DNA of 52,700 nucleotides from positions 1 through 52,700 of the forward strand of contig JAISOL010000038.1 in assembly GCA_031275645.1 (NCBI GenBank), read 5' to 3'. A program made the position numbers and the translations under genes. This document shows, piece after piece, positions 1-52,700 of the stretch. Each line of letters opens with the position of its first letter. Position 1 is the stretch's first letter. Origin of the DNA: Deltaproteobacteria bacterium (GTDB taxonomy: Bacteria; Desulfobacterota; Desulfovibrionia; Desulfovibrionales; Desulfovibrionaceae). The notes beneath the pieces were generated by a model that saw only the letters and a list, made by a program, of their open reading frames with translations, did no database searches and was not told the origin of the DNA.

Positions 1-328
1 GCAAAAATCAGGCCAAGAAGGCCGTCAGAACAGCGTCGTGAAAACATCTCAGTTCCCTTCGTTTAAAACTGGCAATCCAGTCTTAAAAAATTGCCGGCAC
101 AAAAGCAAGCAAAACATGCTTGTTCGGGCGGACGCCCAGCGCTCCGCCGCCATTATTCAGTGCAAAAACCGGGCCAGTTGGCAAGGAACGCCCGCGTCCG
201 CGCCGCGACGGGGTTCACCCGTGCTGGAAGAAGCCGCCGCCAACGATAATTGGCTGTGGCAATTTCTTTCATTTTGGACTACGCATATCCCATTAACAGC
301 ATGAGCTTGACAGCTCGGGAGCCGCGAT

Positions 329-1093
329 ATGGGAAAAAATTTTTTTGATCTTGCCGGAAAAAAAGCCGTGGTCACCGGGGCGGGCAGAGGGCTTGGCCGG
401 AACATAGCCGTGGGGCTCGCGCGTTACGGGGCGGACGTCATGCTCTGGAGCCGTACCAGGACGGAGCTTGAGGAAACGGCCGCGCTCGTCCGCGCCGAAG
501 GCCGCCAGGCGTGGATAGAGCCCGTTGATGTAACCGATGTCGCGCTTACGGCCGAAATGGCGGAAAAGACGGCCGGGATTCTGGGGCGGGTGGATATACT
601 CGTGAACAACGCGGGCACGAACAAACCCCAGCCCGCGGCGGAAGTCGACGAGGCCGCCTGGGATATGATCATGAACATAAATCTTAAAGGCGCCTTTTTC
701 TGCGCCCAGGCTTTCGGCAAAATCATGATCGCCCAGGGCGGCGGCAAGATCATCAATGTATCCTCGCAGTCCGGCAAGCTGGCCCTGCTCAACAGGGCGG
801 CCTATTGCGCCAGCAAGGGCGCCCTTGACCAGATCACGCGCGTGCTGGCCTACGAATGGGCGCGCTACGACGTTACCGTCAATGCCGTGGCCCCCACTTT
901 CGTGGAAACGAAAATGACGGAGGAGATGTTCAGGAAGCAGGAGTTCAGGGATTACGTTTTCGGCAAGCTGCGCGTACCGCGCCTGGCGAAAAGCGAGGAG
1001 GTCGCCGCGGGCGTGCTGTACCTGGCTTCGCCAGGGGCGGACATCGTGACGGGCCACATTCTGTATATAGATGGCGGCTGGACCATCCACTAA
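329..1093 (+). CDS. SDR-family NAD(P)-dependent oxidoreductase (FabG / gluconate-5-dehydrogenase-like)
   Basis: Translated ORF has TGxxxGxG (VTGAGRGLGR), NNAG, and YxxxK (YCASKGALDQ) with an upstream catalytic Ser (NVSSQSG). Confidence 0.93.
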   Translation: MGKNFFDLAGKKAVVTGAGRGLGRNIAVGLARYGADVMLWSRTRTELEETAALVRAEGRQAWIEPVDVTDVALTAEMAEKTAGILGRVDILVNNAGTNKPQPAAEVDEAAWDMIMNINLKGAFFCAQAFGKIMIAQGGGKIINVSSQSGKLALLNRAAYCASKGALDQITRVLAYEWARYDVTVNAVAPTFVETKMTEEMFRKQEFRDYVFGKLRVPRLAKSEEVAAGVLYLASPGADIVTGHILYIDGGWTIH

Positions 1094-1339
1094 GCGATTA
1101 ACGCTTCAGACAACCGCCTGACGGCGGGCTTCGCCCAACCCCGCAAATCTTTTTATCCCCCCGGCTGTTCAAGACCAAGCCGGCTGACAAAGCCCGGCGC
1201 GCTTATTCCAGGTTTTCCCCGGAGGTTTCTATCCGGGAAAGCGGACAAGAATCTTGCTATTCTTTTCACAATCAGCTAGCTATGCTTCAAGTGTGATTGT
1301 ACTTTTGTCCCTGACGCCAGTCGCCTGTAAGGAGGAGCC

Positions 1340-2287
1340 ATGATCGAAACCATCACTGTCCTGGGTGCTGGAACCATGGGCTACGGAATTTCGCTGAACT
1401 TTGCCCTGGCCGGATACGCGGTCAATCTTTTCGATGTGCGGCCGGAGGCTTTGAATAACGCCCTGCTCAACGCCCGCAAGGCCCTGAGCGTCATGATTGA
1501 GGAGGGCCTGCACACAAAAGAGGAAGGCGAAAAAGCCCTGGCCGGCATACGCCCGTTCACGGACAGGCCGGCGGCCTGCGCGCAAGCCGACCTGCTTATG
1601 GAAGCCATGCCTGAAAACCTGCGTCTCAAGCAGGACACCTTTGTCGAGCTTGACGCGCTGTGCGGGCCGGACTGCATCTTCGCGAGCAACACCTCCAGCC
1701 TCAAACTTACGGACATCTGCGCGCCTCTTTCTCAAAGCCGCAAAAGCCGCGCTCTTATCACCCATTACTTCAATCCCGCGCACTTGATCCCCCTGGTCGA
1801 GCTGCTGCCGCACCCCGATACTCCCCCGACCGTTCTTGAAGAAATCGAAGCCATGTACAAACGCGCCGGCAAGGTTTCCATCCGCGTCCTCAAGGACATC
1901 AACGGCATGATCGGCAACCGCATCCAGGCCGCCATCGGCCGGGAAGCCTTCTGGCTGATAGAAAACGGCTACTGTTCCGGAAAGGATCTCGGCCGGGCTC
2001 TGGCCTTCGGCCCGTGCTTCCGCTACGCGACCACGGATTATCTGGAGATAGTCGACCTGGGAGGAGTGGATATCTGGAGCGTGGTACACGATCTTCTTTA
2101 TAAGGACATCAACAGCTCGACGGAGGTTTCCGGACTGCTGAAAAACAAGGCTGCTTCCGGCGAACACGGCTGGAAAACCGGCAAGGGCTTCTACAGTTAC
2201 GAAGGACAGGCCAAGGCCGAGGTCATGGAGCGTTTTCTGCGCAATCTGGCCCGTCAGCTCAAGGTGTCGAAAAACTACATGTTTTAA
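1340..2287 (+). CDS. 3-hydroxyacyl-CoA dehydrogenase-like NAD-dependent dehydrogenase
   Basis: N-terminal Rossmann motif VLGAGTMGYGI, ASNTSSL, THYFNPAHLIPLVEL; RBS-like aaggagg before the ATG. Confidence 0.92.
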   Translation: MIETITVLGAGTMGYGISLNFALAGYAVNLFDVRPEALNNALLNARKALSVMIEEGLHTKEEGEKALAGIRPFTDRPAACAQADLLMEAMPENLRLKQDTFVELDALCGPDCIFASNTSSLKLTDICAPLSQSRKSRALITHYFNPAHLIPLVELLPHPDTPPTVLEEIEAMYKRAGKVSIRVLKDINGMIGNRIQAAIGREAFWLIENGYCSGKDLGRALAFGPCFRYATTDYLEIVDLGGVDIWSVVHDLLYKDINSSTEVSGLLKNKAASGEHGWKTGKGFYSYEGQAKAEVMERFLRNLARQLKVSKNYMF

Positions 2288-2327
2288 AAGCGATACGCGC
2301 CAGCAAGGCGCAACAGGAGGTGTTCTG

Positions 2328-3365
2328 ATGAGGATTATGATTATGGGAGCCGGATCCCTGGGCATCATTTTCGGCGCCCATCTGGCGGAGGCTGGTCTGG
2401 ATGTCACGCTGGTCGACATCATGCGGGACAATGTGGATGCTCTGAACAGCAAAGGCGCGCGCGTTACGGGCAGCGTGGAAATGTGCGTGCCGGTCAAGGC
2501 CTGTACGCCGGACGAGCTTGAGGGGGTCTTCGACCTTGTGCTTCTGCTGACCAAACAGGTGAACAATCCTGCCTCCTTCCCCCGGATAATGGCCCATATT
2601 CACGAGAACTCGACTGTCGTCGCCATGCAGAACGGAGTTCCGGAAACGGCCGTAGCGGAGTATTTCGGCGAGAAGCGCACCCTGGGCTGCCCTGTGGGGC
2701 TGGGAGCGACATGGCTGGGGCCGGGCCTGTCGGAATCAACTTCAACCCTTGAACGCCTGCGCAGCCACGCTTGCGAACTCGGGGAACTGGACGGCAGGAT
2801 CACGCCGCGCCTGAAAGAGGTCCAGGCTCAGCTCGAGCATGTGGGCAAGGTGCATCTGCTGACCAATATCTGGGGCGCCCGCTGGTCCAAGCTGTTTATC
2901 AACAGCACCTTCAGCGGCCTGTCGGCCGCGTTTAACTGTACCTACGGCGACGTGCTGGCAAACGACGTGGCCCTGTATTGCGCGGCCCGCATCGGCGATG
3001 AAGTCGTCCGGGTGGCCAGAGCCCAGGGCATCAAAATCGAACCCATGCAGGGCGAACGCATTACGGACTTTGAACTGCTGGAACCGGTGGACGTGGCGGC
3101 CAAACGACAGCTCTACCACAATCTCTTTTCTCCTCACGCAAAGCTCAAAGCGTCCATGCTGCAGGATATGGAAAAAGGCCGGGAGTGCGAAATTCTGTTC
3201 ATCAACGGCCACGTTTCGGCCTGCGGCAGGAAATCCGGCATGCCCACGCCGTATAACGATATGGTCGTGACCCTGGTACAGGAAGCGCAGTCACGCGGAG
3301 TCCTGCCCGTGTTTGATGACAATCTGGCGCGTTTCCATGCGCTCGGCGCCAAACCGTTTGTCTGA
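2328..3365 (+). CDS. Ketopantoate reductase-like (ApbA/PanE family) 2-oxoacid reductase
   Basis: N-terminal MIMGAGSLGIIFGAHLAEAG, KQVNN, MQNGV, and a PanE-like C-terminal domain. Confidence 0.85.
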   Translation: MRIMIMGAGSLGIIFGAHLAEAGLDVTLVDIMRDNVDALNSKGARVTGSVEMCVPVKACTPDELEGVFDLVLLLTKQVNNPASFPRIMAHIHENSTVVAMQNGVPETAVAEYFGEKRTLGCPVGLGATWLGPGLSESTSTLERLRSHACELGELDGRITPRLKEVQAQLEHVGKVHLLTNIWGARWSKLFINSTFSGLSAAFNCTYGDVLANDVALYCAARIGDEVVRVARAQGIKIEPMQGERITDFELLEPVDVAAKRQLYHNLFSPHAKLKASMLQDMEKGRECEILFINGHVSACGRKSGMPTPYNDMVVTLVQEAQSRGVLPVFDDNLARFHALGAKPFV

Positions 3366-3416
3366 TCCCTTACTGACGTTCACAACCTCTGTTCTCAGAG
3401 AAAAGGAGTAACGCGT

Positions 3417-4817
3417 ATGGTCATAGGAATCATCATTTCCCTTCTTCTCCTGACTGTGATTGCCTACAGAGGCTTTTCAGTCATCGTCTTCGCGCCGTTC
3501 TGCGCCATTCTCGCGGCCATTACCGCCGGCTGGGACCCCCTGCCGACGTACACCAACCAATTTCTGGGCAGCGCCGCCGTATACTTCAAGAACTTTTTCC
3601 CCATTTTCCTGCTCGGCGGCGTGTTCGGCAAAATCGTGGAAGAATCGGGCGCGGCTTATGTGATTGCCAAGTTTTTCTCCAGAAAGCTCGGAGCCAAATA
3701 TACCATCGCCTCTCTTCTGGCTACCGGCGTGGTGCTGACTTACGGCGGAGTAAGCCTCTTCGTGGTGGTCTTCACCATCTATCCTCTGGCCGCCGTCATG
3801 TTCAGAGAATTGAACATGCCCAAGCGCCTTATTCCGGCCATAGTCATCTCGGGCAGCGCCACGGCCACCATGACAGCGTTTCCCGGGACTCCGGCCATTC
3901 AGAACATAATCCCCACGACATACTTCGGCACGGATGCCTTCGCCGCGCCCGTCGTCGGCATCATCGGCGGCGTCTTAGTGATCTTTCTCGGCTATCTGTG
4001 GCTGCAATACAGGGCCACAGGCCTCATGGCCAAAGGGGAAGACTATTATTCCATGCATGAGCGCATCAACGAACCCGCGATCGTAGACGGCGAGCAGGAA
4101 GCGACCATGAGCACCTTTCAGGCCTTCCTGCCCCTGATCACGGTATTGGTGCTGAATTTTGTCTTTACCAAGACCTTCGCCGGCATCAGTCCGGACGTCA
4201 TGCTGGCCACCATCAAGGCGCCGCTGGCCGCGAGCAGGCCGCCCGTGGCCACCTGGGCGCTCATCTGTGCCCTGATAGCCGGCATACTGCTTATGTCGGC
4301 CATGGGCTGGAAGCGCCTGCGCAAAGGCAATACGCTGATGCTGGCAATCAACGCCGGGGCCATCGGTTCCCTGCTGGCCATTCTGAACACGGCCTCGGAA
4401 GTCGGATACGGAAACGTGATCAGCAATCTTCCAGGCTTCAAGACAGTGGCGGATTTCCTGCTGTCCATCGATCCGGGCACGCCCCTGGTTTCCGAGGCGC
4501 TTACGGTCAACATCCTGGCGGGCATCACCGGTTCGGCCTCCGGCGGCATGAGCATAGCTCTGGAAGCCATGGGCGCGCGTTACCTGGCCTGGGCGGCTGA
4601 ACTCGGCATCAATCCGGAAATCCTGCACCGCATAGCGGCCATGTCCTCGGGCGGCTTCGACTCCCTGCCGCACAACGGCGCGGTGATTACCATTCTTGCC
4701 TTCTGCGGCATCAACCATAAGGCGGGTTATCCGGATATTTTCGTGGTCAGCGTGTTCATTCCCTTCGCTGTGGCGGCGGTCATGATCCTGCTGGCAACTC
4801 TGACGGGGATCTACTGA
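3417..4817 (+). CDS. GntP-family (gluconate/hydroxycarboxylate) permease
   Basis: Multiple hydrophobic segments and the GntP-like C-terminal signature SSGGFDSLPHNGAVITILAFCGI. Confidence 0.87.
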   Translation: MVIGIIISLLLLTVIAYRGFSVIVFAPFCAILAAITAGWDPLPTYTNQFLGSAAVYFKNFFPIFLLGGVFGKIVEESGAAYVIAKFFSRKLGAKYTIASLLATGVVLTYGGVSLFVVVFTIYPLAAVMFRELNMPKRLIPAIVISGSATATMTAFPGTPAIQNIIPTTYFGTDAFAAPVVGIIGGVLVIFLGYLWLQYRATGLMAKGEDYYSMHERINEPAIVDGEQEATMSTFQAFLPLITVLVLNFVFTKTFAGISPDVMLATIKAPLAASRPPVATWALICALIAGILLMSAMGWKRLRKGNTLMLAINAGAIGSLLAILNTASEVGYGNVISNLPGFKTVADFLLSIDPGTPLVSEALTVNILAGITGSASGGMSIALEAMGARYLAWAAELGINPEILHRIAAMSSGGFDSLPHNGAVITILAFCGINHKAGYPDIFVVSVFIPFAVAAVMILLATLTGIY

Positions 4818-4839
4818 AGCAATTTCAGAATGAATTACT

Positions 4840-4865
4840 CTGGCGGCCGTGTGAGCGGCCGCCAG
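4840..4865. repeat. Perfect 10-bp inverted repeat (ctggcggccg tgtgag cggccgccag)
   Basis: Read directly 3' of the permease gene; no T-run follows, so it is not a canonical intrinsic terminator. Confidence 0.8.
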
Positions 4866-4926
4866 CCTTGCGGCGCGGAAATGCGCCTGTTCATGCTCCG
4901 CGCGGGGCAGGGGCAGGCGCTTTCGC

Positions 4927-5889
4927 ATGAGAAAATATATGCGCAAACCACTCCGAAGCCTCAACATCGGGCCGAATGAAGCCGGACAAAGACTGGATGC
5001 TGCCCTGAGCGGGCTTTTTCCGGATCTCGGCCTGCGGGCGCGGCGCAGGCTCTGGCAGGCGCACGACGTCAGGGTTGACGGAAAGGCGGCCAGGCCGGGA
5101 CTTATTCTGCTTGCGGGGCAAAGGGTGGATGTGCTCCCCAGGGACGCGGAACAACCCGCTCCGCTTCTTCCGGCTGAACTCGGCCTGCGTCTGCTGACCG
5201 CCGATTCCGGCTACTGCGCTTTTTTCAAGCCGGCCGGACTTCCCAGCGCCCATCTGGCCGGAGGGGACAGCCACAACGCGGAAGCCTGTATCAAGGCGCA
5301 TTGGCCCGAACTCGCCTCCGCCGCGGGCCTGAATGTTCCGGGCAATACTCCCCTGCTCTGCAACCGCCTGGACGCCGCCACCTCCGGACTGCTTCTGGGG
5401 GCTTTTTCCGAGGAAGCCCGCCGACGCTTCCGCGAGCTGGAAAAATCCGGCCTGACGGACAAATATTACTATGTCCTGGCGCACGGACGCATCCCCGGCC
5501 CCTTATATCTGGAGCAAGCCATGCTTGGCTCCGGGCGGAGCAGCGTCCTGCTTCTGCCCGAAAAGGAGTCCGATCCCGCCCGGCATACCCGCGTGCTTCC
5601 CCTGCGCGTCTTTACCCCAGGGCCGGAGCCGGAAGGCTCGGGCGGGCAGGTCACTCTGGCGCGGGCGCATATACTGCGCGGGAGCAGGCACCAGATCCGG
5701 GCGCATCTGGCCGGGGCTGGTTTTCCCATAGTCGGGGACAAGCTCTACGGCAACGCCGCCAAAGACACCCTCAAGCCCGACCAGGGCCTCTATCTGCACC
5801 ATTACCGGATACGTTTCGGGGATTTCGCGGCCGAGGCGCCGCCGCCGGACGAACTCTGGGGAAAACCGCCTGTATCCTTCACACCCTGA
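4927..5889 (+). CDS. RluA-family RNA pseudouridine synthase
   Basis: S4-like N-terminus, catalytic-region motif CNRLDAATSGLLL, and C-terminal GSRHQIRAHLAGAGFPIVGDKLYG. Confidence 0.93.
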   Translation: MRKYMRKPLRSLNIGPNEAGQRLDAALSGLFPDLGLRARRRLWQAHDVRVDGKAARPGLILLAGQRVDVLPRDAEQPAPLLPAELGLRLLTADSGYCAFFKPAGLPSAHLAGGDSHNAEACIKAHWPELASAAGLNVPGNTPLLCNRLDAATSGLLLGAFSEEARRRFRELEKSGLTDKYYYVLAHGRIPGPLYLEQAMLGSGRSSVLLLPEKESDPARHTRVLPLRVFTPGPEPEGSGGQVTLARAHILRGSRHQIRAHLAGAGFPIVGDKLYGNAAKDTLKPDQGLYLHHYRIRFGDFAAEAPPPDELWGKPPVSFTP

Positions 5890-6619
5890 TATCCCGCAAT
5901 ATGCCGACAGGCAGGGCCCGGGCCTCCTGTACGGCATAGGATCTCCAGGGCCGGGCCTGGTCGGGATTGCGCTCCTTCCCGGTCGCGCGGGCCTCCTCCA
6001 GCAAGGTCAGAATGGCCTTGACCGAAGCGGCCGCCCCCCCGGAAGCGGGAGAGACGGAATTCAGGAGCTGAGACGCTTCCCGCGCCTCAAGCCCGGAAAC
6101 TTCGGCGGAAGAAGCCGCCCCTCCGGAAGAGCCCAGGGCGAAAAAGCTTTCTTCCAGACCGTTGTCGAAAAAGGCGTTCAAGCTTTCGTTGAGATCTCCG
6201 TTGAGATATTCCAAAAACTTGTCGCCCTCGGAGAGGCCGAAATTCACGTCAATAAAGTGGGTAACATCCAAAAAAGCCTGCCCCAGGCTCTCTTCCGTGG
6301 GCGCGGCTTCGCCCACGCGCTTGTAGACCAGCGCCATCATGGCGGTTCCGGCTTTTTCGCCGTAATTCTCCGTCATATAAGCGACCGCGCCGCTCAGGGA
6401 GTATTCAAGGTCTTCCAGTCGCGCCGCCTTGTCCCAGGCTGAACCCCGCTCTCCGGAAGGAGAGGACCCGGCCCCGCCAGCGGCGCCTTCCGCAGGGGCG
6501 GCGGCTATACGCCGGGAAATATCCGCGGCAAAGACGGAAGCGCTCTTTGAGGAATGAAATCCCCCCAACAGAGTGTTCCAATCCAGACCCACGCCCGAAG
6601 ATATGCCCGATATGCTCAT
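5879..6619 (-). CDS. Conserved-looking hypothetical protein with a flagellar-substrate-like N-terminus
   Basis: In-frame ATG with ggag upstream gives MSISGISSGVGLDWNTLLGGF; the ORF track's start at 6820 is further upstream and would overlap the MATE gene. Confidence 0.7.
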   Translation of the reverse strand: MSISGISSGVGLDWNTLLGGFHSSKSASVFAADISRRIAAAPAEGAAGGAGSSPSGERGSAWDKAARLEDLEYSLSGAVAYMTENYGEKAGTAMMALVYKRVGEAAPTEESLGQAFLDVTHFIDVNFGLSEGDKFLEYLNGDLNESLNAFFDNGLEESFFALGSSGGAASSAEVSGLEAREASQLLNSVSPASGGAAASVKAILTLLEEARATGKERNPDQARPWRSYAVQEARALPVGILRDIRV

Positions 6620-6690
6620 AATCTCGCTCCGTACAGGCCATATCGACGCGGGAGCGAAAAAAATTAGGGCCCCGCTGTTCAGGCGCGAAA

Positions 6691-8166
6691 TTACTCGCCC
6701 CCCGGAACGGAGGCAGGAGGCGTGGATTCGATAACCCTGATTTTCTGCCATTTGCGGCTGTGGAAGCGTAAGGCGACGCAGAGGGCCAGGATAAAAATGT
6801 AGACCGTAAAAATAATCCACAGTTTGTGCAAAGAGACAAAACCGCCCCAGTGCAGCCCGGCTATAGGCAGAAGCAAAGCCAGGACAACGCAGGACACGAT
6901 GATTTTCATGATCATAAGCGTATCGCCAGCTCCCTTGAGGGCGCCTATGAAAATAAGGTTCACCGCGTCCACCAAAGAATACAGGGCCACATAATACAGC
7001 AATATCCTGCCTGTGGCGCGCACTTGCTCAAAGTCCGCGGAAGCCGGTGCATCGGCGGCCCTGAAGATGTCTATCAGCTCACCGGAAAAAAATACGATGA
7101 TCCCTGCCATAAACAGCATATAAACAAAGGCCAGATGCAGGGCGTGAGAAGAAACCAGCACCGCGTCCTGCGGTTTGCCCCGGCCCATAGCCTGACCGGC
7201 CAGGGTGGAAGTGGCCATGCTCAGGCCGAGCATGGGCATGAAGGTAAAGGAATTGATGGAAAAGGCTATGTTGCTGGCCGCCAGGGGAATACGCCCGAGA
7301 TGTCCCAATTCGAACATGAACCAGGTCTGGCCCAGGAATTCCACAAAAAATTGTATTCCGCCCGGCGTTCCGAAACGGATCAGACGCAGGAAGAGAGCCT
7401 TCTCCGGCCGCCAGGCGCGCAGGACATGATACGCCCTGTCGTTTCCGCGGGTGAAGACCAGAGCCGAAAGAACGGACAGCGAAAGCGCCCATCCGCTCAC
7501 GCTGGCCACGGCCGCGCCTGTTATTCCCAGTTCCGGAAATCCCCACTTGCCGAAAATCAGGAGGTAATCCAGAAGTATGTTTAGCGCGGCCGCGGCCATG
7601 TTAGCCAACATGACCGGCTTGGTCAGACCGCGCCCGAAAAAGTAGGCGGATACGGCCCCTCCCAGCAAAGAGATGGAAGAGCCGCTGGTCAGAACGACGA
7701 AGTATTTTACCTCAAGCTCTCTTATCACCGCCTCATGTCCGATGAAGTCAAAAAAAGCGGCGGCCGGAAAGCAGGCGCCCACAAGCAGAACGGAACAGAG
7801 CAGGGAACACCATATGCCCTGCCACATGGCCGCTCCCACCCGGCCCAGCGCCCTGGCGCCGGTATATTGCGCGGCCAGTACCGCGGCGTAGCCGCAGACG
7901 CCCTGGAAGGTCATCTGCAGGGTTAAAGAGGCCATGCCGGCGGGAGAAGAGGCCGCAATGGCTTCCAGAGAATAACGGCTCAAAAAAATGCGGTCGGTGA
8001 GCAGCATGACGGTGGTGGAAGCCATGCTGGCCAACATGGGCAGACCTATGCGCAAAACCTCGCGATAGCCCTGCGGCGCGGCCCAATGCCGCCTGAAATA
8101 AGCTGAAACTAACATAAAATACCTGAACTTCCCCGTCATCCGCCAGATAAACATTGCAGGACGCAA
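6691..8166 (-). CDS. MATE-family efflux transporter
   Basis: Long polytopic protein with MATE-like GLPMLASMASTTVMLLTDRIFLSRYS. The exact start is uncertain; MLVSAYFRR is an alternative. Confidence 0.88.
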   Translation of the reverse strand: MRPAMFIWRMTGKFRYFMLVSAYFRRHWAAPQGYREVLRIGLPMLASMASTTVMLLTDRIFLSRYSLEAIAASSPAGMASLTLQMTFQGVCGYAAVLAAQYTGARALGRVGAAMWQGIWCSLLCSVLLVGACFPAAAFFDFIGHEAVIRELEVKYFVVLTSGSSISLLGGAVSAYFFGRGLTKPVMLANMAAAALNILLDYLLIFGKWGFPELGITGAAVASVSGWALSLSVLSALVFTRGNDRAYHVLRAWRPEKALFLRLIRFGTPGGIQFFVEFLGQTWFMFELGHLGRIPLAASNIAFSINSFTFMPMLGLSMATSTLAGQAMGRGKPQDAVLVSSHALHLAFVYMLFMAGIIVFFSGELIDIFRAADAPASADFEQVRATGRILLYYVALYSLVDAVNLIFIGALKGAGDTLMIMKIIVSCVVLALLLPIAGLHWGGFVSLHKLWIIFTVYIFILALCVALRFHSRKWQKIRVIESTPPASVPGGE

Positions 8167-8286
8167 TTTTTATCTGGAATCCGGATAAGTCCTCCAATCT
8201 AATCGAAATACCTCAAACAGGCAACGGAGATTTGAATCGAACGGGCTTCAGTCCGAATTAAGGATTTGCGGGCAAATACTTGCCGC

Positions 8287-8325
8287 CAAATAGTCACCGG
8301 GCTTTTCCCGCCTTGTGACTATTTG
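8287..8325. repeat. 11-bp perfect inverted repeat CAAATAGTCAC...GTGACTATTTG with an inner CGGG/CCCG pair
   Basis: Read in the gap between the sensor-kinase stop and the MATE start, both on the minus strand. Confidence 0.8.
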
Positions 8326-8375
8326 AAGCCTTAAACGAAAATTCGGGGATATTCCGCAATCCGCGAGATCGGCTG

Positions 8376-11300
8376 TCAGTATTTCCGCTCAAGCAGGCTG
8401 GCGACGGATGCCGCCGCTTTTTCAAACTCCGCCGTCAGAATATACATAGCCGTTTCGTCCACGATGACGCGCAGCTTTACCGGCAGAGGCAGAGCCTGCA
8501 GGCGGGCCAAGGCCGCGTCCATAGCGCCTGCGTCCAGGGTTTCCAGCGCCGTCCGCAACTGTTCCAGGTATTCATCGACAGCCGGAGCGATGTCCCGCCC
8601 CTCGTCAGCCGCGGGTTCACTGTCCGGCGCGGAAGCCGCGCCGATGCGCGCCGCCAGGGAGGCAAGCTCCTCCCGGAACGCGGGCAGCTTTTCCCGGATC
8701 AGGGGCATATCGGCCTCGTTGCCCGCTTTCTCCAGCAGGGCGGCCTCTCTCGATAGCTCCTCGGCGCCGATATTGGCCAGAGCGCTTTTCGCCGCGTGAA
8801 CCTGCGTGATGAAGGCCTGCAGGGAAGTTTCGTCCGGATCTTCCGCTATCCGCGCGAGGCATGCCTCGGCATCCACACGGAACACTGCCAGCAGCTCCAG
8901 ATATAGATTATGGGAGCCGCCCACGCGGGCAACCCCGATGCCGACATCCAGGCCGGCGATTACCGGAAGCCGCGAGCCGGGCTGGACAAGGGAAGAAGCT
9001 GGCCCTTCACCGCGTTCATATTCAGGCGCCGGGCCCGCCGGGCCGGACGCGCGTCCAGAAGCGTCGCCAAGCGCCCCGCGGCGCTTTCCGGGGGGAAGCC
9101 ACTGCCTCAGCACGGCGTCCAGCTTGAGCGTGTTTATGGGCTTGCTGAGAAAATCGCTGAAACCGTTCTTCAGAAACATTTCCTTCATGCCGGACACGAC
9201 ATTGGCTGTCAGGACGACAATGGGCATGGTCCGGCAGCGCTCCTCGTCCATGTCCCTGATAGCGCGCGTAACCTCCACGCCGTCCATCTCGGGCATCATA
9301 TGGTCCATGAGCACGAGATCGAAGGGGCGCGCCCGCACCAGCTCCACAGCCTCGCGACCTACCAGGCAGGTGTACACGCGCATCTTGTAAGGGGCGAGCA
9401 AACCCTCGGCCACCAGCAGATTGCTCGGCAAATCGTCCACGACCAGCACATCGGCCTCCGGCGCCGTAAAACCGACGCGCGGCAGATCCGCGCGCGTTAA
9501 GGCGTCGGCGGGGATCGCCGGCGTTCCCCAATCCGCTACGGCCTGCGTCAGTACGGCCGTGAAGACGGAGCCTTTGCCGTATTCGCTACTGGCCGTGATA
9601 TCCCCGCCCATAGCCCGGCACAGACTGCCGGCTATGGTCAGACCGAGGCCCGTTCCTTCAATGTTCATATTTTTGTGGATATCAACCCGCTTGAAGCTTT
9701 TGAACAGTTCCGCCATATCTTCCTGGCGTATCCCGATCCCCGTATCAGCCACCTCAAAAGAAAGCCGCAGCCTGCCGTCCTCCTGCATCGCGCCGGAAAC
9801 GGTGAAAATTACGGAACCCTGACGGGTGTATTTGACGGCGTTGCTGAGGAGGTTCAACAGTATCTGTCTGACGCGGTTCACATCGCCGCGCAGCCTGTCG
9901 GGCAAAGCGGCGTCGATGCGCGTGCTGAAGGCAACGGGCTTGTCGGCGATCCTGAACCTGATGATGTCCTCCACGCTACGGATGAGGGCGCTGAAAGCGT
10001 ACTCTTCATTGGCGATATCCATCTTGCCCGCTTCAATTTTCGAGAAATCCAGAATATCGTTGATGAGGGCGAGCAGGCTGATTCCGGCCTGCTTCAGGTG
10101 ACGGACCTCATCCGCAGCCTCCGCGGGCAAATCGCGCCGGAGCAGCACTTCGGCGAGTCCGACGACGACGTTCATGGGTGTGCGTATCTCGTGGCTCATC
10201 CGGGATAGAAACTCGCTCTTCGCCTGGGAGGCGTCGCGAGCGATCTCGGCCTGCGCCGCCAGTTCCCTGATGAACCGCCTGTTGCGCCGCAAAAGCGTGA
10301 GCAGAAGCGCCGCGATCGCGACCAGCGTGACGGACAGCCCTATGAGATAGGGCTGCCGGACGCGCGCCCTCTCGGCATCATAATCGAACAGGCGGTAAAG
10401 CCACTGGTCGGCAATCCCTTTCGTGTCCACTGTTTTCTGCGCTTTGCTGATGATGGAGCAGAGGACTGTCTCGTTTATGTTCAGGCCGAAGGAGGATAAA
10501 TGGGAATCGTCAAAGAGGACGTTCACCTTGAAGCGGGATTTCCCGGATTGGCTCGTCATGCTCTGCATCCGGTAGCGACTGGCCATGACGAAATCAACTT
10601 CCCCTTTTTCCAGCGCCGTGAAGCACTTGTCCGTGGAATCAAAACGCACGATGCGCCGGTGCTTGGGGAAACGGCGGTTGAAGACCTCCTCGTAGGCGGT
10701 GCCCGTAGCGACGGCCACTGTCGAGTGGAGGATCCGGTTGACCTTGATGTACTCATGTTCCAAGCGGGAAATAAGGGCGAAATTGTCGGTACTGTACGGC
10801 GTATCCACCCAGAGGAAGCGCCCCTGGCGATCCCTGGTGGGAATCAGCTCCGAGATCAGCGCCACTTTCCCTTCCTCAAGCGCGCTGAGCAGTTCCGACC
10901 AAACCGCGTCCGGCGCGTTCGCGATGATAAAGGAAAGCCCGGAAAGATCGCTGATTTCGCGCAACACGTCAAGGGCTATGCCCTGCCACTGCCGTTCCGC
11001 CGTGTTATAGAAACTGAAGGGATAATTGTCGTATTCCACCGCGATGGGAATATTGCGCCCGCCACCGTGCGCGCGCAGGTAATTCTTTTCTTCCTCGTTG
11101 AGCTGCATGAAAAATTTGTGCTTGCGGTATTCATCCTCACCCTGGTCATAAAGTTCCGCCAGACTATAAAAGACATCGTCCTGATTCAGGTATTTCTGCA
11201 CGACGCTGATAACGGGAGCGAGTTCGGACTTGCCTGTGGAAAGGGAAACGGGCAGGTAAATCAGCGGGAAGTATTCCGTCGCCGTGATGTCTCCGTAAGC

Positions 11301-11993
11301 CTCAAAGGCCGCTTCAGCATGGCTCCCCGCGAAAAAAGCGTCAACGGCCCTGTTGCGCAGCAGGTCCGCGGCCTCGCCGTAATAGTCCACATAAGTGGCG
11401 ACAAAAGGAGCGTCTACGGTTTTACTGACATCGTGGACAATCCTGGAACCTTTAAGGAAGGCGAAACGCAATGTCCGCCGGGCCGCCAGTTCCGGCAAAT
11501 CCTCGCTGCCGGCCAGCCGGAAATACTTGACGAAGCGCTCGGCGACGGCGTCGGTCATGTGGTAGATTTCCCGGCTCTCGGGGGTTGCCGTCAAATCCCC
11601 GCTAAAATCGATCTCACCGGAAGCGAAACCGTCAACGAGCGTGTTCCATTCCACGATATCCGGCTTGAAGGGCACGCCGAACAAACCGCTCAGCCAGGCG
11701 CAGAACAGGCTGGAGAAACCGCCGATGCTCCCGTCGTCTCTGTGGAAAGACTCCGTGCTGTGAAGCATGGCTAAAGTGAAGCCTCCATAGCGCTTCTTCA
11801 GGGCCTCTATGGCGGCTACTTCGTCGCCCGTGACGCCGGGAATATCCGTGTATTTCGAAATACGGGGTTCGCCTGCGCCTGCGGGCAGATCGACGGCCAC
11901 AAGCCCGCACAGCAGACAGGCCAGGAGGAGGGATAGGATGTATTTGCGGCTCAGATATGGCCCCTCACTTGAGGATTCCGCTTGTCCGATCAA
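8376..11993 (-). CDS. Hybrid sensor histidine kinase with two SBP_bac_3-like periplasmic regions, HisKA, HATPase_c, receiver and Hpt domains (BvgS/EvgS-like layout)
   Basis: Signal/TM N-terminus; two extracytoplasmic substrate-binding-like stretches; TM segment (PYLIGLSVTLVAIAALLLTLL); H-box SHEIRTPMN; GTGLGL; receiver VLVVDDLPSN...DLVLMDHMMPEMDG; Hpt-like HAAKSALANIGAEEL. Confidence 0.92.
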   Translation of the reverse strand: MIGQAESSSEGPYLSRKYILSLLLACLLCGLVAVDLPAGAGEPRISKYTDIPGVTGDEVAAIEALKKRYGGFTLAMLHSTESFHRDDGSIGGFSSLFCAWLSGLFGVPFKPDIVEWNTLVDGFASGEIDFSGDLTATPESREIYHMTDAVAERFVKYFRLAGSEDLPELAARRTLRFAFLKGSRIVHDVSKTVDAPFVATYVDYYGEAADLLRNRAVDAFFAGSHAEAAFEAYGDITATEYFPLIYLPVSLSTGKSELAPVISVVQKYLNQDDVFYSLAELYDQGEDEYRKHKFFMQLNEEEKNYLRAHGGGRNIPIAVEYDNYPFSFYNTAERQWQGIALDVLREISDLSGLSFIIANAPDAVWSELLSALEEGKVALISELIPTRDRQGRFLWVDTPYSTDNFALISRLEHEYIKVNRILHSTVAVATGTAYEEVFNRRFPKHRRIVRFDSTDKCFTALEKGEVDFVMASRYRMQSMTSQSGKSRFKVNVLFDDSHLSSFGLNINETVLCSIISKAQKTVDTKGIADQWLYRLFDYDAERARVRQPYLIGLSVTLVAIAALLLTLLRRNRRFIRELAAQAEIARDASQAKSEFLSRMSHEIRTPMNVVVGLAEVLLRRDLPAEAADEVRHLKQAGISLLALINDILDFSKIEAGKMDIANEEYAFSALIRSVEDIIRFRIADKPVAFSTRIDAALPDRLRGDVNRVRQILLNLLSNAVKYTRQGSVIFTVSGAMQEDGRLRLSFEVADTGIGIRQEDMAELFKSFKRVDIHKNMNIEGTGLGLTIAGSLCRAMGGDITASSEYGKGSVFTAVLTQAVADWGTPAIPADALTRADLPRVGFTAPEADVLVVDDLPSNLLVAEGLLAPYKMRVYTCLVGREAVELVRARPFDLVLMDHMMPEMDGVEVTRAIRDMDEERCRTMPIVVLTANVVSGMKEMFLKNGFSDFLSKPINTLKLDAVLRQWLPPGKRRGALGDASGRASGPAGPAPEYERGEGPASSLVQPGSRLPVIAGLDVGIGVARVGGSHNLYLELLAVFRVDAEACLARIAEDPDETSLQAFITQVHAAKSALANIGAEELSREAALLEKAGNEADMPLIREKLPAFREELASLAARIGAASAPDSEPAADEGRDIAPAVDEYLEQLRTALETLDAGAMDAALARLQALPLPVKLRVIVDETAMYILTAEFEKAAASVASLLERKY

Positions 11994-12070
11994 TCAGGCT
12001 CTCTGACCTTTTCCTCCAAAAACAGCTTTCCGTCAAGGTAATTTGCCGGGAACTCCGAAGACCGCGCGGC

Positions 12071-12448
12071 TCAGCCCATATTTTTCGCGCCTAAACGCCA
12101 AACAAAAAATCGGGCATCGTCATGGCCTTGCGCCGCCGCTCTGGCATACCAGTATACAGCCTTCTCTTCATTCTGGACAATACCAAACCCGCAACTGTAT
12201 GCTATACCAAGATTAAACTGCGCCTCGGCATCCCCCTGTTCCGCCTCCTTTCTCCACAATCCCACCACTCTGGCGTCGTCCCAGTCAAGACCGCCTTCTT
12301 CCGCGCGATCATCGGAACCGGAATTCAACCGCTCTCCGGCATCAACGCCTGCCGCCGCTCTTTCCAGGCCCGGATCGTCAAGCATTTTCAGGCTTCCCTT
12401 TCCGCTATCTTTGTCTTCCGCTTTTCCGCCCGCGCTCCGCGCATGCAA
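12071..12448 (-). CDS. Short Sel1-like repeat protein
   Basis: EAEQGDAEAQFNLGIAYSCGFGIVQNEEKAVYWYARAAAQGHDDARF matches the Sel1-repeat pattern; the N-terminal part is low-complexity. Confidence 0.7.
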   Translation of the reverse strand: MHARSAGGKAEDKDSGKGSLKMLDDPGLERAAAGVDAGERLNSGSDDRAEEGGLDWDDARVVGLWRKEAEQGDAEAQFNLGIAYSCGFGIVQNEEKAVYWYARAAAQGHDDARFFVWRLGAKNMG

Positions 12449-12547
12449 TCCGCGCTTGAGGCACGCCTCTCAGAGAGGAGACCAGATAAAAGCAGCTATG
12501 TAGGGCACAGTACCAGATTTACCCGGTTTGAGACTAATATATACGGC

Positions 12548-12565
12548 GTTTACACCTATGTAAAC
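12548..12565. promoter_or_regulatory. Perfect palindrome GTTTACA-CCTA-TGTAAAC, candidate XRE operator
   Basis: 7-bp arms read directly, in an AT-rich gap between the divergent Sel1-like and XRE genes. Confidence 0.55.
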
Positions 12566-12693
12566 ATATAAAAATGGTCAACTTGAACAAAATTTTCAGA
12601 TAGAAGAAAAATAGGCGGGTTTTGCGGAACGCGAAACGGGCGCGGGAGAAATAAAGCCTACGGCGATTCGCGCCTGAGCAGCAGGAGAATTTA

Positions 12694-13011
12694 ATGTTTG
12701 ACCCCAAAAAATTGGGAAGACGCCTCAAGAGCCTGAGGCTGAAAAAAGGGCTTTCTCAGGATAAACTGGGGGAACTGGCCGGATTAAACGGAAAATTTCT
12801 GGGCGAGGTGGAACGGGGAAATGCGAACATTTCCATCCTTAACCTCTCCAAGCTGGCCGACGGGCTCGGCGTTACCCTGCTGGATATTCTGGCGGTCAAC
12901 CATGAGCAGAACAGGAGCGAACTCATCAGCGACCTGCGCCAACTGATCGAGAACGCTGACGATCAGCAGCTGAAAATCATCCACCGCCTGATCGAGGCCG
13001 TCACCCGCTGA
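12694..13011 (+). CDS. XRE-family helix-turn-helix transcriptional regulator
   Basis: LGRRLKSLRLKKGLSQDKLGELAGLNGKFLGEVERGNANISILNLSKLADGLGV is a classic HTH_3. Confidence 0.94.
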   Translation: MFDPKKLGRRLKSLRLKKGLSQDKLGELAGLNGKFLGEVERGNANISILNLSKLADGLGVTLLDILAVNHEQNRSELISDLRQLIENADDQQLKIIHRLIEAVTR

Positions 13012-13014
13012 GGG

Positions 13015-14100
13015 TCAATCCGCTTTAAAACGCGGCACCTTGCGCAACCAGCCCTCCGGGGCCGGAACAAGCCCGGTCTGCATTCCGGAATAAAGCTCGT
13101 AAAGGGCACGGCTGTGCCGGCCTATTTTTCCGTCACCAACGGTAAGGGAGGAACCGTCTTCCAGCAGATAGCGGTTCACCGGGCTGACCACGGCGGCGGT
13201 GCCGAAACCGCCGGCCTCAATAATCCTGCCGGACTTGATGTCCGCAATGAAATCCTTAAGGGGGATTTTTTCCTGACGCGCCTTGAACCTGCCCTGGCCG
13301 GCCAGTTCCAGCACGGATACGGAAGTGATGGAACGCAGTACGCTATCGTCAAAGCGCGGGATAACGAAGGTGCCGTCGTCGAGCACATGAAAATGATTCA
13401 TGGTGCCCACTTCCTCCAGGTAGGTATTGGAGGCGTCCAGATAAAGCACCTGATCCGCCCCCGCATCCACGGCGTGTTTGGCCGGACGCAGGGAGGCGGC
13501 GTAGTTGCCGGCGGCCTTGGATGTGCCTGTGCCGCCGGACACGGCCCTGTGATATTTTTCCGTAATCAGCAGGGTGATGGCTTCATTGAAACCTCCGGCG
13601 TAATAGGGGCCGGAAGGGGAAAGCATGATACAGAAAATATAGGTCTTGCTGGGTTTTACCCCGAGCATATCCTGGGTGGCGAACATAAAGGGACGGATAT
13701 AAAGGGAGGATTCCGGCTTGCCCGGGCACCAGTCCCTTTCCAGGTCTATAAGGCGCATCAGCCCTTCCAGTTGCAGATCCTCCGGCACTTCCGGCATCAT
13801 AAGAATGGAAGCGGAGTGATTGAGGCGCTTCATGTTTTCATCAAAACGCCAGATATAAACCTCTCCGTCCGTATGCTTGAAAGCCTTGGCCCCTTCAAAC
13901 AGGGTCTGCCCGTAGTGCAGACAGGCCGCACCCGGAGCCAGGGAAAAGGGGCTGTAAGGCACAATGCGGGGATCGTGCCAGGCGCCGCCGCGATAATCGG
14001 CCACAAACATATGATCGGTGCGGATCTCGCCAAAAGTGTCCACTGTGGCGGGCGGAGTCTGCCGACGTTCCACGGGCAAAGGCGCATAAGAAATATTCAT
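13015..14100 (-). CDS. ilvE: Branched-chain amino acid aminotransferase, copy 1
   Basis: YGQTLFEGAKAF, RPFMFATQ, YLDASNTYLEEVGTMNHF, GFGTAAVVSPV; class IV PLP aminotransferase. Confidence 0.93.
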   Translation of the reverse strand: MNISYAPLPVERRQTPPATVDTFGEIRTDHMFVADYRGGAWHDPRIVPYSPFSLAPGAACLHYGQTLFEGAKAFKHTDGEVYIWRFDENMKRLNHSASILMMPEVPEDLQLEGLMRLIDLERDWCPGKPESSLYIRPFMFATQDMLGVKPSKTYIFCIMLSPSGPYYAGGFNEAITLLITEKYHRAVSGGTGTSKAAGNYAASLRPAKHAVDAGADQVLYLDASNTYLEEVGTMNHFHVLDDGTFVIPRFDDSVLRSITSVSVLELAGQGRFKARQEKIPLKDFIADIKSGRIIEAGGFGTAAVVSPVNRYLLEDGSSLTVGDGKIGRHSRALYELYSGMQTGLVPAPEGWLRKVPRFKAD

Positions 14101-14127
14101 ACCATGTCTCCTGCTGTTAAGAAGAGA

Positions 14128-14156
14128 TACCTACCCAAAAATGACAACTCAGACAA
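14128..14156 (-). promoter_or_regulatory. Putative sigma70-like promoter of ilvE copy 1 (TTGTCT-N17-TAGGTA on minus strand)
   Basis: Hexamers and 17-bp spacing read directly; the same arrangement is present upstream of copy 2. Confidence 0.45.
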
Positions 14157-14177
14157 GCTGAAAATAAAATCCGTCAG

Positions 14178-15260
14178 TTATTTTTCGTAAGACGGAACCC
14201 GGCGCAGCCAGCCCTCCGGGGCCGGGACGGAACCGAACTGCATCCTGGAATAAAGCTCGTAAAGGTCGCGGCTGTGCCGGCCGATTTTTCCGTCGCCCAC
14301 AATAAGGGAAGATCCGTCCTCAAAGAGATAGCGGTTCACCGGACTGATCACGGCGGCGGTGCCCAAGCCGCCGGCCTCGATGATTTCGCCGCTCCTGAGT
14401 CCTTCCACAAAATTCTTCAGGGCTATTTTTTCCTGACGGGCCCTGAGCCTGCCCTGAGCGGCCAATTCCAGCACGGATAGGGAAGTTATGGAGCGCAGCA
14501 CGCTGTCGTTGAATTGCGGTATGACAAAGGTGCCGTCCGCAAGCACATGGAAGTGGTTCATGGAACCGGCTTCCTCCAGGTAAGTATTGGAAGCGTCCAG
14601 ATAAAGCACCTGCTCCGCGCCCGCATTCGCGGCGTGCCCGGCCGGGCGCAGGGAGGCGGCATAGTTGCCGGCGCATTTGGCGGTTCCGGTACCGCCCGAA
14701 ACCGCCCGGTGGTACCTGCCGGTAATCAGCAGGGTAATGGCCTTGTCGAATCCTCCGGCGTAATAAGGGCCGGAGGGGGAGAGCATGATACAGAAAATAT
14801 AAGTCTTGCTCGGCTTTACCGCAAGCATGTCCTGGACGGCGAACATCAGGGGGCGGATGTAGAGCGAGCATTCGGGCTTTTCCGGACACCAGCCGCGTTC
14901 CAGGTCTATAAGACGCAAAAGTCCTTCCAGTTGCAGTTCCTCGGGCACTTCCGGCATCATGAGAACAGAAGCGGAATGATTAAGACGTTTCATATTTTCG
15001 TCAAAGCGCCAGACATAGACTTCTCCGTCCGCATGCCTGAAAGCCTTGGCCCCTTCAAACAAGGTCTGCCCGTAGTGCAGGCAGGCCGCGCCCGGAGGCA
15101 GAGCAAAAGGGCCGTAAGGCGTAATGCGGGGATCACGCCAGGCGCCGTCGCGGTAATCGGCCACAAACATATGATCTGTACGGATTTTTCCGAAAGTTTC
15201 CACTTTCGGGGGGGGAGTCCGCCTGCGCTCCGGCGGCAGCGCGTTATAAGAAATTTCCAT
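14178..15260 (-). CDS. ilvE: Branched-chain amino acid aminotransferase, copy 2
   Basis: Start trimmed to MEISYNALPPERRRTPP, which aligns with copy 1 (MNISYAPLPVERRQTPP); the two proteins are near-identical over most of their length by eye. Confidence 0.93.
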   Translation of the reverse strand: MEISYNALPPERRRTPPPKVETFGKIRTDHMFVADYRDGAWRDPRITPYGPFALPPGAACLHYGQTLFEGAKAFRHADGEVYVWRFDENMKRLNHSASVLMMPEVPEELQLEGLLRLIDLERGWCPEKPECSLYIRPLMFAVQDMLAVKPSKTYIFCIMLSPSGPYYAGGFDKAITLLITGRYHRAVSGGTGTAKCAGNYAASLRPAGHAANAGAEQVLYLDASNTYLEEAGSMNHFHVLADGTFVIPQFNDSVLRSITSLSVLELAAQGRLRARQEKIALKNFVEGLRSGEIIEAGGLGTAAVISPVNRYLFEDGSSLIVGDGKIGRHSRDLYELYSRMQFGSVPAPEGWLRRVPSYEK

Positions 15261-15288
15261 TTTGTCAGGTATCCTCTGTCGAGGGGGA

Positions 15289-15317
15289 TACCTACTTAAA
15301 AATAAGGACTCTGGCAA
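15289..15317 (-). promoter_or_regulatory. Putative sigma70-like promoter of ilvE copy 2 (TTGCCA-N17-TAGGTA on minus strand)
   Basis: Hexamers and 17-bp spacing read directly; parallels the copy 1 upstream region. Confidence 0.45.
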
Positions 15318-15345
15318 GACGAAAATAGTCCTCTCCCGTGGAAAC

Positions 15346-16512
15346 TCATTCCCCGGAAGAGCGGGAAAGCGCGGAACAGCGCAGCTCCCGCAGATGCAGG
15401 CCTGACTTTTCGCCCAAGTTCTCCCAGTGTGGGGGCAGACGCACCTCCAGTATGCGCTTGAGTTCGGTTCCGGCCAGTTCCAGAAGACCGGAAAGGCCGG
15501 AGTCAGCCTGAGCCAGCAGAAACAAAGGCTCAAGCAGCCCCTTGGCCTGCGCTTCAGTGAGCACGTCCACTCTGGTGGATGGGCGCAAACGCCTGTACAT
15601 GCCCGCCTTCATGTGCAGTTTGGCGGCCAGCGCTCCGGCCCCGCGCAATCTGGCCGGCAGACGCAGGCGGGAGGCCAGGGCCGCGGCCGCCTGGATGCCG
15701 CGTATCTCGTGCTGATAGTGATGCGGCAGCATATCTCCGGGAGTGCTCGCTTTGCCCAGATCGTGGCATAGGGCCATCCAGACCGTGGCCTGAACCAATT
15801 CCTCAGCCTTGCGGGCCGTGATGTCGGGCCGCAGGGCCAGCCAGACCGAAAATTCCCTGGCGGCGCGGTCCATAATCTGGGCCAGGTGCTCCAGCACGCT
15901 GGAATTATGGTATTCCGGCGGACCGGCCGGCACCCGCCCGGAGCCGGACAACTCTTTAAACCAGTATCTCAGGGCGCGGCCTCTTTCCAGCACGCGCAAA
16001 AAATTTCCAGGCCGCGGAGCTTTCAGGGCTTTCAAACATTCCTGTCCCACTCTTTCGGCTGATATGCGGATAAAAGTTTCCCGCGCGGCGGCTTCAGCCA
16101 TTAAATCCAGACAGGCCGCTCCGGGCTTGAAATCAGGAAATACCGAGCAAAATCTGGCCGCGCGAAACACCCGCAGGGGATCCAGGCTGAAACCGGCGGG
16201 CGAGGCCGGATTGAGACGCTTAGCCTGCAAATCCGACAGAGCTTCAGGGTGCATGTGCAACACGCCGTCTTCACCCAACAGAAAGGCGTTGACTGTGAAA
16301 TCCCGCGCCAGAAGATTGGCTTCTATGCCCTCGCCCAGAGGCGTGTATTCATGCCCGCCCAACATATAGATCGCGTTCCTGCCGAGCTTGCGCGCTCCGG
16401 GATTAAGGGCCAGAAAATTCTCCTCCGTTCCGGTAAAGACATAATCCAAATCCTGCGGCTTCCCGCCCAAAAACAGATTGCGCACCGCCCCCCCCGCCAG
16501 ATAATATTTCAT
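15346..16512 (-). CDS. cca: tRNA nucleotidyltransferase / poly(A) polymerase-family protein with HD domain (CCA-adding enzyme-like)
   Basis: MKYYLAGGAVRNLFLGGKPQDLDYVF nucleotidyltransferase motif; RDFTVNAF; DPLRVFRAARF; HD-domain-like LCHDLGK. Start trimmed from 16602. Confidence 0.85.
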   Translation of the reverse strand: MKYYLAGGAVRNLFLGGKPQDLDYVFTGTEENFLALNPGARKLGRNAIYMLGGHEYTPLGEGIEANLLARDFTVNAFLLGEDGVLHMHPEALSDLQAKRLNPASPAGFSLDPLRVFRAARFCSVFPDFKPGAACLDLMAEAAARETFIRISAERVGQECLKALKAPRPGNFLRVLERGRALRYWFKELSGSGRVPAGPPEYHNSSVLEHLAQIMDRAAREFSVWLALRPDITARKAEELVQATVWMALCHDLGKASTPGDMLPHHYQHEIRGIQAAAALASRLRLPARLRGAGALAAKLHMKAGMYRRLRPSTRVDVLTEAQAKGLLEPLFLLAQADSGLSGLLELAGTELKRILEVRLPPHWENLGEKSGLHLRELRCSALSRSSGE

Positions 16513-16650
16513 TCTGGAACTGTAACAGAAGCCTCCCTCCCTGCCAAACTGTTTCCCGCAAGGTATGGGGAACAGCCTGAAACGGCACCGGGAAGACTCC
16601 ATTCGCCCGGAGAGGTCATCCGGCTGATGGAGCCGGCTGTGGGTTGAGAC

Positions 16651-17601
16651 ATGAGCGAAGCAACGGGAAATATATTTCTTCTGCGCTCTGGATTCGGAAA
16701 GGAAGCCGAAACCTTTACTCCGGAGGACGAAGCCGCCGTATCCTCCTTTATCCCGCCGGCGCGCCCCTGGAAGGGACCGGACGGGGCGGACGGCCTGCGC
16801 CTGGAGGTTAAAGGCGGTACAGACACCTTTATCTGCTCCCTGTGTCCCTCAAGCTTTGATCCGGCCTGGAGTCTGCATGCTCTGGGCCTGCTGCCGGACT
16901 GGGGGGCGGCGCTGGCCCTGCGGCAGTCGGCCGGGCGCGGACAACTGCGCCGGAGCTGGTCTTCTCCCTTGGGGAATCTGCACGTGAGTTTCAAACTCCC
17001 GGCAAGCGGTCTCTTTTCCTCCTCCTCCGCCACCGTGCTTCTGGCCCTGCTTCTCAGCGAGGCTTTCGAGACTCTGGGGCTTCACCTCCGGCTCAAATGG
17101 CCGAATGATCTCGTCCTGCTCACGGATCGCGGATACGCAAAGCTTGGCGGAATGCTTCTGGAGGAAAAAAACGGCGCGCGCATAGCCGGCCTGGGCGTAA
17201 ACTGCCTCCATATGCCCGAAAACGCCCTGCTGCGCGAGGAGGCCGCCCTTCCCCCGGCCGTTCTGCCGAAAAATTTCGCTCCGCGCGCCCCTGTAACCCT
17301 CTGGCTTGAACTTGTAAAAAAAATAAAGGAGATTTATAATGAAAGATTCAAGGATACTCAGCACTCGGACTTACTCCGCCTGGCCGAACGACGTCTGCTC
17401 TGGCGCGGCGAGGAAGTTCGTATAGACGACCCTTCCGCGCCGGTTCTGACCGGAATTCCGGTCGGCCTCTCGGAAGAGGGCGGGCTTTTGCTGCGTATAA
17501 AAAACAACGCCGGGGGAGAAGACATTTACGAACTCGTATCCGGAGGCATCGCGCGTATGGATTCCGGATACCGCCAAAAACGGCCACACGCTGAAGAGTA
17601 A
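16651..17601 (+). CDS. birA: Biotin--protein ligase (BirA/LplA-like catalytic domain)
   Basis: RQSAGRGQLRRSWSSPLGNLHVSF, LKWPNDLVL, KLGGMLLEEKNGARIAGLGVNC. Confidence 0.9.
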   Translation: MSEATGNIFLLRSGFGKEAETFTPEDEAAVSSFIPPARPWKGPDGADGLRLEVKGGTDTFICSLCPSSFDPAWSLHALGLLPDWGAALALRQSAGRGQLRRSWSSPLGNLHVSFKLPASGLFSSSSATVLLALLLSEAFETLGLHLRLKWPNDLVLLTDRGYAKLGGMLLEEKNGARIAGLGVNCLHMPENALLREEAALPPAVLPKNFAPRAPVTLWLELVKKIKEIYNERFKDTQHSDLLRLAERRLLWRGEEVRIDDPSAPVLTGIPVGLSEEGGLLLRIKNNAGGEDIYELVSGGIARMDSGYRQKRPHAEE

Positions 17602-17608
17602 AGGGACT

Positions 17609-20600
17609 ATGACAGAAAAAAGCTTTGAACAGGTGCTGGAGGAGCTGAAAGGCAAGCCGATCCTGGTGACAAACCGGGGAATCCCGGCCCGGCGCATCTG
17701 CCGTTCAGTGCGGGAACGCCTGGAAGCCATAGCCGTAATGACCGCCACGGATGTGGACAAGGCGGCCCCGGCGGCTTCAGCCGCGCAGGAACTCCTGCTT
17801 CTGGGGCCGGACCCCAGCGCCTATCTGGATTTGGAATTGGTGATTTCCCTGGCCAAACAGCATGGCGTAGTGGGAATTCACCCCGGCTGGGGATTCGCCT
17901 CCGAGGACGACTCCTTTCCGGTTCTCTGCGCCGAAGCCGGCATGGTTTTCATCGGGTCCTCGGCTCAGGCCATGCGCCTTCTGGGCAACAAGGTCCAAGT
18001 GCGCCGTCTGGCCAGAACTCTGGATATTCCGGTGGTTCCAGGCTCGGATGGAGCAGTGGACATACCGGAAGCGCGCAGGGCCGCCGCGAAGCTGACCTAT
18101 CCCATCATGCTCAAAGCCGAAGGCGGCGGCGGCGGAAGAGGCATTTTTGTCGTGCATAACGATGAGGAGCTGGAGACGGCCTTTTTCAAAGCCTCCACTA
18201 TGGCTCAGGCTTCTTTCGGCAACCCCGGCGTCTATGTGGAAAAATTTCTGACCAGAGTACGCCACATTGAAATTCAGGTCATCGCGGATAAATACGGCAA
18301 TATTTTCACCTTTGACGAACGCGACTGCTCCGTGCAGCGCAACAATCAGAAACTGATAGAAATCACTCCTTCGCCCTGGGCCGGGATAAGCGAAGAACTG
18401 CGCGCGCGCCTGAAAGACTATGCCCGCAAACTGGTCAAAGCCGTAGCCTACGATTCGCTCTGCACAGTGGAGTTTCTGATTACTCCCTCCGGCTCGCCCT
18501 ATCTGATTGAAGTCAATACCCGCCTGCAGGTGGAACACGGGATTACTGAAGCCCGTTACGGCATTGACCTGGTCGAGGAGCAGATTGCCATTGCTTTCGG
18601 CTCCAGATTGCGTTTTACCGAAGAAAACACCAGACCGGTGCATCACGCCATGCAGGTGCGCATCAACTGCGAAGACCCGCAAAAAAATTTCCTGCCCAAT
18701 TCCGGCACCATCACCCGCTACGTTTCTCCCGGCGGGCCGGGGGTGCGTCTGGATTCAAACCTGAGCGCCGGCTATGAATTCCCTTCCAACTATGATTCCG
18801 CCGGTTCCCTGCTCATAGCCTACGGTAATGACTGGGACAAAACCATCGCCATTATGCGCCGCGCTCTGACCGAATATGTGGTCGGCGGCCTCAAAACCAC
18901 CATTCCCTTCTATCGCCAGGTTCTTAAAAACGATCTTTTCCGGGCCGGCGACTTTGACACTTCCTTCATCCCGCTGCATCCGGAACTTCTGGACTACAAT
19001 GATCTAGCCCCTGAGTCGGAACGACTTTCCAGGCTCATCGCCGAAATCTCCGCTCAGGGCTACAACCCCTTTGTCCAGCTCGGAGAGTACCGTAGCGCCG
19101 ACACGCCGCGCGTGGCCGGCAATATAACGATTTTTCCGCCCCTTGACCAGGAAACGGAGCTCGCTCCTTCGCCCTATCCCAGGGGAGATCGCCGGGCTCT
19201 GCTGGATTTCGTGCGCGATTCCGGGTATATCCATTTTACGGACACCACCTGCCGTGACAACACCCAATCCAACAGCGGCAACCGCTTCCGCCTGGCGGAA
19301 GACAGGCTCATAGGCCCCTATCTGGACAACTGCGGCTTTTTTTCGCTGGAAACAGGCGGCGGCGCCCATTTCCATGTGGCCATGCTGGCCAACATGACCT
19401 ACCCTTTCAGCGAAGCCAGAGTCTGGAACCAGTTCGCCCCCAAAACCCTGAAGCAGATCCTTATCCGCTCCACCAATCTTCTGGGCTACCGGCCAATGCC
19501 GCGCAACCTGATGCGCCGCACGGCCGAAATGGTCTGTACGGAATTTCAGATAATCCGCTGTTTCGACTTCCTGAACCAGGCGGAAAACATGCGCCCTCTG
19601 GCGGAAGTGGTGCTGAACGACGCGACCTGCGTCTTTGAACCGGCCATAGCCCTGAGCTACAGCCCGGCTTTTACCGTGGAATACTACCTGGAAGCGGCCG
19701 AGTCCATGCTGCGCCTTGCTGGCGATGTCGGCGGAATTTCCCCGGAAAAAGCCTGCGTGCGCATGATTCTCGGCCTCAAGGATATGGGCGGCACCTGCCC
19801 GGCCCACTTCATGACGCGCCTTGTCACAGCCCTGCGTAAAAAATGGCCCTCCCTGGTGCTGCATTATCACCGTCATTATACGGACGGACATTTCATCCCG
19901 GCCGTGGGGGCCGCGGCCAGGGCCGGGGCGCAAATCGTGGATACTTCCCTGGCGGCCGTCACCCGCTGGTACGGACAGGGGGAAGTGCTTTCCACCGCCG
20001 CCTATCTGGAGGAAGACCTGGGGCTTGAAACCCGGCTCAACAAAAAACTGATCCGCGACTGCAATTTCGTGCTCAAGCAGATCGCTCCCTACTACGACCG
20101 CTACACCTCTCCCTATTTCCAGGGCGTGGATTTCGACGTGCGCAGCCACGGCATGCCCGGAGGAGCGACCTCCTCCTCCCAGGAAGGAGCCCTCAAACAG
20201 GGGCAAATCGCCCTCCTGCCGTACATGCTGCGCTTTCTGGCCGGGACGCGCCGGATCGTCTTTTACCATGACGTGACCCCCGGCTCACAGATCACCTGGA
20301 ATACGGCTTTTCTGGGCGTGACCGGCGCTTACGCGCGGGGCGGAGAAGAAGAGGTGCGCCACCTCCTGCGTATTCTGGAAGAGGTGGCCGGACAGGCGGA
20401 AGAAACTTTGTCCGAAAGCTTGAAAGAGGAAAGGCTGATTATTTACCGGGATTGCAACGACGCTTTCAGAGACCTGCTTTTGGGAAAATACGGCCGCCTC
20501 CCTCTGGGTTTTCCTCCGGACTGGGTGTACCGCAGCGCCTTTCAGCAGGACTGGCGGAAAGCTCTGGCCAGACGCACGGAAATCCCGCCTCTGGAGAAAC

Positions 20601-21310
20601 TGCCGGATGCGGATATGGAAGGGGAACGCGCCGCGCTCAAGGGACTCATACTCCGCGAACCCAACGAGGAAGAACTGCTCATGTATCTGAACCATCCCGG
20701 AGACGCGGTAAAAACCATTGAATTCCGGCAGCGTTTCGGCGATCCCAACAATCTTCCTCTGGCGGTGTGGTTTGAAGGATTACAGGAAGGGACGGAACTC
20801 AACTTCACCGACAGCAACGGCAAACCGCACAATTTCCATCTCCTGCGCATTCAGCGCCAGAATAAGCTCGGCATATCCGTGGTCCGCTATGTGCTGGACT
20901 CGGAATTCATGAGCCACGACGTCCGGGTGGGCAAGGGGGAAACTTCAGCCGCCAGAGGAACGGTTCTGGCCGATCCGGCCAATGAATACCATATCCCCTC
21001 GCCCAGCAACGGCGATTTGTGGGTGGTCTACGTCAAAGCCGGCGATATGGTGAAAAAGGGGCAGGAACTGTTCAACATCTCGATTATGAAACAGGAAAAG
21101 GCCGTGCTGGCTCCTTTTGACGCGCAGGTCAAACGCGTGCTCAAAACCGCCGACTTCAAGGCAAACAAAAAAATGACCCCGGTTCGCTCCGGAGAGCTGC
21201 TCGTCGAGCTTGCTCCCGTTCCGGCGCGCTGTCCCAATCCGCAGTGCGGCAAAATTCTGCCGGGCAAAGACTACGCCTTCTGTCCCCACTGCGGACAGAG
21301 CACGGCGTAA
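17609..21310 (+). CDS. pyc: Pyruvate carboxylase-like multidomain biotin enzyme with C-terminal zinc-ribbon-like extension
   Basis: Biotin carboxylase (LKAEGGGGGRGIFVV, EVNTRLQVEHGITE), carboxyltransferase (FTDTTCRDNTQS, LKDMGG, HYHRHYTDG), biotinyl-like SIMKQEK, then CPNPQCGKILPGKDYAFCPHCGQ. Confidence 0.88.
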   Translation: MTEKSFEQVLEELKGKPILVTNRGIPARRICRSVRERLEAIAVMTATDVDKAAPAASAAQELLLLGPDPSAYLDLELVISLAKQHGVVGIHPGWGFASEDDSFPVLCAEAGMVFIGSSAQAMRLLGNKVQVRRLARTLDIPVVPGSDGAVDIPEARRAAAKLTYPIMLKAEGGGGGRGIFVVHNDEELETAFFKASTMAQASFGNPGVYVEKFLTRVRHIEIQVIADKYGNIFTFDERDCSVQRNNQKLIEITPSPWAGISEELRARLKDYARKLVKAVAYDSLCTVEFLITPSGSPYLIEVNTRLQVEHGITEARYGIDLVEEQIAIAFGSRLRFTEENTRPVHHAMQVRINCEDPQKNFLPNSGTITRYVSPGGPGVRLDSNLSAGYEFPSNYDSAGSLLIAYGNDWDKTIAIMRRALTEYVVGGLKTTIPFYRQVLKNDLFRAGDFDTSFIPLHPELLDYNDLAPESERLSRLIAEISAQGYNPFVQLGEYRSADTPRVAGNITIFPPLDQETELAPSPYPRGDRRALLDFVRDSGYIHFTDTTCRDNTQSNSGNRFRLAEDRLIGPYLDNCGFFSLETGGGAHFHVAMLANMTYPFSEARVWNQFAPKTLKQILIRSTNLLGYRPMPRNLMRRTAEMVCTEFQIIRCFDFLNQAENMRPLAEVVLNDATCVFEPAIALSYSPAFTVEYYLEAAESMLRLAGDVGGISPEKACVRMILGLKDMGGTCPAHFMTRLVTALRKKWPSLVLHYHRHYTDGHFIPAVGAAARAGAQIVDTSLAAVTRWYGQGEVLSTAAYLEEDLGLETRLNKKLIRDCNFVLKQIAPYYDRYTSPYFQGVDFDVRSHGMPGGATSSSQEGALKQGQIALLPYMLRFLAGTRRIVFYHDVTPGSQITWNTAFLGVTGAYARGGEEEVRHLLRILEEVAGQAEETLSESLKEERLIIYRDCNDAFRDLLLGKYGRLPLGFPPDWVYRSAFQQDWRKALARRTEIPPLEKLPDADMEGERAALKGLILREPNEEELLMYLNHPGDAVKTIEFRQRFGDPNNLPLAVWFEGLQEGTELNFTDSNGKPHNFHLLRIQRQNKLGISVVRYVLDSEFMSHDVRVGKGETSAARGTVLADPANEYHIPSPSNGDLWVVYVKAGDMVKKGQELFNISIMKQEKAVLAPFDAQVKRVLKTADFKANKKMTPVRSGELLVELAPVPARCPNPQCGKILPGKDYAFCPHCGQSTA

Positions 21311-21345
21311 CCCGCAAGGAGTGGCTGAAGCCCTCCGGCCCGGAA

Positions 21346-21837
21346 TTACGGGCGTTCAGCCCAGCGCGCATAGGGGTGTCTGACCAGGACGGCGTTGTAA
21401 TAACGCGCGTCTCCGGTCACTTCCTCTCCTATCCAGAACGGCCTGCTGAAAGTCTGATCCGCGCTCGCCAATTCCACTTCCGCCACCACCAGGCCGGCGT
21501 TTTCCGCCATAAATTCGTCTATTTCCCAGGTAAGGCCATCAGAGGGAACAAAATAGCGCTTTTTTTCGATAAACGGTCTTTCCGCCAGCGTCTCCAGCAT
21601 GGCCTCGCCATCGGACAAGGGAATCTCGTATTCGTATTCATCCCTGACCATGCCGGAACCGGCGCCCTTGACCGCAAGAAAAGCCCGGCCTCCGGCCACG
21701 CGCACGCGCACGACGCACCCGCCGGCACTGCTCAGATAGCCCTGCCGGCAATACAGAACTCTCTCGGCCAAATTCTTCCAGACAAAACTCCCGATCCCGT
21801 CGCGCAACAAAAATTTACGCTCGATCTCTCTGCCCAT
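21346..21837 (-). CDS. CYTH-domain protein (triphosphate tunnel metalloenzyme-like)
   Basis: N-terminal EIERKFL, RVRVAGGRAFLAVKG, KRYFVP, WEIDEF, AEVEL. Confidence 0.9.
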   Translation of the reverse strand: MGREIERKFLLRDGIGSFVWKNLAERVLYCRQGYLSSAGGCVVRVRVAGGRAFLAVKGAGSGMVRDEYEYEIPLSDGEAMLETLAERPFIEKKRYFVPSDGLTWEIDEFMAENAGLVVAEVELASADQTFSRPFWIGEEVTGDARYYNAVLVRHPYARWAERP

Positions 21838-22027
21838 GACAATACTTCCTTCCCTTTCTATTCAAAACGGCCTTATACCCGATAAGCCGCCGCCCGGCAA
21901 CACCGACGCCGCATTCACGGACCCGCTCCTCGAAAAGCCGCCTCCTTCGCCCTATTGACGTAAATATTCGTATCATAGTACATGAAATATGGCTTAAGCT
22001 TATGTATCAATACCAAAGGAGTCCTCC

Positions 22028-25000
22028 ATGCCCAAAACGAAAATAAATAAATCCGCGGAAGACACAGCCAAACTGATTCTGAACGGCGCGGAAATTGTGG
22101 CTATGGGAGAAGAGGCTGAGCTTCTGGTGGGGGGAAAAAACTACAATACAGCCATTATAAGCCAGGTTCCCGGAGTAAGGGCGCCGCATTTCCGGGCGGT
22201 CTCCTCCGTGGCCTTCCATCTGGTGCTGGATAACTGCTTCATCAACCCGGCCGTTGTCCGCGCGGTTGTGGACAGAGAATACAAGCGCATTGACTGGAAT
22301 GATCCGGAAATAAGCGGAGATTCGGAATTTTTGCAGAAGCTCGTGCGTACCCTGGGAAAACTCATCCGGGACGAAGGCGGCGCCCAGGATAAAGGACAGA
22401 GCAAAACCAAGCTGCGCACCTTCATCAACAATGTGGTGGAAGGCTTCGCCACCTCCCCGGAAGGCATAGACCAGTTGCGCAGGCGCTCCGTGCTGGTGCA
22501 GGCCGCCATTCTTTCCGTCATTCTGCCCGAAGAGGTGGACGAGGCGATACGCCGGGGTTACGCGGAAATCTGCGCCGAGGCGGAGGAAGAAAATGTTCCC
22601 GTGGCCGTGCGTTCTTCAGCCGCCGGAGAGGATTCCCGTAAAAAAGCCTTTGCCGGTTTGCAGGATACCTATTTGAACATGAACGGCCCGGAGCAGGTGG
22701 TCACGGCCTATCACTGGGACTGCGCCTCCGCCTACAACCTGCGTTCCATGACCTACCGCCGGGAAGCCGTGCTGGACGCCCTGGCCAGGGCGGAAGCCAC
22801 CGGAGACGAGAGCATTTCCCTCAAAGCCAAGCAGGAATGGGCCATTGAGAACACTTCCCTTTCCGTGTGCCTGATGCGCATGATCAATCCGGTTATCTCG
22901 GGCACGGCCTTTTCTGCGGACACGGCCACCGGCTGCCGGGGCACAACGCGCAACGATCTGGTTTCAATTGACGCCAGTTACGGCCTGGGCGAGGCGGTGG
23001 TGGGCGGCATGGTCACTCCGGACAAATACTACGTCTTCCGGCGTGATGACGGAAACGAAGTGGTCATCCGCCAGATGGGCTGCAAGGACATCAAAATTGT
23101 TTATGAACACGGCGGCGGCACCAAGAAAGTCCAGGTGCCGGAACAGGAGGTTTACCGCTGGTCCCTTTCACTGAGCCAGGCCGAGACAGTGGCCAGGGGA
23201 GTGCGCTCCATCAGCCAGGCCTATGGCGGCATGATTATGGATTCAGAGTTCTGCGTGGATAAAAACGATGTGCTATGGTTTGTGCAGGCCAGGCCGGAAA
23301 CCCGCTGGAACGAAGAATTCGAGCTGCATCCGGACACTATTTTCATGCGGCGCAAAGAGGTGGACCCCAAATACCTCCAGGGAGCGGAGCTTCTGCTGGA
23401 AGGCAACGGCGCCTCCCGCGGCGCCGGGCAGGGCACGGTGAGATTCCTTCGTTCAGCCCTGGAACTGAACCGGGTTGAAAAAGGGGATATCCTGGTCGCT
23501 GAGCGCACCGATCCGGATATGGTTCCGGGCATGCGCATAGCCTCGGCCATTATGGCCGACGTGGGCGGAGACACCTCGCATGCGGCCATCACTTCCCGCG
23601 AACTGGGCATCCCGGCGGTGATAGGCATACAGCGCCTGGACATGCTGCGCACTCTGGACGGACAGGAAGTGACGGTGGACGGTTCCAACGGACGCGTATA
23701 CAAGGGTTTGCTGCCTCTGGTGGACGTGGGCGGCGAAATAGACCTGTCCACCCTGCCCGAGACCCGCACCAAAGTCGGCCTGGTGCTGGCCGACGTGGGG
23801 CAGGCCATGTTCCTTTCCCGTCTGCGCAACATGAGTGATTTTGAAGTCGGGCTCCTGCGCGCCGAATTCATGCTGGGCAATATCGGGGTGCATCCCATGG
23901 CCCTGGCGGCTTACGACAGCGGCGAACTGGAGCGGGACGTGCAGGAGCACCTCCTGGCGCTGGAAGAACAGCTTTCCAAAATCCTGCGTTCCCAGTACAA
24001 CGCCGGGCTGATCAGCGGACGGCTCCGCCTGCGCGAATATGTGGCCCATCTTACCGGTCTGCATCCTGAAATTGAAAAATTGAACAACCAGGATATGCAC
24101 GGTTCGGAACAGGCTCTGTTCTTGCAGCGCAGCCTGCGCGAGCTGGAAAACCGGCTGGACGAATATGTGGAACGGGCGGCCAGGCGCCTGGATATACTCA
24201 ACACCAGCACGGATCTGGATTTGCATGTGCGCATTATCTACGGCTTTGAGGAGGAGCCCGGCCCGCTTGCGGGGACTTCGGCGGAAATAGCCAGCCGGCG
24301 CACGGAAATTGAGGCTGAAATAAAAATGCACAGCGAACGGGCCGCAAGTAATCCCCTGATCCAGGAAAGCCTGCGCGAAATAGCTTCTCTCCGTTCGGAT
24401 GTGGCCAGGCGAAACGGCATGGATAAAGAAATCGAGGCTGTACGCGCCATACCTCTGCACATCAGGGAGCTCATCCGCTCCCGCGGCTACCGTTCCGGCA
24501 AGGAACATTACGTGCAGACTCTCTCCCAGGGCCTGGCCCTGTTCTGCATGGCCTTTTACGGGCGGGACATAATCTACCGCACCACCGACTTCAAATCCAA
24601 TGAATACCGCAATCTCCTGGGAGGCATGCTCTACGAGAACACGGAGGACAACCCCATGCTCGGCTGGCGCGGCGTTTCCCGCGATCTGAGCGATTGGGAA
24701 CTGGAGGCCTTCAAACTGGCCCGCGGCGTATACGGCGGACGCAATCTGCACATTATGCTGCCTTTTGTCCGCACCCTGGAAGAAGCTCGCAGCATGCGCA
24801 TATATATGGAACAGGTGCACAAACTCAAAAGCGGCCAGGACGGGCTCAAGGTGATCCAGATGTCCGAGCTGCCCAGCAATGCCATTCTTTCCAAAGAATT
24901 CATCAGGGAATTCGACGGCTTTTCCATAGGCTCCAACGACATGACCCAGATGGTTCTGGCCACGGACCGCGACAATGCCAGCCTTGGCCATATTTACGAC

Positions 25001-25573
25001 GAGGAAGACCCGGCCGTGGTCTGGGCTATCCTGGTCACCATCTTCACCGGCATAAAAACCGGCAGAAAAGTCGGCTTCTGCGGACAGGGCGTCTCCAACA
25101 GCCTGATTATCCGTGGCCTGGTGGCCATAGCAGGCATTACCTCCGCCTCGGTGGTGCCGGATACCTACTACCAGACCAAGCTGGACATCCACAGCCTAGA
25201 GCAGGAAAACATCCCCGCGTCCGGGCTCGGCTCCTGGCTGCGTCTTCAGCATCACAAAAATCTCTGTTTCCTGATGGAGAAAGAAGGCTACGGGCATATC
25301 CTCAAAAAATACGACCAGCCTGAAGATTTGGAAGAATGGTATGAAGGCGAACTCTCCCGTCTGCAGGATAACCTGCGCGGAAGCCTGGAAAGCGCCAAGG
25401 AAAAATTTTACCGCCAGGAATGGTCTAACTTCCGGCGCATCTTTCACAAGCCGGTCATCTACGCTTCCTGGGACTGGGACAAAACCGTGGAAGACGCCCT
25501 GCGCCACTCCGGATTCCGGAACTTTGAGGAACAGGCTGAAGCTCTGGAAGAAGTGCGCCGGAAAAAACTATGA
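22028..25573 (+). CDS. ppsA: Phosphoenolpyruvate synthase-like protein (PEP/pyruvate-binding and PEP-utilising domains)
   Basis: AVRSSAAGEDSRKKAFAGLQDTYLN, GGDTSHAAITSRELGIPAVIG, YRTTDFKSNEYRNLLGG, SIGSNDMTQMVLATDRD, GFCGQG. Confidence 0.88.
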   Translation: MPKTKINKSAEDTAKLILNGAEIVAMGEEAELLVGGKNYNTAIISQVPGVRAPHFRAVSSVAFHLVLDNCFINPAVVRAVVDREYKRIDWNDPEISGDSEFLQKLVRTLGKLIRDEGGAQDKGQSKTKLRTFINNVVEGFATSPEGIDQLRRRSVLVQAAILSVILPEEVDEAIRRGYAEICAEAEEENVPVAVRSSAAGEDSRKKAFAGLQDTYLNMNGPEQVVTAYHWDCASAYNLRSMTYRREAVLDALARAEATGDESISLKAKQEWAIENTSLSVCLMRMINPVISGTAFSADTATGCRGTTRNDLVSIDASYGLGEAVVGGMVTPDKYYVFRRDDGNEVVIRQMGCKDIKIVYEHGGGTKKVQVPEQEVYRWSLSLSQAETVARGVRSISQAYGGMIMDSEFCVDKNDVLWFVQARPETRWNEEFELHPDTIFMRRKEVDPKYLQGAELLLEGNGASRGAGQGTVRFLRSALELNRVEKGDILVAERTDPDMVPGMRIASAIMADVGGDTSHAAITSRELGIPAVIGIQRLDMLRTLDGQEVTVDGSNGRVYKGLLPLVDVGGEIDLSTLPETRTKVGLVLADVGQAMFLSRLRNMSDFEVGLLRAEFMLGNIGVHPMALAAYDSGELERDVQEHLLALEEQLSKILRSQYNAGLISGRLRLREYVAHLTGLHPEIEKLNNQDMHGSEQALFLQRSLRELENRLDEYVERAARRLDILNTSTDLDLHVRIIYGFEEEPGPLAGTSAEIASRRTEIEAEIKMHSERAASNPLIQESLREIASLRSDVARRNGMDKEIEAVRAIPLHIRELIRSRGYRSGKEHYVQTLSQGLALFCMAFYGRDIIYRTTDFKSNEYRNLLGGMLYENTEDNPMLGWRGVSRDLSDWELEAFKLARGVYGGRNLHIMLPFVRTLEEARSMRIYMEQVHKLKSGQDGLKVIQMSELPSNAILSKEFIREFDGFSIGSNDMTQMVLATDRDNASLGHIYDEEDPAVVWAILVTIFTGIKTGRKVGFCGQGVSNSLIIRGLVAIAGITSASVVPDTYYQTKLDIHSLEQENIPASGLGSWLRLQHHKNLCFLMEKEGYGHILKKYDQPEDLEEWYEGELSRLQDNLRGSLESAKEKFYRQEWSNFRRIFHKPVIYASWDWDKTVEDALRHSGFRNFEEQAEALEEVRRKKL

Positions 25574-25625
25574 GCCCGCGGGAATTTTTCTCCGCTTCTT
25601 ACAGCTTTACCTTTGAATCCGTATA

Positions 25626-25652
25626 TGATAACAGGTCTCAAAACTGATAACA
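25626..25652. promoter_or_regulatory. Direct repeat TGATAACA-N11-TGATAACA upstream of the peroxiredoxin gene
   Basis: Both 8-mers read directly in the ppsA-peroxiredoxin gap. Confidence 0.4.
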
Positions 25653-25722
25653 TTCTTGACTGAACTACCTTGGCGCTCCGCGCTGTCGCGAAGCGTTCAA
25701 AAACAAAATTCTGGAGGATTAC

Positions 25723-26334
25723 ATGGCTGAATGCACTTGCGATTGCGCCCGTTTCGGGCAAAAAATCTCTCCCCTGAACTTTTCCGCTTATGATCCCAAT
25801 GAAGGCGGATTTGTGGAAGTTTCCTCGGAAAAAATTCTGAGCGGCGGCAAATGGTTGATCCTTGTTTTCTATCCGGCGGATTTCACCTTTGTCTGCCCTA
25901 CGGAGCTTGCGGACATAGCCGCCCAGCACGAGGCCTTAAAGAAATCCGGAGCGGAGATCATATCCGTCTCCACGGACAACAAGTTTGTTCACCTGGCCTG
26001 GAGGAACGCCGAAAAACTGCTGGAAAACGTCAGATTCCTTATGGGTTCGGACCCCACCGGAGCAATATCCCGCTATTTCGGCATTTACGATGAGGCCGGC
26101 GGCACCTCCTACCGGGGAACCTTCATCATCAACCCTGACGGCGTGCTGGTGGGGTCGGAGGTCAACTTTTACAACGTAGGCCGCAACGCCCAGGAATTGC
26201 TGCGCAAAGTAAGAGCCAACGCCTATCTGCGGAAAAATCCGGTGGAAGTTTGCCCGGCCAACTGGGAAGAAGGCAAAAAAACCCTCAAGCCCTCGCCGCA
26301 AATCGTCGGCAAGGTCTATGAAGCCCTGAAATAG
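25723..26334 (+). CDS. AhpC/Prx-type 2-Cys peroxiredoxin
   Basis: FYPADFTFVCPTEL peroxidatic motif and C-terminal EVCPANWEEG resolving-Cys motif; RBS ggagg. Confidence 0.95.
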   Translation: MAECTCDCARFGQKISPLNFSAYDPNEGGFVEVSSEKILSGGKWLILVFYPADFTFVCPTELADIAAQHEALKKSGAEIISVSTDNKFVHLAWRNAEKLLENVRFLMGSDPTGAISRYFGIYDEAGGTSYRGTFIINPDGVLVGSEVNFYNVGRNAQELLRKVRANAYLRKNPVEVCPANWEEGKKTLKPSPQIVGKVYEALK

Positions 26335-26356
26335 GCGGACGGGAAGGAGAAAAAAT

Positions 26357-26530
26357 ATGACCGAATTTTTCGCCACCCTGGCTGAATGGCTGGATGAACT
26401 TGTGGAATCCGCCGGGCACTCCACTTCCCAGGGAATGGTCGGCGTCGGGCTGATTTTCTTCTATTTTCTGCTCATCCTGCTTTCCGCCGTCTGGCGTATC
26501 AAGCGCGGCGAGCATCTGAGCCATCACTGA
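26357..26530 (+). CDS. Small single-pass membrane protein (57 aa)
   Basis: Hand translation: MTEFFATLAEWLDELVESAGHSTSQGMVGVGLIFFYFLLILLSAVWRIKRGEHLSHH; good RBS (ggaagga), one hydrophobic segment; shorter than anything in the supplied ORF track. Confidence 0.65.
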   Translation: MTEFFATLAEWLDELVESAGHSTSQGMVGVGLIFFYFLLILLSAVWRIKRGEHLSHH

Positions 26531-26535
26531 TTTCA

Positions 26536-26608
26536 GCACAGCCGGCTCCTCTCCGCCGGGCGGAATCATCCGGCGCGCGGAGCCGGCTGTGCATGGAAAC
26601 ATTTTTTT
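26536..26608 (+). terminator. Terminator-like hairpin (14-bp perfect outer arms, T-run after a 9-nt gap)
   Basis: gcacagccggctcc (26536-26549) pairs with ggagccggctgtgc (26579-26592); T7 at 26602-26608. Confidence 0.6.
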
Positions 26609-26716
26609 CTTGACTTTCCGCGCGAAATCAGGCAAATGCTCTTCTCTGTTTCCTGTGGCCCTGGCGGGCGGCGGTCGTCTTTAGCGGACCGCGTATTGTT
26701 TCTCTGGAGGGATTCT

Positions 26717-27046
26717 ATGTACGCTATAGTGGAGAGCGGATGCCGGCAGTTGCGGGTGGAGGAAGGCAAAAAAATCCGGGTGGATTTGCTTGCCGCCAAG
26801 GCGGGCGACGAGGTGCTTCTGGACAAGGTGCTTTTTCTGGGCGGAAAAGACGCCCGTATAGGCGATCCTTATGTTGAGGGAGCTTCTGTCAGCGCCGAAG
26901 TGCTTGAGCACGTGCAGGATAAAAAGATAATCGTGTTCAAAAAGTGGCGGCGCAACGACAGCTTTCGCGCCAACGGGCATCGCCAGAAGTACACCACTCT
27001 TAAAATAAAAGCCATTACGGCTGAGGCGGAAGGACATGGCGCATAA
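26717..27046 (+). CDS. rplU: 50S ribosomal protein L21
   Basis: [23 protein letters not shown]...[24 protein letters not shown]; start trimmed to the RBS-preceded ATG. Confidence 0.95.
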
Positions 27047-27311
27047 AAAAGCAGGCGGGAGTTCCCGCAACGGACGCGACAGTCAGGGGCAGAGGCGCGG
27101 CATCAAGCGTTTCGGCGGAGAACCGGTTCCGGCCGGCGGCATTATCGTGCGCCAGGTGGGGACTAAAGTGCATCCGGGCAAAAACGTGGGCTTGGGCAGC
27201 GACTATACTATTTTCGCCACTTGTACCGGGATTGTTAAATTTGAGAAATATATGCGCAAGAAGAAAGAGCTTACCAGAGTACATGTCCTGCCTGTTGTTC
27301 CCTCCGCCTGA
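27036..27311 (+). CDS. rpmA: 50S ribosomal protein L27
   Basis: [31 protein letters not shown]...[15 protein letters not shown]; overlaps the rplU end by a few bases. Confidence 0.97.
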
Positions 27312-27359
27312 TTTTCCGGCGTCAGGTATATGAACAATTAAAGCGGGCGACTTTTTCGG

Positions 27360-27388
27360 GAGGCGAAGGCATGGCTTTCGCCTCTTTT
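27360..27388 (+). terminator. Probable intrinsic terminator between rpmA and obgE
   Basis: gaggcgaagg / ctttcgcctc (one mismatch) followed by TTTT. Confidence 0.55.
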
Positions 27389-27443
27389 ATCAGGAAAACC
27401 GGTACGTCAGGGATGTACAACATCAAAGTGGAAATGCTCTGAG

Positions 27444-28574
27444 ATGCGTTTTGTGGACGAAGCCAGCGTAACTTTGCAGGCGGGCAAAGGCGGTCCGGGC
27501 TGCGTAGCCTTCCGGCGCGAAAAATTTCTGCCCTTTGGCGGCCCCAGCGGCGGCAACGGCGGCGATGGCGGCAACATCATTATCCGCGCTTCATCCCGCC
27601 TTTTGTCCTTATACGATTTTCGCCTGAAGCGTCATTACTCCGCCCCCAACGGAAGGCCCGGCGAAGGTTCGCAATGCCACGGCCGCCGGGGAGAGGATCT
27701 GGTGCTGGAACTGCCCGTGGGGACCCAGCTCTTTGTCGTGTCGGATACGGGCGAAGAAAACCTGCTGGCGGATCTGCGAGATGACGAAACAGAATTGGTG
27801 GCGGCGCGCGGCGGACGGGGAGGCAAAGGCAACGAATTTTTCAAGTCGTCCACCCTGCAGGCTCCGCGTTTCGCCCAACCGGGGGAAAAAGGAGAATTTC
27901 TGCGGTTGCGGCTGGAACTTAAAATCCTGGCTGACTGCGGCCTGCTTGGCCTGCCCAATGCCGGAAAATCCACTTTGATCGCGGCTGTTTCCGCCGCCCG
28001 TCCCAAAATCGCGCCTTACCCCTTCACCACCCTCGTCCCGAATCTTGGAGTGGTGCTGCACGGCGGCGACTACGACAAACGCCTGGTTCTGGCCGATATT
28101 CCGGGCCTGGTGGCGGGCGCGCACCAGGGCGCCGGTCTGGGGCATCGTTTTCTCAAACACGTGGAGCGCACCCGTTTTCTGCTGCATCTGCTCAGCGCCG
28201 CGGATCTGGACCCGGACAGCCCCGACCCTTGGGAGGGCTTCGATCTGATCAATACGGAACTGCGCCTCTTTGACGAAAGCCTTTCCACGCGCCGTCAGAT
28301 TGAAGTCGTGAACAAAATTGACCTGCTTTCCTCCAAAAATCTGGAAAAATTGCGGACGCGGGCACGGATGGACAAGCGGCGCATCTTCTTCATCTCCGCT
28401 CTGGAGAAAACCGGCCTGGAGGAAGTGCTGGACGAAATGTGGCGCCTGTTGGAAGAATTGACCGTCAATGCGCCGCTGACCGGTCGCGCCGGGAATAGTT
28501 TGCCTGACTGTGCGAAAGCATGTATGCTGGGCCCTGACAAACACCTGGGGGAAACATGGAATATGTCTTCATAG
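27444..28574 (+). CDS. obgE: GTPase Obg/CgtA
   Basis: Gly-rich Obg fold (GGPSGGNGGDGG), GLPNAGKSTL, DIPGLVAGAHQGAGLGHRFL, NKIDLL. Confidence 0.96.
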   Translation: MRFVDEASVTLQAGKGGPGCVAFRREKFLPFGGPSGGNGGDGGNIIIRASSRLLSLYDFRLKRHYSAPNGRPGEGSQCHGRRGEDLVLELPVGTQLFVVSDTGEENLLADLRDDETELVAARGGRGGKGNEFFKSSTLQAPRFAQPGEKGEFLRLRLELKILADCGLLGLPNAGKSTLIAAVSAARPKIAPYPFTTLVPNLGVVLHGGDYDKRLVLADIPGLVAGAHQGAGLGHRFLKHVERTRFLLHLLSAADLDPDSPDPWEGFDLINTELRLFDESLSTRRQIEVVNKIDLLSSKNLEKLRTRARMDKRRIFFISALEKTGLEEVLDEMWRLLEELTVNAPLTGRAGNSLPDCAKACMLGPDKHLGETWNMSS

Positions 28575-29491
28575 GAATAGCTGTACTGGCCGTTCTCTTT
28601 CTATTTTCCGGAATAAAACCCGTTCCGCAGGGTTATGAATATACGGTGGAACGCTTCGGGCGCTTCACCCACGCGCTCAAGCCTGGCCTGAACCTGATTG
28701 TGCCCTTTGTGGATCGCATAGGTCACAAAGTGAACATGATGGAAAACGTCCTGGATGTTCCTTCGCAGGAGGTGATCACCCGCGACAACGCCATGATCCG
28801 GGTGGACGGCGTGGTCTTTTTCCAGGTGCTGCAGTCGGACAGGGCATCTTACGAAGTCACCATGCTGGAATATTCCATCCTCAATCTGACCATCACCAAC
28901 ATCCGCACGGTAATGGGCTCCATGGACCTGGACGAGCTGCTCTCCCAGCGCGACGACATCAACGCCAGGCTCCTGACGGTTATTGACGAGGCCACCCACC
29001 CCTGGGGAGTAAAGGTCACCCGCGTCGAAATCAAAGACATCACCCCGCCGCAGGATCTGGTTGACGCCATGGCCAGACAGATGAAGGCGGAGCGCGACAA
29101 ACGCGCCTCCATCCTGGAAGCCGAGGGGCATAAACAATCGGCCGTACTCAAGGCGGAAGGACTGAAACAGTCGGTCATCCTCAAGGCCGAAGGCGACAAG
29201 GAGGCGGCCTACCGCGAAGCCGAGGCCAGAGAACGCTCCGCCGCCGCCGAAGCTTCGGCTACCCTGATGGTTTCCGAAGCCATTGCCAAGGGAGACATCA
29301 ATGCGGTCAACTACTTTGTGGCCCAAAAATATGTCGAGTCCCTGATCGCCCTGGCTCAATCCCCCAATCAGAAAGTGCTGATCCTGCCCCTGGAAAGCTC
29401 GGCCCTGCTGGGCTCTATCTCCGGAATAGCGGAACTGCTGGGCAGCCGGAGCCAGGAGTCGGCACTGAAAGCACCCAGAGCCGGAAAATAG
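28556..29491 (+). CDS. SPFH/stomatin-prohibitin-family membrane protein (QmcA-like)
   Basis: N-terminal TM; VPQGYEYTVERFGRF; ITRDNAMIRVDGVVFFQV; Ala/Glu/Lys-rich coiled coil. Confidence 0.93.
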   Translation: MEYVFIGIAVLAVLFLFSGIKPVPQGYEYTVERFGRFTHALKPGLNLIVPFVDRIGHKVNMMENVLDVPSQEVITRDNAMIRVDGVVFFQVLQSDRASYEVTMLEYSILNLTITNIRTVMGSMDLDELLSQRDDINARLLTVIDEATHPWGVKVTRVEIKDITPPQDLVDAMARQMKAERDKRASILEAEGHKQSAVLKAEGLKQSVILKAEGDKEAAYREAEARERSAAAEASATLMVSEAIAKGDINAVNYFVAQKYVESLIALAQSPNQKVLILPLESSALLGSISGIAELLGSRSQESALKAPRAGK

Positions 29492-29493
29492 TC

Positions 29494-29952
29494 ATGCCCG
29501 ATCTTCCCCTGCTTGAACCCATATGGTGGAACTGGTACTTGGGCGGCCTGGCCCTGGCCTGCCTGGAATTGCTTTTGCCCGGTTCCTACCTTCTCTGGAT
29601 AGGACTGGGAGCCTTGCTGACCGGGGCCCTCACGCATATCGCCGGAGGTTTTTACTGGCCCTGGCAGATCCTCGCCTTTTCCATCCTCTCCCTCTTCTCC
29701 CTGCTGGTCGGCAGACGTCTGATCCGCCGGGGGCGCTCCTCCTCCCGCTCCAGCCTGAACCAGCGCCAGCGCGGCTGCCTGGGGCGTCAGGGCGTGCTGG
29801 TCGCGCCCATCTCCGGAGGATACGGCCGCGTGCGGCTGGACGGCGTTTACTGGTACGTGCGCGGTCCGGATTTGCCCGAAGGCACTCTGGTAACGGTTAC
29901 CGGGGTGGAAGGCGCCACGTTGATCGTGGAAAAAGCCGATCCAGCCTCATGA
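29494..29952 (+). CDS. NfeD-like membrane protein
   Basis: TM segments followed by a small beta-rich domain (GRVRLDGVYWYVRG...GTLVTVTGVEGATLIVE); directly 3' of the SPFH gene. Confidence 0.88.
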   Translation: MPDLPLLEPIWWNWYLGGLALACLELLLPGSYLLWIGLGALLTGALTHIAGGFYWPWQILAFSILSLFSLLVGRRLIRRGRSSSRSSLNQRQRGCLGRQGVLVAPISGGYGRVRLDGVYWYVRGPDLPEGTLVTVTGVEGATLIVEKADPAS

Positions 29953-31904
29953 ACTCCAGGGTCAGCGACGTTTCCTCCCGCACGCGCCGCCCCCCGGATA
30001 TATTCGACGCCGTTGTGGCCGGAGGCGGACACGCCGGATGCGAAGCCTCCATAGCTATGGCCAGCCTGGGTTTGAACGTATTGCTCATCACCAGCAACGT
30101 GGATCGCATCGGGCACCTTTCCTGCAACCCCTCCGTAGGCGGCCTGGGCAAAGGGCAGCTTGTGCGTGAAATAGACGCTCTGGGAGGCATGCTGGGCCGC
30201 TGGAGCGACGCCGCGACCATACAGAGCCGCCTGCTCAACGCCAGCCGTGGCCCGGCCGTACAGGCGCCGCGGGCGCAGGTGGATCGCCGGGTCTACCTGG
30301 AAACAGTGCGGCGCGACATTCTGAGGCACAGCGGAATCTGGGTGATCCAGGATTTAGTCGCCTCCCCCCTTCTGCGCAACGGGCGGGTCAGCGGAGTCAG
30401 AACCGAACTGGGGCGGCAATTTGAATGCCGCGCCCTGCTTCTGGCCGCCGGCACCTTCACCAACGGTCTTTTGCATATAGGGGAGAGGCGCTTCGCTGGA
30501 GGACGCCTGGGAGACGAGGCTTCCACCGCTTTAGGCGCCGCCCTGCGCTCTCTGGGGGTGGAACTGGGGCGTTTCATGACCGGCACCACCCCGCGCCTGG
30601 CCGCCGATTCCATCGACTTCTCCGCCATGCAGGCGCAATACGGCGATCTACCGGCTCCGCAATTCAGCTTCAGCGGGCCTCCGCCGGCTCTCCCCCAACT
30701 GCCCTGCCACCTGACCTGGACCACCCCGGACAGCCACAAAATCATCACCGCCAACCTGCGGCTTTCTCCCATGTATAACGGGGCCATTTCCGGAACAGGC
30801 CCGCGCTACTGCCTGGCCATTGAGGACAAAATCGCCGGCCATCCCGAAAGAAACAGGCATCAGATCTTTGTGGAGCCGGAAGGGCTGGACAGCGCCGAAG
30901 TCTATCCCAACGGCATACACACCGGCCTGCCGCTGGAGGTACAACAGGATTTTCTGCGCCTTGTTCCCGGCCTGGAAAGAAGTCAAATTGTCAGACCGGG
31001 TTATGCCGTGGAATACGATTACATTCTGCCCACCCAGCTTAAAGCCACCCTGGAAATGAAAAACCTGCCCGGCCTCTGGTCAGCCGGGCAGATCAACGGA
31101 AGTTCGGGCTACGAAGAAGCCGCGGCCCAGGGGCTCTGGTCCGGACTGAACATATTCTGCGCCTTGCGCGGGCAACCGGAATTTCTGCCGGGCAGGCAAC
31201 TGGCCTATATGGCCGTGCTGGTGGACGACATGGTCACCAGGGGCGTGAACGAGCCTTACCGCATGTTCACTTCCCGCGCGGAACGCCGCCTGCTCCTCAG
31301 GCACAGCAACGCCGATTCCCGCCTCACGCCCCTCGGGCGCGAGCTGGGGTTGGTTAAAGATGAAGACTGGCGGAGCTTCCGGCAAAGACAGAGCTCCCTT
31401 GAGCGCCTGCTCCATGAGCTGCGCGCGCGCCTGCTCCGCCCGGACGCCGAAGCCAGAGCCGCCTTTGCGGAACTGGACGAACCCCCTCCCGAAAAAAAAA
31501 TGAGCCTGGCCGAACTGCTGCGCCGGCCCGGCATGAACAGCGCCAAAATAGCCCGCTTCTGGCCTGAAATCATGGAATTCAGCCTGGAAACCAGGAGCGA
31601 GGCCGAAAGCTCCCTGCTCTACGCGGGTTATCTGTCCAGAGAAGAAGAGCTGGCCCGCCGGCAGGAGACTCTGGAATCCGTGAAAATAGATCAGATAGAT
31701 TACAGCCTCGTGTCCGGACTCAGCCGCGAGCTTACGGAAAAACTCGGCGCCGTCCGCCCCGGAACCCTGGGGCAGGCGGGGCGTATACCCGGCATGACTC
31801 CGGCGGCCTTGAACTGTATTGAGATTCACCTGAAAAAACTGGCCGGCCGGAAAAAACACAGACTCGCCGAACGGGCCGGAGAACTGGACAGGGCCGGAGG
31901 TTAG
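29949..31904 (+). CDS. mnmG: tRNA uridine-5-carboxymethylaminomethyl modification enzyme MnmG/GidA
   Basis: DAVVAGGGHAGCEASIAMA, CNPSVGGLGKGQLVREIDALGG, AGQINGSSGYEEAAAQGL; start trimmed to the ATGA overlap with the nfeD stop. Confidence 0.96.
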   Translation: MNSRVSDVSSRTRRPPDIFDAVVAGGGHAGCEASIAMASLGLNVLLITSNVDRIGHLSCNPSVGGLGKGQLVREIDALGGMLGRWSDAATIQSRLLNASRGPAVQAPRAQVDRRVYLETVRRDILRHSGIWVIQDLVASPLLRNGRVSGVRTELGRQFECRALLLAAGTFTNGLLHIGERRFAGGRLGDEASTALGAALRSLGVELGRFMTGTTPRLAADSIDFSAMQAQYGDLPAPQFSFSGPPPALPQLPCHLTWTTPDSHKIITANLRLSPMYNGAISGTGPRYCLAIEDKIAGHPERNRHQIFVEPEGLDSAEVYPNGIHTGLPLEVQQDFLRLVPGLERSQIVRPGYAVEYDYILPTQLKATLEMKNLPGLWSAGQINGSSGYEEAAAQGLWSGLNIFCALRGQPEFLPGRQLAYMAVLVDDMVTRGVNEPYRMFTSRAERRLLLRHSNADSRLTPLGRELGLVKDEDWRSFRQRQSSLERLLHELRARLLRPDAEARAAFAELDEPPPEKKMSLAELLRRPGMNSAKIARFWPEIMEFSLETRSEAESSLLYAGYLSREEELARRQETLESVKIDQIDYSLVSGLSRELTEKLGAVRPGTLGQAGRIPGMTPAALNCIEIHLKKLAGRKKHRLAERAGELDRAGG

Positions 31905-32039
31905 CTGCTATTTCAAGGTAAAGTTGTACGAACAGCGCGTTTACGGTGTTTCACGCCTGAGCCCGCCGCGACGGTATCGGGCCTGAAACGCTCCAAGCTC
32001 GTAAGGAACCGGGAATCGGAACAAGCAGGAGGTTCTATT

Positions 32040-32891
32040 TTGGAGAGCGACTCGGACGGAGGAAATTTTTTCAACAAATTGGGACGCCTTTTCGGCGGCA
32101 GGAACACTGATCCGGTGGAACAGGCCATAATTGAGGCCAGCCAGGAAGGAGAGCTGGAGGAGGAGGAAGGCTCCATGCTCCTGAGCGTCCTCCATCTTGA
32201 CGACATCAAGGTGGAAGACATCATGACCCCGCGCACGGATATACACGGAGTGGACTCCACGGCCAGCGTGGCTTCGGCCATAGAGCAGATTCTGGAGTAC
32301 GGGCACTCGCGCCTCCCCATCTATCAGGATAACCGCGACAACATAGTGGGCATCATTTACGCCAAGGATTTGCTCCGTGAGGCCGTGCACCAGGATAATC
32401 TGCACAAGCCGGTATCCGTGGTCATGCGCCAGCCCTTTTTTGTGCCCGAAACCAAAAAAGCCATGGAACTTCTGAAGGAATTCCAGGCGCGCAAAACCCA
32501 CATGGCCATAATCCTGGACGAATATGGCGGCACCTCCGGCCTGGTCACCATTGAAGACGTGCTTGAGGAAATCGTGGGCGACATCGAAGACGAACACGAC
32601 GCCCCCAAGGAAGCGGATATAGTCTTTCTGGATGACGGCGACGTCAGGCTTTCGGGCCGGGCCTACCTGGAGGAAGTCAACGAAGCTCTGAACCTGAAGC
32701 TGGATTCGGACGAAGTGGACACCATAGGAGGGCTCCTCTCGCACATAGCCGGACGCCTCCCTCTGCCGGGAGAACGCTTTACCTTGAACGGGCGGCTCTT
32801 CATCGTGGAAAAAGCCGACAGCCGGCAGGTACACAGCGTGTTCGCGCCGGCGCCGGACAGCGGAGAAAACGGCCCGGGCGGAGCGCCTTGA
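32040..32891 (+). CDS. CBS-domain protein of the HlyC/CorC family
   Basis: VEDIMTPRTDIHGVD, YGHSRLPIYQDNRDNIVGIIYAKDLL, DEYGGTSGLVTIEDVLEEIVGDIEDEHD; TTG start. Confidence 0.93.
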   Translation: MESDSDGGNFFNKLGRLFGGRNTDPVEQAIIEASQEGELEEEEGSMLLSVLHLDDIKVEDIMTPRTDIHGVDSTASVASAIEQILEYGHSRLPIYQDNRDNIVGIIYAKDLLREAVHQDNLHKPVSVVMRQPFFVPETKKAMELLKEFQARKTHMAIILDEYGGTSGLVTIEDVLEEIVGDIEDEHDAPKEADIVFLDDGDVRLSGRAYLEEVNEALNLKLDSDEVDTIGGLLSHIAGRLPLPGERFTLNGRLFIVEKADSRQVHSVFAPAPDSGENGPGGAP

Positions 32892-32913
32892 GTAAAATTA
32901 ACGCTGTAAGACA

Positions 32914-34536
32914 ATGCTGAAAATCAAAGCTCTGTTCCATTTCACTCCCAGAGAGCTGTTCCTCATACTCCTGGGCGGCTTGGGTTTTTTTCTGGGCTTT
33001 CCCAACAGTCTGTTTCAGATTCCCCCTCTTGTTCTGCTTTTTCCCTTTGCCCTGGCCTGCCTGGCTCTGGAGGCGGAAAGCGAGGGCAAGGCCGCGGCCG
33101 GCGTGATTACGCTTCTCACCGCCGGAGGCTTGCCGGCCGCCTTCTGGCTGACCCATCCCCTGGTGACCTACGGCGGCGTTCCCATGCCCCTGGCCGTTGT
33201 CTTCATCATTATCCTGGCCGTATGCGTTTCCGCGTACTATATAGTCTTTGCCCTGTTCCTGCGCTTTTTCAGGGCGCGGGCGCCTCTCCTGGCCCTGCCG
33301 GCCGCCGCCTGCGCCTGGGGAGCTCTGGAATATGCCCGCGGACTGCTTTTTACCGGAATCACCTGGTTCAGCCTCTCCAGCGCTATGGCCGGCTGGCCGC
33401 TCTGGGCGCAGGGAGCTTCCCTGTTCGGCATGTTCGGCCTTTCCTCCGTTTATGCCTTTACGGCCTTTTCTTTTATCCCCCTGCTTCCGCGCGGCCGGAG
33501 GGGCGGCCTGAGAAAAGCTCCGGAAAAAATAAAAACCCTGACCCTTCCCCTGCTCGGCTGTTCTCTGCTGGCCGCCCTGCTTGCTTATGGCCAGGCGCGC
33601 CTGAAGCTGGACTTTACCGAAGGGCGCCCTGTCCTCATAGCCCAGGTACAGGGCAATATCGATCAGGCTCAGAAATGGCTGCCGGCAAAACAGATGCAAA
33701 CCGTGCGCCATTATGCGGCTCTCTCGGAAAAAGCCATTGAGCTGAGCCTGAAGCGATTCGGAAAAAATCCGGATTTGCTGGTGTGGCCTGAAACCTCCAT
33801 GCCCTTTTACTTCAGCCACGCCCCCAATCTGGGGGCGCTTCTGCGTGATCTGAGCAAAAGGCACGGCCTGCCCCTGCTCTTCGGAGCGCCTGAAAGCGAC
33901 AGGCCGCCGCTGGAAGCGCGCTACAACCGGGTCTGGCTCCTGGACGAGCAGGGCCGGGAGGCTGGGTATTACGACAAGGAACACCTGGTGCCCTTCGGAG
34001 AGTATCTTCCTCTGGGGCTGAACGTGCCCTTTGCGGGAGAATTTATCCAAGGCATGGGTTTTACGCCCGGCACGGCTGAAACTCCCCTGCGTTACAGACA
34101 TTTTGCCTTCGGCGTCCTGATCTGTTATGAAAGTCTCTTTCCGGAACTGGCCCAGGCCAGAGTGGAATCCGGAAGCAACCTCCTGCTTAATCTGAGCAAC
34201 GACGCCTGGTTCGGCGACAGTCCGGCTCCCTGGCAGATTTTGCAGCTTTCGGCCATGCGGGCCATTGAGCAGGGGCGCTACATGCTGCGTTCCACCAACA
34301 CCGGGGCCAGCGCCATGATTGATCCCGCCGGACGCATACAGGGGCTCGGGCCGCTGTTCAGGGATTATCCCAGCGTCCATCAGGCCTGGCTGCTGGAGGA
34401 GAAAACTTTTTTCAACAGATATTACGCCCGGATCACAAAAATCGTAGCCTGCTCGCCCCTCTTTTTTCTCGCTCTGCTCGGCCTGCGCCCCGTATTCAGA
34501 ACCGCGATCCGGCATAAAAAACGCGAAAGGATGTAA
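32914..34536 (+). CDS. lnt: Apolipoprotein N-acyltransferase
   Basis: Polytopic N-terminus plus nitrilase-like domain: VWPETSMPFYF, YDKEHLVPFGEYLP, ICYESLFPEL, NLSNDAWFGDSPAPWQI. Confidence 0.95.
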   Translation: MLKIKALFHFTPRELFLILLGGLGFFLGFPNSLFQIPPLVLLFPFALACLALEAESEGKAAAGVITLLTAGGLPAAFWLTHPLVTYGGVPMPLAVVFIIILAVCVSAYYIVFALFLRFFRARAPLLALPAAACAWGALEYARGLLFTGITWFSLSSAMAGWPLWAQGASLFGMFGLSSVYAFTAFSFIPLLPRGRRGGLRKAPEKIKTLTLPLLGCSLLAALLAYGQARLKLDFTEGRPVLIAQVQGNIDQAQKWLPAKQMQTVRHYAALSEKAIELSLKRFGKNPDLLVWPETSMPFYFSHAPNLGALLRDLSKRHGLPLLFGAPESDRPPLEARYNRVWLLDEQGREAGYYDKEHLVPFGEYLPLGLNVPFAGEFIQGMGFTPGTAETPLRYRHFAFGVLICYESLFPELAQARVESGSNLLLNLSNDAWFGDSPAPWQILQLSAMRAIEQGRYMLRSTNTGASAMIDPAGRIQGLGPLFRDYPSVHQAWLLEEKTFFNRYYARITKIVACSPLFFLALLGLRPVFRTAIRHKKRERM

Positions 34537-34538
34537 TT

Positions 34539-35661
34539 ATGCGGCAATTAAGCGAATTAAAAAGCGAATACCAGGAATTATCCGGACTCTTCCAGACTTT
34601 TCGGGGGCAGCTTTGACCTGGAAGACAAAAGACAGCGCCTGGATGAAATAGAGCGGCAACTGGCCGCGCCGGAAGCATGGAGCGAGGCGGAAAAGCTCAC
34701 GCCGGCGCTGCGGGAGAAAAGCGGCCTGGAAGAAGAGCTCTCCATGCTGGAGCGTATGGAGCGCCTGCGCCGGGAAGCCGAAGACTGGCTCCTCCTGGCT
34801 GAAGAAGAAGGGGAGGAAGCGCTGCCGGCGCTGGAAGAAGCTCTCTCTGCCCTGGCCTCCGCCCTGGAGCGGAACGAATTGCGCCTGCTTCTGAGCAGTG
34901 AAGGCGACGCCCAGAACGCCATCCTGGAAATACACCCCGGAGCGGGCGGCACCGAGGCTCAGGACTGGGCGGAAATGCTGCTGCGCATGTATCTGCGCTG
35001 GGCCGAAAGCCGCGGCTTCAGCTCCGAATATCTGGATTATCTGGTTGGAGACGAAGCGGGAATAAAAAGCGTCACCCTGCGGATAAGCGGCCTGAACGCA
35101 TATGGCCTGCTCAAGCATGAAAAGGGCATTCACCGCCTCATCCGCATCTCGCCCTTCGACGCCAGCGGGCGGCGGCACACTTCCTTCGCCTCTGTGGACG
35201 TGATCCCGGATGCCGGCGACAACATAAAAATTGAGATCAACGAGAAGGATCTGCGCATTGATGTATTTCGCGCCGGAGGAGCCGGCGGCCAGCATGTGAA
35301 CAGAACCAATTCCGCCGTGCGTATAACCCATCTGCCCACGGGCATAGTGGCCCAGTGCCAGGACGAAAAATCCCAGCACCATAACCGCGACAGCGCCATG
35401 AGCATTTTAAAGGCCAGACTTTACGCCCTGGAACTGAAAAAACGCGCGGAGGCGCAACAGGCCAGCTACCAGGACAAAGACGAGATAGGTTTTGGAAGCC
35501 AGATCCGCACCTACACCATGCAGCCTTACCGGCTGGTGAAGGATCACCGCAGCGGCTCGGAAATCGGCGACGTCCAGGCGGTGCTGGACGGGAAGATTGA
35601 CCAGTTCATCAAGGACAGCCTGATCCGCGCGCAGACGGAGAAAAACAGGCGATCGGCCTGA
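34539..35661 (+). CDS. prfB: Peptide chain release factor 2, expressed by +1 programmed frameshift
   Basis: ORF1 MRQLSELKSEYQELSGLFQTFRGQL-TGA, +1 shift into LDLEDKRQRLDEIERQLA..., RF2 features GGTEAQDWAEMLLRMY and GAGGQHVNRTNSAVRITHLPTGI. The ORF track lists only the internal-start fragment 34744-35661. Confidence 0.96.
34603..34617 (+). promoter_or_regulatory. prfB programmed frameshift site (GGGGG-CAG-CTT-TGA-C)
   Basis: SD-like GGGGG, 3-nt spacer, CTT TGA C slip site; the downstream frame is open through 35661. Confidence 0.95.
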
Positions 35662-35665
35662 ACGG

Positions 35666-36499
35666 ATGCTGTCCGGAGTAAAAAACATGCCGGCGAACAA
35701 GACTTTGACTATAGCCGTGCTCAGCGGCAAGGGCGGAGTGGGTAAAAGCAATCTGGCTCTCAACCTGGCTCTGGCCCTGAGCGGAAGCCAGGCCAAAACC
35801 CTGCTTGTGGACTGCGATCTCGGTCTGGCCAACCTGGATGTGTTGCTGGGGCTCGCCCCCCGGAGGAACATCCTGAGTCTGCTGCATCCGGGGACAAAGG
35901 TCGAGGATCTGGTCATAAACCTGGCCCCGGGGCTGGAGATACTTCCGGCGGATTCCGGTATGCCGGACAGCATAAAAGACGACGCTTCCCTTGCCCTCCT
36001 GCTGGCCGACAAGCTGGACGGCTTTATCCGCCGTTACGATTTTGTCCTTCTGGATATAGGCGCGGGCATAGCCGATACGGTCCTGGCCTTCGGGGCCATG
36101 ACTCTGATGCGCATCCTGGTAATCACGCCCGAACCCACTTCCCTTACGGACAGCTATGCCCTGATCAAGGTGCTGGCGGCCAGGCACGGAGTCAGGGATC
36201 ATTTCGTCCTGGTAAACCAGACCGCTTCCGCCAAAGAGGAAGGGGCCGCCTTCAAGCGCCTGCAAACGGCCTGTTCCCATTTTCTGAAAATCACTCCCAA
36301 CCTGCTGGGGGGCATACGCAGCGACAGCAAGCTGCCCGAAGCCGTGCGCCTGCAAACCCCGGCCCTCACGGCTTTTCCCCAAAGCAAATTTTCAGGCGGA
36401 ATCAAGGCGATCGCCGAAAAGATCCTCAGACTGCGCGCCGGCATACTTCCCGACATCGCCGAGCGCGCGCCCCTGAAGAAACCGGGGAATGGAATATAG
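35666..36499 (+). CDS. MinD/ParA-family P-loop ATPase (FlhG/FleN-like)
   Basis: AVLSGKGGVGKSNLALNLALAL deviant Walker A; LLVDCDLGLANLDVLLG; YDFVLLDIGAG. Confidence 0.9.
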   Translation: MLSGVKNMPANKTLTIAVLSGKGGVGKSNLALNLALALSGSQAKTLLVDCDLGLANLDVLLGLAPRRNILSLLHPGTKVEDLVINLAPGLEILPADSGMPDSIKDDASLALLLADKLDGFIRRYDFVLLDIGAGIADTVLAFGAMTLMRILVITPEPTSLTDSYALIKVLAARHGVRDHFVLVNQTASAKEEGAAFKRLQTACSHFLKITPNLLGGIRSDSKLPEAVRLQTPALTAFPQSKFSGGIKAIAEKILRLRAGILPDIAERAPLKKPGNGI

Positions 36500-36800
36500 C
36501 CCATAATACGGCCTGAAAAACGACTTCCTCCACGCGAGGATATTGCCAATCCGCCGCCCTATGCGACCTGTCAGGCTAATGTGTGTGATTCATAGACATC
36601 ATTATCAAAGGGGTTTTCTTCTTTTTCCCGAAAAGTCAAACTTTGCGAGTCTCCCGGCAGAGCCGGTGGGGGTACAGATTTTAATTAGCTTTCTTGCTCT
36701 CCATCTCTTGATTTTTATTTTAAATTACGACAAATTATCTATCAAATCGACCTGTGAACCGTTTCACTGCTTGCAAACGACTACAGAGTCCGGAGGGTGC

Positions 36801-37076
36801 ATGAACAAAAGTGAATTAATAAGAGCTCTTGCTGATGAAAATGCCCTTTCTAATGAAGAAGCTTCCCTAATTGTGGAAACTTTCTTCGACAGTATGAAAA
36901 CAGCCCTCACCAACGGCAACAGAGTGGAAATACGCGGTCTGGGTAGCTTCAAAATCAAGGATTATCCGGGTTATTCAGGGCGAAACCCCAAAACCGGAAA
37001 CATGGTGGAAGTAGCCCCGAAAAAGCTTCCTTTTTTCAGAGCCGGGAAAGAACTGAAAGAATTTATCAACAAGTGA
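36801..37076 (+). CDS. HU/IHF-family DNA-binding protein
   Basis: MNKSELIRALADENALSNEEASLIVETFFDSMKTALTNGNRVEIRGLGSFKIKDYPGYSGRNPKTG; RBS ggaggg. Confidence 0.96.
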   Translation: MNKSELIRALADENALSNEEASLIVETFFDSMKTALTNGNRVEIRGLGSFKIKDYPGYSGRNPKTGNMVEVAPKKLPFFRAGKELKEFINK

Positions 37077-37108
37077 TCCCGCTTCTCTGTTCCAAAACAG
37101 CTCCCCCG

Positions 37109-37154
37109 CCTTTCTGAAAACCCGCTCCTCAGGATTCGGGAGCGGTCAGAAAGG
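37109..37154. terminator. Long two-part hairpin between convergent HU and gmhB genes
   Basis: CCTTTCTGA (37109-37117) + CCGCTCC (37122-37128) pair with GGAGCGG (37139-37145) + TCAGAAAGG (37146-37154). Confidence 0.65.
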
Positions 37155-37671
37155 GGATAAGCTCTCTCAGATTGCTTATGGGGAAAGCGGCGGCATATTT
37201 ATTATCTTCTCCGGTGAGCAGAAACAGCCGGCCCACCCCGGCGGCTTCTCCCGCCTGCATATCCGTGACCGAATCTCCCACCAGCAGGGAAGAGGCCAAA
37301 TCCAGACTGTGATCCCGAGCGGCCTGAAGGATCATTCCGGGCGCCGGCTTGCGGCAGGGGCTTTCCCTTTTGTATCCGCCCAGGCCGTATTCGGGGTGAA
37401 AGGGGCAATGGTATATCGCGTCAAGCCCTGTTCCGCGGGCTTCAAACTCGACCCGCACCCATTGCATCAGAGCCTGAAAATCCGCCTCGCCGTATATTCC
37501 GCGGCCTATTCCCGACTGGTTGGTGATCACAATCACCAGATAGCCCTCCCGGCGCGCCGCCCGCGTCAAATCAAATATCCCATCCACAAATTCGAACTGC
37601 TCTTTCCGGTATACATAGCCGAAATCGCGATTAATCACTCCGTCCCGATCCAGAAACAAAGCCCTGGGCAT
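37129..37671 (-). CDS. gmhB: D-glycero-D-manno-heptose 1,7-bisphosphate 7-phosphatase-like HAD phosphatase
   Basis: ALFLDRDGVINRDFGYV, VIVITNQSGIGRG, CPFHPEYG, CRKPAPGMI, LLVGDSVTDMQAGEAAG. Confidence 0.9.
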   Translation of the reverse strand: MPRALFLDRDGVINRDFGYVYRKEQFEFVDGIFDLTRAARREGYLVIVITNQSGIGRGIYGEADFQALMQWVRVEFEARGTGLDAIYHCPFHPEYGLGGYKRESPCRKPAPGMILQAARDHSLDLASSLLVGDSVTDMQAGEAAGVGRLFLLTGEDNKYAAAFPISNLRELIPFLTAPES

Positions 37672-37673
37672 CG

Positions 37674-38168
37674 TCAGCCTCTTATGCCCAGACAGGCCAG
37701 ACGGCGCAGGTTAAGGTGGCAGATGCAGAGAGCCAGGGCGTCGCCGGCATCCTCTCCCCAGCTTTCCTTTACCCCCAGAAGACGCCCGACCATGAAGCTC
37801 ACCTGAACTTTTTCGGCCCGACCGTTGCCGGTAAGACTTTTTTTCACCAAGGCCGGGGAATAACCGGCTACCGGAATTCCCAGGGAGGCGCAGGCCCCCA
37901 CGGCCACGCCTCTGGCCTGCCCCAGCTTCAGGGCGCTCGCGATGTTCTTGCAGGTGAAAAGTTCTTCCACGGCGGCTTCTTCCGGAGAGCAACGCCGTAA
38001 AATATCCTTCAATTCAGTAAAGATCGCGCCCAGCCTGGCGGAAAAATCCGCGTCCGCCGGGCTGATGACCCCGCAATCCACCAGAGTCAGCACTCCGGAG
38101 GATTCCGACACCACCCCCCAGCCCGTTTTCCGCGAACCCGGATCTATACCCACAACAGTACATGACAT
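37674..38168 (-). CDS. ruvC: Holliday junction endodeoxyribonuclease RuvC
   Basis: VVGIDPGSRKTGWGVV, AAVEELFTCKNIASALKLGQARGVA, DAGDALALCICH. Confidence 0.95.
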   Translation of the reverse strand: MSCTVVGIDPGSRKTGWGVVSESSGVLTLVDCGVISPADADFSARLGAIFTELKDILRRCSPEEAAVEELFTCKNIASALKLGQARGVAVGACASLGIPVAGYSPALVKKSLTGNGRAEKVQVSFMVGRLLGVKESWGEDAGDALALCICHLNLRRLACLGIRG

Positions 38169-38205
38169 GGCGCGCCCGATGCTGAAAACAGACCTGCCGG
38201 CTCCC

Positions 38206-39207
38206 TCAGCCCGGATATTCCTCTTTCAGATCCCGGTTCATCAACAGTTTTACAGCCTCGGCCGCGGAAACTCCACCCTCAAGCAAAGCCTGCACGCTGC
38301 GGGCCACGGGCAAATCAACTCCCCGCTCCTCCCCCAGGGCCACAGCCGCCCCGGCGGTGCTCACCCCCTCGGCCACCATGCGCATCTCCGCGGCTATCTC
38401 TTCCGTATTTTTACCGGCGGCCAACCCCAGGCCGACCTGCCTGTTCCGCGAGAGATCTCCGGTACAGGTAAGCACCAGATCTCCCAGGCCGGACAGCCCC
38501 ATGAAGGTGGAACGACGCGCTCCCATGGATTCCCCCAAACGGCTGATTTCGGCCAGTCCTCTGGTGATCAGGGCCGCGCGGGCATTATGCCCGAAGCCCA
38601 GGCCGTCGCTGACTCCGGCGGCGATGGCTATGACGTTTTTCAGCGCTCCGCCCATTTCCACGCCGATGACGTCGCTGCTGGAGTACACCCGGAAAGCCGG
38701 CCCGGCGAAGGCGGAGCGCAGTTTCTCGGCCAGCTTTTTTTCAGCGCAGCCCAGAACCACAGCCCCGGGGTGCCCCCGGATCACTTCCGCCGCAAAAGAA
38801 GGCCCTGAGAGTATCGCGTAGCGCGTCCGGGGCAATTCCTCGGCCACCACCCTGGACATGAGCTTGCGGGTGGAAAGCTCTATGCCTTTGCTCGCGCAGA
38901 TCACGGGCAGGCCGGGAGAAAAAAGGGCGGAAAAGCCGCGCAGGACGGCGCGGGCTTGCTGGCAGGGAAGGGCCAGGACGCAAAAAGACGCCCGCGCGAA
39001 GGCTTCTTCCGCATCCAGGCAGGCCCGCAGGCCGGAGTGCAGAGACATGCCGGGAAGATAACGGGGATTTTGCCGCAGACTGTTGACGGCTTCCGCCGTC
39101 CGGGGATCGCGCAGCCACAGGCTGACCGAGAAGCCTTTAACCGCGAGCAGATTGGCAAGAGCCGTGCCCCAGCTGCCTCCGCCCAGTACTACAATGCGCA
39201 TTGCCAA
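38206..39207 (-). CDS. gpsA: Glycerol-3-phosphate dehydrogenase [NAD(P)+]
   Basis: IVVLGGGSWGTALANLLA, GGALKNVIAIAAGVSDGLGFGHNARAALITRGLAEI, TCTGDLSRNRQVG. Confidence 0.96.
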   Translation of the reverse strand: MAMRIVVLGGGSWGTALANLLAVKGFSVSLWLRDPRTAEAVNSLRQNPRYLPGMSLHSGLRACLDAEEAFARASFCVLALPCQQARAVLRGFSALFSPGLPVICASKGIELSTRKLMSRVVAEELPRTRYAILSGPSFAAEVIRGHPGAVVLGCAEKKLAEKLRSAFAGPAFRVYSSSDVIGVEMGGALKNVIAIAAGVSDGLGFGHNARAALITRGLAEISRLGESMGARRSTFMGLSGLGDLVLTCTGDLSRNRQVGLGLAAGKNTEEIAAEMRMVAEGVSTAGAAVALGEERGVDLPVARSVQALLEGGVSAAEAVKLLMNRDLKEEYPG

Positions 39208-39238
39208 CCTCTTCGCCGGAATGCTAAGATGAGCTCCG

Positions 39239-39754
39239 ATGACCTCACGGGAGCGGATAAGGATAATGCCCAGACAATACAGCGATTTTACGGAAACCGA
39301 AAGACGAATTCTGAGCCTGGTTCAAAAAAACCTTCCGGACAGCGCCTCTCCCTTTGCGGATATAGCCGCCTCCGCCGGGGTGAGCGAGGAAGAAGTTCTC
39401 GACCTCCTGCGCTCCCTTCTGCGGGACGGAAGCATAAGGCGCTTCGGAGCCAGCCTCAAACACCAGCGCGCGGGGTTCAGGCATAATCTCATGGTGGCCT
39501 GGAAGGTGGCGGACCAGGAGGAAGCCGATCTGGCCGCCAGGGCGGCGATGGAAAATCCGCGTATTTCCCACTGTTATTACCGCCCTTCCCCGGCCGAGGA
39601 TTGGCCGTACGAATTTTTTACCATGATCCACGGCAGAAAAAAAGAGGACTGTCTGGCAACCATTGACTTCCTGCTGGAGCATACCTCCCTGCGCGAATAC
39701 GCGGCTCTGGAAAGCCTGAAGGAACTTAAAAAAACATCCATGACCTATTTTTGA
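39239..39754 (+). CDS. ahbB: Lrp/AsnC-like protein, probable siroheme decarboxylase subunit (AhbA/AhbB family)
   Basis: Winged-HTH-like N-terminus, then [25 protein letters not shown] and [25 protein letters not shown], characteristic of AhbA/B/NirDLGH proteins; directly upstream of hemL. AhbA versus AhbB is not resolved here. Confidence 0.75.
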
Positions 39755-39774
39755 ACTCTTCTGAGGATACACAT

Positions 39775-41046
39775 ATGGAAACACGTTCTCTGGAACTTTT
39801 TGCCGAGGCCCGCAAGCTCATTCCCGGCGGCGTGAACAGCCCGGTGCGCGCCTGTTCCTCCGTGGACAGCACCCCTCTTTTCATTGCCGCTGGAAAAGGC
39901 AGCCGTATCCGCAGCGCGGACGGGGAAGAATATATCGATTTTGTGCAGTCCTGGGGGCCGCTGCTTCTGGGGCACGCTCATCCCAAAGTCCTGGCGGCGC
40001 TCAGGGAGGCGCTTGAGAACGGAACCAGCTTCGGCGCGCCCTGCGAGGCGGAATTGCGCCTGGCCCAGGCTATCTGCGCGGCCGTTCCTTCCATTGAAAT
40101 GGTGCGCATGGTCAGTTCCGGTACGGAAGCCGCCATGAGCGCCCTGCGTCTGGCCAGAGGCTGCACGGGACGGAAAAAGCTGCTCAAATTCGACGGAGGC
40201 TACCACGGCCATGCCGACGCTTTTCTGGCCCGCGCCGGTTCGGGCGTGGCTACCCTCTCCATTCCGGGCACTCCGGGAGTGCCAGAGGCGGTGGTGAGCG
40301 ATACCCTTATCGCCCCCTATAACGACTCCCAGGCGGCGGAAGATCTTTTCAGGCTCCACAGGGATGAAATAGCGGCCGTCTTCGTGGAGCCGGCGGCCGG
40401 GAATATGGGGCTGGTCCTTCCCCGTCCGGGTTTTCTGGAGAGCCTGCGCGCCCTCTGCGACCGTTACGGGGCTCTGCTGGTCTTTGACGAGGTAATCACC
40501 GGGTTCAGGGTAGCCTACCACGGAGCTCAGGGCCATTACCGGATAAAGCCGGATCTCACCGTTCTGGGCAAAATCATAGGCGGAGGCATGCCGGTGGGCG
40601 CCTACGGCGGAAAGCGCGATCTCATGCTGCAGGTGGCGCCGGCCGGACCGGTGTATCAGGCCGGAACCCTTTCGGGCAATCCGGCGGCTATGGCCGCCGG
40701 CCTGGCGACTCTGCGCGTTCTGCGGGGCCTGGACTACGCCGCTTTAAGCGCCGCGGTGGAGGATTTCTGCCGCGAGCTGGAGGGCATTTTCGCGGCCAAA
40801 GGCATACCCGCGCGCATAAACAGACTGGCCAGCATGTTCACCGTCTTTTTCAGCGAGCGGGAGGTTACGGACTTTGCTTCGGCCAAAAACGCCGACCAGA
40901 CGCGCTACACAAAATTTTACAAACACCTGCGCGCCCGCGGCGTCTATATCGCCCCCTCGGCCTTCGAGACGGCTATGGTTTCTTTCGCCCACGGCCGGGA
41001 AGATTTCCGGCAGACCCTGGAGGCGGCGGACACCCTGGAATTTTAG
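39775..41046 (+). CDS. hemL: Glutamate-1-semialdehyde 2,1-aminomutase
   Basis: [66 protein letters not shown]. Confidence 0.97.
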
Positions 41047-41049
41047 TAG

Positions 41050-41088
41050 GCCCGGCAAGGCCGGGCGCTGCCGAAGGCGGGCTTTTTT
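41050..41088 (+). terminator. Probable intrinsic terminator after hemL
   Basis: gcccggc-aag-gccgggc stem, further GC pairing, then T6 at 41083-41088. Confidence 0.6.
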
Positions 41089-41136
41089 GCGACTTTGGCA
41101 CGTTCATTGAATAGCTGTGGGGCAGGAGTAAAAACC

Positions 41137-43206
41137 ATGCAATTTTTTCCCACAGCCATAGCGGATATATTTTCTTCCCCCCCTTCCTTTCTCGACGAGA
41201 CTTACAGTTACGCCGAGATCAAGGAAGGTAGCCGTTCCTTCGGCGACATCTTCAACAATCTGGCCATCTTCAATCCGGCCAACACTCCCGGCCTCCCTCC
41301 GGGTTTCCGCTCCGTCCGGGACGACCGGGCCGCGATCAAAAGCTCCGATCTCCTTTTCCTCAAGGAAAAGCTGGAGGCAAAGGGCGTTTCCGAAGAAAGC
41401 GCGGAAAGTCTCATGCAACAGTTGAACGCCCTGGCCTGCGCTCCCGGCGTGGGAAACATCCTGAGCGCGGCCGCGCGGCTCACGGAGCGGAAAAGCTCCC
41501 CCCTGAACGAACAGGAGGAACTGGCTTTTTCCGCCTTGCTGCACGGAACAGGCTTTAACCAGGAAGAAGTCGCAACCCTGCGGGAATTCTCTTCCCAGGG
41601 ACAGGGGAAAAAAATTCTGGAGGCCCTGCGGGAAAAAATCTCCGGCGGAACTCTGGATCTGGGCAGGGACGATCTCGCCCTGCTCTGCCGGGCGGCGGAT
41701 ATTTCCGGCAAACCCTCCGAAAATATTCTGGGACTTTTGGGAGAGCGGGCGGAAATTTCCCTTGACGCCGACGCCTTCGGACGTCTTTTCAGCGAGGCCG
41801 GAGCGGAAATGAACCGCGAAAAAGCCGAGGCTTCCTTTCTGCGCGCGGCCCTCCCTTCGGCCATTGAGGATATGTTCGCGCGGCAAAAGCTGGAAAAGGA
41901 TCCCCCTTCCGGCGACAACAAGAAGAGCGCCCTTGCCGGACGCACGGAGACCATGGCCCGCGAGCTGGCCACCAGCGCTAAGCCGGAGGATGAAGAATCC
42001 GGGCTTATTCTCCGCCGCTCCCTGGCCCTGAGCCTGGAGGGAGGGGCTGAAAAAGAGGCGCGGGAAGATGCGGCCGGAAGCGCGCGCCTTCACGGGAGAA
42101 CGGATTCCCCGCTCCGGGAGAAAACGGATTCCCCGGAAAAGGCGACTCCGCTGTTTGAAAAAAAGGATCTCAGCCCCCAGGAAAGGCCGGTACGGGCGGA
42201 ACAAAAAAGCCTCGCCGCTCCGGCGCGGGATTCCGCCTCCGGGAGCGAAAACCCCGGCAGAGTCCGGGCTGACGCGGCCGCGCGCCTCTCCCCCGAGGCA
42301 GCGGAGCATACGCTCCGGGATGAACGCCCTCTTCTCCTTCAGGCTGAGGCCGCGCCCCAAAAAGCCGAGCCCAGGATAGCCGCGCCCAGGATAGCCGTGC
42401 CCGAGAGAGCCGCGCCCGCGACCGAAAACGGGAATCTTCCCTCCTCCCCCAAGCCCGCGGAAAACCGCGCCGTGAACCTCGCCCCGCTTGGATATGAGGA
42501 AACGCCGCTCCCGGAAGAAAAGGCGGAAGGGAAAAACTCCGGGCAGGCCGGGAACTGGCGTAAGAGCGCCGGAGCCGGGGGAAGCGCCGCGGAAACGGAG
42601 CCAGCCTCCTCCGGCTCGCGCGCCAAGACCGGGATTATTTTCGCCGAAGCTTCCGGGCGGGAAGGCGGGAGCCTCCCGGCCGGGCTCACGGGTATGCCCC
42701 AGGCGGAAAATTCTGCCGGGGAAGCGCGGCAGGCCAAAGCTTATTTTTACCGGGAAGAAATTTTCAGCCAGGTGGAGCACGGGCTGGTGCGCAGCCTGGC
42801 GGACGGGAGCAAACAAATAGTCCTGCGCCTGGACCCTCCGGAACTGGGCAAGCTCACTCTGAGCCTGACTCTGGCCCAGGGCGAAGTAAGGGCGGTCATC
42901 CGCACGGAAAACTCCGCCACGGCCCAGGTAATCAGCGAACAACTGGCCCAGCTCAAAATCAGCCTGGAAGAACAGGGCTTCAAGGTGAGCGGGCTGGAAG
43001 TGGAAAGCAACGCCCTTGAAAACCACGGCGCGGAACAATGGGACAGAGCGGACGAGCACAACCGGCAACAGGAAATGCGGGAACAGTCGAATTTTCTGCG
43101 CCTGGCCCATTCCCGCCCCCTGGAAGGAGAAATTCTGGCACGGAGCATGCAGAATACAACCCGACCGGCAAGTAATTCCGTTTCCGGTTTAGACCTGATC
43201 GCCTGA
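41137..43206 (+). CDS. fliK: Flagellar hook-length control protein FliK
   Basis: Charged low-complexity middle and conserved C-terminal domain [55 protein letters not shown]; upstream of flgD-flgE. Start trimmed from 41095. Confidence 0.88.
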
Positions 43207-43216
43207 GGACAAAATC

Positions 43217-43975
43217 ATGAGCAGCGTATCGACCATATTGGGCCAGACCGATTTCAGCGCCGGGACGACGAGCAGCCGGAGCTCCGAGGACAAGACCATG
43301 TTCCTCACCCTCCTGGTGGCCCAGCTCAGCAACCAGGACCCCCTGAATCCGGTGGAGGACAAGGAATTCATCGCCCAGTTGGCCCAGTTCACCTCGGTGG
43401 AAAAACTGCAGAACATAGACGAGGGCATTCAGGACGTAGTCTCGGCCTATGACCGGGATCAGCTCACCAGCGCCGCCTCCCTCATGGGCAGGAGGGTCAT
43501 TTCCAGCGGCTACAGCGTCAGCAAGGCCACGGACGCGGAGGGCAAGCCCGCGACCACTCCCCTGCTTTACACCGCGCCGGTGGAGCTGACCACCTGCAGC
43601 ATAACCGTGCTCAGCCCTTCCAGCGGCCAAATCGTCTACGCGGAGGAACTGGGGGCCAGACTGGCCGGCAACTACAGTTTTAGCTGGGAGGGCAAAACCA
43701 GCTCCGGGGCCGTGGCTCCGGACGGGGTTTACGAAATCAGCGTAACCGCCACGGACACCAACGGCCAGAAGGTGCTCATCAATACCGAGGTTTACGGCGA
43801 CGTGATGCTGGTGGAACGCCTGGACGGCGAGTACACCCTGACCCTTTCGGACGGGCGGAGCGTCAAGTTCACCGATGTGAACACCATAGGCTATATTCCC
43901 ACATCTTCTTCCGGCCCGGAAACCGGCGCGGAAACCGAAGCGGAAGCGGCGGCGGAAGAGGGAAGCGCCTCCTGA
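43217..43975 (+). CDS. flgD: Flagellar hook capping protein FlgD
   Basis: [42 protein letters not shown] plus a FlgD Ig-like domain. Confidence 0.95.
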
Positions 43976-44053
43976 ACTTTCAAACTTTCGACCTTAAACC
44001 TGTAAAAGGGCATTCCCGCCAGATTGGATGCCAGAAACAAAAGGAGAAAAATC

Positions 44054-46030
44054 ATGAGCCTTACCGCCAGTATGTGGACCAGCGTCTCCGGCCTGCTCAA
44101 CCACGGCGAAAAGATGAACGTGGTGGGCAACAACATCGCCAACGTGAATACCGTGGCCTTCAAGGGCTCGCGCATGGACTTCATGGATTATGTGAACCAG
44201 ACGGTCTATGCCGCCTCCGGGCCTACCCAGGTGGGCCGGGGCGTCGCCATAGGCGCCATTTACGGGGATTTCAGCCAGGGCGCTTTTGAGAGCTCCACCG
44301 AGCCCACGGACCTGGCCATATCCGGCAGCGGCTACTTCAAAGTCGTGCCCAAGAACAACAACGAAGCCTATTACACCCGGGCCGGCAACTTCCGCTTTGA
44401 CGCCGACGGCTACCTGGTGGATCCCCACGGCTATGTCCTGCAGGGCTGGCAGGTGGAACTGCCCGAATCCTCCTTCGCCACCAGCCTCACGGCCACCGGG
44501 ACGCAGAAGAGCGCCATCATCGGCAGCGGCGTCCCCAAGGACGTGCGCCTGGCCTCCTTCAGTTGCGAGCCCAGGCACACCCAGTCCATCACCACGGCCA
44601 TAAACCTGGACAGCAAAATGGGGATGGAAAAATCCAGCAGCTCGACCACCTATGTCGCGACCGGCAGTGCTCCGCCTGTGGTAGCCGTGACCAATCCCTT
44701 TGCCTCCCTCTTTGAAAACTGGGATACCACCCCCAACTCCGCCGGGCAGTATCCGGCCCCCCTGGGCCAGGACGGCTTCGCCTACCAGCAGAGCATCACC
44801 GTCTACGACGAAGGCGGGGCCGCCCATGTGCTCACCATCTACTTCGACAAAGTGGATACGCAAAAGGCGGGCACTCCGCCCACCCCCATCGTGGACAACG
44901 CGACTCCGGGAGAGGAAGTCTGGGAATTCGTCGTGACCATGGACCCGGCGGAAGACACCCGCCTCTTCGGGGCTCAATTCAATCCGGTCACGGGGGAATA
45001 CATTCAGGGCAGCGGCATCGAGGTGCCGGAGGATAAAAAGGGACTGATCATGACCGGCACCCTGAGCTTCAACAGCTCCGGGCAGCTCACCGACATGATG
45101 GCCTACGTCCCCACGGTGGGGGGAGTGGCCACGACCAACGCGGCCTATGTCGACGACGTCACCACCCCGCACATCGCGCCCATCATCTGGACAACCGGCG
45201 TCAAATACGACGCCGGCAACCCCGGCACCAACGGCGATTACACCGGCGGCGGCGGCGCGGGCGTCGTGCTCCCCACGCAGGCCAGCGGCTTTTACGACAT
45301 GAGCACCTGGGTGGCCGCCCCCATTTCCTCCAACGGCTACCCCATGTTCGCGGCCAACTTCACGGGCGCCCCCGGCGCCAGCGAAATCTGGTCCACCCTG
45401 CCCACCGAAGCCGGGCCCGGCGACCAGAACATCCGCACCAGCGGACGTACCACGGAGCTGAACCTGGGTGTGCGCAACACCGACCAGTGGTGGAATTTCC
45501 CTTCCGTCGGCGGCACCGCCGTGGGCGCCACCCTGAACGAGATCGGCAACGACATGTCCCGCCTACCGGGCATGGGCACGGATATGGAGCGCCTTCCGCC
45601 CACCAGCACCGCCTATGCCGGGGACGGCACCAATTTCTACGAGCGCTACGCCAAGCAGGACGGCTACACTTACGGCGAACTCAGCTCCATCAACGTCACC
45701 GAGGACGGGGTGCTCACCGGCCGCTACACCAACGGAGTGACTCTGGAGCTTTTCCAGATTACTCTCTACGACTTCGTGAGCGAGCACAACCTGCACCGCG
45801 AGGGCGGCAACCTCTTCACCCAGACCCGCGAATCCGGCGATCCCACGCAGGGAGCGGCCAACAGCGGCGGCTTCGGCGCCATTCAGGGCAACTCCCTGGA
45901 GCAGTCCAACGTGGATCTGGCGCGGGAATTCGTGCAGATGATCCAGACCCAGCGCGGCTTCCAGGCCAACTCCAAGCTCATTACCACCACGGACACCATG
46001 CTGGAAAACGTAATCAACATGAAGCGCTGA
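44054..46030 (+). CDS. flgE: Flagellar hook protein FlgE
   Basis: N-terminal MNVVGNNIANVNTVAFKGSRMDF; C-terminal GNSLEQSNVDLAREFVQMIQTQRGFQANSKLITTTDTMLENVINMKR. Start trimmed to ATG after aaggag. Confidence 0.96.
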   Translation: MSLTASMWTSVSGLLNHGEKMNVVGNNIANVNTVAFKGSRMDFMDYVNQTVYAASGPTQVGRGVAIGAIYGDFSQGAFESSTEPTDLAISGSGYFKVVPKNNNEAYYTRAGNFRFDADGYLVDPHGYVLQGWQVELPESSFATSLTATGTQKSAIIGSGVPKDVRLASFSCEPRHTQSITTAINLDSKMGMEKSSSSTTYVATGSAPPVVAVTNPFASLFENWDTTPNSAGQYPAPLGQDGFAYQQSITVYDEGGAAHVLTIYFDKVDTQKAGTPPTPIVDNATPGEEVWEFVVTMDPAEDTRLFGAQFNPVTGEYIQGSGIEVPEDKKGLIMTGTLSFNSSGQLTDMMAYVPTVGGVATTNAAYVDDVTTPHIAPIIWTTGVKYDAGNPGTNGDYTGGGGAGVVLPTQASGFYDMSTWVAAPISSNGYPMFAANFTGAPGASEIWSTLPTEAGPGDQNIRTSGRTTELNLGVRNTDQWWNFPSVGGTAVGATLNEIGNDMSRLPGMGTDMERLPPTSTAYAGDGTNFYERYAKQDGYTYGELSSINVTEDGVLTGRYTNGVTLELFQITLYDFVSEHNLHREGGNLFTQTRESGDPTQGAANSGGFGAIQGNSLEQSNVDLAREFVQMIQTQRGFQANSKLITTTDTMLENVINMKR

Positions 46031-46063
46031 AAATAAAAAACAAAAGGCCTGGCGGCCAAGGCG

Positions 46064-46094
46064 AAAGGGGGATGCTGGCGGCATCCCCCTTTTT
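46064..46094 (+). terminator. Strong intrinsic terminator after flgE (12-bp perfect stem)
   Basis: aaagggggatgc-tggcg-gcatcccccttt followed by more T. Confidence 0.9.
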
Positions 46095-46160
46095 ACGCGC
46101 GCCCCCTGACCCCGGAAAAACCTCCTTGAACTTAGCCGGAACAGCGGGTATGTTCGCCCG

Positions 46161-47843
46161 ATGAGCAACGAAACTGAAAAAATCATCTACTCCATGATCC
46201 GCGTCTCCAAAAGGCACGGGCAGAAAGAGGTGCTGAAAAACATCTCTCTTTCCTATTTTTACGGCGCCAAAATCGGGGTGCTGGGGCTGAACGGCTCCGG
46301 CAAAAGCTCCCTCCTGAAAATCCTGGCCGGAGTCGATCCCGATTTTGAAGGCGAAACCGTGCTTTCCCCCGGTCACAGCCTGGGCTATCTGGAGCAGGAA
46401 CCTCTGGTGGACGAGAAGCGCAGCGTGCGCGCGGTGGTGGAGGAAGGCGTGGCCGGGCTTGTCGCCATCCGCGACGAATATGCCGCCATCAACGAAAAAT
46501 TCTCCCTGCCTTTGGAAGCGGACGAAATGGACGAGCTGATCCGCCGCCAGGGCGAAGTGCAGGAGCTCATGGACTCCAGGGAGATCTGGGATCTGGATTC
46601 CCGCCTGGAAATGGCCATGGACGCCCTGCGCTGCCCTCCGCCGGAAACGCCGGTCAGCCTTATCTCCGGAGGGGAACGCCGCCGGGTGGCCCTTTGCCGC
46701 CTCCTGCTGCAAAAGCCGGATATACTGCTCCTGGACGAACCCACCAACCATCTGGACGCGGAATCCGTCTCCTGGCTGGAGCGTTACCTCAGGGACTTCC
46801 CCGGCACGGTCATAGCCGTGACCCATGACCGCTATTTTCTGGACAACGTGGCTGGCTGGATTCTGGAGCTGGACCGGGGCCGGGGCATCCCCTGGAAGGG
46901 CAATTACTCCTCCTGGCTGGAGCAGAAGGAGAAACGCCTGGCCAATGAGGAAAAAACCGAGACCGAACGCCGCAAGACCCTCAGCCGCGAGCTGGAATGG
47001 GTGCGCCTGGCCCCCAGGGGCCGCCACGCCAAAAGCAAGGCCCGCATCAACGCCTACGAGGCCATGCTCTCCCACGAATCCGAGCGTCTGGCCCCGGATC
47101 TGGAAATTTACATTCCGCCCGGGCCGCGCCTGGGCAAGCTGGTGGTCGAAGCGGAGGGAGTGAGCAAAGCCCTGGGCGACAAACTCCTGCTGGAGAATAT
47201 GAACTTCATTCTCCAGCCGGGGGCCATAGTCGGCATAGTCGGCCCCAACGGAGCAGGCAAAACCACCCTCTTCAAGATGCTGGCCGGAATGGAAAAGCCC
47301 GATTCCGGCGTCTTGCGCCTGGGAGAAAGCGTAAAACTGGCCTGGGCGGATCAGAACCGGGAGAGCCTTACGCCCGGCAAGACCGTATACGAGTTGATCA
47401 GCGAGGGACAGGAGAACATCAGGCTGGGAAACCGCGAAATGAACGCCCGCGCCTACTGCTCCCGCTTCAACCTCCAGGGGACGGATCAGCAGAAAAAGGT
47501 GGAGCTGCTTTCCGGCGGCGAGCGCAACCGCGTGCATCTGGCCCGCACCCTTAAATCCGGCGCCAATCTGCTGCTGCTGGACGAGCCGACCAACGATCTG
47601 GATGTGAACACCATGCGCGCCCTGGAGGACGGCCTGGAGAACTTCGCGGGCTGCATCATGGTCATCAGCCACGACCGCTGGTTTCTGGATCGCATAGCCA
47701 CGCACATTCTGGCCTTTGAAGGCGACTCCAGGGTGGAGTTCTTTGACGGCAGCTACAGTGAATACGAGCTTGACCGGAAAAAACGCCTGGGGAAGGACGC
47801 GGAGCAGCCGCACCGGATCAAATTTCGCCGCCTGACCAGATAG
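46161..47843 (+). CDS. ABC-F family ATPase (Uup/EttA-like)
   Basis: Duplicated NBDs: LGLNGSGKSSLLKIL, LISGGERRRVALCRLL, LLLDEPTNHLD; VGPNGAGKTTLFKML, LSGGERNRVHLARTL, LLLDEPTNDLD; no TM domain. Confidence 0.94.
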   Translation: MSNETEKIIYSMIRVSKRHGQKEVLKNISLSYFYGAKIGVLGLNGSGKSSLLKILAGVDPDFEGETVLSPGHSLGYLEQEPLVDEKRSVRAVVEEGVAGLVAIRDEYAAINEKFSLPLEADEMDELIRRQGEVQELMDSREIWDLDSRLEMAMDALRCPPPETPVSLISGGERRRVALCRLLLQKPDILLLDEPTNHLDAESVSWLERYLRDFPGTVIAVTHDRYFLDNVAGWILELDRGRGIPWKGNYSSWLEQKEKRLANEEKTETERRKTLSRELEWVRLAPRGRHAKSKARINAYEAMLSHESERLAPDLEIYIPPGPRLGKLVVEAEGVSKALGDKLLLENMNFILQPGAIVGIVGPNGAGKTTLFKMLAGMEKPDSGVLRLGESVKLAWADQNRESLTPGKTVYELISEGQENIRLGNREMNARAYCSRFNLQGTDQQKKVELLSGGERNRVHLARTLKSGANLLLLDEPTNDLDVNTMRALEDGLENFAGCIMVISHDRWFLDRIATHILAFEGDSRVEFFDGSYSEYELDRKKRLGKDAEQPHRIKFRRLTR

Positions 47844-47861
47844 AGGGCGCCGCAAACGCCC

Positions 47862-49748
47862 TCAGGACGCTGGAGTCGCGCTTCCCTCGGCTGACGGGGG
47901 AAAAGACGCCTCCAGCCAAGCCTGATATCTGGGCAGCAAGAGAGCGGGCGGGCCTGTTTCCACAAGCCGGCCTTTTTCTATCCGGATCAGGGTGTCGCAA
48001 CGCTCCACCGTGCTTAAGCGGTGCGCGATGATAATTGTCGTAATGCTCTGCGGCAGGGCGAAGATGGTCTTCATGATCGCGGCTTCCACGCCCGTATCCA
48101 GGGCGCTGGTGGCCTCGTCCAGAATAAGCACGGAGGGGCCGGCGTAAAGCGCCCGCGCGATGGAAAGACGTTGGGCCTGCCCGCCGGAAAGCCCGGCCCC
48201 GTTTCCGCCTATGGGCATATCCAGCCCGCGCTCAAAGGCCACGTCCAGCTCGGCCATGCGGCAGGCCCGCCTGACCCTTTCCTCGTCCCAGGGCTTGCCC
48301 CATTGGCTGAAGGCCACGTTTTCCGCCAGGCTTCCGGCCATGATGTAGGGGGATTGCGGCACATAGCCCACGCGCAGGCGGTAGGCCTCAAGAGCGGCGG
48401 GCCCAAGCTCGCGCCCGTCCGCCAGCACGGCCCCGCCCGTGGGCCGCGCCAGCCCGCTCAGGATAAGGGCCACGGTGCTTTTGCCCGCCCCGGAAGGCCC
48501 GATGATCCCCACCCGCCCGCCGCAGGGGATGAAGAAATCAAGCTCGCTCAGACTATCCCCGGAGGCCTTGGGGTAACGGAAACTCACCCCTTTGAAGCTT
48601 ATGCCCCGGCGCAGGGCGAAATGCGGATCCGGCTCCGGAGGCTCCGGAGCCGGATCGTCCAGAGCGGCTTGCACCTGCCCCAGGCAGTCCAGGGCGGCAT
48701 GGCGCAGGCCGCGCACGACGACCAGGGAGAGCATGGCCCGGTTGAGCATGGGCAGCACGCGCCAGGAAACCAGCATGATCATGGTCAGGGTGCCGGTAAT
48801 GCGGGCCATGGAGGCGTCCTGCAGCAGATACATGACCCCCAGGGTCGAGGGAATGAGCAGAAAGCCCACGCTTTCCAGCGTCCACATGGTAATGGACGGA
48901 GCCACATCCAGAAAAGTCCGGTCCGCCAGGCAATCCAGGCAGACCTGGCGGAAGGAGGAGAAAAACGTCCGCTGCTGGCGGTAGATGAGGGTTTCGCGCA
49001 GGCCGCTCATGGCGTTGAGGGAAACCTGGTTTTCCCTGCGGCCGTATTCCGCCGCCCTCCTTCCGGCAACGTCGGTTTTGCCTTTGACCGCCTTGTATAC
49101 GCCCGCGCCGGTCGCCATAACCACCGTCATGATCAGCAGCAGCGTTCCGGGAGTGGCAACGAACAGCGCGGCGAACAGGACCAGGCTGATGGCGGCGTAA
49201 ACATAGACCAGAATGAGGGTGCGGAACATAGTCCCCAGTTGGCCGCGCCAGCCCAGAGCCTGGAACATGATCCGGCTGTCTCCGGCCAGATGGGCCGTGT
49301 AGGGGCTGTGCAGATATTGCCGGAAAACGGTCTCCCCGGCAAAGAGGGCGACCCGCGTGTCCAGCTGCGCGGCTTTGACGTTGACCAGGGCCGAAAGCGC
49401 GTTTTTCGCGGCAATCAGTCCGGCCACGGACAGGGAGGCGGCCAGGGCCAAGAGGCGCGGATCGGCGAAGAATTCTTTAAGTTGGGGAAAAAGATTGAAC
49501 AAACGCGCCACCGCGCCCAAGCCGAGCAATCTTTCCGGAGCGGCTATGCTCACGGCCAGAAAGGAGATGGAAAGCAGGCTCAGAACCTCGGTTGTCGCCA
49601 GAAGCGCGAGGCAGAAGAAAACCTTCAGGGTGGAGCGCTTCAGCCAGGAAGGCAGCACGCGGTAGACGCGCAGAAAATCCGCGAAGCATTTTTCAAAGAG
49701 AGAGCGGGACAGAGCGCGTATGGCCGAAAAACCGCCGGGCATGGGCAT
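47862..49748 (-). CDS. ABC exporter, fused TM and ATPase domains (MsbA/PglK-like)
   Basis: N-terminal TM region; IIGPSGAGKSTVALILSGL; LSGGQAQRLSIARALYAGPSVLILDEATSALD; adjacent to glycosyltransferases. Confidence 0.92.
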   Translation of the reverse strand: MPMPGGFSAIRALSRSLFEKCFADFLRVYRVLPSWLKRSTLKVFFCLALLATTEVLSLLSISFLAVSIAAPERLLGLGAVARLFNLFPQLKEFFADPRLLALAASLSVAGLIAAKNALSALVNVKAAQLDTRVALFAGETVFRQYLHSPYTAHLAGDSRIMFQALGWRGQLGTMFRTLILVYVYAAISLVLFAALFVATPGTLLLIMTVVMATGAGVYKAVKGKTDVAGRRAAEYGRRENQVSLNAMSGLRETLIYRQQRTFFSSFRQVCLDCLADRTFLDVAPSITMWTLESVGFLLIPSTLGVMYLLQDASMARITGTLTMIMLVSWRVLPMLNRAMLSLVVVRGLRHAALDCLGQVQAALDDPAPEPPEPDPHFALRRGISFKGVSFRYPKASGDSLSELDFFIPCGGRVGIIGPSGAGKSTVALILSGLARPTGGAVLADGRELGPAALEAYRLRVGYVPQSPYIMAGSLAENVAFSQWGKPWDEERVRRACRMAELDVAFERGLDMPIGGNGAGLSGGQAQRLSIARALYAGPSVLILDEATSALDTGVEAAIMKTIFALPQSITTIIIAHRLSTVERCDTLIRIEKGRLVETGPPALLLPRYQAWLEASFPPSAEGSATPAS

Positions 49749-49750
49749 GG

Positions 49751-50560
49751 CTAGGCCTCCGCCTCAAGGATGCGCCGCAGCATCCTGGCCAGGGTTATGT
49801 CCTGCCGCAGAAATTCCGCCGCGCTTATGGCTTTGTAGCGTTCCGGAGTCCAGGAATTGTGCAGGTAGATAAGACCGCCGTTGCGCAGGGCGTCTTCAAT
49901 GGGGCAATCTCCGAAATAGAAATCAGCATAGTTTTTTTCCAGGCTGCCTCCTGTAAAACCCTTGAGTTCGGGCAGGGCGTTTACATCGAGTCTGTCTATG
50001 GATTTGAAAGTGTTCCCGCCCGCAAGACGCAAGGGCAGCCTGAGAATGGAATTGCCCAGGAAATCCCAGCGGTTCATGTAGCGGGTCAGGGGAAAGCGGG
50101 GGAAACGGCTGCCAAGCCACTTGAAGCGCCTGTTGTAGAAGGCGTAAAATTTGATTCTCCGCCGAATCGAATTCTCCCAGATACGCAGGATAACGGCGTT
50201 CTTTCGCGCGACAATGAAGCCTATGTGCCTGCCGAGCAAAGTGAATTCGGCATCAGGGCGCAGGAGATCGCGGACTTTCCCGGAGGTGACGATGGTGTCG
50301 GTATCAAACCAGACTCCGCCCCAGCGCTTCAGAACGGCGCAACGTATGGCGTCGGCCTGCTTGGGCAGTGAAAAGTCCCTGTACAGGCTCTCGTCATAGC
50401 AATCTTTGCCTATCCATCGCTCAAGATTCGCGTAATCCAGCACGACGATTTCATAATCCGGCAGAAATTTTCCCCAGGTGCGCAGGCAGAGACTGAGATA
50501 ACCGGGCAGGCCCGCGGCCGGCTCCCAAAAGGTGAAGATTCGTTTTTCCATATTCGGCAT
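49751..50560 (-). CDS. Capsular polysaccharide synthesis / GT32-like glycosyltransferase
   Basis: RIFTFWEPAAGLPGYLSLCLRTW, AIRCAVLKRWGGVWFDTDTIV (DxD), YLHNSW. Confidence 0.87.
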   Translation of the reverse strand: MPNMEKRIFTFWEPAAGLPGYLSLCLRTWGKFLPDYEIVVLDYANLERWIGKDCYDESLYRDFSLPKQADAIRCAVLKRWGGVWFDTDTIVTSGKVRDLLRPDAEFTLLGRHIGFIVARKNAVILRIWENSIRRRIKFYAFYNRRFKWLGSRFPRFPLTRYMNRWDFLGNSILRLPLRLAGGNTFKSIDRLDVNALPELKGFTGGSLEKNYADFYFGDCPIEDALRNGGLIYLHNSWTPERYKAISAAEFLRQDITLARMLRRILEAEA

Positions 50561-51532
50561 TCAGCGAACTTCGCACAAAAGCATGGTTTCAGTTGAAATT
50601 CTGCCGTCTATGCCTTTGAAAAAATCAAAGGAATAACCCAAATCCAAATCTTCCAGAAAAGGCTTGATCCGGAAAAAATCATCGTAGCTGTGATATATGC
50701 TGACGAGCAGAACGGGTTTCCAGGTTTTGAGGGTTTCCAGGGCTCCGCGCAGAAAACTCTGTTCATGCCCTTCCACGTCAACCTTGATCAGGCCGACCCG
50801 GATAGCGTGTTCAGCAACATAATGATCAAGCGTATCAATGCTGACGCCTTGCCCGTCCTTCTTGCCTTTCTCAAGCAGACGCGCCCCGCCGCCCGCCGCC
50901 GCGGAAATTTTTCCCACTCCCGCCGCCTCGCCCAGAGCTATATTTTCCATGACGATGAGGGGCTCCCCCCCACTTACAGATAAGTTGTTTATTTCAAGGG
51001 TTTTACACGCAAGAGCATAGTTCAGGTTATTCGGCTCGAAGGAATAGACGGGCTGTTCGGGAAAGGCATCGCGAAAAACAAGAACCGAATCGGCTATAAA
51101 GCCGCCGACGTCGATTATGGCTTTTGAGCCGATGTTTTTAGCGGTCTTCAATCTGTCCAGCCCGTGACGGTACAAAAAAGTTTCAGCGCCAAAACTCCGG
51201 AGCGGCAATTTGAAATGCTTATACTGAAAATAGTCCCCCCACTGAGTTATTTGCTGTCCGAAGCGCTCAACCTCCTTAAACTGCTCATACTCGGCATCCG
51301 AATAAAGATCCCGGTAAGAAGCGACCGCCGGAGACAAAATCTTTTTCCGGCGTTCCAGAATGGCGGAAAGATGCTCCATCGCTTCCGGGCCGAGATTTCT
51401 ATAGAGTCCGTTCAGATTTTCCCCGTGCTTCTCTTCTCCCGCCGCCAGAGCCGGCTTGACAAAACCCTCGTATTCCTCCTGGCGCTGCATCCTGAAAAGC
51501 CTCCGCAGCAAATGTTCTCTGGCGTTCATCAA
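50561..51532 (-). CDS. FkbM-family methyltransferase
   Basis: AIIDVGGFIADSVLVF, VYSFEPNNLNYALACKTLEIN, TLDHYVAEHAIRVGLIKVDVEGHEQSFLRGA. Confidence 0.9.
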   Translation of the reverse strand: MMNAREHLLRRLFRMQRQEEYEGFVKPALAAGEEKHGENLNGLYRNLGPEAMEHLSAILERRKKILSPAVASYRDLYSDAEYEQFKEVERFGQQITQWGDYFQYKHFKLPLRSFGAETFLYRHGLDRLKTAKNIGSKAIIDVGGFIADSVLVFRDAFPEQPVYSFEPNNLNYALACKTLEINNLSVSGGEPLIVMENIALGEAAGVGKISAAAGGGARLLEKGKKDGQGVSIDTLDHYVAEHAIRVGLIKVDVEGHEQSFLRGALETLKTWKPVLLVSIYHSYDDFFRIKPFLEDLDLGYSFDFFKGIDGRISTETMLLCEVR

Positions 51533-52263
51533 TCTCCCCTTCCCTTCGCCCTGCCGCGCATTCTGGCGCGCAAGGCAGAGGCATAATCGAGACGCTCTTT
51601 TGCCTTGTTGGTCCGGCCGTAATTTGCGCCGTGTACCCTGCGCCTGGAGGCGACAAGCTCAATTTTTTCATGCTTCAGGCCCATGGCCTCCATCTTGGCC
51701 AGCAAGACAATTATCTCGCCTGTGTTCAGACTTTCATCAAACAGGCCGATCCGTTCAAACAAGGCCCGCCGCATCAGCACCGCCCCGGTAAACAGGCCAT
51801 GATAGGCCTCTTCCCTGATCCGAATCTTTTGTCTTTCCGCATCGTCCAATTCCGGCGAGAAAAAATCCCGCACCTTGGCCATGACCAGATAGAGTTCCCT
51901 GTCCGCCTCAAGAGTCTGATACATAGCGGCCAGCGCCCCGGCGTTCATCACGTCGTCATGATCGTGAAACAGGACATATTCGCCCAAGGCCGCTCTGAGG
52001 CCGGTATTTTTCCCTGCCACCTGGCCGCGCGTCGTTTCGTGGCGAATAAGGCGGCAACCCGCATTTTCGGCGATTTCCGCCGTAGAGTCCGTGCTGCCGT
52101 CGTCCACGACGATAATTTCGACGGTGATTTCAACCGGCATCTCCCGGCGCTGTATGCCGGCAACGGCTTCAGCCAGATAGTTCGCGCCGTTGCGGCAGGG
52201 GATGATGACGGAGATGAGGGGAGACATAACGCGCTGAACTTCCTTGGTCTTCAATTTAATCAC
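51529..52263 (-). CDS. Family 2 glycosyltransferase
   Basis: LISVIIPCRNGANYLAEAVAGI, IIVVDDGSTDSTAEIA, GEYVLFHDHDDVMNAGAL. Confidence 0.94.
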   Translation of the reverse strand: MIKLKTKEVQRVMSPLISVIIPCRNGANYLAEAVAGIQRREMPVEITVEIIVVDDGSTDSTAEIAENAGCRLIRHETTRGQVAGKNTGLRAALGEYVLFHDHDDVMNAGALAAMYQTLEADRELYLVMAKVRDFFSPELDDAERQKIRIREEAYHGLFTGAVLMRRALFERIGLFDESLNTGEIIVLLAKMEAMGLKHEKIELVASRRRVHGANYGRTNKAKERLDYASALRARMRGRAKGRGD

Positions 52264-52700
52264 AAATCCGGGGCGATCTCCCGCAAACCCAGCAAGCGCC
52301 GGTACAGGCGCAAGTAACGCCCGACCTGTAGAACGCGCGTATATTCGGCCAGCGCCCGCTCCCGGCAGGCGCTACGCATAGCCGCGTATTCGTCCGGGGG
52401 TAAATCCAGCACTCTTTTGATTTTAGCGGCCAAATCCTCCACGCTGTCCGGAGAGAAGGAAGAATATGCGCCGTCCTTTGGGGAAGAAAGGCCTCCGGCA
52501 AGCGGCAGACCGGGGTGTCTGGCCAGAAAGCCGGTCATGCCCTCCAATATGATGTCCTCCGCGCCAGTGCCGTAAAAGCCAACCCCCGGCGTGCCGCAGG
52601 CCTGGGCCTCCGCTGTGGCCAATCCGAAGACCTCCTGAAAGGAGGGTGACACAAAAACGTCAGCCGCGGCATAGGCGGCGGCCAGTTTTGCCTTGTCCTC
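52260..52700 (-). CDS. Group 1/GT4-like glycosyltransferase C-terminal part (gene continues past the right edge)
   Basis: Frame stays open to the window end: EDKAKLAAAYAAADVFVSPSFQEVFGLATAEAQACGTPGVGFYGTGAEDII is a GT4 donor-binding motif. Confidence 0.88.
   Translation of the reverse strand, partial: EDKAKLAAAYAAADVFVSPSFQEVFGLATAEAQACGTPGVGFYGTGAEDIILEGMTGFLARHPGLPLAGGLSSPKDGAYSSFSPDSVEDLAAKIKRVLDLPPDEYAAMRSACRERALAEYTRVLQVGRYLRLYRRLLGLREIAPDL

Follow-up and report, generated by a model that had tools for sequence, protein, structure and literature searches.

A pyruvate carboxylase gene with an unusual C terminus

The window analysed here is a 52,700-nucleotide stretch of contig JAISOL010000038.1, from a member of the Desulfovibrionaceae. 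It encodes a single-chain pyruvate carboxylase (PC), with biotin carboxylase (BC), carboxyltransferase (CT) and biotin-carrier domains, flanked by the following genes and ending in a four-cysteine (Cys4) module:

16651–17601, plus strand: biotin–protein ligase (BirA), ending 8 nt before the PC start (BPL_LplA_LipB, 43.5 bits against a cut-off of 21)
17609–21310, plus strand: single-chain PC, 1233 aa, with a C-terminal Cys4 tail (NCBIfam PRK12999, Pfam and PDB matches)
17648–18988, plus strand: BC domain of PC, residues 14–460 (Pfam; PF02785 search; catalytic motifs kept)
19226–20338, plus strand: CT domain of PC, about residues 540–910 (NCBIfam/Pfam; conservation table; AlphaFold2 model)
20993–21226, plus strand: biotin carrier (barrel-sandwich) domain of PC, about residues 1129–1206 (Biotin_lipoyl; model; Foldseek)
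21080–21097, plus strand: SIMKQE motif, residues 1158–1163, with the presumed biotinyl-Lys1161 at 21089–21091 (direct reading; alignment)
21230–21307, plus strand: C-terminal Cys4 module of 26 residues, zinc-ribbon-like, with Cys1208, Cys1213, Cys1225 and Cys1228 (alignment; Zn_ribbon_3)
21346–21837, minus strand: CYTH-domain protein, between PC and ppsA
22028–25573, plus strand: phosphoenolpyruvate synthase (PpsA), 1181 aa, downstream of PC (PRK06464, 593 bits against a cut-off of 598)

We found that PC scored 1195 bits against the NCBIfam profile PRK12999 (cut-off 965), and the best solved relatives of the open reading frame at 17609–21310 in a PDB search were pyruvate carboxylases, with E values down to 1e-135. 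Pfam recognized BC (N-terminal, ATP-grasp and C-terminal), the PYC_OADA conserved carboxylase region and Biotin_lipoyl, which together with PRK12999 places the BC, CT and carrier domains within one chain. The TIGR01235 pyruv_carbox equivalog of NCBIfam was not reached (603 versus 1114 bits); judged by this profile, the protein falls outside the canonical single-chain subgroup that TIGR01235 describes. The carrier scored 34.1 bits against Biotin_lipoyl (PF00364; cut-off 22.1). AlphaFold2 modelled the carrier plus tail at a pLDDT of 92 and the C-terminal half at 85, and Foldseek matched the latter model to the CT-PT-BCCP halves of known PCs (E of 5e-44) and the carrier model to PC BCCP domains (E of 1.6e-7). 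PF00364, the AlphaFold2 model and Foldseek together indicate that the carrier folds as a barrel sandwich whose MK hairpin is exposed.

In all 39 Desulfovibrio-type sequences, the BC columns of the glycine-rich loop, HIEIQ, RDC..QR..QK, E..N.R.QVEH and the biotin-binding Arg were kept, as were the CT columns RD..Q, R620, Y627, K724, H754, H756 and S855. These columns correspond to catalytic positions of the enzymes from S. aureus, R. etli and E. coli; a search of the open-access literature for active-site residues by residue number returned nothing. Because the BC and CT catalytic residues are retained, the window protein is very probably a working PC, and its acceptor would be pyruvate. The CT domain departs from canonical PCs in having HYHRHYTDG for HxHTHDxxG, His589 for Asp, GGATSSS for GGQYSN and Y757 for Asp. 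Given the changes from HxHTHD to HYHRHY and from Asp to His589, its kinetics, and even its acceptor, could differ. The D. vulgaris homologue DVU_1834, which we identified as such from its neighbour, the PpsA DVU_1833, and from its size, is annotated Pc and was detected by proteomics beside that PpsA (PMC10920352).

Motif and tail are conserved across the order

A search through 84,980 species genomes yielded 25 close relatives of PC with 62–76% identity, the 10 other matches being ordinary PCs of Anaerostipes/Lachnospiraceae. SIMKQEK together with the Cys4 tail was present in all 23 of the 25 close relatives whose C terminus is intact. The last 116 residues of PC were matched in 284 of 348 genomes of the order (218 of 246 among the good ones), and these order-wide matches, among those listed, extended to residue 112–114 of the 116-residue query, in which the fourth Cys is residue 111. 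The earlier note, made from the letters of this DNA, had named a strain-specific tail as grounds for refutation; the conservation of the tail speaks otherwise, and its presence in hundreds of independent genomes also rules out an assembly artefact. Outside the order but within the same phylum, the homologue search placed MKQE plus tail in three further families (f87, f67 and f81), and two others (f55 and f45, about 50% identity) had this Cys4 tail too, with LMKVE or LMKIE as the motif. Because f55 and f45 keep the tail without the Gln, the tail is older than the Gln. On the sequences compared, motif and tail are fixed features across an order of mostly sulfate-reducing bacteria.

Second PC copies, found in four genomes (G001, G003, G007 and G013), keep both motif and tail. 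The second tailed PCs (loci L139, L141, L142 and L144) sit away from birA and ppsA, and in L139, L141 and L142 they adjoin a gene whose product is about 274 aa long. The tailed PC of f45 (L131; G531:C12, 4693–8400) is interrupted immediately ahead of the carrier motif by a shift of frame and an in-frame TAG, which may reflect a sequencing error, a pseudogene or recoding.

The tail has the pattern of a metal site

Translation of the open reading frame gave the C-terminal end of PC as RCPNPQCGKILPGKDYAFCPHCGQSTA, in agreement with the sequence and position of the tail reported in the earlier note. Across 38 aligned C termini from different genomes, the four Cys were invariant, whereas the other tail columns averaged a 43% majority residue and the carrier 77%; the Cys4 pattern is far beyond chance. 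The spacing was CX2C-X11-CX2C (2,11,2) in 20 members and CX4C-X11-CX2C (4,11,2) in 12, and two CxxC-type knuckles (CX2-4C...CX2C) were conserved in 38 of 38. Fixed ligands combined with free loops, and a spacing that varies between members as in metal knuckles, make this a metal-site pattern. In a profile search, 33 of the 38 members matched Zn_ribbon_3 at E ≤ 0.1 (best, 1.7e-7), the window copy scoring 16.2 bits, under the curated cut-off of 27. AlphaFold2 modelled the tail at a pLDDT of 82–87, and the module lies a few residues past the last carrier strand. The 10 Anaerostipes PCs compared have EAMKMETT and no tail. These results uphold the proposal that a four-Cys, zinc-ribbon-like module absent from standard PCs is fused to a real pyruvate carboxylase.

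Loss of the methionine after the biotinyl lysine

The carrier motif of PC reads SIMKQEK instead of (A/S)MKM, and the canonical (A/V)MKM is replaced by IMKQ, as the earlier note had remarked. The Met preceding the Lys is invariant, as is the Glu two positions past the Lys, and only the Met immediately following the Lys is lost. In the 38 aligned C termini, MK and E were invariant and the Gln of MKQE was present in 35, with MKVE in 3 deeper members; all 35 aligned Desulfovibrio-type carrier regions combined MKQE with Cys4. The Met after the Lys is also replaced in f55/f45 and in part of a sister group of two-gene PCs (VMKTEN).

Beside the acetyl-CoA carboxylase (ACC) operon accC-accAD of Desulfovibrionales lies a gene for a carrier-like protein of 216 residues, whose motif was SRMKRE in all 11 genomes where the gene was found; within the stretch read of one further ACC operon (L147), no such gene was present. 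Neither recognized biotin carrier of the order, then, has the Met, so the substitution is a lineage habit and not specific to PC, and on these alignments the loss is lineage-wide. In the window genome PC looked like the sole biotin acceptor, which would let its motif drift freely, but the accC-accAD-BCCP operon, with its second atypical carrier, in most sampled relatives speaks against this. The ACC carrier (loci L146 and L167–L176) scores near or below the Biotin_lipoyl cut-off where it was detected, and by eye its N-terminal half resembles a second, lysine-less barrel-sandwich domain. The window genome, which is 89% complete, contains one Biotin_carb_C domain (in PC; PF02785 search) and one biotinyl domain over the cut-off. 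No accC was seen in it, though most sampled relatives have one; this may reflect missing sequence or a true loss of ACC.

Origin of the tailed enzyme

By the CT half, the nearest relatives of PC are CT-carrier proteins of about 690 residues, with 38–43% identity over about 560 aa. They mostly adjoin a separate BC gene, have the motif EAMKMEN, SMKMEN or VMKTEN, and lack the Cys4 tail. In a tree of the CT half, tailed PCs formed one clade (100/100), with f55 as the first branch and the two-gene proteins next. Because they form a single CT clade, the tail was probably gained once, on the stem of that clade. This stem is also the first place at which the CT half is found joined to BC in the CT tree. 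In the BC trees, however, the BC subunits of two-gene PCs group with canonical PCs and the tailed enzymes stand apart; both CT and BC trees carry long-branch warnings and are uncertain at depth. That the tailed PC arose simply by fusion of the two genes of its sister PC would fit the CT tree but not the BC trees. With the BC half not joined to two-gene PCs, tail origin and gene fusion appear to coincide on the CT tree only.

The window PC shares its BC-CT-PT-BCCP order, its catalytic motifs and the folds of its C-terminal half and carrier with the alpha4-type single-chain PCs (S. aureus, R. etli, L. lactis and human); Foldseek alignments of the C-terminal half show about 22–24% identity. It differs from them in having IMKQ instead of AMKM and an added Cys4 tail, and its CT half groups with two-gene PCs, not with the canonical single-chain PCs used in the tree. 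The two-subunit PCs of other phylum members (PycA plus PycB) have the closest CT half, encoded in an operon with a separate BC gene; their motif is EAMKMEN/SMKME or VMKTEN and they are tailless, whereas the window PC is fused, with MKQE and a tail. The tail has in common with the zinc-ribbon modules PF13248, PF13240 and PF12773 a CxxC...CPxCG pattern, but the window copy falls under the curated cut-off and sits on a biotin carrier. The ACC carrier of Desulfovibrionales (216 aa, BCCP-like), of the same lineage and likewise without Met after the Lys (SRMKRE), is by contrast stand-alone, encoded after accC-accAD, and has no Cys4 tail.

Proposed role of the tail

The reading that we favour, at a probability of roughly 55%, is a working single-chain PC of a lineage-specific type whose mobile carrier bears a structural metal-binding cap, probably a zinc ribbon, and whose attachment site has a tolerated Gln. 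The BC domain would use ATP and bicarbonate to carboxylate biotin on Lys1161, and the carrier would then swing to the CT domain, where pyruvate would be converted to oxaloacetate, as the conserved catalytic residues and family membership suggest. Sequence and fold prediction point to the Cys4 module being a small metal-binding ribbon, with zinc the most likely metal. A short linker joins the module to the last carrier strand, so it should move with the carrier. Its role is most likely structural, to close the mobile carrier at its C-terminal end and stiffen it there, and it may assist carrier docking inside the single-chain enzyme; because conservation is low outside the Cys and no interaction surface is visible, such docking is conjectural. 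The Gln that follows the biotinyl-Lys would be a tolerated, lineage-fixed substitution at a position also changed in the group's other biotin carrier, and Lys1161 would still be biotinylated by an ordinary BirA.

A possible but unlikely alternative is that the tail acts as a regulatory sensor of redox state, zinc or sulfide, switching carboxylation when its Cys lose or gain metal or become oxidized. Strict conservation of Cys4, its location on the moving carrier and the plausibility of oxidant or sulfide sensing in anaerobic hosts would suit such a role, but the tail is a constant feature of many genera, and of both paralogues where a genome has two PCs, with no accompanying variation suggestive of tuning. 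More doubtful still is a role for the tail as a switch that sits on the swinging biotin arm and responds to metal or redox state, which would be a new form of regulation of CO2 fixation at the pyruvate node in sulfate reducers.

The neighbouring genes might suggest two further roles. The order birA-PC-ppsA recurs in 17 relatives' loci, as would be expected if the tail tethered PC to the PpsA encoded downstream and so coupled both pyruvate-consuming enzymes. We consider this very unlikely, as the tail is also present without a downstream ppsA (L006, L007, L009, L020, L024, f55 and the paralogues). The window PpsA, at 1181 aa, is longer than its profile (about 790–800) and has 66–79% identity in relatives.

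The earlier note had also raised contact with the neighbouring BirA. birA lies directly upstream of PC in 33 of the 33 main tailed-PC loci with upstream sequence, and the biotin loop of the window BirA reads GRGQLRR instead of GRGRxGR; most Desulfovibrionales loci have GRGQxRR, in which the Gln stands, we presume, at the place of E. coli Arg118. Tail and altered motif could therefore form a docking site co-evolved with BirA. Three observations disfavour this. The complete genome G094 and the genome G418 each have one BPL/LplA/LipB-family gene and, in addition to a tailed PC, a carrier that lacks the tail: an ACC carrier with SRMKREK in G094, and one with EAMKMEN in G418. The tail is also present in the paralogous PCs and in those of f55, which have no BirA neighbour. 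Finally, the BirA loop does not follow the motif, since Desulfonatronovibrio and f87 combine MKQE and tail with the standard GRGRxGR. We therefore give docking on BirA very little credence, and the tail is unlikely to be required for BirA recognition. A carboxylase for another 2-oxo acid, to which the divergent CT (Y757 and H589 both in place of Asp) and the missed TIGR01235 might point, is highly improbable, as PRK12999 is passed, the canonical-column RD..Q, Arg, Tyr, Lys, His-X-His and Ser are invariant, PC is syntenic with PpsA and the D. vulgaris homologue is annotated Pc.

Significance

Pyruvate carboxylase, which adds CO2 to pyruvate, is a textbook swinging-arm enzyme. Descriptions of it usually distinguish a single-chain from a two-subunit form (PMC8100219). 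In the open-access literature searched, we found no relevant paper that mentions a zinc ribbon along with pyruvate carboxylase. With the Met absent from both recognized biotin carriers of the order, searches and annotation based on AMKM miss the two of them, a warning for work on these bacteria. An order-wide PC with a metal-type cap and a non-AMKM site would offer a natural test of which residues near the biotinyl lysine ligation and carboxyl transfer require, and of the effect that an extra domain has on the movement of the carrier.
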